Source of the DNA: Dichotomocladium elegans | Lineage: Eukaryota; Mucoromycota; Mucoromycetes; Mucorales; Lichtheimiaceae | Assembly (NCBI GenBank): GCA_025716815.1 | Contig: JAIXMN010000006.1 | Span: 310,001 to 374,000, forward strand | DNA length: 64,000 nucleotides | Direction of reading: 5' to 3' | Part shown: positions 1 to 64,000 of the stretch, piece by piece | Position numbering within the stretch: the first letter of the stretch is position 1 | Layout: the number at the start of each line of letters is the position of its first letter | Made by a program: the position numbers and the translations under genes | The notes under the pieces: generated by a model | What the model saw: only the letters and a program-made list of their open reading frames with translations | The model's database searches: none | What the model was told of the DNA's origin: nothing

Positions 1-247
1 AATGGAACATGCCAAAAAGGAAAAAGGGAAATGTTGGCGGATGCACAATCTCTCTCTTTTCCTACGGGGAAGGACGATGTATTGTTGAAAGGAATTATCC
101 AAAAAAGGGGAGTGACAGTGTTACGTCTATGATTCCTAGGGTCATTGGTGCTCTTTTGCCTATTTTAGTCCCGGGATATATCCCTGATTAATGTTTCTTC
201 TCTCTTTCTTTCTTTTTAGATCCACCTAGATAACGTAGACCGTACCC

Positions 248-3200
248 ATGCATAATGAAGAGCGTCAGCCTCTCTTGGGAGGCCCTATCGGCCACTCATT
301 CACCATCACCGCCCATGATTTGATGGAGTTTGTTGACCCAAAAAATCCCGATGCCTTGAGACGTCTGGGCGGCATAGACGGCGTCTGCAGATCGCTACGA
401 GTCGACCCGCATACCGGGCTCTCGTCTGCTCATCAGAACGATATAGAAATGCGCCGGAGGGCTTTTGGGGACAACACATTGCCGATCGCCACCTCCAAGT
501 CCATCTGGCAGCTCATGATCGCATCTTTGGACGACAAGACACTCAGTAAGAGAGAAGAGTGGGATTCTGTAATGAAGACGTTGACCGCGGTTCCCTCCCT
601 CGTTTAACGGGTCTAGTCATGCTAACGGTTGCCGCCATCGTATCACTTATCATCGGGCTATGGCAAGACTTTTCATCACAGCATCCGCCGAACGAACCCA
701 GAGTCAGATGGTGACTATATGTTATGCAACATACACACACAGCATGACGCTCCAAGTGTAACTGTTTTTCAATAGTCATACTAAACCGCTGCCGTTTACT
801 TCCTTACTAGGGTGGAAGGAGCGGCGATTCTATCCGCCATAGTCACCGTTGTTCTGACGAATACCATCAATGACTATCAAAAGGAATTACAATTCAAGAA
901 GCTCAACCGGAAAAAAGAGGACAAAAGGGTGACTGTGGTCCGAGACGGGCGGGAGCAGTCGATCAGCGTCGTCGATTTGGTGGTGGGCGATGTCTTGATG
1001 TTCGAGCCAGGTGATGTTGCCCCTGTTGACTGTGTATACCTTTCGGGCTACAATCTGGCGTGTGACGAATCATCTGCTACGGGTGAGTCCGAAGCAGTCA
1101 AGAAGGAGCCAGCTCAAAAGCTCGCTAACGAGGATATCGACTGCTTCATCCTCTCTGGGTCCAAGGTCCTCGAGGGCGTAGCCTACGTATTGGCGATTGC
1201 CGTAGGCACCAATTCATTTTATGGCAAGACGATGGTCGCGCTTCGCACCTCGCGAGATAACAAAGGAGGTGTGACACAGCAGAGCACGCCGTTGCAGCTC
1301 AAGCTGGACGTGCTTGCGGAGCAAATTGCAAAGTTTGGCTTTGGAGCCGCCATCACCATGCTGGTTACACTTGTCATCAAGTATTTTGCCACGACCCCAG
1401 ATATATCAGGCGCCGAAACCATGTCGACCTTAATCAATATCGTCATCCAAACCATCACTATTATTGTGGTGGCCGTACCGGAAGGGCTACCGATGGCAGT
1501 CACCATGTCGCTTGCGTTCGCGACGACCCAGATGCTCAAGGACAGCAACCTTGTGCGCGTTCTCTCTGCTTGCGAGACCATGGGAAATGCTACCACCATC
1601 TGCACCGACAAGACCGGCACTATTACCCAAAATCGCATGACCGTTGTCAAAGGCACAGTTGGGATGGAAACCTTCGAGGATAGCGACGCCGAACGATGGA
1701 TGCAGGGCGTACATCCTGTTGTTGTCGATCTCGTCGTCCAGGGCGTCTCTATCAATTCGACCGCGTACCGAGACGGTGAGGATTTTCTTGGATCTACCAC
1801 AGAGTGTGCTCTGCTCGTATTTGCTGGTCGGCTCGGGGGCGACTTCAGCTCTGTGCGACACGGAGCAGACATTGTCAAAGTGTATCCCTTTACATCGAGG
1901 CGCAAGAGCATGTCCACCATTGTCCGCCTTGATCAATCCAGCTACCGGACTTACACCAAAGGAGCCCCAGAAATCGTGCTCCGCAATTGCACGCGCTATA
2001 TCAATGCGTTCGGCGACGCAGAAATGATGGATGGCTCCATGCGGCGCTATTGGGAAAAAGTGATTGATAAGTACGCCGGAGAAGCGCTACGGACCATTGC
2101 TCTCGCGTACAGCACAATAACCAACGAGGCGTTTGGTTCGTTAAACGACGACGGAGAACCGCGGCTGGAGGATCTTGTCCTCATTGGGATTGTCGGCATC
2201 GAGGATCCCTTACGGCCCGGTGTGATCGAGTCGGTGGCCGCTTTTCGGCGTGCAGGGGTCTTTGTTCGGATGATTACAGGCGACAATATCAAGACTGCCA
2301 CAGCGATTGCGAAGAGTGCAGGTATCCTGACAAACGGAGGACTGGCCTTGAACGGATCCGAATTCCGAGACATGTCGCCCGAGAGGCAGCGCAGCATCAT
2401 TCCTCGTTTGCAAGTCCTTGCACGCTCGTCCCCCATCGACAAGACCACGGTTGTCATTCGCCTTCAGGAACTGGATCAGGTGGTCGGCATGACAGGCGAC
2501 GGGACGAATGACGGGCCTGCACTGAAGCTTGCGGACGTAGGCTTCAGCATGGGTATCAGCGGTACGGAGGTCGCAAAAGAAGCCTCGGACATTGTGTTGA
2601 TGGACGACAATTTCAATTCGATCCTCAAGGCGCTCTTGTGGGGTCGCACCGTCAATGACAGCGTCCGCAAGTTCCTGACGTTTCAGCTGACGGTGAACGT
2701 CACGGCTGTGGTGATCTCCTTCGTCAGCGCGATCATCTCGCCCCGGGCAGAGAGCGTCCTGTCAGCCGTTCAGCTGCTCTGGGTCAATCTCATCATGGAC
2801 ACGCTCGCTGCTCTCGCACTGGCAACCGAGAAGCCGACGGACAAGCTCCTGGACCGGAAACCAGCATCAAAATACGCCCATCTGATCAACTACTGGATGG
2901 TTAAGATGATCCTCGGCCAGTCGATCTTCCAGATCATTGTGAATCTCACCCTTATCTACGCGGGTGGCTCGATCTTTGGCGTGAGTGACGAGAAAGTCTT
3001 GCGAACGATGGTGTTCAATACGTTCGTCTTCCTCCAAGTGTTCAATGAAATCAACTGCCGCCGTGTTGATGCGACAGTGAACATCTTTGCCCATATTACG
3101 AAGGACTGGCTGTTCCTTGCCATCCAACTCGGGGTCATTGTCGGCCAGTTCCTCATCGTCACGTTTGGGGGGATTGCATTTAGCACGACACCCCTGACAG

Positions 3201-3604
3201 CCATGCAATGGCTCGCGACGGTGTTGATCGGCGCTCTCTCGCTGCCCGTCGGCCTCCTCATCCGGATCCTACCCGATTGCTGTGGTCTCGAAAAACGATT
3301 CAACGAAGACGCCCGCCCGCTGACGAGCTACTCGAGGCTCAACTGGGAAAGTGCGATCGGCCATCTTCAGAGCCAACTCCGTGTCTACTCTATCCTGCGG
3401 AAGTCTTACCATTGCGCATCATCACAATCGCCTGACACAAGCCGTCGTCAACTGACCCAACAGCAGCCGACCCTTTCCCATTCTCCACCACAGTCCCGCA
3501 GCTTCTCGGTTCCCACAAGCGACCCCTCTCGCAAATCAAGTAGGACGCCCTCTATCGCGAGTGCACCTGCCACGGACAGCGTTGATCATGGTTCTCCAAA
3601 ATGA
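248..3604 (+). CDS. PMC1: Vacuolar-type Ca2+-transporting P-type ATPase (PMC1/PMCA-like)
   Basis: Three exons (248-545, 617-710, 811-3604) give 1061 residues. The protein is a P2B-type calcium pump that moves cytosolic Ca2+ into the vacuole or out of the cell using ATP. Visible motifs are PEGLP in transmembrane helix 4, the phosphorylation site CTDKTGT with D397, and the hinge TGDGTNDGPALK. The ten-helix core ends near residue 960 and is followed by a Ser/Pro-rich tail of roughly 100 residues. Both introns are GT-AG; the first removes an in-frame break after DDKTL and the second joins PRVRW to VEGAA. The ATG at 248 is preceded by a T-rich AG (about 221) that may end a 5'UTR intron. The family is certain; PMC1 rather than a plasma-membrane paralogue is inferred from fungal context. 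Confidence 0.95.
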
Positions 3605-3745
3605 TGGTGGGGGATGTGGGAGGGGAAATCTATCCAATGTATTAACAGAGAAACCTAGTTTTTAAAAGTAATATGGGGAATGATAACTTCTTTGTAAATG
3701 CCAGAATCTAATTATGAAAAAGAGAGTCCGAAAGGACGTGGTTTT

Positions 3746-5437
3746 CTAAGCAGCTACTTTTCGTCGCTTCTTCGACTTATTCTCCATATCGTGAATACGC
3801 TTACAGCAAAAGAAGTTAGTCAATCCGTCATGATAAAAGATAGGGTGTTCTTTCGCTCAAAAACTTACCATGTTTGCTACACGTTTTGCAGCTGATACAT
3901 CACTAAGTATTTTGAGGACATCGTCCTCGTTAATCTTAAACTCTTCCAGCTGCTTGTCTAGTTGAAACGCGGGTGTCAGCCTAATTTTTTCCCACCCCCC
4001 AAGCGATGACTTACTTATCCGCTCCTCGATGTTCTGGATCAGTTGGATATCTTTTTCAGTTATGATCGATATCGCTTGGCCACCTCGGCCAGCTCTAGCC
4101 GTACGACCGACACGATGGATATAGTCTGTAGGATCACGTGGAATATGGTAATTGATGACAACTTCTACGGATGGGATATCGAGACCACTGTTGGTTTTGT
4201 TTCATCAGCGCGTTTAGCTTTACACGTTTTGGGACAATGGACACAACGCAACGCCCTCCTTCGAATCCTTACCGACTGCCCACATCAGTGGAAATCAGAA
4301 TCTTCACCACTTCTGCTCTGAAACGGCCTAATGAATTGAGTCGTTGCTGCTGCGTCATGTGGGAATGCAAGCCCGTGCATTTGATTCCCAGTTCAATAAG
4401 CATGATGGTCAGCTGCTGTGCTTGATCACACCGGCCGCAAAATATGATGATTGACTTGTCCTTCATCTCCTCCATCTGCAAAAGATAGGTGAGATAGACA
4501 TGGCGCACTTGTGAGGGGACGAAGATGTATTGCTGCTCCAGCGTCGGGACCGTAGAAACGGTCATATCGCAAAGATATGTAAAGGGACGCTTGCTCGGAT
4601 TCGTCTCCTGATCGCGCAGCGCCAGGATGGCGTCTGTCATGGTGGCTGTAAACAACAGGGTCTGTCGCTTCTTTGGCAGTTTCTCGATAATGGCCGTTAG
4701 AGCGGGTGCAAAGCAAGGCTCGAGCAGACGGTCGGCTTCATCCATCACGAAAAATTGGCAGCGATCCAAGCAGACAGCTCCTGAGCTGCTCAGGATATGG
4801 TCATACAGGCGACCAGGAGTGGCAATGATAATATGCGGCCGCTTTGAAAGTTCAATGGCCTGAGTCATCATATCCATTCCTCCCACCACAATACAGTCCT
4901 TCAAGCCAATTGTCTTTCCAAGCACCCGAAATTGTTCTGCAATCTGGAAGGCCAATTCTCTAAACCAAAAAAAAAAGATATTTAGAAACGCTTTCCTTCC
5001 GTCCTATCCCCCTCCCCCATGGTCGTTTCCGTTATATATATATGTACCTCGTTGGTGTCAGGACTACAGCAAACACGCCGTACGGATCCTCCGATAACTT
5101 TTGTAAGATGGGTAGCGCGAAAGCTGCGGTTTTTCCTGAACCCGTTTTGGCACCGCCAATGACATCCTTGCCTATCACAACCCTATCAGACATGCAACCG
5201 GGCCGGGTCCATAGGGCGCTGGCATTGCCAGAGCGACGTACCTGCGAGAGCGGCTGGAATACAGGCCCGCTGAATTTCAGACGGTCGCTTGATCTGCATA
5301 TTCTTCAATAGATCGCAAAGGGCATGATCGATTCCAAGATCGGCAAATGTTGCGGTGGCGGGTGCAATTGCCGGTTTTTGCTGCGCTTTTGTTGTCTTTA
5401 CTGAGGCTGCCACTCGGCTGGGTGTACTGGTACTCAT
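3746..5437 (-). CDS. DBP8: DEAD-box ATP-dependent RNA helicase, DBP8 type
   Basis: Six exons on the minus strand (5437-5242, 5171-5048, 4959-4273, 4187-4015, 3957-3869, 3799-3746) give 440 residues, the usual DBP8 size. All core motifs are present: the Q motif before residue 60, AKTGSGKT (73-80), PTRELA, TPGR, DEAD (180-183), SAT read as TAT, STDVGSRGLDIP and [10 protein letters not shown]. The tail after the helicase core is short and basic ([10 protein letters not shown]), fitting nucleolar 40S ribosome biogenesis. I chose the ATG at 5437 because an in-frame start 30 nt upstream only adds a weak extension. The gene is divergent from the Cdb4-like gene across about 500 bp. Assignment to DBP8 rests on length, the LGxxxALCxxL N-terminus and the ERINKQLEEF C-terminal segment. 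Confidence 0.93.
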
Positions 5438-5938
5438 GACACAAAATTGGGAGTTACTTTTATACAAAGGAATATTAAAAGAAAGGAAAGAAATTTTTGA
5501 ATTTTGCTGGTCGAACCACCCCCAGTAAGTGGCCCATAGGCTCGATCAAAAAAAATTGACTAAACGTTGTTAGACCCCCAATATACTGAGGGGGGGAGGA
5601 TGGTGGCCAGCAAGTGGACAGGCGCATGCACAGACACACACGCACACACACAGCCTACGGTAATCCGGACGAAACGAGGCGGTGGGAAGTACAAGCATCA
5701 ACGGCGACGCTACTCCATAAACACACTCCCCTGGAGTTCAGTCTAACCTCTTTATTCTTCTGAGGGTGCTATGCTATGCAAAAACGCTGCGCTATCGTCT
5801 TTTCGGTCCCCTCGTGCTTTGAGGGAACCCAACGCCACCCGCACAGTCCTAGTCGGGGTTACCCGGTATAGAAGTGGTCTTGCTTCAAATTTTTTTTTTG
5901 CGCGTAAAAAAAACTTTCTCTCTTCTGCTTTGAATACC
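5438..5938. promoter_or_regulatory. Divergent intergenic region DBP8 / Cdb4-like
   Basis: About 500 bp separate two divergent start codons. It holds a CA-rich microsatellite near 5633-5650 and poly-A/poly-T tracts but no coding frame that I can support. It presumably contains both promoters. Confidence 0.5.
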
Positions 5939-7447
5939 ATGCCTGCCGAGAAGGAAACTCCCATTACCATTGCCGATCCCGCTGTCACCGGCAAATACAA
6001 AGAAGCCGCTGAGATCGCCAACAGTATGATATGAGCAAAAAAAGGAACATGGAGGATGTGTAAAGACGCGAAAACTGAGCTTTTTCTCTTTACCCCCATA
6101 GACGTCCTTGCCCAGGTGATCAAGCTTTGCGTCGATGGCGCAAAGATTTTGGACATCTGCACTGCAGGTGACAAAGCCATTCTTGAGGCCACCAAGGGTA
6201 TCTACACCAAGGGCAACATTTCCAAAGGTATGCGTGTAAAAAAAACACAAATCGATTCTCTTATAGGAGACCTCTTACACGCCGTTGCACACAGGCATTG
6301 GTTTTCCCACCTCAGTCTCGGTCAACAACTGCGTTGCACACTTCTCTCCTCTTCCCACCGACCCTGAGGCTGCCGATACGTTGAAGAACGGCGATGTCGC
6401 CAAGATGTATGCACATACTACCATTTCTGGAATTCATTCCTTTTATGCATCTTTTTTTTTTCTTGTTCAACACACTTAACGTTCTGATGGCTCGGTCTTT
6501 CTTTATAGCCAACTTGGTGTCCAGATCGATGGCTTTGGCTCCATTGTTGCTCACACCCTCGTCGTGGGCGCTTCTGCTGCGAACCCCGTGACGGGTGTTA
6601 AGGCCGATGTCATCCAGGCTGCGCACACTGCCTTGCAGGCTGCTGTCCGCATGCTCCGCCCTGGCAACAAGAACATGGATATCACCAAGGCCGTCGACAA
6701 GATTGCATCTGCGTATAATGTCAAGCCTGTCGAGGGTATGTTGAGCCACCAGCAGTTGAAGAACAAGACGGATGGCAAGAAGCAGGTAAAACGTCAAAAG
6801 TGTTTTCCCGATTGCCGGAGGTGAAACCAATGCGCGCGCGCTCTCTTTCTCTCTTTCCCGCGGTATCTATATAGATCATCCTCAACCCCTCCGAGTCCCA
6901 CCTCCGTGACTTCGAGCGCTGCGAGTTTGCTGAGAACGAGGTCTACGTCCTCGACGTATTGATCTCGAGCGGTGAAGGAAAGGTCCGTCAGCTCAATGCC
7001 CGCACCACGATCTACAAGAAGACCGAGACCCGCTACTCGCTCAAGATGAACGCCTCGCGTCAGACCTTCTCCGAGATCCAGAAGTCTGCGGGTAGCTTCC
7101 CCTTCTCTCTCCGGTCTCTTTCTGACGAGCGCAAGGCGCGTATGGGCATCGTCGAATGTGCTAAGCACCAAGTCGTCCTCCCCTATGACGTCGTCTACGA
7201 GCGCGAGGATGCCGTTGTTGCGCAGTTCTTGACTACCGTCTTGGTTACCAAGAACGGCAATGCCATGATCACGGACCCTCGCTTCGATGCTGCTGCAATC
7301 AAGTCGGAAAAGAAGGTCACCGACGAAGAAATCCTTAAGATTTTGGAGCTTCCCCTGAAGGAGGCTGCTACCAAGAAGAAGGCCAAGAAGACCGCTACTG
7401 CTGAGGAACCCAAGAAGGATGCTGCTGCTGACAAGACCAAGCAGTAA
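5939..7447 (+). CDS. Cdb4/PA2G4 (Ebp1)-like non-peptidase M24 protein
   Basis: Five exons (5939-6023, 6102-6227, 6295-6406, 6509-6785, 6875-7447) give 390 residues. The protein has the pita-bread fold of methionine aminopeptidase but belongs to the proliferation-associated/curved-DNA-binding (Cdb4) branch, which lacks peptidase activity and binds rRNA, ribosomes or nucleic acid. Family signatures seen are NVLAQVIKLC, ICTAGDKAI, GIGFPTSVSVN and GFGSIVAHT. The metal-ligand set of true aminopeptidases is not evident. The C-terminus is a lysine-rich tail (KKAKKTATAEEPKK), as in PA2G4 where it binds RNA. The start ATG follows an A-rich leader. The family call is firm and the cellular role is inferred. 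Confidence 0.92.
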
Positions 7448-7825
7448 ACAGAATATTGATCCTTATTCTCTTTCCGCCCCCCTTCTTTTTTTGTGTACAG
7501 ATTCTGCATCATCTAAAAAACCTGTTATTCATCTTTTTGCTTTTCTGTTGCTTACTTCTGTAATCAAGGATGTTCGAAAGTACATGGGTTGCGCGTCATT
7601 AGGTAGCTCAGGAGATGGCGAGTGGCATCGGGCAATAGAGAGGGCAGCAACGCGGCTTTTGCTATTTAGGTTGTGTGTCTGGCGGGGTTTTGACGAAGAA
7701 TACGGGATATAGATAAAAGGGGTATATTTTGGAGGGTGGGTGGGGTACAACCTCTGATATCTTATCTCCCTTCCTTCCTTTTCTTTCTTCTTTCTTTCTC
7801 CCGTTTTTTTATTTTGCGTGCGTGG
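7448..7825. other. Intergenic spacer
   Basis: About 380 bp between convergent-to-tandem genes. T-rich stretches and weak poly(A) signals follow the Cdb4-like stop, and a pyrimidine-rich leader precedes the next ATG. No gene is seen. Confidence 0.5.
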
Positions 7826-8410
7826 ATGCTCCTGCCCATTCAGCAACTGAACACGGCTACGCCTGAAGTATTCCTGGAGACTATCCATACGTTGTTCGAG
7901 ACAGCACCTCCGCTTGCGAGTCGGCTGTTAGCCAATCGGCCGTATGCGTCATACTCGGAGTTGATCGATAAGGCCGAGTCCATCAGTCTCGGCAGCCAAC
8001 TGACGCAAGAGGAGAAGCAGGAGGTGATCAATGCGCACCCGCGAATCGGGGAGAGCAAGACCAATCTGTCAGCCATGTCGCTCAAGGAACAAGGCTATAC
8101 AGATCGTCAGGGCGTGTTATCTGCTGAGGATGAGCAGACCAATGCGATATTAACACGTTTGAACCAGGTAAGATGAGCGAGAGAAAACGGCAGGAGGGGG
8201 GCTTGACGTAATTTTTTTTTTTTGCATTAGGAATATGAGGACAAGTATGGATTTAAGTTTGTTGTCTTCGTCGCTGGCCGACCGCGAGCGCAAATCATCC
8301 CTGTGATCGAGGCCCGGATCCGATCCAACGATCGGGAAAAGGAGCTTGTGACGGGAATCAGAGAGATGATGCTGATAGCCAGAGACCGGCTTCATAAGGC
8401 AAAGTTCTAA
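7826..8410 (+). CDS. OHCU decarboxylase (2-oxo-4-hydroxy-4-carboxy-5-ureidoimidazoline decarboxylase)
   Basis: Two exons (7826-8167, 8231-8410) give 173 residues. The enzyme converts the OHCU intermediate of urate oxidation to (S)-allantoin in purine catabolism. The hallmark AHPRIGE is present, with the catalytic histidine at H71. Downstream are the conserved LNxxYExKYGFxFVVFVAGR segment, rebuilt across the intron, and an arginine-rich final helix. Length matches the family. No urate oxidase or HIU hydrolase gene lies in this window, so the pathway is not clustered here. A canonical AATAAA-like signal follows the stop near 8515. Confidence 0.95.
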
Positions 8411-8597
8411 GTGGATAGGTTTTCCCTAACGACCTCCTACCCGCCCCCCAAAAGCCAAACCCCTCCCCTGCCCCGGGCCTCCCCCCCCAATTTCGTTCAA
8501 ATTATGCCCTAAGAAATAAATAGCGTCCCCAACCACGTTTGGGGAAGAAAAAGAGGGAAATGTTCAAAGATTCGCCTTTCTTTTTCTTTCTAACAAG

Positions 8598-9143
8598 ATG
8601 CTCCAACTATACTTTCTCAAACGCACCTCCCCTCGCGTGCTTAGCCGCATTCGATGCTTCAACACCTACAACGTGGAGTACATGCCCTACGCAAACGAGC
8701 AGTCTGCTTCGGGTACAACCCATGAAACAGTCAGGCATGGCGTAGCCCACGACAAGACTGTCAAACCCTCGGACGAATTGTCAAAAGAGAAGAAGGAATC
8801 TCAGGTATAGGGGGGAACTGTTGCTCACACATACATTCTTATCCCATGCGGCTGGAGGAGAGGGGAAGAATGCTCTAACAAACAAACACATTGATAGCAT
8901 AATGGCCAGAACGATACTCTGGAATGGAGCGCTGCCAATAGCGACATGTCTCATCAGACGTCTGAGGAGGAGTCGTTGGGACAGCTAGAGGGGTCTGATT
9001 CGCCACCGTCGTTCTACAACAACAAAAGCAAGCCTGAGCCGCCTCGAAAAGGATTGTTTGAGCCACTTAAGAAACCAGGCTACAAGAACATGGAGGAAGA
9101 GGAGGACCAACCACAGCTAGCGCAGAAAGAGCAACAGCAATAA
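8598..9143 (+). CDS. Small hypothetical protein with mitochondrial-type N-terminus
   Basis: Two exons (8598-8804, 8898-9143) give 150 residues. The first 25 residues are basic and hydroxylated with almost no acidic residues (LKRTSPRVLSRIR), which looks like a mitochondrial presequence. The rest is hydrophilic and disordered, with a KPEPPRKGLFEPLKKPG segment and an acidic Gln/Glu-rich end. I do not recognise a domain. The intron is GT-AG and keeps phase, and base composition matches the neighbouring genes, so I consider it real. Confidence 0.65.
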
Positions 9144-9195
9144 AAAAAAATTATGAAGGGGAACGAATAGCAAAATGCTTTCATGCAAAAAGAAG

Positions 9196-10300
9196 TTACT
9201 GATTTGGTTAGAGTCACCAGGTTTTACACAACAATGACATGGAATCCGGCGGGGATTGGTTTGTTTAGGGATGGTGATTGGGTGGATTGTGTGCGCGCGC
9301 GGGTGGAAGGGGACTCACATAATTACTCGGGATCATTCCTACCGTTCCGTCCGCCTTCCGCGCCTGCCACCAGTTGCCCTTTTGTTCATGGATGTGAAGC
9401 ACCTCATTCTTATCGAACGAGAGCTCGTTTGGGTCATCCGGGTTTGCTTGGTCTATTAAAGTCCAAAAAGTTCGCCCCGCACAGACGAAAAAAAGTTTGA
9501 GAAAAAAAATGGTTTCTACTCAACCCTGCCTATTGGGGGGGGGGTGGAAACTTACAGGAGTGAATCGCCACCACCGGAATGGTGTAGTTGGCATGGGGCG
9601 AAACAAAGACCGTGGTTTCTTCTGAAGGAGGCGGAGGATTGTTGTACACCATGACTTCTGGATAGATGGTCGTGCTGGCTCCTTTGGCGTCGAGCCTGTC
9701 TGGATGATTGCTAGGGTATGAGTAGGACGACGGAGGATGGGCTGCGCGAAGCGTTTGAAAGAATTCATGCTGGGCACCAAACAAGAAGAGCCAGAAGAAC
9801 TTGGAAATGCCCTTTCTTTTTAGAAATGGCCTGGCCCAACCGCACACACCATCCCCAAATCCGTTGATTTTTCCTCCTCTTACCTGCACTACAATAAGCA
9901 AAATGTAGCCTACACAAGAGGCCGTGAGCGCTGAATGGTCTCTTACAATGTACCGTGCGACTTCATCGGTTGTGTAAGGCACACTGATGGCCATAAATCC
10001 CATAGCCACAGCCCGGTAAAGTTCGATACGGTCTGTGCCGACGATCGTGCACACAAACACCACCAGACCAAGTTCATAGGCAATGGTCCACCACGAGAGC
10101 GGTACGACCATCGTCGACGAGAAGCACAATCCCATGAACGCGATCACCCACCCAATCTTTTTTAAATGTCAGAAGAAAAGAACTTGGTAACCCCAACCGA
10201 CTCTCTCGTTCTCCCTTCTCCCCCTCCCCCATTGACACACACTCACGGCAGAAAGGACACATGATAGTAGAAGGATTTGGTTTGCAGCAAGAAGATCCAT
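9196..10300 (-). CDS. SHO1: High-osmolarity sensor SHO1 (four TM helices plus SH3 domain)
   Basis: Exons on the minus strand are 10300-10247, 10156-9884, 9799-9556 and 9452-9319. The stop comes either from a final 3-nt exon (9198-9196) after a GTGAGT...CTCTAAC...CAG intron, or from read-through to TAA at 9267-9265. The protein is about 235 residues. Four hydrophobic helices occupy the first 115 residues and a proline-rich cytoplasmic linker follows. The last 60 residues are an SH3 domain with YQANPDDPNELSF, the NWWQAR tryptophan pair and the end IPSNY. SHO1 is the plasma-membrane osmosensor that recruits the MAPKK PBS2 through its SH3 domain. The order 4TM-linker-SH3 is diagnostic. The exact C-terminus is the only uncertain point. 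Confidence 0.92.
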
Positions 10301-10427
10301 TTGGGACGGAAAAGAGAGAGAGAGAGAGAGAGAAAGAAAGAAAGAAGAAGGCAGGTATGAAGGGCATTCCAGTGGGGAGGAGGTGTATATGAGAATGCTT
10401 TATAGAATGTAATTTTTTCTTTTTTGA

Positions 10428-11628
10428 TTAAATCTTATGAAGTGCTTCTAGGAGCTTCTGGCCGGCATCCATGCTCTTGAGTTTGGCTGCCCGACTTGCA
10501 AGCAGACGCTCGGTGCGGTATTGCTCATAGTAGCGTTCGACCGTCTCTGCCTTGAGAATCCGGCGGTGTGTTGATAGGAGGATCGTCTTTAGAGCATTAA
10601 AGTCGCTATAGTCATCGCTCAAGCAGTCGATCTGCGCCCATCCGTAATCGCGTCCGATCTTGATTCCTTCCATTGCAATTGGCTTTCCTGTCTCCGGATC
10701 TTCTTCGTATGCAATCACCGCAAAGGGAATCAGACGAAGGTAATCGATAAATGTCTGTGTCTCCTCGTCCTCTTGCTCATAGTGGAACTGGCTGAGGAAG
10801 TTTTCCAGCGACGAGCCTGCCGTCGTATTGTTGTTGTTGCTGCTGCTGTTGCTGCTCGCATGTTCCTGCTCCGGAGCCTCTCCGTCTTCTGGTTCATCTT
10901 CGGGCATCCCATAGACGGGAATCTTGTGTAGAGTGTAGATGTCGTGCATGATTGTAGGTTTCAGACGACGGCGCTGGGCAAGTGTGAGCGTGTCTGCCCT
11001 GCCTACAACAGGAACGACGTTGACGCGCTGTGAGAGCTGACTGAGGATGCGCAGGTCGTACTCGTCCAGCGCCTGTTTCTTAGAATCGATCACATAAAGG
11101 CAGGCATGGACCTGTGTATCCACTGCTTTGGGATTCCGTTTCACTTTACTTTCCTAAGAAAGGAGGGGAAATTAAGCGCGAACGCGCGCGAAAAAAAAAA
11201 GAGCCGGCACTTCGCGTTCTCTCTCGTTCTCTCTCTCTCTCTCTTTTTCCCTCCTCCTTCGTGCCTATTACCTCAGCGAGGGTCAGGTCAAACTGATGTT
11301 CAATATAACCAATAATGTCATGCAATTGCTTGTCCATGCGAAAGTCATTGTAGAAGCCTGGGGTGTCAATGAGAGTCAGTGCGATCTTGTCGCCGTCCAC
11401 CTCGGCATTGACGGAGACTGTGTAGGGCACCATTGTCGGCGTCAGGGGTCCATCGAGAGGGGTTCTTTGTTCGGACTGGCTCAGGGCCGAGTCTCGCTTC
11501 TCGTTGGGCACATCCTCGCTCAGGGCAGCGGCCAGGGTCTTGACGAGTGAGGTTTTGCCGACACCGACCGATCCGACCACCATTATGTTGAAATAAGAGA
11601 CGGCGTTCCTTTTTGACCGAGGCGCCAT
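10428..11628 (-). CDS. Divergent septin-type GTPase
   Basis: Two exons (11628-11272, 11153-10428) give 360 residues. A P-loop GSVGVGKT is at 19-26, the switch-II/G3 motif is DTPGF at 88-92, and the G4 region reads VGRADTLT instead of the usual AKAD. The septin unique element appears as PFAVIAYEED...GRDYGWAQID. An Asn/Ser-rich insertion (about residues 210-240) interrupts the G domain. There is no C-terminal coiled coil beyond a short helix. Septins form cortical filaments at septa and hyphal branches. The family is clear, but the degenerate G3/G4 motifs and insertion place it outside the core CDC3/10/11/12 groups. Confidence 0.85.
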
Positions 11629-14600
11629 GGTTTGTCAAGTTTGTTGTGGCTGTACAGATAAAGATCCTTTAGATGAGGGGCAAGAGAGTGGCGAAAGGAG
11701 GCGGGAGGGGGTATGAGTTTGCTTGTCGTGTGTTGTTTTGTGGGGGAGAAAAGGAAGGTGGGAAAAGAGGAGGAGGGGAGAAAAAACAGCGGTTACGTTT
11801 CGTCTTCCTCTTCCACCCCCTGCCGCGTGATATCAAAGGGCCACACGATTTGTGTAGCCGGGTGAGGATCCGGAAAGACAAAAACTGTTCGACCATGATC
11901 CCGACGGGTTCTGTTCTCGAGGATACTCAAAGCCTTGGGTCAATGGCCGGGTTCCTCATGCGATCATTGCAGACCGAATTGGCCTTTCTGGCAGCGCCCA
12001 GCCCCCCTTCTTCTTCTTCGCGCTCGTGTTCGACATCCTGCTGTAAATCCTAAACTGGGCCGATGGAGTGCTGTCATCATCCTTGAGGCAGAGCAGAAAT
12101 AAACTGGGAAGAAACGTAGTACAAAATTTACAAGCTAATATCGAGTAAGTTTCGTCCGACCCTTTCTTTTTCAACACAGCTCGCTCACTGGTATTCTTTC
12201 ACCAGATCAAAAGAGCAGTCTTTCCAATAAAGAGGTAATTATTCACAATTTATTAGATGCTGATCATCCTTTCTTGTGTTAGAGTATGCGATATAGGGTG
12301 ATCCTGTTCCATGCATACTTCCTTTTTCTGCGCGATTTTCAAAACCCACATGGCACGGACTCAATAATAATAAAATGGACCAGGTACTACGATACTGCCA
12401 TGTGCTTACAAAAAAAAGGTGCGGGCAATGACATGACTCTTAGCGCATATACCACACGCATTAAACAATGGCCACGGCATTTGTTCTGATCGAAAGTGGA
12501 CCTGACACAGCACATGGAACCCTTTCAAAAGAGATCCTCGTCCATGTTTTATTGGCCCTTTTATGTCTTCATAAGGGAAAAGGTCCACCTCCTCCCCTTA
12601 CCATTGCATGTAGCTTGCCATGAGCTATGGACACCACGTGTACATATGTTCATAACACATAATGGTTCATCAAAACCGGAAAAAGGACCCATGCGCTTTT
12701 GCGTCCGTTCATGCCTCCTGAAATACGTACTGTAAACTCGGTACTATGGGATTGCGATAGTATGCATAAGCCGCAGGAGAATACCTGAGGCTGTGTTCAT
12801 GTTACGTATAGATCGATATGCCATTATTCCCCATCATGAACGCACAAAGTCCTTCCATGAAAAAGAACCTTGGCGCTGGAGTAGTTCCCTCCCCCCACCC
12901 TTCCTACCCTTACTGGGATACAGGATTTTCGAGAAGAATTTTGCCGCAAAGTTTAGTTGTTGGTATAGACCATCTAGGTTTTTTCGTTTTTTATTCCCTT
13001 GCTTCAAATTCGAATACAAATTTTAGTATTCGTTGCTATCATTTTGTCAAAGGTTAAAGGCAAAGGCAGCAAGAAGGTTTCGGTCAAGGCTATAGGTGAA
13101 TCTTCCTTTGCTTCTTTTTGCATCAGAATAGTTTTGGGAGGCTAAACATTTATGTTTCAAAGAAGAGAAACGAAATACCAAAATTTGTATTCAAACCTAG
13201 ATGGTCTATACCAACAACTAAACTTTGTGGCAAAATTCTTCTTGAAAATCCTGTATCTGTCCTTGGTTTTTCTCGTACCTTTTACATACGCTTTCAACTA
13301 TCGTTTGATGGTTCTGCGTAAAATATACGTCCGTCAGTGCTACTACATAGACGCAGGACTGCAGCTCGCCGCGTACAGTAGTCTGTGTGAAGACAATGCG
13401 GTCCTCCCACAATGCAATGCGGTGTAATGACCCTGCACAAACTTTTATTATGCGACACTCGGCTGTTCTTGTTTCCTACAGTGCCACTCCTTATCTGTGC
13501 TGCCATAGAATAAGATGAGGTTACTGGACCGATAACGACTCCTCCCCAGCCCCAATGTCAAATGATCTCCCAAAAAAGCAAAGAAGGAGGAACGATCCTT
13601 TGGATGTGCTCGCACCCTTCCTCTTACGTCGTCTGGAATCCGTGGCACACACGCGCACACTCACCTGCTGCTATAAACAAGTGCATGTTTTGGGCATAGT
13701 AGTGTTTTGTTTGCAGACGCATAACAGACATCAACTCTCGCACATCTCCTCCTCCTCCTCCCTGAGTGTGGGGGGGGGTGAGAAGCAGCTACGATAAACT
13801 TGCGTTTGATAACCCCTCGGATCCTCTACATATCCATTCATGGCAAACCTTACTCTTTCGTGTACTTTTAAAAGTAGGCAACAGGTGGCATAGATGAAGC
13901 CCCTTTGGCCAGAATGGTTGCAACGAGCACAAATTTTGGGTCCATAGCTTTCTCTCTTTCTGCTTACAATGAACACGGGAACATGTCCAGAAGGAGACAT
14001 GCCGCGATCTGGCTCTGATACGGTACGAGTAACCATATAAGGACAGGCGTTCCTGGGGATCGGGTCCCCTTTGCAAACATAAAGCTTCCTTAAGGTTTGA
14101 CGTTATATGGGTCCGGAAAGGAGATCTTCAACGTCGGATAACCAAAAGTAGGTCCTCCCTGACCAAGGACTCCTTCTTTCTCTCTCTCTCTCTCTCTCCC
14201 TTCCCCCCAAAAAAAGAACATACGCTCGTGTTAAATGATTTCCAGATTGTCATTGATGCTCAAGATGGGGGTGGGGGTGGAGGTGGCAGTTGCAGATTCT
14301 TTTTTTTTTCTACTTCTTTTAGCGTCGTACATACCAAGTTGTGTGTAGCGTTCATCCTTTTAGATAGAAATAATAAAGCAAAAGAAAACGGTTGATGCAA
14401 TCGATCGTAAGAATGATCTCGCGTCCCAGGCGATTTTTGAGCTCGAGGCATTCTTTTTCACGCGTACCATTCTGTATTGTCGGATACACGGATTCCCACC
14501 CACCCCAGTCCAGAGAAAACGGTCGCACAGACACACAAACTCTCTTCACCCGTGTTGGGTCTTGCGCCGCACACACAACGCAATTGAAATTGCGTCCTGG

Positions 14601-15144
14601 AGGATGTTCCCTCCCACCACAACGAGGTGGATTTGGGCGCGGCTGTCTGTTCAGAGGTTAACTTTTTGCTCTATCCACTGTAGTACGTGTATATATGGAT
14701 CAATAGCAAGGAGAGGAAGCGCTCGTCATTAGGAAGAAAGATTGTTTCAACGCGACCAAGTTGTAAACTAGAAAATCCATATACGGCAAACGATTTATTC
14801 ATGTGATGTAGGCTTTGTTCTGCTGTAGTAGAAAAAATAGGAGGGCTGTAATACAAACGTAAAATAGGTGCATGTTCACAATGTAATAAGAGAGAAAGGA
14901 GGGGTGGGGTTAGGGCGTAAGCGGAGCCTGCTTGTCATGTCGGTTTTGGGAGGGGTGTGCGTGGAATGGGTTGCCTGGTGTCCTTGATTGGTTTGGTTCT
15001 TGGGGGGGGGGTTTGTTATTGAAGGTGAAGGGCAAGTGTACATAGTGTGCTCAATGGAGAGGAGATATATATCATGCGAAAACGGGTTGGGGGGAGTAAG
15101 AGAAAAAGAAAGGGGACATGTATTCGATATGCACTGTGACTACT
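11629..15144. other. 3.5-kb region without a defensible gene
   Basis: Apart from the foldback repeat annotated separately, I find no protein I can defend. Several short minus-strand stretches between about 13450 and 14900 have coding-like composition, for example 13448-13660, 13731-14036 and 14352-14576. A TAATAAA follows one of their stop codons. I could not link them through consistent splice phases and recognised no domain. The rest is low-complexity CT/GA and poly-T sequence. Confidence 0.4.
12917..13257. repeat. Foldback element: near-perfect 64-nt inverted repeat with nested inner arms
   Basis: Positions 12917-12980 are the reverse complement of 13194-13257, with 62 of 64 positions matching by eye. 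A second inverted pair lies inside: GAATACAAATTTT near 13011-13023 and AAAATTTGTATTC at 13180-13192. The loop between them is about 155 nt. No coding frame spans the unit. The structure fits a foldback/MITE-like element or a hairpin RNA source. Target duplications are not obvious. Confidence 0.8.
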
Positions 15145-15987
15145 CTAGAGTTGGACCAAACGCTCCAATGCGCTCAGCTGTCGCTTGTCCTCGGTCGATC
15201 TTGAAATCCCTTGACTAGTCGTAGGGCCATAGATGATACCACGAGCTGCTCCCAGCATGATAAGGCTATTACTGCTGCTGCTGCTGCTACTGCCGCTGCT
15301 GCTGCTAATGACTGAAGCAGAAGGTTCGGCAATGGACGGCAGATCGCCAAAGGCGCCGAGAAGAGGACGCGGCGAGTAGTAAAAGAGGGGCGACGCGGGT
15401 TCGCCAGAATTCTCTTCGTCTGACGTGACGGGTGAGAGCGAAAGCAAAGGCGGCGGGCATTGGATGGAACGCACCGTCGTCGAGTGCCCACCGCCCGTGC
15501 CAAGCGGATTAAGGTCCGGATAAACGCCCTTGGGGATGGTGATCTCGCCAAGGCTGCGGTCAACGGACGGAATCTTCAGGCGCCCCGAAACCACGTCGGC
15601 CTTGCTGTAGTACGAGATAAGGTGGAGTTTCTGGTTTCTGGCTGTGCAGATGGAGAAACTCTGCTTGATCAGCCCGTCGGCCTTGTAGATATACGCAGGT
15701 GCTGTTGAGGCCTTATTATGATGCCGACGCGGACGTCGCTTCGTCGCAAGTTCGCGGTACGTTAGGAAGCTTCCCGACACTCGACTAGGTGACCACGTTC
15801 GTCCGTCCGTCCAGCGTCGCATCCCAGCCTCGCTCTCGTCCCATGCGAATACAGACCCGGACTTTATCTGGGCGCCTTCTTTAATCGATAGGCGTCGACG
15901 GATGCGAGGTAGCTGCCCAAGACGACAGGCCTCAAAGAGAATGAGGGCGTCTTGGGCCGATTTGACATGTCCGACATAAGTCTCCAT
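15145..15987 (-). CDS. WOPR-domain (Gti1/Pac2 family) transcription factor
   Basis: A single exon gives 280 residues when started at METYVGHVKS. The N-terminal WOPR box is clear: TYVGHVKSAQDALILFEACR, then RRRLSIKEG, SGSVFAWDESEAGMRRWTDG and WSPSRVSGSFLTYREL. After a variable linker the second WOPR segment follows (GLIKQSFSI...LHLISYYSKADV). The C-terminal half is low complexity with a serine run encoded by a CTG/CTA tract near 15270-15305. WOPR proteins such as Wor1, Ryp1, Gti1 and Pac2 control morphology, mating and dimorphic switching by binding DNA. An upstream in-frame extension to 16032 is hydrophobic and unlikely to be the true start. Confidence 0.93.
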   Translation of the reverse strand: METYVGHVKSAQDALILFEACRLGQLPRIRRRLSIKEGAQIKSGSVFAWDESEAGMRRWTDGRTWSPSRVSGSFLTYRELATKRRPRRHHNKASTAPAYIYKADGLIKQSFSICTARNQKLHLISYYSKADVVSGRLKIPSVDRSLGEITIPKGVYPDLNPLGTGGGHSTTVRSIQCPPPLLSLSPVTSDEENSGEPASPLFYYSPRPLLGAFGDLPSIAEPSASVISSSSGSSSSSSSNSLIMLGAARGIIYGPTTSQGISRSTEDKRQLSALERLVQL

Positions 15988-16285
15988 AAGAGTTATAGCG
16001 GCGCGAAAGAAGAGAAGAAAAGAATGGATCACTACAACCCTCCCTTTTTTAAGTTTCTTCCGAATGGGGAAAGGTCAAGTATGTCTGAATGCGTTCAGGA
16101 TGGGAGATTGCCCTAAAAGATATATTTGCTGTAAATCCTAATCTGGAAAAATACGCATTTCCCCAGGTTCACATAGCTCGTGGCCCCCCTTTTTGGGAAC
16201 GCATTAACCAGATCCCAGTTGATAACGCCCCTTCCACAGACTAATCCAGACTTCTGCAGAAAAAAGAAACCAACGCTAATTTGTT

Positions 16286-17643
16286 CTATTCGCGCTTCTT
16301 TGCCTTGTCCGACACTAATGCTACATATGGAACTGTGCCTGCAAAGTACGCGATATGTGTCGCCTTTCCCTGGTGCTTTGTCATTTCATGGCCACAAGCA
16401 ACGTAAAAGAAATGCAGACTAATACACATCTGCATGCAAAAATGGCACTTTAGTTAATCTTGTTCATGCTCGCACTCCCCCCCCTCCTCCTCCTCCCCAC
16501 TCCTCCCTCCCTCCCTCCAACACCGCTTCTTTCTCTCGCCGGTTACTTGCCAGAACATGCCACCTTCATGCGATCATCGATAGATATATATATACCCACA
16601 ATAAAAAGTGGTCAGCTACACAAAGCGCCCGGTCTTTTTTTCTTTCCTTCTGTTACCAGGCATGTAGCTGCGGATTGAACAGCTTGTAGTCATGATAAAC
16701 GTGGCACATATTCTTGTCAAACAGCCATACCCCTAGTGCAGAAAAAAGAAACTGCGCCCCGCGATGGAACAGCTGGACAATCTGCTTGTCTTGCCGGGCG
16801 TTCTTGTACATCTTGCCAACAAACCATAAAGCGCTCCACATGACGCACCCAAACCTAACCACGCTTAGCTTTGGATCGTCTCTCTCTTGCGTAGCTCGCA
16901 CGCACCCCCCCAACCTGATAATAAACTTACGATGTCTGAAACATGTAGAACTGCAGTGTTCCGCTTGACTGACTTGTTACATAAGTTGCGAATCCACAAT
17001 ACAATCCGATTGCTACACCATTCCATCGCCCCGTGTAGCCATTCTCATTAAGCAATAGCCAAAACAGATAACAAGCTGTCCACACCATCGGGACCTACTT
17101 TGTTTACTAAATATTTTTTCTTCTATCGTTTGATCTTTTGGTTTTACCTCATCCCACATTTGGTTTTGGAATTGGAGCGTTGCATGGAAGAGAACGCTAC
17201 GCTTGCATCTCTCTTAGTTCCCATTCATTTATCGGCCATCCGAAGCACAAAACTGTAATGTCTCACCTTCCAATACCCACCACGACGATCAGCACATAAC
17301 TCATCGACAGCTGCCACCCTAAACTTTGATGGTGGAGAGCCACACCCAGACCACCCAATAACACCATTGCTAGACTCTATAAGGAGAGCTATGTTCAGCA
17401 TTGCGTGGGAATATCAGTAAGGAAAAAAAAACAACAGTACCGACACTGTGTTCCAGAATTCGGCAATATAATACGAGTGTGCATAATTCTCCTCGCACCT
17501 TCATCAAGCATAACTCTGAGCATTGGTTCAAGTTCCATTCCTCCGCGAGGGATCGCATTTATTCGATGCGCTTACCAATCCACCGAGCTTGTCACTGGCC
17601 CCCAGTATCCATCATCAACATTAGTTCCTTGCGAATTACTCAT
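16286..17643 (-). CDS. Alkaline ceramidase (YPC1/YDC1/ACER family), eight exons
   Basis: Exons 17643-17576, 17498-17441, 17376-17267, 17196-17148, 17094-16931, 16854-16657, 16563-16551 and 16429-16286 give 267 residues. This is an ER/Golgi seven-helix hydrolase that cleaves ceramide to sphingosine and fatty acid. The reconstructed product has GYWGPVTSSVDWCEENY at the N-terminus, LFHATL, WDEVPM and NPQLHAWWH. Active-site residues fall where ACER3 has them: S79, H83 and D94, then H214 and H218 with the same 4-residue spacing. The exon carrying W217-L220 is only 13 nt, and the intron after it starts GCAAGT (GC-AG). No exon exceeds 200 nt, so simple frame searches miss the gene. The C-terminus KKRE could act as an ER-retention-like basic tail. 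Confidence 0.93.
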
Positions 17644-17770
17644 GGAACGCAGATGTGTATTGTGTGAGTGATATAATACAAAGGAAACAAAAAAGTCAAG
17701 CGCACGGTGGGCCGTATGCCCAAACAGGCGCTACAATGTGGTGCGGTGCCTGAAAAAGAAAAAAAAATGT

Positions 17771-18493
17771 TTATGCGGTCTCATCGATCCATGTGAGCAG
17801 GGCCTCTTCATTATTGCCAGCCGGAGAAAGAACATCGACTTCATCTCCGTATTTCAGGAGAAATGGGGGGACTTTCTCGGACATGAGCATGATGGGGAAG
17901 TAGGGCTCAAATTCAAAGGATGGCAGGGTACTAGCATCCACAAGGCTAGGGCCATCCATCAACACCAGTGCCGAAAGTGGTTGGTTTGCCACGTATTTTT
18001 GACAAACTCGCCATGCTGCTTCGCCGTGTCCAATCATGACCGGTGGAAAGAGTCCCATTTTAGCAATCTGTCCCTGTAAGCCTTTTTTTTGCGCGCCGTT
18101 TAGCCCATAGAAAGACAATGCCTCTCATGATTCTATTGTACTTGCTTGTGTACCACGCTTGCAGTAACTCTCCTCCCCGGCTATCGGGATCACTGAATTG
18201 GGCCACTACCGAATCAAACCCACGCTCAGATAATCGGTTTTGCCACTGTGTTGTCACTCTACTTGCTTTTCGTGAGTTCATGACCTCCCCTTCTCATCCC
18301 CGATGGCCCATGTCGTCATTTACGCTAAGGGGGTATTTGTGCTCACAAAAACGACAGGCGTCGGTCGCTTGCGCGTGGCGGGCGCAGCTTCAGCCGTCGC
18401 CACTGTCATTTTGGCACGTGTCATCCAACGTTGGTTATGCTGTCGTCCGAACGATCTACTGACATTGGCGCAGGAGGCGCGAAATGCGAACAT
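17771..18493 (-). CDS. Small alpha/beta-hydrolase-like protein, probably mitochondrial
   Basis: Three exons (18493-18347, 18284-18117, 18073-17771) give 205 residues. The N-terminus (MFAFRASCANVSRSFGR) resembles a mitochondrial presequence. The body shows an alpha/beta-hydrolase-like beta strand (PTPVVFVMNS), a WQNRLSERGFDSV helix, the nucleophile-elbow-like PPVMIGHGEA and SALVLMDGPS. The elbow has GHGEA rather than GxSxG, so the catalytic serine seems replaced. The second intron is weak: donor GTCTTT with a good branch site and CTTACAG acceptor, only 43 nt, the only choice I found that keeps frame. Family assignment is tentative. Confidence 0.6.
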
Positions 18494-18914
18494 GAGTGGA
18501 AAAAGAAAAAATAGAGAGAGAAATTTAATAGAACGAACGAACCCCCCCCAAAGCCAACCGGTCTTATTTTTGACATGCTTCGGAAACACTTGGGTAGAGC
18601 GGCTGAGAGCCCGCTTTTGCGCTCATCCCCACCAAAACAGGTATGTCATTCACTGTAAAGCGAAGATCTTCGTCGCACGTGTCAAACCGCTTCTTTTGAA
18701 ATCTGTGCGACTTGGCAATCATCAATCAATTTGGTCCATCCGCTTGGTTCATCTACTTGGATCATAAACCTCCCTCCCCACACGTTTCAGCCCTCGCTCT
18801 CTTTCCTTGCCCGCATCCTCTACGCTCCTTCATACATACCCGGACCCTTCGTTTCCTCACTCCACCAACCTCCCCCATCCACCCCACCCGTTCTCTCTAC
18901 CGTCCTTGATATTT
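18494..18914. promoter_or_regulatory. Divergent promoter region
   Basis: About 420 bp lie between divergent start codons. The plus-strand side is a long C/T-rich leader (18770-18900), typical of fungal promoters. No coding frame is supported. Confidence 0.45.
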
Positions 18915-20695
18915 ATGGCTCCACCACGATCCTCCGACAGTACCTCAGGCATGGGTCTGGGCCTGGGCCTTCCTGCATCAGGAAACAGCACCTTTCATCA
19001 GCGCAAAATCTCATTGACCACCGATTGCCCTCCCACTGGCGCGAGAAAGGCAACAAACAGCAGTAGCTCATCATTCGCCAACTATATGATACGGACCGCG
19101 CGGTTCACCTCGACGATGGTGCAAATGCCTAAAACACTATCGAAATTGCGCATTGTCCGTTTCCTTGGATGGGTGTATATATTTTTCAGTGTGATGATCT
19201 CAACAGCGCATCTCATGACTTTGTTTTCGAAAAACCATGCAGCCGTAATACAGGCGGCAGGGTCGTCGGCCGAGCTTGGTAAAAATAAACTCTACAGATT
19301 TGTGTGCGGCCGACGCAGTAACACCGTGTTTGAGCATTATAGCGAACCAAGTGTATCTTACGCTACAAAGTCCACCCAGAGAACTCTCGCCTCTCGACGA
19401 TATTTCTCATCATCTCCGTCTTTCGAAGATGTTCTCAAAGTCAATAATTCGCATGGATCATTTTCGTCCGCGGTGGTTCTCGGCATCCGACTCCCCTGCA
19501 ACCGATGACGAAGTGACGTTGGCCACCATCCTCAATATGGACCAATGGCCGCATCTAGCCCATCTGGCCGAAGTCTGGCAAGGTTAGCTGTACATGAAAA
19601 TCGGCGGATGGGTTATTTAACAGCGCTCCCGGTGCTGTGGGTGTTTTTTTTTCTACATAGGCCCCATTTCCGCTGTCCTCCAGGTCCCTACCGGCGGGTC
19701 CGAGTTAGGATCCGGTGCGATGCTCGAGAATCTCTCCAAGATCCGCCTAGAATACAAAAAGGACCCGTTCCTAGCACGCCACGTCGATCTACATCTGATT
19801 GCTCGTCCAAGCCGCTCAGATAACGGCCAAAGCATTGTCGACGTGGATCGGCAAGATGCCCGCAACCTCGCCCGGCTCTTCAGCCGCACAAAATATGTTG
19901 CGCATGTCCCGGTCACTGCCTTGTGGATGACGGACCTGGCGTCATCTGCCCGGCAATTTGCGGACCGAATGGACCGCGGCGATGTCCTAATTGTGCCTAC
20001 CTTTGGCTTCCCGCGGACACATGATCCGGTAGTCGACGTCTGGCCGACCTCCAAGCAGGAAATGACCGAGTGGGTGGATCGTGCACGCATGGGTCTGCTT
20101 GACTACCACTGGCATCTCAACGATGGTCCCACATCGTACGCCCATTGGCGTGAGGCCACCGAGCCATACCTTGTTCCAAAATACGATTTTCATTATAGTC
20201 CTGTGTACATCGCCACGCGCGACGGTCACCCATGGTAAAAAAAAAAAACTCTTCCTTCCTCTCTCTCTCCAATGCTGACTTATCACAATCAGGTGCGACG
20301 AACGCTTTGCGGATGAACCTTCAGCCTGTCTATATTCCATCTATTTGAGCGGTGCTAATCTCTGGGTACTTCCCGAGGACTACATTGTCCGCACTGGTCA
20401 GGAGCCAGAGAACCATCTTTCGGCGGATGAGGTATCTATACAGTTTCATCCGGCCCCATCCCCGTTGGAGTGTGTGGTTCGTTGCAAGATAACTAAACGG
20501 TCAGATGCACTCACATAGCGTACTCGCCAAGTGAAAATATACAAGAACTATCGCATTGAGCAATGCGTATTTTACGCGCGGCAATATGATCAAAGCGGTC
20601 TTTTCAACGAGGAAAGAGCAAAGCACGTTCATGAAGAATGTGCCAAGGAGCTCGGAAACTTGCGCAGAGAAAAGATGATCGGGCCTCAGCACTAA
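18915..20695 (+). CDS. LARGE-type glycosyltransferase (GT49, type II membrane protein)
   Basis: Five exons (18915-19278, 19319-19582, 19661-20234, 20293-20431, 20519-20695) give 505 residues. A hydrophobic anchor lies near residues 78-100 (FLGWVYIFFSVMI), after a Ser/Thr-rich cytosolic tail. The lumenal part matches the 'glycosyl-transferase for dystroglycan' fold: ATILNMDQWPHL, WQGPISAVLQVP, ARHVDLHLI, DVLIVPTFGF, EPYLVPKYDFHYSP, CDERFA and the late HVHEECAKELG. It probably extends a glycan in the Golgi. The first intron is only 40 nt and is the weakest part of the model. The element ending of the next region begins about 15 bp after its stop codon. Confidence 0.85.
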
Positions 20696-20842
20696 TATAC
20701 TCCCTATATACACCATTTTTCAAAATCAAAGTCGCACCCTGCCAGTTTTGAAGTCGCAGGATCGCAAAAATACAAATCGCATTTTTGTCCGGAAATCTTT
20801 ACGCGTGATGACAAAGCAAAAGTCGCATACATACACGGAAAG

Positions 20843-21316
20843 ATGTCGCAAATCCATCTCATCCTTATGACTCTTTCTCTTTATAAACTTTTACATTTTG
20901 AAATGAGCAATCTATTATTTTACAACGATGGCCAAGGTCATGTCGCTGATGAGGAAATGTACTCACTTCAATCCGTTTGTTCTTACACTGAATATCTGTG
21001 TAGCATATCGTGCAAAGATAACTCTGAGTTTACTCTCACACACATTCCCAAGCGAAAGGATACATACATTCGGATGAAAGAAGCGGGGATCAAGGGCAGT
21101 TACACAGCATACACTGATCAAGGCAAGGTCAGATGTTTCAAACTGGTGTTTGAGGAGGTATTGAGTGCATCAGCTGCAGCAAAACAGCTAGGACTCCATG
21201 TTCGTTCAGCACAGCGATGGGCATTACAGTAAGAAAAGGATCCTGACAGCATTTTAAGAAACGTAGAAGCAGGGGGCCGATCGTGTATTCTCAATGAAGA
21301 GCATTTATTGTTCTAG
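20843..21316 (+). pseudogene. Broken DNA transposase N-terminal fragment (Tc1/mariner-like HTH)
   Basis: An open frame of 129 codons ends in a helix-turn-helix-like segment (ASAAAKQLGLHVRSAQRW). TAA at 21233 then interrupts it in the same frame. The frame stays coding-like for 27 more codons after that stop, to TAG at 21316. The layout HTH, then Trp, Gln, short acidic linker and I/L-E-E-H resembles the start of IS630/Tc1-mariner-type transposases common in Mucoromycota. No DDE catalytic core is recognisable downstream. I read it as a decayed relic, possibly of the transposase that moved the element. The start codon is uncertain. Confidence 0.55.
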
Positions 21317-21759
21317 AATGCAATTTTCGCTAAAAATAGCCGTACTCAAAAGAATCCTATATCGAGAAGACTAAGTTTATTCTTGGAAAGAACAAAGAAC
21401 TATCGGAGTGTGCTTTCTTTGTCAATGAGCCATTTAGCCTGGGGATTGTAACTCCGAAGCTGGTTATCAAATGGAATAATGAAGTAATAGCTTTCAGGAG
21501 ACTCCTGTGTTCTCATTGTAATATTCAGAGAAATTATTCATTATGTACCTACACTTTCTGAACGTATGGATAAGGATGACAGCAGTGTCGTGTTTTGTTG
21601 TGTTGTAAGAGACTGAGAGAGTACGAAAAGAAGTACAATCTTCCTACACTACACAAGTGCCGGATATGTATCGGATTATTCTTGAGATGGTCTCTTGGAA
21701 TTACTTGTTGGAATTGTTTGGGATTTCATTGTTGATTTCAGACCGCCCTCACGTCGATA

Positions 21760-21931
21760 CAGTGGCCGCCCCTTATAGTTATACCCTCGGTTCCAGGAAA
21801 TCGCATCACTATAATGAATTATCACTATAATGAATTGGAATAAGCCCTACCTGGCAATTTTGTCCTTCATAAAGTGTATCGCTATAACGAATTATCATTA
21901 TAATGAATATCACTATAACGAGCGGCCACTG
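21760..21931. mobile_element. 172-bp MITE with CAGTGGCCGC termini and TA target duplication
   Basis: The unit begins CAGTGGCCGCCCCTTATAG and ends in the inverted form of CAGTGGCCGCTCGTTATAG. It is flanked on both sides by TA, as in Tc1/mariner/pogo insertions. Its interior is built of repeated ATCACTATAATGAATT-like units in both orientations. It has no coding capacity and must have been mobilised in trans. It sits between the broken transposase and Fanzor. Confidence 0.88.
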
Positions 21932-21996
21932 TAAAACCTCATTAAGAACCCAGTGGGAAAAAGAAAAACACTGTGGAGATGGATCATTGCTGACAC

Positions 21997-22004
21997 TATA
22001 AATA
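21997..22004 (+). promoter_or_regulatory. TATA box candidate for Fanzor
   Basis: TATAAATA lies about 170 nt upstream of the Fanzor ATG, just downstream of the MITE. It is the best core-promoter match in this interval. Position fits a fungal promoter but transcription is not shown. Confidence 0.4.
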
Positions 22005-22175
22005 GTGATGCTCAAGCAAGCTGTCCCTTTCCATTATCCACATACAAAACTAGAGCCCATTCAGCCTACAGAAAATAACACAGCACCACATTTACGGTTG
22101 AAAGGTAATACGGCCGCTTTCATACTCGGCTCTGCGATACTAAGAAATAATATACCCTAGGTCTTCACCCACCAA

Positions 22176-24374
22176 ATGGCCCAACCCCACCGCCCCGTCA
22201 TTCCCGAAGGCATGCGCACTGGCCACAGCATTGACCGCACTGGCCGTATAATTGGGGTGAAATCGTCCATACGGGGCATCGGCTGGCGACAGCAGTACCG
22301 TGAACATCTGTATCAGTTGGTTGACCTTGTCCACAACACCACAACACAGGCGTACGCGTTCGCCAAATATATTTTCATCAACGAGGCAGCGCGCGATCCA
22401 ACTTTTAACATCCAGGAAAACATCACGGAGAAGTTCTTTTCAGAAGTTTGGCTCTCCATGGTTAACAAAGCCGAACGCCGCACCCAAGGTGAAACTGCCC
22501 GCATCCGAGAACTAATTAACCGCCACAAGGATGAGTACCTTCGGATATCCGGATACGACAGGCCTGCGTTCCCTTATTCCCAGCAATGTTCTTCTTACGA
22601 AGGCACCAAGATTTATACTGCTTACGTGAATAATGTCCACATGCGGTTCGGGCAACACCTTCGGCGTGTCATCAATGTCATCCTGAATCTTCGTCAGCGA
22701 AAAGCCGACCGCAAGCGAGAGTTAATCGCACAGGGCCTAAGCCCCGATCAAGTACGCCAGGACCTTTATGAAACCATCACCCGGCATGCCACAGGATTCA
22801 AGCTAGCAATTGCCCGTCGAGGTGTTTTGAGGGAAGACATTAACGCCGAACCTGGATTTCTTCGGGAAGCATACGATATCCTACAACCTGTCTTAAACGC
22901 TTACCCCCGAAACCACCAATTCCAACACCAGAGTATCTATTACGACGCCAAGGCCAATCCTGTTAAGCATTTCAACGCCTTCTTCCAGCTTGCACGCGTT
23001 TGTCAACAGAACGGAATACGCGGATTCAACTGTTTTCCACTTCGTCGCTCGTGGTCACCATGCTACATGGAGATCGATACGAAAATCCTTTGCTACCATA
23101 TCCTGGGCTGCAAAATGGAATCCCACACAAGCAATATGGAGTACTGGAGACGTGTTGTAAACCTGAAATCAAGAGCTTTCAAACCCCAAGAATCCGAGCT
23201 GCTCCAATTCCGTGGGACTATTCACACTGACGGCGTCGGTGTTACTGTGTTCAAGAAGACAAATGGCCTTCAATCGGGTTTCGGACAGAGATTTGGCATC
23301 CAGAGCGAAGATATCGAATACGTCACCCCACAGATACTCCGGAACGAAGACTATAGAGGACAATGGGTCACCATTGATCCTGGCAGAAGGGACCTGTTGT
23401 ATTGCGTTCATGAGAACTCGTCACCCGACAACCACCAGACCTTCCGATATACAAAGCAGCTTCAAGATCATACACGGAAGACCAAACGGTACCGCAGACT
23501 CCGAGAACGACTCAAGTTAGAGCGACCCGAGGTCGCGTTGGCTGAGCAGAATCTATCTCAATTTCAAAGTTATACGCTTTCCGTGCCCAACTACGACGGA
23601 TACCTCGCCGCCAAGAATCGGGTCTCTGTAGTTCTCAAGTCTTTCTATGCGACAACCACTACGAACCACCCGAACCCGCAATTTCTTTTTCGAAAACTTC
23701 GCCTGTCAGCGTTTTACAAGAAGCAGCAAGCAGATGAAAAGCTTCTGGATTCTTTGAATGCGAAGTTTGGCAGTAGATCCGTTTTCGTGATGGGAAATTG
23801 GTCTGCGCCGCATACAAGATATCACGAGCCTATCCGTGGTGTCGGCTTCCGGCGGCTGTTGAAGAAGAACAATTGCAATATTTATTTGGTCGACGAGTAC
23901 AAGACAAGCAAGTGCTGCCCTGTATGTGACAATGAAAGCCTTGCTACCTTTAAAATGGTTCCTAATCCACGCCCATATCGACGACCCGACAATCCGCTCA
24001 CGATCTGCCATGGCCTGCTACGGTATGAAGGACGGGCATGTTGTGTTATACTTCCAAAAGATTATAATACAGTATTTTGATGTTTCAATAGATGCACAAA
24101 TCAAAACTGTACAGCAGGCATGGCAGAGGGTGTTTGTCAACCAAGGTTATGGAACCGGGATCTGGCGGCGGCTCTCAACATGCATCATATCCTCCGGGGT
24201 CTTCGGGAAGATGGTATCATCCCAGCAAGGTTCCAGAGAAGAAATGCTGCACAAGCATCCGCAGCTGGTGGAAGACCACACTCACCTGAACCAGAGCAGC
24301 GCAGCGTGAGACCACGACGGGCAAGGCCAGGAAGGCCACGAGGTGCACGCTCTGGTGGGTCGAGACGACCGTAA
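22176..24374 (+). CDS. Fanzor: eukaryotic TnpB-like RNA-guided nuclease (RuvC fold)
   Basis: Two exons (22176-24022, 24092-24374) joined through a GTATGA...CAATAG intron give 709 residues. The RuvC-like core shows IDPGRRDLLYCV with D401 (RuvC-I), a GNWS strand where other Fanzors have GDWS, and DEYKTS with E574, which matches the relocated glutamate reported for Fanzors. The RuvC-III motif is WNRDLAAALNM with D639. A zinc ribbon is split by the intron: C581-x2-C584 and C617-x4-C622. The N-terminal 380 residues are helical and basic (HNTTTQAYAFAKY, LRQRKADRKRE), fitting the REC/WED region. A proline/arginine-rich tail follows RuvC-III. There is no stop or frameshift, so it is probably functional. 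It is an element cargo, not a host gene. Fanzor1-like rather than Fanzor2 is inferred from size. Confidence 0.93.
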
Positions 24375-24393
24375 CCCCAACCAAGAATTTTCC

Positions 24394-24462
24394 GCGTCAG
24401 TTATCGCTGACGCACCCAGGATAACCACAGCCCTTCGGGGCAAGCCCCCTTCCTTTGGAAGG
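24394..24462 (+). ncRNA. Candidate Fanzor guide RNA (omega/fRNA-like) hairpin cluster
   Basis: Starting 20 nt after the Fanzor stop there are three hairpins in 69 nt. They are a 7-bp stem GCGTCAG/CTGACGC (24394-24413), a GCCC-TTCG-GGGC stem with a UUCG loop (24430-24441) and CCTTCC-TTT-GGAAGG (24448-24462). GGGGC/GCCCC can form an alternative pairing between the last two. TnpB and Fanzor guide RNAs are known to lie at the 3' end of the nuclease gene and extend into the element end, where the guide begins. The position and fold fit that, but the exact 3' end and guide are unknown. Confidence 0.55.
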
Positions 24463-24837
24463 ACGGTGTGTTGTAAGTCAACGGGATTGGAGAAGGCATA
24501 GTGTTTTCTGCTGACTAACAGGGTTTCATCCATGGATGCGAAATCTTTTTACCTATTGATACGACAAATTTATATAATTCTATGCGACATTCTTCTTGTA
24601 TTTTGCACGACATTATTTTATCTTGTTTACGAAATTTATTTTTGAAAATAAAGTATACAAACGTATGGCGCTGGGCGTCGTTAATAAACCCATTTTTGAA
24701 AATATAAAAGAAATTGATTGGATTGGGATAGGCAGGCAAGATGACGTAGTTGTTCGACGACTACCCCCGCCAAATTTTTGAGTGGCGTGCGTGGGTGGGA
24801 TATTCGTAAACGCAACAACAATCTCTCCCCACTCTCA

Positions 24838-26463
24838 ATGGCTTCGAGGCTCTTTACCAATACCCTTCAAGCTCGTGCTGGCTTGACCAAGCAGGTAATG
24901 CCGGAGGTGGGATGCTCCATTGGCTGCGCTTGTTAATTCTTTTTCTCGTTTCATGTAGTTCGTCAGACCTCTTGCCACGGCTGCCCAGCAGACTACTCGT
25001 ACCACTGTCCTCTCGAATGGCCTGACGATCGCCACCGAGGAATCCTCTGGTCCTGCCACTGTTGGCGTCTATATCGGCGCTGGTTCGCGCTCCGAGACCA
25101 AGCAGACCAGCGGCGCTGCCAATTTGGTTCAGCGTGTTGCCTCTCAGGTAGAGTGCTTACCGGGGGGGGTTTATAACACACACACACGCACACACACACA
25201 CACCCAGAAAAAGGAGAGACACAGGCGCGGAATGGCGACGAGGAGGAAAAAACATATACACACAGAAATAAGACGAACGCGTTCCGCTCACGCTTTTTTT
25301 TAATATTCTACCCCAACAGAATGCCAAGGTTGTGGGTGGAGAATTGACCTCGGGCACGACGCACGATCAGACGTTCTACACCGCAAAGACCTTGGACGCA
25401 GCCAAGTCGGTTGATATTCTCGCGGGTCTTGTTCAGAACTTAAAGTTTGATAACCTCGAAGCGCAGCGTGCTGCTGTGCTGAATCAGACGCCGTCGATGG
25501 AGGATGTTGTCTTTGAGCACCTGCACGCGACAGCGTTCCAGGGCACGAGCCTTGGCTTGCCGGTGGCGGGTTTGAATGTCGAGAATTTGACGGAACAGGA
25601 CCTGAGCAACTTTGTGCGGGAGCACTACACTGCGGATCGCATTGTGTTGGCCGGTGCCGGCAATGTCGACCACGATACGCTTGTCAAGTTGGCCGAGAAG
25701 AGCTTCGGCGGTCTTGCTCGCGGTGGCGCGGCCGCGCAGACGCAGCAGCAGCCTTCGTTCACGGGTTCTGAGATCCGCATCCGTGATGATCTTGCCGCTG
25801 CCGCGCATGTTGCGCTTGCGGTCGAGGGTGCTCCTTTCTTGAGCGCCGATTATCTCAACCTCCTGGTGATGCAGGCCATCGTGGGCGCCTGGGACAGCTC
25901 GCTGGGCGGCGCTGCCAACCTCTCGTCGCGCCTCTCGACGGTTGCTAACAACAACGGTCTCGCCGATTCCTTCGCTGCCTTCACCAAGGGCTACAAGGAC
26001 ACTGGTCTCTGGGGCATGTACTTTGTCACCCGTAACCGAGACCAGATCGACGACATGGTCCACTTTTTGCAGAAGGAATGGAACCGCCTCTCGACCTCTG
26101 TCACTGCCAGCGAGGTCGAGCGTGCCAAGATCCAGGTCAAGGCCAGCCTTTTGCTGAGCCTCGACTCCACCGATGCCGTTGTTAAGGACATTGGCACTCA
26201 GGTCCTGACCACCGGCAAGCGCTTGAGTGCCGACGAAGTGGCTCAGGCTATCAGCAAGATTTCGGTGAAGGATGTCCGCAAGACGGCCGAGAAGTACATT
26301 TGGGATCAGGAGGTTGCAGTTGTGGGTGCTGGTCCCATTGAGTGCTTAACCGACTACACTCGCGTCCGTGGCAACATGGCCTATAACAGGTAAACAAGGC
26401 GAAAATAAATAACAAAAAGGAGAAGCATCCCTAATCCATGACTTTTTTCATTTTAGATTCTAA
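24838..26463 (+). CDS. QCR1: Cytochrome bc1 complex core protein 1 (COR1/QCR1)
   Basis: Four exons (24838-24894, 24959-25147, 25320-26389, 26457-26463) give 440 residues. The N-terminus (MASRLFTNTLQARAGLTKQF) is a mitochondrial presequence, split by intron 1. The body is an M16 peptidase-like pair of domains: RTTVLSNGLTIATEE, VGVYIGAGSRSE, then SGAANLVQRVAS where active MPP-beta carries HxxEH. The missing zinc site argues for the structural core 1 subunit of complex III rather than the processing peptidase. Later conserved parts are NVENLTEQDLSNFVREHY and AHVALAVEGAPF. The last exon codes only the end of one codon, Phe and stop. The Fanzor element ends about 185 bp upstream, so its promoter borders the insertion. 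Confidence 0.95.
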
Positions 26464-26969
26464 ACTGCTTTTTCCTTGGAGTAATTATTATAATGGGGTT
26501 GTTAGACCTTCCATACGCACCGGCGCTTGCGCATACACACACATACACACACACCCCTAAACTGACCGACGCCTTTTCTTTTTCACACACACACACTCGC
26601 ACGATCTTTCTCTCTTCTTTCTTTCTGGCTGCTTTGATAATAATAAAAATAGAAAGTTATCACGCTTCGTCTTTGCTGTGACGTTTCGTTTGGGTATGTA
26701 GCACAGACATGGATTGCTTGCATGACATCACTAAGTTGCCTGAGCAAGGGAGGACGGAAAGACTGGATTCGAGCCAGGGTTTTATATGAATGAATTGTCT
26801 GGCTGCTTCTCTCTCCCCGATTTGGTATAGCGTAGTACATCTTCTAGGTCACCCTTGCCAAGGCTTTTTTTTTGGGGGGGGAGGGGTGGAGAGCAGGAGC
26901 ATATAAGACTCGCGCATTTTTTTTTTTACTGCAGCGCGTCTTTCTCTATTTCTTTCGCTTTCAACAACC
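26464..26969. promoter_or_regulatory. COR1-PMP3 spacer with PMP3 core promoter
   Basis: About 500 bp with CA microsatellites near 26530-26600. ATATAAG at 26901-26907 lies 63-69 nt before the PMP3 ATG and is a plausible TATA element. A pyrimidine-rich leader follows. No gene is seen. Confidence 0.45.
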
Positions 26970-27405
26970 ATGGCTTTGACTGCTTCAGATATTTGCAAGT
27001 TTATTCTAGGTAAGTTGGAGCTTTTTTTTTTCTTTCTTTCAGTGAGTGGCGGTGGTGGTGGTGTTATTGAAGCTAATGCGTACGGTTTGCGTCCTGTAGC
27101 TGTCATCCTCCCTCCCCTCGGTGTCTTTGCTGAACGAGGTATATAACAAGAGAGAGAGGTTACAAGCATTCGATACTTACAAAAAAAAAACCGCAAATCC
27201 CCCCGTCCCGGGTTGTGTGTTTTTCTTTCTCCCGTAGGCTGCACTGTGGATGTCTTGATCAACATCGGTCTCACCATCCTTGGCTGGATTCCTGGTAAGT
27301 GTGGATCCATATCTACGTGTGGTGATTTTGAACAAACGCTTATATGCGTCATCCTGGATAATAATAGGCGTGCTTCATGCCTTTTACATCATTCTCAAGT
27401 ATTAA
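26970..27405 (+). CDS. PMP3: Plasma membrane proteolipid 3 (PMP3/SNA family)
   Basis: Four small exons (26970-27009, 27100-27138, 27238-27294, 27368-27405) give 57 residues, the normal size. The two helices AVILPPLGVFAERGC and LINIGLTILGWIPGVLHAFY are diagnostic of the UPF0057/PMP3 family. The protein sits in the plasma membrane and influences membrane potential and cation tolerance. It is entirely missed by frame searches because no exon exceeds 57 nt. Confidence 0.96.
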
Positions 27406-29220
27406 TCCAACGTTGCAATACCCTTTCCGAAATTACATATACGTCGTATAAATCAATCGATTGAATATATACATTGTCAACCTACTCTATGCAGTTCAAC
27501 GGGAAACGTGTGTATATATATATGTATGTGTGTGAGCATCACCCATGGGATCTTGTGATCTTTTTGTAAAAAGTTCCTATCGAGTCGAACAAGCTAAGCA
27601 ACAGCACAACTCCGCCTCTCGCCATACTACTGCCTGCGCCTCGGGAGGACACGTACCCTTTCTCTCTCTCACTCTCTCTCACTCTATTATCTTCTCCCTC
27701 GGGAATTTGCATCTCTCCTAAAAATGAGTCGATCTCGCGAGGGGATGTGTGTACGTGTGTGTGTAAGTTTCAAAATCATCTATTTTTCTCGCTGCCGGGC
27801 GACCGAAGCGTTTGCATGCTTGCTAAACTCAGAAGGTTCTTTGCTGTGCGACTGGAGAGTTGTCCTCTAACCCCCTCCCCCCCCAACACCCACACACACA
27901 CGCATACACCCCGACAAAACCGTGAAGGTTACGCAAAGGCTGGCCCTTCATTTTTTTTTTCGGGGGTGGGGGCTCCCCCCTTTCCATCCACTTGTTTTAC
28001 TAGGAGTCGACGTTTGATAGGCGGTGGTGATGATGGGGTGGTGGTGGTTGAGGGGGTGGGAGGTTGTTGTGCAGAGGCTGCCCAATTTCGTCTCTCGTGG
28101 AGGTTCTTCGCCCTTTCAGGTGATCGAATCCCCTCCCAATCTTTCATGCAAAAAGCGGTTATTCAGGGAACCTGTTCTCCGATCGTTTTCCCGGCCTGCC
28201 AACCCACCCAACCCCCGAGGGGAGGCAAGACCCCACTCGTTATTTTGGGATAAACAATCCGGATCGGATTTTGATCATTGCGCCGCGCACGGATGCCTAA
28301 AAACACCAACAAGATGCTCGGCAAGTTCATCTTTTCAAACGCTCCCACCCCCCGGGGGATTGTTTGCTGCTATTGTACCGGTCAAGCGAAAAGGATGGGT
28401 GGTGGTGGAGAGAACAATTGAAAAGGCACAGACCAAGTGGAATCTTGGCACAGCATTTTTTTAAACTACCTAATCTCCTCATCTTGGCGTTGGGAAACCA
28501 AAACAGACGCATTTCTTTTTTCAGCCTGCCAAAAACAGACACAGGGACCAAGAATAATGCCTTGACTGGAGCCGCAGCAATGAGGGGTGGGGTACATTGG
28601 AACTTTTGAAAGAAGAAGAAACTTGTGCTTGTCAACAAGGCAACCGGCCTCTCTGTAATGGTTTTCGATACCACCACCACCGCCACCACCAAGACAAAAA
28701 TGGCCGGACCATTCTGGGGCCATACCGGCCCAGCCCGTCCATCAGGCATCATGTCATGTAGTTCCAGCATCCCCTCACCCCGCCCCGCAGTCATTCAACC
28801 AGCCAGCTTTCTGCTGTGAATGCGACACCTCGAAAATAAATAAAAAAGTGAGCGAAAACCCGACCGTGAGATGGTGGTGGTGAGGATGGGAAGCTTATTT
28901 ATGCTCACATACGGAATGGTGTGTGCTGCTGAACAGTACAGTACTATGCGCATCGCTGCTGAGAAGGTAATGGGATATATAGAACATTATAATGTTGAAT
29001 GCATTGGTTTTGGGAGAGAGTGGGGAAGTAGAGGGGAAAGGGAAAAATGTTTTAATCGCCGCGAGCACACGCGTATTTAGAGAGAGAGCATATACGCGAC
29101 GGCGCGCACGCGCGCGCGCGCGCGGAGGATAGGGGTAGGGGGGAGGGCAAGTTGAGTGTGAATGTGTGGATGTGAGAGCGGGGGAGCGCGGGTGAGCCGT
29201 GTTTTGTTGTACTCCTGAAT
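27406..29220. other. 1.8-kb spacer without recognised gene
   Basis: Low-complexity sequence dominates: CT repeats (27660-27690), CACACA (27890-27905), GGT/GGTGG tracts, and a GC dinucleotide run at 29101-29124. Several open frames exist on both strands, but they are made of low-complexity residues and show no domain or consistent splice structure. Confidence 0.5.
29101..29124. repeat. GC dinucleotide microsatellite
   Basis: An alternating CG/GC run about 100 nt upstream of the SANT/U-box copy A start codon. Such alternating purine-pyrimidine tracts can adopt Z-DNA. No other annotation. Confidence 0.7.
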
Positions 29221-31607
29221 ATGGTACGCGCCAAAAAGCAATCCACCCCAGAGGAAGAACGACCGACGTCCAAGTTTCTCAAAGAAGGTAAATGAGCCCT
29301 GTCGCTCAGTACACACAACGATCAGGGGGGAACTGGCTTGTGACTTGTTCCATAACACAGAAATCACTGCGCCATGCAAGTCGATGCGATCCTTGCGATG
29401 GAATGAGGCGGCCATTCCCAATGCCATTGAAATCCGTCCCATTTTGGCAAGTCATTTGAAATGCTCATTCAACTGTGATCGCATGTGTTCATTCAAAACC
29501 CCAATCACGTTAGGCAAAGCTGCGCAATCTCAAGCTTGGCATGGCGGGTGCCAACGACGCGGAACCTGATGATTTCTGGAAACTCTCGAGTATGGAGACG
29601 TACGTTTTTTTTTTGTTCTTGCGGGAGAAGCACTTGAACGATATTCTTTCCTCTTTCCCTCTTTTTTTTTGGGGGAGGAGCCAGCGTTATGGTCCATGGA
29701 ACGTACGGAAGGGGCTCACATAGACCTGTTTTATACTGTAGTGAGGAAATCGAAACCGTCAGAAAGGAAAATGTCTTTGGCGAAGAAGTGACAGAGGCAG
29801 ATATGGACATCATCCAGAAGCGAGTCGCTCTGCAGCAGCGGCAGTTTGCCGAGTTTGAGAAGCGCGACAAGGCACGCAAATACAAAAAGATCAGGAACAT
29901 GTTCGACTACGTAACGGCAGAGGAGATGGATGAGATGCTTGACGACTGCTCCAATGACGAGGTAAAATGTTGACGTTACTGGGTGGGGGGGAGTTCAAAC
30001 GGACCCTTGCTGACGATCTTATGCTATTGGCCTTGCACTCGGGGTTGGGTGGGTGGGATTCTCAGGATGAGGTGATTGTGCGGCTGACGCAGACCGGATA
30101 TCTGCTTGGGATCCGCAAAATCATTGCAACGAAGCACGCACCCGAAGTGGAAACCCAACGTAAGGAATACATAGATGAGAGCGGGGCCATTAATACGTTG
30201 CTCATGCGTGTGTGTGTGTGTGTGTGGCGGGGCGGGGCGTTGACAGATAACATGATGAGCGCCGAGCAACAGGCAGCATATCAGCAGCTTCTCAAAAAGC
30301 GCTCCGAGACGCTCAAGAAAACAACGAATGACACGGCCAAGAAGCAATACCGTATGGGTGGGCGCCTCGGGCTCGATGACGCACTCAAGCAGGTGCAGGA
30401 GAATAAGATTGATCCCGAAAAGGCATTCGAGGGCTGGTCACAGGCGCGTATCAGAGCCTACCAGATGATTGATCAGAACCCAAACAGCTACTACTATCGC
30501 TTCAATGCGCCTGGCGAAGTCCAGCGCAAGGGTCAGTGGGCCGAGGACGAGAGGAAGCTCTTTTTTGAGCGGCTCGAGGAGGTCGGTGCAAATGGCCAAT
30601 GGGGAATCTTCGCGATGAAGATCCCTGGCCGGGTTGGATACCAATGCTCCAACTTTTACCGTCTCCTTGTCGAGACGGGCGAGATAAACGACCCAAACTA
30701 TGTCCTCGATGAGAAGGGCAAGGCACACTACCTGTTCGACAAGAAGACTGCAAACGGCCAGGTCGAGAAGACTTTCCGAACCCACAGCAAACATGGCACT
30801 GGCCGTGGATCGGGCATCCCTTCGTCATCAGCCACTGCTGCGGCGAGCCCGTCCCAGACAGCAACAACAGCAACAACAACACGGAGAAGAGCGTCACCTA
30901 GCACAGCTACATCGTCCGTGGCAGACAGGAAGACTAGGAAGAGAAAGAAGCGGACGCGAGGATGGGATAGCAACGACGACGAATCGGATGATTTTGAGGA
31001 CTACAACGATGATTCAGGCACATACACCATGAGTCTAAGGACAACACGACGCACGCGGTCACGTCTGGCCGAGGAAGGCACCTACAATGAAGACGCCAAT
31101 CAGGAAGACGAGCTTGATGAGAACGGCGATGAGGAGATGGACGAGAATCCATTACCGGGTTTTGTGGACCCTATCACGCTCGACGAAGTTGTTAAGCCCG
31201 CCATTTCCAAGTACGGCCATGTGATGGGGTAAGTGTTTTACGTTAGGCTGAGATGGTCAACGCATTAAAGTGACTCATTATCATCACCTGTAGCTATGAT
31301 AGTTGGGTGCGTTGTCTGACGAACTGGGAAGGCAAGAAAAATATCTGTCCGTTGACAAAGAATCCGTTGACAAAGCGAGATCTTGGTACGTGTATAGATA
31401 GATGTACATCACCTGCAGCAGCATGGCTCACCTGTCTGTCTACGTTTTTGTATATATATATATTACATAGTGATCTTGACTTGGGAAAACATTGAGGAAT
31501 ACAGGTAAAAAAAAAGACAGTTAGTTGGGAGCGCGCGCGCGCCATAATTACTCTTGGGATTTACTGACGTTGTCTGTGTCTGTAGAGACAAAATTATCAA
31601 CATGTAA
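29221..31607 (+). CDS. SANT/Myb-like plus U-box-like protein, copy A
   Basis: Nine exons (29221-29287, 29361-29446, 29514-29599, 29742-29961, 30066-30159, 30247-31228, 31294-31385, 31471-31504, 31586-31607) give 560 residues. The middle holds a helical EEMTEADMDIIQ-like coiled segment and a SANT/Myb-like domain (QWAEDERKLFFERLEEVG...GQWGIFAMKIPGR). A Ser/Thr/Arg-rich linker with KKRKK-type basic motifs follows. The C-terminus is a modified-RING/U-box-like module: PGFVDPITLDEVVKPAISKYGH, then CPLTKNPLTKRDL and a final helix. Such an order suggests a chromatin-linked ubiquitin ligase, which is inference. The second intron uses a GC donor (GCAAGT). A paralogue lies inverted at 39333-41677. Confidence 0.85.
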
Positions 31608-31878
31608 ATAATAAACCAACCAACTTCTTATATCTCCTTCTTTTTCTTTTTAATTATCAACACCAAGTCGTGTCAAGATAATCGAATTAGAGTGGAAGGA
31701 AAGAGAACAGTTTCCATAGAAATGATGGGAGGAGGGTGGATGCGCGCGGATATACATAGGAGATGCTGGGGCGAACTCTGCCTCGGCTATTTGTTGAATA
31801 CAAGTAAAGGAAGATAAATGATATATATATATATACATACATACAACGAACCAAACTAAAGAATGGGTGGGAGGGCGG
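31608..31878. other. Convergent 3' spacer
   Basis: Short spacer between the stop of copy A and the stop of the DUF8032 gene. AATAATAAA-like signals lie just after 31607 and an AT microsatellite lies near 31822-31835. Confidence 0.5.
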
Positions 31879-33453
31879 TTAAAATGTGTTTTCATAATGC
31901 GAGATGGAAGGATGATGCTCGTGGCCAAGGGTGTACCACGACTGGTCGAGATAGGAGGGTACAGCAGCATCAGCTGGTGGTGAAATGAATGGACTGCCGA
32001 AGAAGATCAAGCAGGGATCGATGGTGGTTGCGGTCGCGTCGGGCAAGAGGTCCGATTGTCTGAGGAGCAAAGCTTCGTCGAATGAAGTAGTAGAAGAAGA
32101 AGATTCGGTCGCGGACGGAGAGAGGCATGCGGAAGGGATGGCCAATGCTGTGGACTCCATGGCGAGCGCGGGCGAAGATGAAGGAGTGAATTCAGACACA
32201 AAAGTGGGCTGCTGCTGCATTGTTCTTTTAGAGCCTGGAGGCGCGAGGAGCCGAGCAGCACGGGGCTGGAAGGCGGGCATGAACTTGAGCCTGTACATGT
32301 CCACGGCGCGCTGCAGCAGCGTCTTCTTGCCGGCCAAGGAGCGCGGATTGAGCCATGCAAGTTTCCATCCGAGCTCGTTGCACAGGGTCTCCTCAATCCA
32401 TCGCTTGGATCGGTCTGGCGCAGACGACGTGTTTTCTGCGGATGGTAGCGTTCTGCTGCGCGGAAAGACCGTGTTTGCATCGCGAAAGTCCTGAGGGATG
32501 ACGTCGAGGAGGACCGACTCGAGATGGACCTTGATCCGGAGCCGGCCAAGGACACGATCGACCATGACGAGCGTCTTTGGCGAGTGGGCCGATTTGACGG
32601 TGGCCGCAGCAAGGGTTGTGGGAAAGGCCGTGCGATGATCGTCCTCGTCCTCGTCCTCAGACGCAGACGGGGACGGCATTGGCGTTGGCGTTGGCGGTCC
32701 CCTCAGCTCTCTTGAGCCATTGCGCCGCCCTCGCACCGATCCGTCCATGCATTTCTTCTTGGTCTTTTTCTTCGCTTGGCGGGCGACGCGGCGCGATTGC
32801 ATATGGGGCGATCGATTTCGGTACGAGTCGACCGCGCGCTGTATCAGGCCGCGCTTTCCGGCAATCTCGGTCGGGTTGAGCCACGCAAGCTTCCAACCGA
32901 GTCGGTTGCATTCAGTCTCGTAGTTCCAGCGGTTACCACGGTAAGCTTCCCTGGGAAGGTTGGCACGCGGGTAAACCTGTTGGGATATATATGAAAAAAA
33001 ACAGCCACCGCCACCCACTCAAGCTGTTAGCAAAAAAAAAAGCGTAACAAACAAAACTTTTTATCATGCTTGGACAATGGGATGAAATAAACATAAACGT
33101 ACGCAATTGTTCAACCTGAATTGATCGTCAAGCATATCCAACGAAACGGTCTGAACGTCCGTACGAATCGTGTATCGCCTGCGTACGCGGTTGTGCGAAG
33201 AAACAAACGAGACCCATTCCACGCCGTCCCGGACTTCGACGACCGGCTCGTTCGAATGCATGTGGCTCGCCCGGTCCGTGCGAGGACGTGCGCAACAATC
33301 GTCTCGATGTTCGAGTTTTCTCTTTTTCGCTCGCCGGATCGTCTGCTCAATCTGAGCAAGCTGGTCTGTGCTCAGGCCAACAAGGACGTGTTCTGCCTTT
33401 TCAGGCGCATGCATGAGATCATGCAGGCTGAGCTGGTGTTTATCATCATTCAT
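31879..33453 (-). CDS. Protein with two tandem DUF8032-like domains
   Basis: Two exons (33453-33103, 32976-31879) give 482 residues. The first domain (about residues 60-170) reads EWVSFVSS, RRRYTIRTDV, LNNCVYPRANLP, then ETECNRLGWKLAWLNP and GLIQRAVDSYR. The second (about 245-345) repeats the pattern as ANTVFPRSRTLP, ETLCNELGWKLAWLNP and TLLQRAVDMYR. Between them is a basic stretch (RQAKKKTKKK) that could be a nuclear signal. The C-terminal third is serine-rich and disordered. I know this fold from fungal proteins of unknown function, so the name is from memory, and a DNA-binding role is only a guess. The intron is GT-AG at phase 0. Confidence 0.8.
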
Positions 33454-33491
33454 GGTTTGGTAGAATTGGCTTTATAGACCAGTCGTTTACA

Positions 33492-33523
<32 letters not shown>

Positions 33524-34546
33524 GATACACACACGCACGCACAAGCACACGCTGGCGGAAAAAAAAAGAAAAGAACAAAGACGGACCGAGCTAAATAAAA
33601 TGAAAGCTTCCATTGTGTCACCATGGAATCCGACACGTTTGCTTCCTTGAGCATTTGTCCAGAAACGAGAAATATAATAGGAGAGTCCTCGATTTTGCAA
33701 GAGCGATGTGCTTTCCCTCGCTCGTATAGTATATCCATCTCTTGGACTGATGGTGGGGGTTTCCCCATCTCGCACACACACACATACAAAAATATGGCCC
33801 TTGAGACTATTGCAACATTCATCATCAGCGAAATGGATATTACTGACCGAAAACAACTAGCAATCGATGATGCCGCACGTCATGAAAGCTTGTGCGACCC
33901 ATGCAAATCATGATAACAAGCATCTGCGGATGGTCCATATCGGATATCTCTCTGCTTCTGTCGCATGCATGTCAGCGGCAGCGGCCCCCCCTCCTCCGCA
34001 CACACACACACATCCAACGTGAATGTGTCGTCTCACATCCGCGCGCGCTTGGGAACAGAATTCCCGGCAACTAACTCATTTACTGCTCTTTGTGGAGTGG
34101 GCAATTGTTATCTGATCGAGCGGTGTTATTTATTCGGTCCCAAACAGATGAAGATCTCTCTCTTTTCTTTCTTTGGGGGGTGGGGAAACGAGTGCGGATA
34201 AAGGTTTATGGAAGCTGTGTTAACCTCCCTCTCCTTGGAAAAAAATGGTGGGCAGGGCTTCTGCTCTATTGTTCCCTACCCACCCCCCAACTACCTTCTT
34301 GACGGTTAAACAATGAAAGCAGAGCAAACCCGGCCGCTTCCTACCCACTGCACGAACATCTCTTCTTGGTCACGCTGCACACATGCCAGAAAAAGGGACA
34401 CTGCAAGCGTTTGATATACCTCATTTTCCCCCCCTCGCCTTTCCTTAGAAGTCCAAGCTTTTTTTTTCGAGGGACCTAAAGTTCCCCCCCCCGCGCTCTT
34501 CCATTTCTTCTCCCTCCCCCCATCTTCCGCGCCTAAATCAGCCACC
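33454..34546. other. 1.1-kb divergent spacer
   Basis: Lies between the DUF8032 and MHF1 start codons. It begins with an AAAG tetranucleotide run (33491-33532) followed by CA repeats. No gene is supported; one 96-codon frame at 33623-33913 has no recognisable feature. Confidence 0.5.
33491..33532. repeat. (AAAG)n microsatellite
   Basis: About ten tandem AAAG units upstream of the DUF8032 gene start. Confidence 0.9.
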
Positions 34547-35437
34547 ATGAACAATGACACGCATGTCCCAAGAGACACCCATTTCGAGACGACAGATGAT
34601 GGCAACGATCCACAGCGCGTAATTCATAGGCAGCCTACCTTTTGTTGTTTTGCCCTTTCGCTCTTACATGCTGCCTCGACTTTTCTTTTTTTTCTTTTGG
34701 CATTATAGGCTCTTAAGACCGCGCTTTGGCGAGCCGTAGATCAGATTGCCCGTGCCGAAGGTATATATAAAAGAAAAACGGGCTTCTGCAAAAGAAAAGA
34801 CCTAAAAGCTTGCCCAACAATACGCACCTTATTTTTCCCAGCTGCGGCGATAGGCAAAAGTGTCTCGCATGACTTTGTGGCTTCTTTGGCCCATGTTGTA
34901 TATAGTCAAGCTGGTAATGCACATTTTCTCCCTCCCTCTTTCTTTTTCTGAAAAAAAAAACGCCCCCCCCGCTTATCGCTTTTTTCTTTCTCCATTGGGG
35001 CTTTCATAGAAACGATGGCACTTGATTTGGAGGCATTTGCAAGGTAAAAGATCATGGTCATTGCTGGTGCTTCGGACGAAAGGGAAGAAAAGATACGAGG
35101 TGTTGCGAATGCTTGCTGATTGGGGGCTGCGGTTTTGGCGGTAGACATGCGCGACGTAGTACGATTGCGATGGACGATGTCAAAGTATGTATGGATGGGT
35201 TAGGGAACGGGAAGAGAAAAGAAAAAAAGGTGGGATTGAGTGGATCCCCGCCGTAAGGGGGGGGTAAAGAAGCAGTCGGCACTCAGTCGGCACCCAATTC
35301 TTAGCTCTGTGCACGTCGCAACGATAGCTTGGTGAGTGTTCTTCGCAAGGCGCAAATGAAATTTGTTTTATTGATTTGGGAGGTTTAAGCACGCACTGAT
35401 CAGCGAAGCAGCTGCCAAGATGTCCCGGAAGAAATAA
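34547..35437 (+). CDS. MHF1: MHF1 / CENP-S histone-fold protein
   Basis: Seven small exons (34547-34618, 34709-34760, 34842-34913, 35010-35043, 35145-35184, 35305-35331, 35390-35437) give 114 residues. The histone fold is clear: ALKTALWRAVDQIARAE, KSVSHDFVASLAHVVYSQ, LDLEAFARHARRSTIAMDDV and LCARRNDSL. In fungi and animals MHF1 pairs with MHF2 (CENP-X) to form a DNA-binding histone-fold complex that supports FANCM/Mph1 at stalled forks and joins the inner kinetochore. The start sits in GCCACCATG. No exon exceeds 72 nt, so the gene is invisible to frame searches. Confidence 0.93.
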
Positions 35438-35507
35438 TAATAAAAAAAGACGCACTTTTCCCCCCTCTTCTCCCATGACTGTTTGGGTGGTGGGGAGATA
35501 TCACGTA

Positions 35508-36086
35508 TCATGGAAACCTGCGGTGAGCTGGGTCCGCGACTTCATCACGACGGCCGTGGGGTCGCATCAGGTCATGTCGGAGCTCGTCGGCGTGAGAACA
35601 GGCCTGCGCATGAGGGTCTAAGCCCGGGAAGAGACCGGTCACTGCTTCTGCAAGAGGAGAAGACGAGCGTGGTGGTGATGATGATGACGACGACGAGGGG
35701 GGTGCGACAGGTCTGGAAGAAACGTCAGATGACTGCGACAAGTGCTGTCGCTCTTGGGATGCGTCCTGCGACGCCCTTCTGGCCCTCTGCTTCGCCGCAG
35801 TTCGATCGCGTGCAGTTTGATAGGCGTCCTTGACAAAGCCTGCGACGTCTTTGATATAACCTGCTACGCCAAGATGCTCGGGCGATAGGCTGTGACTGGC
35901 CATGTTGCGACGATGTCTTTTCTCCTCGTTGTCGCCGTCGTCGTCCTCTTCTTCGGGACGGATGACGTGAGGATGGTCGTAAGGCCGTTGCTCCGGCGCA
36001 AGGGCCATCTGAGGGGGCAGATGCTCGGGGAGTTGCGACTCTTCAAGATGACCACCAGGGATTCCCATCGGATCTGCAGGTTGCAT
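35508..36086 (-). CDS. Hypothetical low-complexity protein
   Basis: One open frame gives 192 residues if started at MQPADPMGIPGG. It contains an acidic run (EEEDDDGDNEEK), a possible amphipathic helix (AGYIKDVAGFVKDAYQTARDR) and a serine/proline stretch. I recognise no domain. It is convergent with MHF1 and only about 70 bp away. An upstream in-frame extension to 36158 exists. It may be real but support is compositional only. Confidence 0.45.
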   Translation of the reverse strand: MQPADPMGIPGGHLEESQLPEHLPPQMALAPEQRPYDHPHVIRPEEEDDDGDNEEKRHRRNMASHSLSPEHLGVAGYIKDVAGFVKDAYQTARDRTAAKQRARRASQDASQERQHLSQSSDVSSRPVAPPSSSSSSSPPRSSSPLAEAVTGLFPGLDPHAQACSHADELRHDLMRPHGRRDEVADPAHRRFP

Positions 36087-36681
36087 TGGGAGCAAATAAT
36101 AAAAAAGGTTGTTGACAGCCCAGAAAGCCAACCGCTCTATTTTTCTTTTTTTATGCAAATGAAAAACCCCAGCAACTCGCTACTCCCACCTATTTTGGCA
36201 TCCCACTAAAGGAACCCAAAATCCCCGCCTGTCACGCCACCTTTGTCTCTCTGCAAATTCCCCAATTTGAACCAAGAACTGTGGAGGTGGGGGAGAAGGA
36301 AACGAGATCAGAGAACATGCGTAGAAAAAATAAAGGATTGGGATGGGGGGGGGAAACAGGGACACACACACACTCTCTCTCTCTCTCTTTTGTGCGACGT
36401 CTCTCACTCCGTGTGGATTTCCCTTTTCGACCAATATTCATTCACCGTCCTGGTAAATGAAATAGGGAAGCCAACCTTCCCACGTGGCCAAGCTATCAAA
36501 GAGGGGGTGGGGGTGGGAAGATACTCTAAAGTTTATATTGAGCAATTGTGCACGGATCTATGGGTGTGTTTGTGCGAAGTAATAAAGAATAGAAATACAA
36601 AAGCTAAGGTATACATGCAAAGACTGCTTAAATAGAATGGTATAGACACACAGAGAGAGAGAGGGACGGACGGAAAGAAGG
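36087..36681. other. Spacer with CA/CT microsatellites
   Basis: About 600 bp containing CACACA/CTCTCT at 36362-36390 and a GGGTGGGGG run. No gene is seen. Confidence 0.5.
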
Positions 36682-36936
36682 TCATTGATCTGAGACGAGA
36701 AAGTAAGGTGGAGGTGCGTCCGGAAGATTCTCGACGACGGCGTTGCGGCGACGCAGGGCGTAAACTGGCACATCAAAGGTGTCGCCGTCGTAAAGCGTGA
36801 GTGTGGCCATTGCATGGGGAGTCCGTTCGATCCATTCGTTGATCCAGGAGGAAGGATGCAAGGACGATGTCAAGAGCGTACCATGGTGGTCATGAATGTT
36901 GACTTGGGAGCAAGGATGGATAAACGTTTCTGACAT
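36682..36936 (-). CDS. Small hypothetical protein with C-terminal PPPY motif
   Basis: A single exon gives 84 residues from MSETFIHPCS. It is uniform in composition (HDHHGTLLTSSLHPSSWINEW, LTLYDGDTFDVPVYALRRR) and ends DAPPPYFLVSDQ. PPxY is the known ligand of WW domains, as in Rsp5/Nedd4 adaptors, so an arrestin-like or adaptor role is possible but speculative. No family is recognised. Confidence 0.5.
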   Translation of the reverse strand: MSETFIHPCSQVNIHDHHGTLLTSSLHPSSWINEWIERTPHAMATLTLYDGDTFDVPVYALRRRNAVVENLPDAPPPYFLVSDQ

Positions 36937-37561
36937 GCTGTTGTCTAGAAGAGAGAGAAAGAAAGCGAAGGGGGAGGTGCGCGAGATTAGGAACACTTTT
37001 ATATCCGGGTTTTGTCGGCCCGGGCCAACTTTGCCATGTGGCTTTTGATCTATTCAATGGCATCCCTCAAAAAAAAAAAAAACGTATGCTGCACAGTCCA
37101 ATTTCTTGGTCGAACAGCCCGCACGTGTCTATAAAATCCATGTGACCGAACAGATCGTCTATGCATATTGGTATTGGACGGCCGGAGTACCAATATCTCG
37201 ATGCGGATCGCCAAAAACGGTTGACCCTCCTTTTTTTTTCGCTTTTGCACTACTTTTGGGAATGCGAATGCGCACCCCCTTCGCCTCTATGGTATGTCCT
37301 CCGTCTTCGATCCAGCCCATGCAACTGATATATACATTGTGGATCACGGTTATATTATATACATATATCGAAAAGAACAGCTTGGAATACTTTTGGGTCT
37401 GCGTAGCAAAAAAAAAAAAAATGACGGGCTGATACGGACCGGCACACCAATCATTTGTGGATTGCTTTCTTTAGCAAATAATACAGCATGTAGGAGAAAA
37501 AAAAAAGAACTCTACGTGATACAAGCATATCCCCCAAAACGCACGTTCCTTCTCCCCAGGC
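36937..37561. other. Spacer
   Basis: About 620 bp of AT-rich DNA with poly-A/T runs between tandem minus-strand genes. No gene is seen. Confidence 0.5.
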
Positions 37562-39116
37562 TTAATTAGTATGATTGTAGTTTCGCAGCTTATGAACAAT
37601 TTCCTTGTACCTGAAGGGAGAAAGCGTGTGCATAAAAAGAAAGAAGGCCGGTCTGTAAATACAATGCCCTTCCTTTTTTATCAGCAAATGGGCACGTACA
37701 TTTGGAGGTAGGCTAGAACGGTGTCGTGAACGAGGCTGAAGGATGGGGTTGCAGGCTGCTCGACACTCTGCAAATGGTAACACATCGTCCGACGTCGAGA
37801 TGAAAGCCGTCAAGCGCATTCGCTACCTCGACCGCATCGGAGCGTTCGTATGCCACCCCCAGGCAGATCTCGGTTATGCGCGGCAGGTGCTGGAGCATGT
37901 AGAGCACCATGGCTGGCGATACATCCGGCTCAAGTCCACTGATGTTGAGGATTTCCATCGGTGACTGCTCCAAAAGAATGCTGCCGTCCGTCCACGGATG
38001 GAACGCTCGTTCCGTCAGCAGTCGACAGCCGGACACGTCGAGCAACTTGAGATGCGTGCAGTTGGTGATGAAGAGCTATGTCGAATCCAATTACCCCATG
38101 AGAAAAAAACAAGCGCATCCTCTTCGTACTCCAACCACGTTCATTGCTCTGCAACCTCTCACCTGGATCACCTGGTCGGTCACTGAGAACTGGTGGACAA
38201 GGACCAAAGACTCGATGGACCGACAGTGCGTCGCGAGTTGGAGAAACCCTTCGCGGGACACAAGGTTACATTCGCTCATGTCAAGGTGCACAAGCGTTGT
38301 CGCTGTGGCCAGTGCAAGTCTGCTGAGCGGCTCTGCCGTGAGTGTGGCAATGTCTCGCATCCGAATCCTTCTGAGACTGTTGGCCGGCGCCGAGGACGAC
38401 AGTGCTGTGGTGAAGCGCTGGAGTTGCTCCGTCGAGAGAGACTCGGAGCAGTGCTCGAGGCCAATGTCCTGGAGGCCGGAGCATTGTTGGATGGCCTGAA
38501 GGATCCTGTTGTTAATATCCGTGAGTCGGATGCAGGTCAGCGTGTCCCGATGCCGATGAATCACCGCAGTGAGCGTGTCATGTTCGATCTTGCCGCAGCC
38601 ATAGAGGATAAGCGTCTCGAGCCGGGGCGGGATCGTCAGCAGCGGTCGGATGGCCTCGGTCGACAGGCAGTAGCAGAGCGAAAGGTTGACATGCCTCAAG
38701 AGAGGCGCGCTCTGGATGATTTGCTTCACGGCCTGATCCTGTGCTGCCGCATATGAAAAGTCGAGCCGGACAAGGCGCGGGAACTGGAACACATCAAAGA
38801 ACTGCCGCTCAAACAGCATGAAGTTATTGTCCTGCGGGTTCCAGCAAAAGTGTGTAACGAGCTGCCGATAATCATTGAATGGGCCTCGCTTGCTGCTGCC
38901 TGCATATCGGCCCTCAAGCGCTTGGCGCACTCGCCGCAGCGTCATGTGCGTGCGTGGCTTGAGCGTCTGCCAAAGACGTCCACAGGCAGCAACGAACAGC
39001 GTCTGGCACGAAAAAGCAGCATTCAGCAGATCATCCTCGTCGACAAAACTGCACACAATCTCTGCGATTTCCCGAATGAGAAGCGGGTGAGTCGGTGGAA
39101 ATGCTGTGGAGGTCAT
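37562..39116 (-). CDS. F-box / leucine-rich repeat protein
   Basis: Four exons (39116-38163, 38075-37827, 37767-37700, 37610-37562) give 439 residues. The N-terminus is F-box-like (HPLLIREIAEIVCSFVDEDDLLNAAFSCQTLF). It is followed by at least eight LRRs of the cysteine-containing/AMN1 type, such as LLRHVNLSLCYCLS, LETLILYGCGKI, LQDIGLEHCSES, LVHLDMSECNLVS, LKLLDVSGCRLLT and LRITEICLGVAYE. This is the layout of substrate-recognition subunits of SCF ubiquitin ligases. The C-terminus (VLAYLQMYKEIVHKLRNY) is encoded by two small exons. The substrate is unknown. Confidence 0.85.
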
Positions 39117-39332
39117 TGAGCATAAGCAGCAGAAATATTTGTCCTTTTGATTTAGTTGCGAGCTTCCATCGAAAGGGAGATTTTATTTTCAACAGGAACA
39201 GAAAGGGGGGAGGGAATGCAACAGCGAAGCCTCCCCCACTCCTCTTCTCCCTCCGAATGTGATACGGTTGCCCTTTTTTAGTGCCTACGTACATTGCTGG
39301 GCAGGATGAGGGATCATGCATACGCATATTTA

Positions 39333-41677
39333 TTATAGATTGATTATTTTGTCCCTGTACTCATCAATGTTCTCTACCGTCAGCACCACTAGATTCAAAA
39401 GACTATCAGCAAATCATCCCAGGGGGAGGGCGGTATTGTTTTTACCAAGGTCTCTTCGGGTTAGCTCCTTTTTTGTCAGTGGGCAAATGTTTCGTTTGCC
39501 TTCCCAGTTATTAAGGCACCGGACCCAGCTATCGTAGCTTTTTTTCATGCCATCCCGGCCAGGAAAAAATTGGTGAGCCGTCCCCACGCAAACCCAACGC
39601 AGAGAAAGGAACGCATTTTACCCCATCACGTGACCATACTTCGATATGGCTGGTTTGATCACCTCGTCGAGCGTGATCGGGTCGATGAATCCCGGTAGCG
39701 GGTTGATGTCGAGTACATTCAAGTCGCTGTCGCTGAACACGCCCTCGTTCTGCTTCTGCGCTGCCAACCTCGTGCAATGCCGCGTGCGCCGTGTCGTTCG
39801 CGAGCTGAGTGTGTATGTCCCGGACGTGTCATTGTAATCCTCCAACGCGTCCTCCTCATCACTGTCCCAACCACTGCGCATGTTTCTCTTTCTCTTTCTT
39901 CTGCCTGCTGGTGCCGGTGCACCGGCACCAGCAGGCTTCTTCGTCTCCACAGGTTTTGTTGTGTTCGCTCGTGTTCCAGCGGGTTCCTCCGCCACTGCTG
40001 CTGATGCCGTTCTGAGCGACCTTGATGAAGAAGAGCCCGGAGAGGCTAGTTTTGAGCCGCGCGACACGGACGGGATGCCGGATCCGCGGCCTGTGCCGTG
40101 CTTGCTGTGGGTTCGAAAGGTCTTTTCCACCTTGCCGTTGGCGGTCTTTTTATCAAAGAGATAATGGGCCTTTCCCTTTTCATCGAGCACGTAGTTGGGA
40201 TCGTGGACCTCGCCTGTCTCGACAAGGAACCGATAAAACGTAGAGCACTGGTATCCGACCCGGCCAGGGATCTCCATTGCAAAGATGCCCCATTGGCCGG
40301 TTGCGCCGACCTGACTCAGCCGTTGGATGAACAGCTTCTTTTCGTGGTCAGACCACTGACCTTTGCGTTGCACCTCGCCAGGGGCATTGAAGCGGTAGTA
40401 GTAGCTGTTCGGGTTCTCGTCGATCATCTGGTACGCTCGGATCCGCGCCTGTGACCATCCCTCGAATGCCTTTTCGGGGTTCTCCTGCACCTGTTTGACG
40501 GCATCGTCCAGCGCAAGCCGCGGGCCGCTCATCATCCCGTAGTATTGCTTTTTCGCAGTGTCATTCGTCGTCTTCTTCAGTGTCCCGGATCGTTTTTTCA
40601 CCAGCAGCTGGTAGGCCACCTGCTGCTCAGCGTTCATGCTGTACTCTATATCATAGCCACCGCCGCGCACAACCCGCCCCGCCACATAAAAAAGAAAGAC
40701 CCCAAGCGCGGCCGAGGTAAGGACCAAACATTCTGTTTAGCTAGCCTGACATGAAAGCAGCAGCAGCAGCAGCAGCAGTCCTCCTCCGAGAAATCCGTAT
40801 TACTTACGGCCTGTTTCGGGCGCATATCTTGTTGCGATGGTTTTGCGGATCCCGGATAAATAACCGACCTGCGTCATGCGCACGATCACTTCTTCCTGTT
40901 GTAGGATGTGTATTATTATTATTAGAGGAAAGCCATTCGCGGGTTTCCGCTCCTCGTCCCCAAACCTCATCATTGGAACAGTCGTTCAGCATCTCATCCA
41001 TCTCTTCGGCGGTCAGATAATCATACATGTCCTTTATCTTGGTATGCTTGCGCCTCTTCTCTCGCTTCTCAAACTCGGCAAACTGACGTTGTTGCAGCGC
41101 AACCCGTTTCTGGATAATGTCCATATCCGCCTCGGTCATTTCCTCGCTAAACACATTCTCCTTGCGAATCGTCTGGATATCATCCCTATTATTGTCATCG
41201 ATCATGTGAACATACATACATATATCGCACGCGACTCTTCCCCTCGCCCCGCGTAGTCTACTTGCGTTTCTGCACTACGCTCTTTCTCATCTTCTTTGGC
41301 TGCTGCTGAGGTGGGTAGCTTCTCCTCCACCGGTTCGCTCTGGCGTAGTTTGGCCTGTAATAAAAGACGACGCGCAAGAAATAAGAAAATGAACACAATA
41401 GACGGCTGAGGTGGGCAAGCATAAAGGGGAGAGGGGGGGCATAAAACTTTCCAGGATGGGCATGATGCGAACGCAATCCGGCACGCTGACCTGATGCCAT
41501 ACCATCGCGTGGGGTGCTGGCTTGGGGATGGTATCCCATGCTATAGGGGATCGCATTGAACATGTCCATGGTGTGAATCGCTTTCGGCCAAGAGACACGA
41601 CAGGTACCTTCATGGAGGAACTGAGACACGGGTCTCTCGCCAGGAAGTGGTGATTGAGATTTGTCGGGACGAACCAT
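39333..41677 (-). CDS. SANT/Myb-like plus U-box-like protein, copy B
   Basis: Eight exons (41677-41608, 41540-41503, 41354-41266, 41185-40966, 40895-40808, 40645-39622, 39537-39446, 39388-39333) give 558 residues. It matches copy A across the SANT region (GQWSDHEKKLFIQRLSQVG) and the U-box-like end (PGFIDPITLDEVIKPAISK, CPLTKKELTRRDL). Differences from A: one fewer intron near the C-terminus, a GC donor (GCAAGT) at exon 3, and a damaged site where A has its GC donor. Exon 2's end is therefore uncertain; GTATGG at 41502 or GTCAGC nearby both keep frame. A gene-specific proline/alanine spacer (GAGAPAPAG) replaces A's Thr-rich linker. Likely functional but less constrained at the N-terminus. Confidence 0.78.
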
Positions 41678-41857
41678 GTGGGTGTGTTTATGTAACAGCT
41701 GGGCCAGAGTTACTGCTGTTTGTGTAAACGGGACCTCACATACACACTTATTCTCTACAGCGCCGGAAGTGACACGGAATCCCTGTTCCGGTGGAATCTG
41801 GATTTGCAAAAGTCGTTGTATAGTATGATACAGAAGAAAATAAAGTCTATATTATAT

Positions 41858-42161
41858 CTAAATCGCATTGTTCACAATCTCAAAGGCTTGCTTGTACACA
41901 TCCAGCATGGTTTTGCATTTTTCCCGCTCAGCTGCGACATTCTCGTCTTCTTGCAACAGGTCCACGAAGAGTTCTTCCTTATAAAGCGCGGCAACGAGGC
42001 GGTTCTGAACAGATTCGCGCGAGAAGTTGACCAGGAGATGCATGATGGCCTTCGGGACAAGGTCTTGGATGCTCTTGCGCACGATTTGAAAGTAGCTCGT
42101 AATTAAAGTACCTATACATCGAGAAAAAGAAACAAAAATCACACTAAGCATTTATCCTCGG

Positions 42162-42197
<36 letters not shown>

Positions 42198-44763
42198 TTT
42201 GACGTGAGACATACGGATAAGTTGAATCTCGAGTTCTTCGCGGTCAGACGCTTCCAGCTGCTCCTCCGTAGGACCATTCAGCGATGTCTGCTCAAATTTG
42301 CGCTCCAATTCAAGTTCCATTAAACTCGTCACCGACTGAGGCGCGGAGTAGGCCACATCGTGAGGCCCGAGAGCGGGTCGATCCATCTTATTTGCTCCAC
42401 CAAAGAAGTACGTGAGGAACGAATCCTTGCCTTCCAATGTGTTGTTCTCCTTGGCCTCGTAATGACTTCCATTAGCCGATGCTAGCAAATTCGCTGGCCC
42501 TGTTGTCATCGCTGCCTCATCGTCAGGGACACTAGGTCCGGTGCTGCGCGTACCCGCGGCAGTCGATGCCAGATGAGTTGGTGCCTAGAGATATCTCCCC
42601 AAATCAGCAACAACCTTATTTCTGTTGCCTTCTTCTACCTTTCGCTTGTCTGCCTTTTTCTTCTTCATCTTTGACTCGTTTTCGAGGTTCGCCATAGCGC
42701 CGGTCGCACCCAAGAAATCAGGATGATTTGTATTGATATAGGCCCGCTCAATCGCAATTAGACTTTGGACATAGTCCGAGGTGGGACCTAAACGCTCACG
42801 CAGTAGTTCGGATACAACTTCAACAAGCTTGCTATGGAGCCGCGGATATCTCATCAGTTCCTATATGTACATATCAGTCACTTGTCGTTACTAACAACAT
42901 CCGTGCCCCCTGTTTCCGCTGACCTTGTTGTCGGAGATGTGACAGATCTTCATGAGCTCCTCGTAGACGAGCTCGACACAGCGAAGACTTGGAGATTCCA
43001 AAAGCTTGATTTGGGGTCTGACCAGCAGGTCAAACGCAAGCTCTGGAACAAAAAGCGAAGGCCGGGGTCCTGTGGAATTGCGGATGGCTGTGCGGATATC
43101 ATTGTTGGTCAAATTTGCTCCGGGAGTGATTGAATCCAGAGCGGTTCCAAAGACATTGTTGAATATAAAATAGATGCGGGCACCACCGCATCTGTAAGAA
43201 AATAATTTAGAATGTTTTTTTGGTATGGGATAGCTGCGAGAACGCGGGGGAACCTACAAATCCTTGGTGGACATCTCAGAGGAAGTACCGTCTATGGCAG
43301 CCACAAAGTCGTTCGCAAATTTGGTCAAAAGCTTGAGAATCAGCGATCCCTACGATGCAATATAAAGCGCACATGTGAGATCGTTTGGTCCCTTCTCTCT
43401 TTCCTGTATTGTCTATGGCATTACGCGATGCACCACTCCGTTTGAAAATGTGGGATCTCCGTACTGATGAAGTTCCTGCTGAGTCTGACTGACGAGAGAG
43501 CTCAGCTTAGTCCGCAGTTCGGGTAGTTTTTCTTTGATGCGGGTATACAGGATCTATAAAACCGAGTCTTGCGTCAAACAGATGCTGCTGCTGCTGCTAG
43601 AAATCAGGACCAACATACGCTGTTCAGCTGCTTGCTCAGATATTGCGTGCCACATCGATTTGCAATACTTCTGTATGCAGGATGCTGCCGGAAAAATTCC
43701 TCTTCTGCACGCATCGCATCGTTCATGGGCTTGTTTGTCAGAATGTCTTGTTGGCTTCTGTTCACAACACCCACAAAACCAAGCTTGAGCGGATAGGCAC
43801 GACCCATCAAAACGTCCAATGCATTGGTCCCAGCGTCCATCAAATCAAGTTTGGTTAGGACGCCAACCGTCCGCTTGCCTTTTCAATTTCAGATTTAGGC
43901 ATGCACCTGAAAACCCGGGCTTGTTTTTGAAAATACACTGACCTTCAGGATCGACCTGACGCGCCAGTTTAAGACTGTCCGAGTTAGCAACATCCATATT
44001 CGCTGGAGACACGGCGAGAATGACGCTATTCATATTTACAATGAGTTTTGCTGCATCATGTAAAGTATTCGCAATTTCCCCTTTTTGCCGACACACTCGC
44101 GTGCGTATAGATACCTGTTGGGATTAGAAGTGTAATCCATCACTAGCGATCGGATCTGCTTCTCGATGTCGGTTGGTTGGTCGCCTATTCATCATTTTCG
44201 TTAACACATGATGCGGAAAATCAAGTTCTTTCGTCTCTGGACTAACAGTACCAATAGGGATCTTTTTTTTTTACAAGAGTGTGAGGATTAGATCCGAATG
44301 AACGTACGCTACTTATGAGTTCCCGTCACCCTCTCTTTACCTTGGTGAGGCCTGGCAAATCGACAAGTGTCAGGGTCAGAACCTTGGGTGAATAGATGCG
44401 CAATTGGATCGGCACTCGCGAAATGCCCTTGTTGGCACCGGCAACACGCGTGGTTTCGCGCTCAATCTCATCGCGGATCTCGCCAAAGTCATAGAAGCGT
44501 TTACCGCGCGAGTGCATAAACTCGCCATATTCCTCCGCATCCGCCTCGCGCTGTGTAATGAGCTGCAAAATCAGAGGGCGCCGGGTCACAATGCCACTGC
44601 CACGTGGAAGAAAATCCCGTTGAACAATGGCTTCAAGAACAGACGACTTCCCAGAAGACTGTGAGCCGACAACGACGATTTGCGGCAGATCCAGACTCTC
44701 GTATGAGCTGATGGATGCAAGTACGGTCTGGAGCTTGTTGGTCAACTGAATAAGATCTTCCAT
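41858..44763 (-). CDS. DNM1: Dynamin-related GTPase, DNM1/DRP1 type
   Basis: Eleven exons (44763-44341, 44261-44252, 44184-44115, 44025-43943, 43878-43619, 43553-43425, 43349-43258, 43191-42924, 42860-42639, 42584-42215, 42111-41858) give 726 residues. GTPase motifs are GSQSSGKS (33-40), DLPG (135-138) and TKLD (204-207). The middle/stalk follows ([27 protein letters not shown]). A variable insert after [11 protein letters not shown] follows, then the GED ([32 protein letters not shown]). The GED wording fits DNM1 (mitochondrial and peroxisomal fission) better than VPS1. Exon 2 is a 10-nt microexon. A GCT tandem run lies in the last intron, not in the coding sequence. Confidence 0.93.
42163..42195. 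repeat. (GCT)11 trinucleotide repeat inside DNM1 intron 10
   Basis: Eleven perfect GCT units, read as GCA on the coding strand. It lies between the donor GTATGTCTCA and the acceptor TGTATAG. Read through, it would give a poly-alanine run, but splicing removes it and restores the GED. Confidence 0.9.
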
Positions 44764-46111
44764 AGCGTAGAAGCGTATTCTTTATTTTTCCGCGCGGCGT
44801 ATATGGGTATGCTCTTGTGTTTCTGCGTGTTTGTACACGACCGTTGCAGGCGAAAGGAAATGAGAGAGGGACAGTGGGAGGTGTGAGGGGGGTAGTTGGT
44901 GTGAAAGAAAACAGGGCAAGGAGCTGTCAACTGTTTTTTATCCCTTTCTCCCCCCCCAATTAACCCCGCAATTATTAACAAAGATGCGCTCTGCTTGTTG
45001 TCCTTCCCAAACTCAGCCAATTACATCACCGTTGTTTGGCTGAATCCGTTATTTCCTGCGTCGCACTGCAAGTAACCATTTTTTATTGCTTGATGTCCAG
45101 CTTTGCCCATAGAATACAGTATAGAAAGCCGCAGTCATTTGAAACGCCATTTTCTTTACGCGCAGCAGCAATTTTATGCATAGATAGTCCGAATAGGGCG
45201 CCGTACTATGAGGTTTGTTAATGAGAGTAGTCGAAACGTGCTGAAATCACCTATGCGGCAATATAAATCTTAAATGGCTACTACACACATAAAAACTTTG
45301 ATCTGCAGAATTGTCGACAGAACAGATATACACAACCAACGAATATGTCTATACATAAACTCGGCAGGTCCAAATAAAACTATCACGAAAGAGTCTGCGT
45401 ATATGACGGCCAACTCTGCCGACATGGTTCAATCACAAGAGGATATCGCTTGAAGGTAAGTACCATTATGGCAATCGTTTGTCGTCAAAGGTAGCCCTAT
45501 GGTATGCACGAGCCATTGAGCGGACCGCGGGTTCTAATCAGCAAGACGTCCGCAGCATACGTGGTCCTGACCGTGATGTAGGGGAAAAAAGAAGAACAAG
45601 AAACTGTGAGAAACCAAAGTCTATTAGAACGGAAGAGGGCACTAATCGCAACTGAGGGATTCGTGAGTAGGCCTGATAGGACTGCTTCAGACGCAGAAGG
45701 GCAGTCAGTGCTTAACATTGCAAATGTTGTACACAGGCCAACTTGCAGTATCACTCAAGTTACATATCATCTTGACGTGCGTCTATCTCGGCGTTAATAC
45801 AAGTACACTCTTCCAATGTGCCAAAGGAAACTTATATACAAGAGTCGTCTTGTGACGGTTACCATCTTCGGATTGATCATGGTTGAGAAAGCGTTCTTCT
45901 GTTTTCCATCAGTTTAACCGACCACCTCACGTATGAATGGAGACGGACGTATCGGCTCCAAGGGAATAATAAGATGAACGTATGTATTTATGATCAACAC
46001 AAAAAATGTGTCGTATGGATGTTGATCCTGCGACTTCAATTTTGGTGTACTTTATTATCCATGCCAACATTGGTCATCCAAGTCCGTGTATAAAAAAAGA
46101 ATCTAGAATTT
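44764..46111. other. 1.35-kb spacer without recognised gene
   Basis: Lies between DNM1's start and the stop of the ankyrin-FYVE gene. Mixed AT-rich sequence. Short frames on both strands lack features. I checked for tRNA-like arms near 45500-45560 and found none that fold. Confidence 0.5.
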
Positions 46112-48374
46112 CTACTCACGCCCGAGGTCGGCGTAGCACTTGTCACACACGCGATGGTGTTGCGATGCAAGCACTTGGAGTGACTCGAAGGGGCCATTGG
46201 GGTCTTGCAAAATGTCTGATGGATTGAGATACGTCCGTGAAGAAGAGCATTTATCGCACACGATGAGTCCACAACGACGGCAGTGATGACGTCTGCTAAG
46301 CAAGTTAAAGCGGCGTTCACATCGACGACAGGTCTTGCCTTCAGCATCTGGTTCCCATATGAACGTGCGCGGCCCACTTGCATTGTCATCTTCCTGTATC
46401 TGCGTCTCAGCTTCAGCGATGGACGACTCCTGCACCCCCATAACTGGCCGTGACTCTTGTGCAATGTACCACGTAGATCTGCTCCCTGCAGCACCACTGT
46501 CGCGACTCCATGGATTAGTATCAAATTCAGCGGCGCCCTCAGCTGATGAACTGTCACCAAAGGGCGGTTGCTCATCACCCGAGTTTCTATCGCGGAGCAG
46601 CCCCAATTCTCGGGCCAGTTCTGTGTTCTCCGGCCGACTGGTGACGGGTGTTGACAATTTGGTTCCTGCCACGGCGATCAAACCATTCAGGCGATCTGCC
46701 TTTTGGGAGTAAGACGAAACAAGCACACTGGCCTGATGTTTTCGATGCTGGTTCGAGTCATCTTAAAAATCATGTCTCCTGATTAGAGATATTTTTTGGC
46801 ATTTGCTGCACCCTGTCAGTTGCGAACTCACTTTTCATTCCTGCCAGCAACACCTGGACAGCCTCTTCGTACACTCGAACCTCGCGAGTAAGCTCAAGTA
46901 CGTCTGTTGCCTCGTTAACATCATCGTTCCTGTGTTGCTCGTCCTTGATGTGGCGGACCAGCGTCTCTGCCTGTTCCAGATAGTCTACTCTCGTATGATC
47001 TTCTACAGGTCTCCCTCTTGCTAGATCCATCCGACGCTTCATCACACGGACCCAGCGACGACGGCGAACCCACCCATATCCTCCTGTAGGTGCTACAGGA
47101 GTCCATTTTTCGTCGTTATCGCCAAATGACCGTGCGTACTGCCATCCTGACGTCGGATCGACCCGAGGGTCGCTGTAATCAATGTGCCAGTCAGTGAGCC
47201 AGAACCAGTTTGATCCTCCACCATCGCCTGGCGCAGAAGGAAGCATAACCTGATCCTTGGAAGTAGGGACACCTGAAGGATGGTGAGACCAAGGACCGCG
47301 ACGGTCATTCTTTGAGATAGAGTTCGGACTGAAATGAGGACGCGAGAGGCCGAGGAGGGAAGAGGACCTCTGGTTTTCATGTAATATCACCATGACAGTA
47401 ATATGAAAATCGAAAAGGTCGTACTTTGGTTCGTCTAAAAGCGAGGGACGAAGAGTGAGCCGTTGGAAGAGATACGATATCAGATTGGCTATTTAACTTG
47501 CCTTGGCGCGCCTTCCACTCTTTTTCCTCGGCTTTTTGAAGCATCTCGCATATGTACGCTTCGCCAGCCTCACCTGATGCAGCACTGACATCATACGCAG
47601 CCTCTTGGAAGTTGTTTTTAATTAATGGGTTTGCGCCGGCTTCATCGAGGAGGTATTCAACAACAGACACATGGCCCTTGGAAGCAGCATTGACTAGCCA
47701 CATCTTCTTCATCAGACGCGCGTTATCCGTAACAGCGATCGCTTGACTTACTCAATGGGGTATGACCGGTCTTGTTTTGGACATTCACCTGGCTGCCGAA
47801 CTGCAGCAGTTTGCGAACGATTGGAAGGCTGCCGCGCGAACAGGCATTGTGGAGCGCAGTCCAGCCATCCTTGTCTTTATGGTGTATGTCTGCGTTTTTA
47901 GAAAGGAGGTATTGCACGACATGGTAATGCCCCCCATAAGAGGCTTTCAAAAGGGGAGTCTTTTTCATTTTCCAAAAGATCAGAAACCCTCTTGTTCATA
48001 GAAGAATTATCTTGAGATATCCTTACCTCGCCTTCCTTATCTAATGCGTCAACAGGAATATGATACTCCTCGACTAGACTCCGGACAATCTCATGGTGAC
48101 CTCGCGAAGCCGCAAAATGAATTGGAGTAAGTCCAGTGGACGGTTGAACCTCATTAGCGTCGCCGGGATGCAGCGTCAGAATCTGTTTGAAAAGTGACAG
48201 ATTGCCGGCGGCAGCCAGAGCATGGAGGGTTTTTTGTCGCAAAAGAGGGACAGGGTTGATATCCTTTGCCTGCGATGTGCTCAAGAGCTTCACAAAACGA
48301 TTGTGAATGTCACCATAATACTTATGTCGCTCTCCGGGCACGGGTGGGGTGCAAAATTCGAGGACGCTGGTCAT
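46112..48374 (-). CDS. Ankyrin repeat - DysF (peroxin/ferlin) - FYVE zinc finger protein
   Basis: Five exons (48374-48027, 47959-47752, 47693-47425, 47369-46832, 46761-46112) give 670 residues. The N-terminal third carries about five ankyrin repeats, e.g. GLTPIHFAASRGHHEIVRSL, ETPLLKASYGGHYHVVQYLL, GWTALHNACSRGSLPIV and GHTPLINAASKGHVSVVEYL. A DysF-like pair follows: NWFWLTDWHIDYS and WTPVAPTGGYGWVRRRRW. The C-terminus is a FYVE domain with WEPD, RRHHCR and the CxxC pairs, so it should bind PI3P on endosomes. The combination suggests an endosomal or vacuolar scaffold. It is head-to-head with the next gene. Intron 2's acceptor (CTAG at 47694) was picked because it restores the GHTPLINAA repeat. 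Confidence 0.9.
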
Positions 48375-48865
48375 GAAGGGCAAAAAGCTCCGTCTGTTTA
48401 AGTCGGACCTGCGTTTCTCTTTTGACCAATGCCCTCTTGCTGTCCTCTCTTTTCTTTTTCAACTGCAGCTGTGCTACCGTGCACAAGGGACACCCACTTG
48501 CTCTTTTAGCGTATTACTTCCGTTTGGGCCGTATCAACGGAAGCGAGGAAAGAGGGGGTGATAGAGAAAAGGCACTGAGGGCAAGGACCATGATTGATTC
48601 ATGTGAGAAAGGGTGCCCATTGTAAATGGCGGGTGAACTCAAGAAGTTGACAGGAAACGGAAGCGCTCCTCGCTCTTCCCCCTCCCTCTTTGCCTCTCTG
48701 GTTTTGAAAATTAGCATTGGGGGGGGTGGTTTATAAAGTGCAAATTAGTCAATCGGTATCTCGTTTTTTTCGTTTTCTTTGCTTTGCCCAGCTAGCCAAA
48801 CCAACCAAACCTACCCTCACCCCGCCAACCAACTAAACAACCAAAGCCATTTTGCACACTTCCCC
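48375..48865. promoter_or_regulatory. Divergent promoter of two ankyrin genes
   Basis: About 490 bp between two head-to-head ankyrin genes. Contains T/C-rich leaders on both sides and a G-run near 48719. No gene is seen. Confidence 0.5.
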
Positions 48866-51731
48866 ATGACGGGTACATCAGTGCTGCCACCTGCGTCAGA
48901 ACCTGACCGCCTTCTCGATATGCCATTACACCATAAGCCTAAGCCCGCCAATGGCTCAACGACCGAGACCATGGGTGGCCTCCATATGATTAAGGAACAT
49001 GACGAGGAGGCAGAACAAGATCACGCCGCCGTCCGAAATCGGTATGAAACTATGACTTATAGTGACCTTTCTAGCCGAATGGCAGAAAACTACAAAGAGC
49101 TTTCGGCTATGCTCAATAACATGGGCACCAGTATAAGCGACCTGACGCCCACAGAGAAAGACCCACCTGATTTTCCGGTTGCGTGCGATGAAGAAGAAGA
49201 AGACGATGACCAGCTCATTCATCGCTCTGGAATGGACGATTCCATCAAGCGAGCCAAGATGACAAAGCTGTTTTGCAGGGCAGCGTCGAGTGGCGACTTG
49301 GATAAAGTGACTCAATGGCTGAACGGCCCTCATCGCGCCTATATTGATATTGATGCTAAAGATGAGGATGGGACGACGCCCTTGATTTACGCTGCATGCT
49401 TTAACAAGGCAGACATTGCGCAGGCGCTCCTGGAGGCGGGTGCGAAGACAGACGTGCAAGATTCATGTAGGTTTTGTTTGCTTGTGATCCAGCGTATGAC
49501 AAGAATTATTGCTGAATTATGAGCAAATCTTTGTTTACGCAACATAGATGGCTGGTCTGCTCTAATGTGGGCGACAAACAATAACAACGAGTCCATTGTC
49601 AAACTTCTTTTGGAGAGCGGTGCGTCGTCGCAAACCAAGTCGGCCAAAGGTCGGACCGTGTTCGATTTCCTAAACACCGATAACCAGAAAATCGTTGAAA
49701 TCTTGGCTACCAATCCACGGGACAGCTTCTCATCCACCTCTAGTCTCATGGGTCGAAATAATGGGAGCGTCTCGTCATCGTCATCCAACGCTGGCGATTA
49801 TGACTTTTATTACCAGTCCACTATGGAGGGTTATGACTCATTTATGACTGAAGAGGCTGACCGCCGTCGCAAGTTGCTCGAGACCGCGATTGCCCTTGCA
49901 GATGGTCAAAGTTGTGGTAGCGATGACGAAAACGCGGCTTCCTATGACGATGACTTTGCCGGTCGCGGCAATGATCCGAGTGATGATGAGGACTGTGAGA
50001 TGGGCGATAGTACTATCGAGTTCCTCTGGGACCGATGTCTTCCAGACCAGATGTTTGTGTTCAGTGCAGACAATCTGAACTACATCCTCGATACGGTGAT
50101 CACCAACATCCAGCTGCCTGTCCGCTCACGCCAGGAAATATGCATTCCTGCTAATGTTGTGTTCCTGAGTGCCCGTTTTGCACATTATTTCTCTAGTGAT
50201 GAGCTCCTGCAGGATGTGATGACAGGCGCAATGGACCGTATCAGCACAGAAATCAAGGTTCGCAAGGGAGAGAGGAAGGAAGGATGAAAGAAGATGCTTA
50301 GGTTGCCTCCTTGTTGGTTTAATCCAATCATGTTCTGCATAGACGAATGCGCGCAATGTGCATATACTATCCTTCTGGATCACCAATGCAACACAACTTC
50401 TCTATTACCTCAAGAAAGATGCAGGTCTGGTCGTCCCCACTGCTGAACATCAGCTGCAGATTTCTGAACTGATATCCGAAATTTATACAATGATCGTGAG
50501 CGACACGGAGAGACGCCTCGCGAAGATTTTAACGCCTGCTATGATCAACCATGAGTTGATACCCGGCATGGACGATGTCAACTTTGCAGACGATTGGCAG
50601 CGTTTCTTCCGTCGCAGCACACGGCGCTCCGTCATGGTTCCTCCCGATGGCGGGCTGGCTGTCCAGATGAAGCGCAGTTCCAGCACCCAGTCAACGTCCA
50701 AGGAAGCACCAGCACCAGCACCAGCACCAGCATCAGCATCAACAGCGAAAGCATCGAACGCCGCTGCCGCTACCACCACTACCAGTAGCCACAATACCTT
50801 CATTATCTCGCCGCAGTCTGTTACCAGTCTCTTAACGTCTACGCTCTATGTCCTCCAATCCTATGATGTACATCCTACTATCATTATCCAGGCCCTTGCG
50901 CAATTCTTCCACTACATGTCCTGCGAAATGTTCAACCGGATTCTCTCAAACAAGAAGATGCTTTGTCGATCAAAAGCCGTACAGATCCGCATGAACATTT
51001 CGCAAATCGAGGACTGGGTGTGCGAACAACATCTCCCATCAAGCCTCGTTAGCTATTTTGACCCAACCACACAGCTCCTGCAGCTCTTGCAGTGCTTAAC
51101 GCAGCTCCATGACCTCGTCAGCTTCATCCATACAGTGAAGAAGTTTGATGCGCTAAACGCGCTTCAGGTCAAGCGGTGTGTGACGAACTACCGATACGAG
51201 GTCAATGAGCAGCGATTACCTGAGGAGATTGAAAAGTATGCGATGCAGCTCGCTGAGGACACAATCCGCTACAAGCAGGCACGGTCGCTTGAAATTGTAC
51301 GGAGAAAGAGTACGTCGATGGCTCGCACCCAGAGCGTGTCCATGCGCCGCTCGCGCTCTCGGCGTGACAGCGTCTCGAGCTTTGTAGGTTCATTGATGTC
51401 CAGTGTTGGCCTGTCGAACTCTGCGTCACTGCCACCCACCATCCCATCCACACCGACTGAGGAAAAGGAAGAGCTTGAGGTGGCGGTATCCGAAACAGCC
51501 ATATCAAGCTCAACGACGATCGACGAACCTGACCGCCTTGATGAAGAAGAGGTGAAGGAAACCCGGGACTCGAAGTTTATGCTGCCCTTCTCGGTACCCA
51601 CCACAGCTCACATGGTCAGCATCAACGGGTGGGCGCCGGAGAGCACCAAAAACGAAGAGCGACTGGTGGTTCCTGTGATTCCCGAGGAGTGGATGGATCG
51701 GTTGGACGATGCCAACCGGCCCTTGGAATGA
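48866..51731 (+). CDS. Ankyrin - dilute (DIL) domain protein
   Basis: Three exons (48866-49466, 49548-50257, 50343-51731) give 899 residues. Two to three ankyrin repeats lie at about residues 135-240 (DGTTPLIYAACFNKADIAQALL, GWSALMWATNNNNESIVKLL). From about 375 to 680 a DIL domain follows, as in myosin V tails: FWITNATQLLYYLKKD, QALAQFFHYMSCEMFNRIL, MNISQIEDWVCEQHLP and LLQLLQCLTQ. The linker has an Ala/Pro run and the C-terminus is Ser/Arg-rich. Myosin V DIL domains bind cargo. A stand-alone ankyrin-DIL protein is a known fungal architecture, probably a trafficking adaptor. Confidence 0.92.
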
Positions 51732-52535
51732 TAATTTGAATATATATGATTATTATTATTATGTACTGTATGCTCTTCCCCGCGCACTCTTACCCACCCC
51801 GCCCTCGCTTCACCTCTTCCTCTTCCTTCATTCCCGCCCTGCTTCGCGAACAAAGTACCGCTCCCCTCCCCGTATAAGAAACCTTGGGGCAAATCTGTAG
51901 AAATAGGACGCCGTTTTTATATCTCGATAGGTATCATTATTACAAGATCAATCGAACAGCTTGTTGTTATGAGTGCGAGTCCCATCCTTACTGCGAATGA
52001 GAGTGCTGATCGCGAGGGGAGGAATGCGGGGTTGCATACCATCAATCCACGACCCCCTGCGGGCTTTGACAGCTCTCCTGCCTGACGGACGGGTGGCGCG
52101 CTTTACTACAAGGTATCTACGGGGAGTTGAAACCCACCCACCCACCGTTACAGCAGCCTCCTCCCCTTGCCCCCCTCACCCAAAGCGCGTATTCCCCGAG
52201 ACTTTGTCCGTCTCTTGCAACAATGCATCGAATGACGGTCGACGTCCAAGAAATCTACCTCCAACCGTTTGGGCAGTGGGCATATATGCCGCTTTATTCC
52301 GTGACAATTGGCTTTCGAATGGATGAGTCTTTATTACATCGTAGATAAATGAAAAGAGTGGCAAAGCAAATGTTGGTGTTGTGTGTGTGCATCAGTGGGG
52401 GATGCGTGTGTTTATGTGTGATTGTGCGAGCGTTAAATGTAGGTGAGCGATCAGCGTGTTTGTGTGTAATGTGCTAGAGGAAGTATGAACGATGGGTAGA
52501 TGGGGGGGCCAGCTGAGACAGGTCCTATAGCCTGC
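51732..52535. other. 0.8-kb convergent spacer
   Basis: Contains the 3' ends of the ankyrin-DIL gene and SURF6. TG-rich runs near 52380-52470. A short frame at 52203-52348 has no recognisable feature. A tRNA-like T-loop near 51950 does not fold. Confidence 0.5.
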
Positions 52536-54072
52536 TTATTTTTTGGACTTGTTCTTAGCAGCCTTGCCGCCAAAGCCGAAAGCGGCGCCCTCGAATCCGT
52601 GCCTTGCCTTCTTCTTGTCACCGCCCTTCTTCTTGTCACCACCCTTCTTCTTATCACCTCCCTTCTTCTTGATTTTACCACCAGCGGCCCGGTTTCGAAG
52701 GTTCTCTTCTCGCTTCTGAATCTTCCGTTTCTCATCCATCTTAACCTTCTCCGTACGCTTTCGCCACTCGTCCGCACTCTTCTTCTTGCGCTGTTCTGTG
52801 CGCTTGATGGTCTTCTTCAGTAATTTTGCATCGTCTTTGATCTTTTCTCCTGCCGCAAGCTGGACAGCCTTTTCCCACTGTTCTTTCTCCTCCAGCTCTG
52901 CAGCCTTGTCCATATTCTCCTCACGGAGCTTGTTCAGACGATCCTTTTTGGCCTCCACCTTTTGCAGCAGCGTCTTCGCATCCGTAGGGCCCTTCTTCTT
53001 CTTCTGTTCGTTGCCTAGCTCGACCTTGCTAAAGAACAGGTCCCCGTCCATCTTGATACCGTCCGCTGCAGAAGTTGGCTATGGAGAGGTGGTGTTTTGC
53101 GCAATGAGCTATGGTTTCTTAGATAGGGGTGATATCACGACCGAACTCACCTTTGCCTTCAGAGGCTTAACAATCTCCTCTGCAGGACCAGCATTGCCCT
53201 TTTCCTTCTTGGCCTTGATCGCCTTTTTACGCTCCTCGCGCTTCTTTTGTCGCTCAGCGAGAATTTCTTGTCGGCTTTGCGCCTTGGGCGTGCCCGAGTT
53301 GGGTGCGTTGCGCTTGCGGCGCAGGTCTGCGATGCGCTGCTGAAGGCGTCCGTGAAGTTCCGCAATATCGCTGCGTACCATGGGCTTTGTGTCGAGCTGG
53401 GCGAAGTCGGTGATCGAAGAAGAAGAGGTTAATTCATCTGTCGTAGATGACTTGGCAACACTGACAGCTTCGTCATTTTCGCTCTCCTCCTCCTCCTCTT
53501 CTTCTTCATTGTCTCCCTCGCTTTCTACAATTTCTTCGTCATCTTCCTCTTCTTCTTCTTCTTCTTCCTCCTCTTCTTCTTCTTCTTCTTCTGCTGCTGC
53601 TGCCTCCTCTGCTTTTTCCTTTTGGATTTCCGTAATTGATTTCATATTTTCAGGGTTGAACTTTCCAAGACAGTTTTAGTATTTCCCATGCTGGACAAAA
53701 TTTCTTTCTCTCGGTACCTTTGCCTTCTTCGCCTTCTTGGAGAGTTCCTTTGTTTCGCCATTTTTCCGCTTACTGTGCATATATGGGTTATTGACCTAGT
53801 TTATGCCATTGCAATGGAAAAATTATTCTCTATTCTTTTCCTTCCGAATTCGGAAAGGGGCACGGCCAATGGTTATGAGTAGTGCTTACATTGGTCTGGC
53901 TTTTCTCCGTAATGTAATATTTGGTGGGTATTAATCGGAGCATGCCGTCAAACAGCTTGGCGTGCGATGCAATGCGGTCCTATGATCAGGATTGATGAGA
54001 ACAACGCACAATTGCGGCGGATTGCGATAGAAGAAGTACAGGCAGTGATTCCAAAAGATCGAGCTGGACCAT
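52536..54072 (-). CDS. RRP14: SURF6/RRP14 ribosome biogenesis protein
   Basis: Five exons (54072-54040, 53979-53890, 53795-53718, 53660-53151, 53078-52536) give 417 residues. The SURF6 N-terminal box is rebuilt from three tiny exons: MVQLDLLESLP, then RIASHAKLFDGMLRLIPTKY, then KELSKKAKKAKFNPEN. A long Glu run follows. The C-terminal SURF6 domain is clear: DGDLFFSKVEL, KKGPTDAKTLLQKVEAKK, EKWEKAVQLAAGEKIKDD-like and RRTEKVKMDEKRKIQKREEN-like sequence. It ends with three GGDKKK units. It is a nucleolar protein needed for 60S and 40S assembly. The first exon is only 33 nt, and without it the protein would lack its box. Confidence 0.93.
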
Positions 54073-54497
54073 GGTGGGATTTGTTGATGTGGAAAGATCA
54101 AGAATGCAAAGGTTTTCAAAAAAAAAAAGGGATTTTCCTATTCGGGCTCAGGTCAGTCACGCCCGATCGAATAACAACAACAACGACAACAAAAAAAATT
54201 GGCGGAGTCAGCCACCATGCCTGGGCGGAGAAAGTGATTGCCTAACTGACCCAATCCTCACGTTTCATGCACTCTGCGTCCAATCAAATTTCATCTGTGG
54301 TTTTGTGGAGTTTGTTACAGCGTATCTTGCTGTGACGAACTCCAAGAGTACCTCTCACTTGCTGGCTGATGCGTCTGTGCACTGTCGACGTAGCAATCGA
54401 CACGAGGAAAACGTGTATGCGCGATACAGACTGCGTTTTGATGAATGATATATCTTTATTATTCATACAGCATTCAACGGAAATCAAAATGGCTCGT
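54073..54497. other. Spacer between SURF6 and VDAC
   Basis: About 425 bp with ACA/ACAACA runs near 54170-54195. No gene is seen. Confidence 0.5.
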
Positions 54498-55664
54498 CTA
54501 ATTTTCCAAGGTGAAGGAGGCACCAAGCTTGTGAGCATTTTCGTTAAGGCGGGAAGTATCAATGGAAGCACCAAGGTTGACCTTGACGCCACGGCGAAGT
54601 TCCTGGGTGTAGGCGACACCAAGAACGCCAGAGTTGGAGATCTTGCCCTTGACAAAGGTAGTCTTGTCGAGCTTGAGCTTGGCACCAACCTCAAGGGAGA
54701 CAGCGCTGTTGGTCTTGGCATCCCAGGCGGCCTTACCGGAAGCCTCGAGGTCACTGTTGACGCGGTGGTAGTATGAGGCAGAGAAGTTGCTGAGGTTGTT
54801 GGTGGCGTGGACAGCAACCGCGTATTCAGCAGCAGAGTAGCCGACAGCAGCGTTGTATCGGCTGATCTGGGAACCAGCAGAAGTCAGCAAGACCATACCA
54901 CCCTTCCCTTTTTCTTTCATAGTCTATCTACCTTGCCCTTCAGGACATCATAGGCAACCTCACCACCAGCAAGGAAGCCTTCCTTGCCAACGACAGAGTT
55001 GACACTGAAATGAGTCTTGAACACGTCAAAAGTAGCAACAGTGTGAACATTGGGCTGCTTGTACGTGGCGTTGATCTTGGCTCCCTTCTCGTTGAGCGAG
55101 GGGAGAAGCGAGGTCAACAACTCAAGCTTAAGACCCTCTGGATGATCATAATAAAACGGTCAACAACATCCTCCTCCGCGCTGTCTCTCCCCCTTGCATC
55201 AAGCAACTTACTGGCCAGGTTGTTCTCAAGCTCGATCTTGCCGTTGAGGTGGTTCGAAGTGGTCCAGGCCTCAGTGAAAGTGATACCCTTGGCACGGTTA
55301 GCGTACTTGGTCTCCAAGTCGCCGACGATAATGCCAGACTTGTTATCTCGCTGACCGTTGATTTTGAAAGTCTGTTTTTTTTGGGAGGGAGCGATGGTGG
55401 TGGAATACGACGAAAAGAAGCAGCATGCATTAGATTATCTGCTGTTCAAGCTGCTAGACAGACTGATCCCGAAAGATAAAACTTACCACACCATTGGGGG
55501 CAGTGGTCTTGACCTCAAGTTTGACACCACCAATGGGATAATCCTTGGACAAAAGGTCCTTGGCGGGCTTACCAATATCGTTGAAGGCAACTAAAAACAG
55601 ATCAGCGTCATGACACGTGTTGGCATCTCGAGATGAAACGTGGCCACTTACCAGGAACAACCAT
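54498..55664 (-). CDS. POR1: Mitochondrial outer membrane porin (VDAC/POR1)
   Basis: Five exons (55664-55652, 55590-55487, 55371-55212, 55137-54932, 54866-54498) give 283 residues, exactly the usual VDAC size. The N-terminal helix reads MVVPVAFNDIGKPAKDLLSK, followed by beta strands such as KLEVKTTAPNGVTFKING. The GLK motif (AKGLKLEL) is present, as is the terminal strand HKLGASFTLEN. It forms the 19-strand channel for ATP, ADP and small metabolites. The first coding exon is 13 nt. Good codon bias suggests high expression. Confidence 0.97.
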
Positions 55665-55932
55665 CTGCATAAATCAGGGAAGGTACAGGGCAAGGCAAAG
55701 ATGAGCAGGTCTGTTCATACATGCGTGGTTAAGGCGTTAGGAGACGAATTACCTCTTAAATTTCGTTTGGGATGAAAGAAGAAAAGAAGAAGAAATAGCT
55801 TTGGAGAGGGCGCACAGATAGTCAATCATTCGAGGTATTTGGACCCCGGCGTGTAAACAAAATTGAAAGTCATCTTTTGGCGAGAACAATGAGATGCCTC
55901 GTCCGAGGCAAGCATATAAAGATTCCTTTCTC

Positions 55933-55967
<35 letters not shown>

Positions 55968-56242
55968 TAAATTGCCAGTTTCCGCTGTATGGAGTCTTCT
56001 CTCTCAAAGAGCTATACATGCTTTTGATCTTTGCAAGCGTGTTTAAAGAAGCACTTGAGCCGGTCAGACAATAGCAACGTCGTGAAGGTTCCAGAGGCAA
56101 TTCAAATGACAGGGGGAAGGGGAGCGTGAGACACCGATTTTACTGTATACTTCCACCATGAACACGTCGGCTGTGATCTAACAGGGTGAACTGCGGTACG
56201 TACAGCAACTATTTACAGCGTTATTTCCTTTGCGAGCGGCGT
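55665..56242. other. Spacer upstream of VDAC
   Basis: About 580 bp with an AC/AT microsatellite at 55933-55969. Presumably the VDAC promoter. I looked specifically for a kinesin motor here and found none. Confidence 0.5.
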
Positions 56243-57396
56243 TTATCGCCATGATTGGGATGCCAGACGCTCCTTTTTTCCGAGCTTTGCTTCCACAGGT
56301 GCTGCCTCTTTGATTTGGGCCTCAATCTGTTCAGCCAGTTTTAGGATCATTCTATCACAGTCCGCTACCGACGCCTTCTGAGCCTATCGTCGGCCAAATA
56401 ATGATAAGCATCTTCGCATCAGCACATGTCGGTAACATTACCTCGACCTCGTTGCTGAGACGCTCCTTTTCTGCCATAATCTGTTTCAGCGTTGCCATAC
56501 TTTGATCTACCTGTGCCTGAATAAGGGGAGGGAAGTTTTAACATTTGTATTCAGAGCACGCAGCGACAAAGGAACGCACTTTTAGCTCAGTATGCTCGGC
56601 TGCTTCCCGCTTTGTCCGCGCCTCGAGCTCCCCTAGCGTGCGCCTTGCATTCGACAGCTCATCCTGTAACGTCGCCAGTTCACGGGTATAGATGAGCTGG
56701 TTATCCTCGAGCTCCTGGACGTGGATCCGCTGTAGTGCTTTGATATCCTCAATCTCTCGCGAATAGTTTTTTGTTGTAGCCTTTGAAATAACAATGTCTA
56801 AACATGCGTTTATGTATTGTTAGCCGAATCCCCCTTATGCTTTTACCTTGAGGTCAGCTTTGGCGCGAGCGATTCGCTTGATCACCTCTTTGAGATCGAC
56901 ATCCTGAACCTCAGCTGCGCTGATTAACCCATTTGTATATATTTGGATTTTGCCGACTTGCAAACGCATGATTAATACATGGCCCACTCTTTCTGTTCCA
57001 AAAAGAAATGTTTACTCGATTTCTCATCGTCATGAAGCTGGGCTTCCATGTCTTGCACCCTTCCCTAATCAGATCAACCGTAAACAACAAACTCATAAAA
57101 CGCTGATGAACAGCAGACATCGTACTCGGATATCCCATGCCGGCCTTTTTGTAATCCCTTTCCGTGCACCAGAAATATGCGCTGATGCCAGTTTTCGTTT
57201 TGAGCTTGAGCGATTAGGCTGAGGAGGACACGTGCGTGAGCTTCTTGAAATAAAAACAGAGCAGGCATGCGTCAGTCGCAGAAAGTAGGAGGTGCAAACC
57301 GAACGATCACTTCGAGCACAAAATCACGCATACACACACTCTCTCTACCGCCCTAGGGACAGACTTCTTTGTCGGATTGTTACTGTTATTGAGCAT
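56243..57396 (-). CDS. Kinesin-14-like tail/stalk coiled-coil protein without a motor
   Basis: Seven exons (57396-57349, 57218-57126, 57064-57016, 56914-56847, 56780-56580, 56516-56442, 56383-56243) give 224 residues. The basic N-terminus (PNRSSSKRKLASAHISGARK) leads to KRPAWDIRGRVQDME, which resembles the RPAWDLKG segment at the start of the KIFC1-type kinesin-14 stalk. The rest is coiled coil (EIEDIKALQRIHVQELED, ELATLQDELSNARRTLGELE, MATLKQIMAEKERLSNEVE). It stops at a clear TAA with no P-loop motor before the next gene. So it is either a stand-alone microtubule-binding stalk or a truncated kinesin. Family similarity is from memory. Confidence 0.7.
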
Positions 57397-57734
57397 GTCG
57401 ATTGCAAAAGAAGTTCAAAAAGCCGCAAACGAAAATACCCTAATTTTTTTTGCACTTTTTGCATGAGTCCCCTTTTTCCTTAAATAGCAAGGGCCACGAA
57501 CCCCGCCCATAACCCACAACCCGCGCCTTGTGTTAATGATGATATGATAATGGGGACAATACGATGACTGAGTCCGACGTACGTTGGGGGGTTGGGGGGA
57601 GGGCGACGGGCTTGGATTTCATATTCTCACACGGTAAATTTTGCGTCATCCAAGGAAATGAAATCATATAAAAGAGGACGGGGCTTGAGTCATGACTGGG
57701 TTACTCCAAGTTCTCGTACAGTATTCCGATTAGG
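57397..57734. promoter_or_regulatory. Divergent promoter region
   Basis: About 340 bp between the stalk gene and the SDR gene starts. Contains a TTAAATAG-like box near 57480 and G-rich runs. No gene is seen. Confidence 0.45.
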
Positions 57735-58766
57735 ATGGCCACCGCTACAGCACCACCCTCCATATTCTCTTTGAGCGGCAAGTACGCTGCCATCACAGGT
57801 CCTACGCGCGGCATTGGCCGAGGTATGGCCCTTGGGTTGGCCGAGGCAGGTGCAGGTAAATAGACGGTGGTGGTCGTTGTGCATGATCGTGAGATAGTGG
57901 ACAACTCCTTTCCCAACGCGATGCATGTGCAATAGATATATGCCTGCTTCAACGTAACCTTGACGATACGGATACTCGCGATGCTATCCGTGCGCTCGGC
58001 CGACGTGCTGAGATTGTTCATCTCGATGTGCTTGATCCTGCATCGGTGCGGTCCGCGATTGATCGAGTGCTCGAGGTCTTTCCCACGCTGGATATTCTCG
58101 TCAATAACGCTGGGATTACGAAGCGCCACCCCGCACTGGAATTTCCTGAGGACGACTTTGATCAGGTCCTTCAAGCAAATCTGAAGGCAGTCTGGACTCT
58201 GAGCCAGGCCGCTGCGCGCCACATGGTTCCCAAGAAATCGGGCAAAATCATCTCAACAGCGAGCCTGATGAGTTTTCAGGTAAGTCATAACAGAGAGGGA
58301 TAGGTTTACGTAAGACAGTCTGGGTATGAACTTAAAAAGGACGTAGGGCGGCATCCACATTCCGGCATATGCAGCAGCAAAAGGCGGCCTTGCCTCGTTG
58401 ACAAAGGCCATGTCTAATGAATGGGCAGCTCATGGCGTCAACGTGAACGCCATCGCACCAGGCTACGTTGCTACGGACTTGACCGAGCGCCTCGTCAAGG
58501 ATCCAGTGCGCAGCAAGGAAATTTTTGCGCGCATCCCGGCAGGTCGATGGGGCAGCCCAGACGATTTCAAGGGACCAGTGGTGTTTCTTGCCAGTTCGGC
58601 AAGTGCCTATGTCCATGGCGAGCTTTTGGTGGTCGATGGTGGATGGATGGGTAACCAATTTTTTTCTTCTATACACATATCCATATAATAGATACGTTCC
58701 TGCTCTCTTATCCATTTTCGAGCAAATGATGGCTAATGATCTAATTACGCATTGATAGGTCGATAA
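57735..58766 (+). CDS. SDR-family oxidoreductase (2-deoxy-D-gluconate 3-dehydrogenase-like)
   Basis: Four exons (57735-57855, 57936-58279, 58347-58650, 58759-58766) give 258 residues. The Rossmann motif is TGPTRGIG (21-28), the structural motif is NNAG, and the catalytic residues are S150, Y163 and K167 (YAAAK). The end [21 protein letters not shown] is typical of classical SDRs. Closest in wording to KduD/2-deoxy-gluconate dehydrogenases that reduce keto sugars with NAD(H), but the substrate cannot be read from sequence. The last exon carries only the end of Gly, Arg and the stop codon. Confidence 0.9.
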
Positions 58767-58849
58767 AACTGTTCTGCGCTGGAGTTTGAGAAAGTGTTGT
58801 ATTTACAATAAAAAACAAATAGATTAAACCCTGCAATCCGTTTAGGTTT

Positions 58850-60220
58850 TTAGAATCCATCCTTAGGCCACAACCAGCCGAACGAATCCTCAATATCGCC
58901 CTTCTGAATCCCGCGATAATAGTCGAATAGGGTCTGGAAACCCTCGCCCATATTTTCACTATTGCCGACCTTGATGATCTTATCGCCGCGCGTAATGGAC
59001 TTCACAGGTGTGATGACAACTAATCACAGCGGGAAGAACATGAGACTTCCTCCACAAACATGAACGCACATCCCTCTTAAGACGGCAACTTACCGGCGGT
59101 ACCGACAGCAGCAACCTCATCAAACTTTCCTTCCTCGACCTCAGAGAAAAGGATAGGACGTTCTTCAACCTTCCAACCCAATTTTCTTGCAATGTCCACC
59201 AGACTGATGCGAGTGACGGATCGAAGAATACTGGCCGAGTTGGGCGTTACGAGCGTGCGAATGCCATTTGCGTCTAAGGTACATAACCCAGTCGCCATGG
59301 TATGATTTCAGCTAGAGTGCCTTCAGCAGCACGTGTGCTACCCTGCCATTGCCTTACCTGGCTTGGTGAGAGCGGCAAAATTGGACGTAGAAAATTCGTC
59401 AATGTAGGTGTGCGTCTTCGAATCCAGATGCAAGGTGATAACGTAGCCCTGTGCGATCGCCTTTTTCATCGGACCAAACGTCGGAGCGTAGTTTCCACCG
59501 AGCTTGTAGGAGCCAGTGCCAAGAGGAGCGGCTGGTTGATACGAACACAAAAGTAAGTTAGCATGCCAATCCATGATCATGGATTTTATCCTGGCCTGTC
59601 AAGCCGTTCTTACCTCGATCAATTTCCTCCATCACCAAGGCGTCGACTGCCTTGATACCGTTCTTATAATAGTTGCCGACAGGAGTGCCAAAAACAAGGA
59701 AAGTGTACTCAGGGGCGCGGTCCATGCCAATCATGGCGCCACTTCCGAACAAGACAGGGCGGATATAGAATGAGCCGCCCGTTTCGGCAGGCGGAACATA
59801 ATCGATGTTGTTGCTCACAGTGCGATGGATCGCCTCAAGGAAAATTTCTTCGGGGACCTCAGGCATGTATGCAGCGACCGCACTGCGACGCATGCGTGCA
59901 GCGTTTTCCTGGGGGCGGAACACGCGCACGCGACCGTCCTTGGTCTTAAAGGCCTTCAGGCCCTCAAAGCACTGTATCGTTCAGGTGAGCAATCTGCGCT
60001 GGGTGGTCCGGGAACGAATATAGAATAAAAAAAAAGTTCGGGCTACCTGCTGGCCATAATGCAAGCCGCTAGCACAGATATGGATGTTCATGTGTGAACC
60101 CTTCTCAAACGTGCCATTGTCCCAGCCGTTCTCGATGGTCCAGGTGTACTTCGTATAGCCATTGGTCTCGCGGTACTGGAAACCAATGTTGTCCCAATCG
60201 AGCTTATCGGCAGATACCAT
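58850..60220 (-). CDS. Branched-chain amino acid aminotransferase (class IV PLP)
   Basis: Five exons (60220-60047, 59971-59614, 59531-59358, 59273-59094, 59019-58850) give 351 residues. The PLP lysine is K187 in GSYKLGGNYAP. Other signatures are HYGQQCFEGLKAF, RPQENAARMRRSA, YIRPVLFGSG, TPNSASILRSVTR and GTAGVVITPV. It transfers the amino group of Leu, Ile and Val to 2-oxoglutarate. There is no mitochondrial presequence, so this is the cytosolic type (BAT2-like) by inference. The gene is convergent with the SDR gene. Confidence 0.95.
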
Positions 60221-60467
60221 TATTATAGTGTGAAAAGAAAGAAAGAAAGAAACGAAGAAATACCGGGGGCAGGCGCTTGAAATGTCAAATCCCAGATTTC
60301 CCCCTTTTTAAAAAAGAAAAAGTGACTCAGAATTGCAAATGAATTATGGACTTGTTCGATCTTGTAATTCATTGGCCTATTGGGTCTGCTGTGTCACTGC
60401 GGACAAACCTCGGCAGGTCGGTACTTGTAACCACGTCGCGGGTGGATAAACATTAATCTTCCTAGCA

Positions 60468-61933
60468 CTAAGACAATCGTTCTTCCTCTCTTCCTTCTCC
60501 ACAAATGACTACGCGGTAGCGAGCTTCGCCGGACATGAGCAAATTAAGCCCGCGATTGACTTCGTCGAGGGAGTTGCCGACATCATTAATCCATGGGCGG
60601 ACACCGGTTTCGCTTGCAAATCTGAGCATCTCCTTAAGGTCGTCGTTGCTGCCAACAAAGGTACCAGTGATCTTAATGTGGCGGCCGATAAAGTGGCGGC
60701 CGAAAATGGAGATGGGCTGCTCAGGCAAATCAAGATGGTGCAACCAACCGTGATTTTTGATCATGCTAAGGAGAACTTCGTAGCTCGTGGACTTTCCAGA
60801 GCCTGTTACGATCAAGACATCAACGGACGCGAGGTGCTCCGCTGGCACGCCATCGTTGAGTGCCACAAAATCTGTTGCCCCAAGCTGGAAAGCCTCGTCC
60901 CGTTTGCGTGCGGAAGTGGAAATAGCGAGCACCTTCTTGCATTTTTTGGCGCGCGCCCATTGAAGCTAACATAATCGGCATGACTTATCCATCCTCCTTT
61001 TCTCTTATTTTCCTTCAAAACCTTAACTTACTGCAAGGTGGCCCAGGCCACCGATACCAACGATGCCAACCGACGTGTTTTCGCTGATGTTATGGTGCTT
61101 GAATGGAAGATACCTGTATTCAGCACCGATGTTAAGCATTCGGACACAATCAAACGTAGTCTATGACCGAGTTCAGGTGCTTACGTGGTGATACCAGCGC
61201 AAAGGCTTATATGAAGGATAAAAGTTTATAAGCCATCTTAACTATGTTGATAAAACAATACACACTCACAGCGGTGCACCTTCTTTGCTCGAAATATTCT
61301 CGGGAATCTTGATGGCCCAGGCGGCCTGAACGCGCACCTTGTCCGTGTATCCCTTTACAACAATAGCCTTAATCTTTGGCTTATATTGTCGCAACAGGTT
61401 ATACTTACACCGGCCGTTGGCTGCCCTTTATACATCGAGTTATATGTCAGGACTTTGGCGGAACAGAGCTGACCATTGCTAGTCGTGCATTCTTCGCATG
61501 TTCCACAGCTACGCCGTATCGGACTAACACCCACCCGGTCTCCAACCTTAATATCCGTAACATTTGCCCCCACGGCTGTCACTGGTCCGATAAACTCGTG
61601 ACCAGGCACAAGGGGGTAAATTGCACTTTTCCAGCCCTGGAGGAGAGGGGAGGAAACATTATACACATGGTCAGAGCAGTTGCCTGAAATGAGTAAAACA
61701 TACGTTGGTCAATTGATGCACGTCGGAACCGCAACTGCAAAAGACAAATGAGAATGATTTCTCTCTCAATTTTTTTCATCGAGAACTTACATGCCACATG
61801 CGGAAACGAGAATTTCTACTTCGTCGTCTGCCAGCGGAAGTGGTTTGAAGGAAATGCGCTCGAGGCAAGTCTTTCCCTCGGCAACATTGAAGGCTTGACG
61901 AACACCGTAAGCGTTGAAAAGGTCTCCAGTCAT
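60468..61933 (-). CDS. Zinc-dependent NADP(H) alcohol dehydrogenase (CAD/YahK-like)
   Basis: Seven exons (61933-61791, 61734-61704, 61636-61409, 61352-61270, 61205-61185, 61113-61032, 60965-60468) give 361 residues. Catalytic zinc ligands are C49 (CGSDVH), H71-E72 (GHEF) and C164 (LCAGITT). Structural zinc ligands are C102, C105, C108 and C116. The nucleotide fold reads GIVGIGGLGH, then AISTSARKRDEAFQLGA; the STSARKR stretch after the second strand suggests NADP preference. Members reduce cinnamyl and aliphatic aldehydes. Three internal exons are 21-83 nt long, including one of 21 nt. Confidence 0.93.
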
Positions 61934-64000
61934 GTGTGTATGTATGTGTGTTCTATGAGATGGACTATGTCAAGTTGTTGGTTATGAGAAAGAGCGAGAA
62001 AACAATTTAGCGTAATGTTGGAGTCCCTTATCAATCTCGTTTATATCAAGTCCGATCTATCGTCGATATCTCCAGAGCACAGACTTCAGCCTAAACGCCT
62101 CTATGTGTGCACGATACTTTCTGCAACAGACATTGTGGAGTTACGGCTGCCTGCTCATTAATACTGCCTATACCGGCACATAATGCCTATATGCGGAGTA
62201 CCGGATATCTTGTTTACAAATTTTTTCAATGGTTATTTTCTCTTGTACCAAGAAACCGTATCGATAGGTAAAAAGATTTCGCATCGATGAATGATGCTTC
62301 TTCATCTTACTCTCGTGTTCAAGGGAGTTAGCTAGGTACGTGTCATCCATACTCAGTATGTAGAGTTGGAAAAGCAGAAACTCTAGGACAATCAACCGTA
62401 AGCGCGGCTAGCCGGCATCCTCTGCACGGAAGGGAGACTAGCAAGAGGTAGCCTAACCTGGGGGCCCGGTACTATATTGCTTTCATTCACGTTCATCACC
62501 ACCCCTTCCACTTGGGTTTTATCTCTTGGCCCTTCTCACCTTTTCCATGATGATCATCCGCAAAATATCCTCTGGCGCTAGTTCTACATTTTTCGGGTAA
62601 TACAAGGTTTTCACAATCGACGCGGAAACTTGAAACGCCGCGCGCACGGGGTCCACTCTGGCTGGGCTGAGGTAGAAGTGGAGTGGCAGCTTTCAAAGCG
62701 GTGAAGTACCAGATATAACACAGACCAACGCCCAAACAGCAGGTATTTAAACCTGAACTATGAGGACGCAAGCAGCTCATTCATTGACATTGTGGCACAC
62801 TGGATATGTATGTTCTTTCCCACCTCTGTAATGGGGTTTTATTGGACTCAAACTTGCTTGCACAATTACTTGGCTGAATCTCTGGAACGATGCTGCTTAA
62901 TTCAATAGCGTTACGAAGCACGCTGATGTAGGATTAAGAGACGCGCGATCAGTATTTACAATAGTGCAAAACGGAAGACTTCGCTGTTATGTAACTACTG
63001 GACACCTTTGTCGATTACGCTGCGATGAAAACAATTTGTCGCACAATGTAGATCTTGCTGAGAATAAACGTATGGGACAGTAAAGAGGACTGTGGCGGAA
63101 AAAGTTTCTTCTTTTTACACCGGCTGCTTTTCTTTAAGGGACTGAACAATAGTCGACATCTCCTTTCAACATCCCCATTCGACCTGTGCTAATCACTAGC
63201 GAAGCAGACGAAAGGGATGCGAATAAAGTAGTAGTTTCTCAGCTGCCAAAAAAGTTCATGAAAAAATCAAGTCAAAGTTTCCTTGCTTCCCGATAATTAT
63301 CACCATCTCAAGTCAAATCCATTTGTGTTCGCCTCTTAGCCCATCCATTTTTATTTTTCATTTTCATTTTCATTTCCATTTTTCATTTTCGTTTTCGTTT
63401 TCATTTATTCTTAAAAAATCATAGCAGCCCGTCAGTTGAGACTCTTAAAGAGCCCGTAACAAGGATAGCCGCGTGAAGGCCAGCTGCTGTGTATCCCCTC
63501 AAGTTCTTTTCTTATTTTCATTACCCCGAAACAATAAAGAACCCGAAAATGGCACTCGGTTGGGTGGCCAGCCCACCCGAACACCAAAAACAAAAGAAAT
63601 GGAAAAAGGGGATTCCTAATAGAAAGAAGTTGTGGTAAGCAATTTCTAATTTGATTTTGCTTTTCAATTACCCGTTTAAAAGGTAGGCAGCAAGATATCC
63701 AAAAGCTGCAGCTTGAATGAGGGTTCCAAGATCATCGAAAAGGGCCTTTATTTATACCTTTTCGGTTCATGCTCAGACTTGTAATGTGACCCGTGACGTT
63801 CTCCTGCTCAAATGACGACAGGTGTCCCGTGCAGAATTCAAAGCAGGCATGTTTGGCGCATTGTGTATGGCATACTGTCTTCCCACGCCAGGCTCAAAAA
63901 CCCCAGAAATACCTAAAACGAACGTGGAGTGCCACCATTAGAATTAGCATGGAGGAATGCAGCAATGAAGATTACGAGTGGCGCCTATGCGAAGGTGCAA
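61934..64000. other. 2-kb terminal region without recognised gene
   Basis: Upstream of the ADH gene to the window end. AT-rich, with a CATTTT-type repeat (63345-63408). Frames at 62168-62395 and 62496-62780 on the minus strand have no recognisable feature. No tRNA or rRNA could be folded by eye. Confidence 0.5.
63345..63408. repeat. Degenerate (CATTTT)n repeat
   Basis: About ten imperfect hexanucleotide units with CGTTTT variants. No coding context. Confidence 0.8.

Follow-up and report, generated by a model that had tools for sequence, protein, structure and literature searches.

A Fanzor1-carrying mariner-type transposon of Dichotomocladium elegans whose right end resembles a spliceosomal intron adjoining a predicted omegaRNA

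We analysed 64,000 nucleotides of the Dichotomocladium elegans genome (contig JAIXMN010000006.1, positions 310,001 to 374,000; hereafter the window), which harbour a Fanzor1 gene with one intron in a multi-copy transposon. The gene and its intron, the ends and copies of the element, the selection acting on it, a covarying stem-loop (SL1), a conserved GTAAGT and branch motif and the avoidance of AG downstream of that motif can all be read from the DNA. The best explanation of these features as a whole, which we favour with moderate confidence, is that splicing at the right end of the element fuses an omegaRNA scaffold to a guide in the flanking DNA, and that the Fanzor protein then cuts alleles devoid of the element. 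Splicing, guide use and cleavage are what we infer from these features.

The Fanzor1 gene consists of exon 1 at 22176..24022 (615 codons plus 2 nt, with D401, E574 and CPVC) and exon 2 at 24092..24374 (second half of the zinc ribbon, D639 and the stop codon); unless stated otherwise, the window features described here lie on the forward strand. A sequence-only reading had proposed an intact Fanzor interrupted by one intron at 22176-24374. Indeed, the joined exons form 709 codons without a stop, the catalytic residues D401 (IDPGRRD), E574 and D639 are found where it had placed them, and splicing completes the zinc ribbon by bringing together CPVC from exon 1 and CTNQNC from exon 2. The search of PDB sequences returned Fanzors only, and the matches to PpFz1 (E 1.7e-129) and SpuFz1 (E 3.3e-51) are such that the resemblance is not due to chance. 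As for the profile comparison that had been suggested, these PDB matches were strong, but generic profiles remained below their cut-offs (for Pfam PF07282, exon 1 gave E 0.016 and the spliced protein E 0.058; NCBIfam TnpB profile, E 0.0016). Counted along the PDB alignment, the three residues correspond to D383, E541 and D606 of SpuFz1, named as catalytic in the available text of PMC11423790 and PMC10432273. D401 belongs to a DPG motif, and E574 is the alternative glutamate, located six residues ahead of the CxxC motif (E574-x6-C581), which is the rule in Fanzors according to the text available of PMC10711439. The GNWS motif, presented earlier as a peculiarity of this copy, is not one, as PpFz1 likewise has GNWSAP. 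The protein part encoded by exon 1, modelled with AlphaFold2 (pLDDT 84.7, 35 sequences), has a Fanzor fold, its seven best PDB fold matches all being Fanzors (9cf0, TM 0.76); since D639 is encoded in exon 2, outside the model, the RuvC pocket is seen in the alignment only. By these comparisons, the window gene, split by a single intron, encodes a Fanzor1 whose D-E-D triad is intact; RNA-guided DNA cleavage is predicted for this protein, and its nearest solved relatives are PpFz1 of Parasitella parasitica and SpuFz1 of Spizellomyces punctatus. A search for homologues recovered 108 proteins; the five with the lowest E-values belong to Syncephalis, Mucor and Rhizopus and share 44-48% identity with the window protein. 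A FastTree phylogeny built from 36 proteins unites subfamilies A, B and C with a support of 0.986 and places one further locus, L048, elsewhere with low support.

The spliceosomal intron of the gene (24023..24091, GTATGA...AATAG) has precisely the 24022/24092 junction that had been predicted. The frame also stays open with other GT or GC..AG pairs, but 24023-24091 is the only choice that combines GT..AG with a PpFz1-like HGLLRC context (HGLLGC in SpuFz1). Its splice dinucleotides are widespread in A-type loci (GT in 41 of 43, AG in 40 of 43), and subfamilies B (L044, L045, L047) and C (L046) have an intron at the same codon, with different intron bodies. Left unspliced, the frame stops at codon 634, without D639.

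The first account of the locus had omitted both the surrounding transposon and the adjoining RNA module. The gene resides in a non-autonomous Tc1/mariner-type element of 3943 bp (20711..24653) with imperfect terminal inverted repeats, whose ends are common to the copies and whose flanks differ. Its right terminal inverted repeat (24635..24653) is a self-complementary hairpin, TTTATTTTTGAAAATAAAG. An N-terminal remnant of a mariner transposase, comprising the helix-turn-helix part, is found at 20903..21232 (109 codons); its openness varies among copies, and we rejected it as a conserved gene, its frame being broken in several of them. Related elements with the same ends on contigs C44 and C57 (L056, L057) encode an intact 475-residue mariner transposase (DDE_3, E 1.8e-30; IS630, E 3.3e-48), and others (L049, L051) carry decayed versions of it. 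We also considered an element starting at TACACC, with the outer dinucleotide duplicated; this was discarded because CATA-type ends lack a matching dinucleotide on the right and the sole empty site has the wrong length. The vehicle of this Fanzor1 is a eukaryotic transposon distinct from IS607.

Several other arrangements were observed in passing. At C57:1657.8k-1664.7k (L046 and L057), a composite mariner element of approximately 6.9 kb contains, on opposite strands and facing each other, the intact 475-residue transposase and a Fanzor exon 1; the RNA module is at the right end of this element, in right-end orientation, despite the inversion of the Fanzor gene. Inverted, closely spaced pairs of transposase matches with similar scores occur at C31:605109/610527, C43:191806/195093 and C35:1584856/1587622. 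In the window, two similar open reading frames on opposite strands, 29967-31232 and 39618-40727, both contain ..SGTYT and DPITLDEV..KPAISKYGHVMG and appear to be an inverted duplicated gene pair. A search of viral contigs gave no match.

The element is bordered on its left by TATA (20707..20710), whose last two bases (20709-20710) are the left copy of a putative TA target-site duplication; the right copy is at 24654..24655. All 44 right ends are followed by TA, and nearly all of the 40 left ends are preceded by it; the left ends also have T at -4 in 37 cases and A at -3 in 39. Beyond the duplication, the two sides differ. In A-type elements, L019, L023 and L038 being left out of the count, TA precedes the duplication at 35/35 left ends, giving TATA, and is mirrored on the right in 23/35 (p 1.6e-4). 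In B-type elements, with three Fanzor-bearing loci added, CA is present at 21/22 left ends, a count from which L068 was dropped, versus TG at 2/16 right ends, from which 7 of 20 ends belonging to another family (L114-L118, L121, L122) were removed (p 1.7e-7). B-type left ends read CATA in 17 cases out of 20 and CATG in one, and L068 and L073 deviate; 20 C-type ends, read by eye, comprise nine CATA, five TATA, four CATG and two doubtful cases. The first base after TA is a pyrimidine in all right ends counted, 35/35 of A type and 16/16 of B type. A single empty site, provided by a diverged copy and read by eye, corresponds to the insertion L034 into an older element; it fits a TA duplication with a pre-existing outer dinucleotide. 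Genome-wide searches with the joined flanks of 36 loci yielded no clean empty site, 46 additional bases separate the flanks in the paralogue of L008, and a search for nested insertions matching both flanks gave nothing useful.

We read YATA as the predicted footprint of a target-adjacent motif (TAM), with TATA or CATA according to subfamily. It is quite possible, even if we lean the other way, that the YA ahead of the TA duplication is instead a target preference of a mariner transposase with unequal ends, since YATA also occurs at B- and C-type left ends in elements without a known Fanzor; the right side of A-type elements is also rich in TA (23/35). Nevertheless, the pattern is not mirrored on the right, the choice between TATA and CATA varies with the subfamily, and YATA equals the TAM of SpuFz1 and fits the ATN of PpFz1. 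In the available text of PMC10432273, the dinucleotide CA is conserved immediately before the 5' repeat of SpuFz1 elements, and the TAM of SpuFz1 is CATA; that of PMC11423790 gives ATN for PpFz1 and lists CATA for GtFz1 and TTAA for SpuFz1.

An omegaRNA with a seven-base-pair SL1 is predicted close to the 3' end of the Fanzor gene. Its putative scaffold spans 24386..24472, the 5' end being a guess, and SL1 (24394..24413, GCGUCAG-UUAUCG-CUGACGC, with UUAUCG as the loop) begins 20 bases past the Fanzor stop codon. The arms differ in relatives (GUGUCGG/CCGGCAC, GCCAUUG/CAAUGGU, GUCCCGG/CCGGGAC). Over 17 distinct rows, picked by eye without duplicate or unrecognisable hairpins (L127, L131, L133 and L134 among them), 88.2% of cells are paired and the covariation score is 0.639, against a mean of 0.259 in shuffles that leave relatedness in place; neither any of 500 shuffles nor slid versions of the stem matched this score. 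Six of the seven pairs show changes on both sides, a measure that 102 of the 500 shuffles equalled by itself. According to the available text of PMC11423790, the SL1 stem of each of the three solved Fanzor1 omegaRNAs consists of seven base pairs. Rfam gave no match over 24300-24720.

With the chosen 5' end, the predicted spliced scaffold measures from 45 nt in subfamilies B and C to 85 nt in A, and is followed by UA and then by the flank. Guide nucleotides of PpFz1 are numbered C50-C58 in the text available of PMC11423790, which fits a spliced scaffold of B or C type (45 nt) with UA added, given that 5' end. In the C-type RNA, UA closes a second stem of four pairs, and the second stem of PpFz1 is described there as having four pairs as well; folding energies of this second stem did not distinguish spliced from unspliced RNA. 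The predicted guide corresponds to the 15 nt of flank directly after TA (24656..24670), a length taken from the PpFz1 and SpuFz1 heteroduplexes (PMC11423790, available text). Other scaffolds were seen at L138, L139, L143, L144 and L146, combined with an unchanged branch motif and, in most cases, an unchanged 5' splice site, several of them having second stems similar to GCCTGG..TGTGAGCC.

The end of the scaffold is followed, in order, by GTAAGT, TGACTAAC, a stretch nearly free of AG and the terminal AAAG of the element. In the window, GTAAGT at 24473 precedes TGCTGACTAAC and a T-rich run up to the terminal AAAG, with the branch-point-like GCTGACTAAC at 24510..24519. Allowing one mismatch at most, TTTTCTGNTGACTAA occurs 493 times in the genome, compared with 27 times for the reversed pattern, and GTAAGT N18-42 TCTGNTGACTAA forms 220 exact pairs, compared with none for the reversed control. 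The segment 24473..24653 looks like a spliceosomal intron whose acceptor would be the end of the transposon. The usual acceptor is the first AG after the branch point, hence the last dinucleotide of the transposon is the predicted one. By the standards of fungal introns, the distance from branch point to acceptor is long in subfamily A (approximately 130 nt), and better acceptor contexts than AAG exist.

Between the branch motif and the terminal AG, 6 AG and 304 GA were counted in 46 distinct zones (51 places, 5086 nt), 30 of which are near-identical, non-independent A-family relatives; the 4504 nt of flanks contain 242 AG and 264 GA. No AG precedes the terminal one in 40 of the 46 zones. By hand sums, the 16 non-A zones have 6 AG and 79 GA, and their flanks 68 AG and 63 GA. 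The count skips the terminal AG itself and the six bases immediately downstream of the branch motif, a space in which subfamilies A, C and E do have an AG; we take it to be too close to the branch motif for use. Zones were picked by their branch and end motifs regardless of AG content, leaving out places that lack an exact branch motif or a recognised end; these include nine of the 20 loci L123-L142, in which the sequence that follows does contain AG. A p value computed on nine zones that had been selected as AG-free representatives was set aside for that reason. Exact GTAAGT is absent from five of the six AG-holding zones, and also from five AG-free places. In a second sample of 20 modules with an intact 5' splice site and branch motif, the end was recognised automatically in eight, and the first AG is the terminal one in six of these; in L156 and L162 an AG comes earlier. 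Among the 12 modules with an unrecognised end, L159 has a one-mismatch end that is also its first AG.

The same DNA could be read without splicing. One RNA of 250-280 nt, ending in the guide, would then comprise scaffold, AT-rich stretch and terminal-repeat hairpin; there is a precedent in SpuFz1, where the terminal repeat lies within the omegaRNA (PMC10432273, available text); by eye, the terminal repeat can fold as a hairpin beside the guide. We regard such a long RNA as unlikely, as it would leave GTAAGT, the branch motif and the avoidance of AG unexplained, and it would exceed the 75-150 nt given for the three solved Fz1 RNAs in the accessible part of PMC11423790.

Alternatively, the right-end intron might be real but serve an mRNA, by joining the element's transcript to host sequence further downstream (gene trapping or processing of the 3' UTR), with the hairpin as an mRNA or transposase-related element. 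Splice-like signals speak for it, and the module also turned up at sampled sites for which no Fanzor was known or had been sought. We hold it to be quite improbable, because the hairpin carries the 7-bp SL1 of Fanzor1 omegaRNAs and sits directly upstream of the 5' splice site in subfamilies A, B, C and E, and because the product would link hairpin to flank, just as an omegaRNA requires.

Exon 1 has 80 matches across the D. elegans genome, a lower bound on matches in which some copies are counted as two pieces. An intact frame close to a host gene might have suggested a domesticated single-copy gene, which the 80 matches, the transposon ends and the varying flanks refute almost beyond doubt. 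The spliced reading frame is open in 18 of 43 A-type loci, 16 of which have GT-AG. In 17 open copies, pN/pS is 0.254 (65 synonymous and 55 nonsynonymous changes), compared with 0.70 in the remaining 26, including L022, which is open but bears a deletion; this indicates purifying selection on the Fanzor copies. Divergence from the consensus is 0.18-0.52% in 13 open copies. The recent activity suggested by the sequence-only reading thus gains support from near-identical copies and from pN/pS, and the Fanzor element is, by these measures, a young, selected, multi-copy transposon family.

Returning to the spliced omegaRNA that we favour, the transcript would run beyond the Fanzor stop codon, through the scaffold and into the flanking DNA. 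The spliceosome would excise 24473-24653, using the last AG of the transposon as acceptor, and joining 24472 to 24654 would fuse the scaffold with TA and the right flank, yielding an omegaRNA guided by the right flank. Bound to this RNA, the Fanzor might then cut unoccupied alleles in which YATA precedes the guide sequence, and repair would copy the element in. At the occupied junction, AGTA would precede the guide; with YATA at the empty site and AGTA at the occupied one, the Fanzor-RNA complex could cut empty alleles while leaving its own element intact, as models of TnpB have it. Transposition itself would be performed in trans by the related mariner transposases.

It may just as well be true as not that the host spliceosome assembles guide RNA from some 200 or more modules in the genome, many of them apparently in Fanzor-less elements supplying guides in trans. 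The 493 branch motifs and 220 pairs of 5' splice site and branch motif, set against at least 80 exon-1 matches, perhaps point to many Fanzor-less (ghost) elements.

Among known systems, PpFz1 (PDB 9cf0-9cf3) is the best sequence and fold match, with the same DED triad, GNWSAP and zinc ribbon; in the available text of PMC11423790 it has a short omegaRNA with a 7-bp SL1 and an ATN TAM compatible with YATA. A spliced omegaRNA is not mentioned for PpFz1 in that text, and in the alignment the window protein lacks the FRI insertion of PpFz1, approximately 100 residues that bind cyclophilin. SpuFz1 and its Spu-1 elements similarly combine a Fanzor1 in many terminal-repeat elements, ghost elements, a conserved dinucleotide left of the 5' repeat, a CATA TAM and a variable guide beyond the right repeat (PMC10432273, as far as available). 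However, the unspliced SpuFz1 scaffold passes through the terminal repeat directly into the guide, and the same text reports no transposase for Spu-1, whereas the D. elegans mariner transposases share the element ends.

Bacterial IStrons, which unite a group I intron and an IS element, also combine a transposon with splicing and may contain TnpB (PMC4227781, in part). They differ from the D. elegans element in having no spliceosomal fusion of scaffold and guide. Self-splicing of IStrons removes the whole element and competes with the omegaRNA. To our knowledge, omegaRNAs were not yet known when Bao and Jurka published their 2013 study. That work, in its available text, places Fanzor1 in the Tc1/mariner elements PUl-1, PUl-4 and PGv-1, with TA duplications and with or without a transposase, but its Mucorales cases are MuDR-like or unclassified (PMC3627910). 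The word 'intron' is absent from the main texts of PMC3627910, PMC11423790, PMC10432273 and PMC10711439. Among the open-licence papers listed, none describes a spliced Fanzor omegaRNA by its title or start of abstract, and an open-licence search for Fanzor in Dichotomocladium gave no paper.

If our reading is correct, a DNA transposon with ordinary terminal repeats would join a guide to its scaffold across the intervening repeat and spacer by making its own end a splice acceptor. This would link eukaryotic RNA processing with an RNA-guided nuclease, and it would explain why omegaRNAs are missed when only the vicinity of the element end is searched. The role that Fanzors play for their transposons would become testable in a fungus that has both near-identical intact copies and intact partner transposases.
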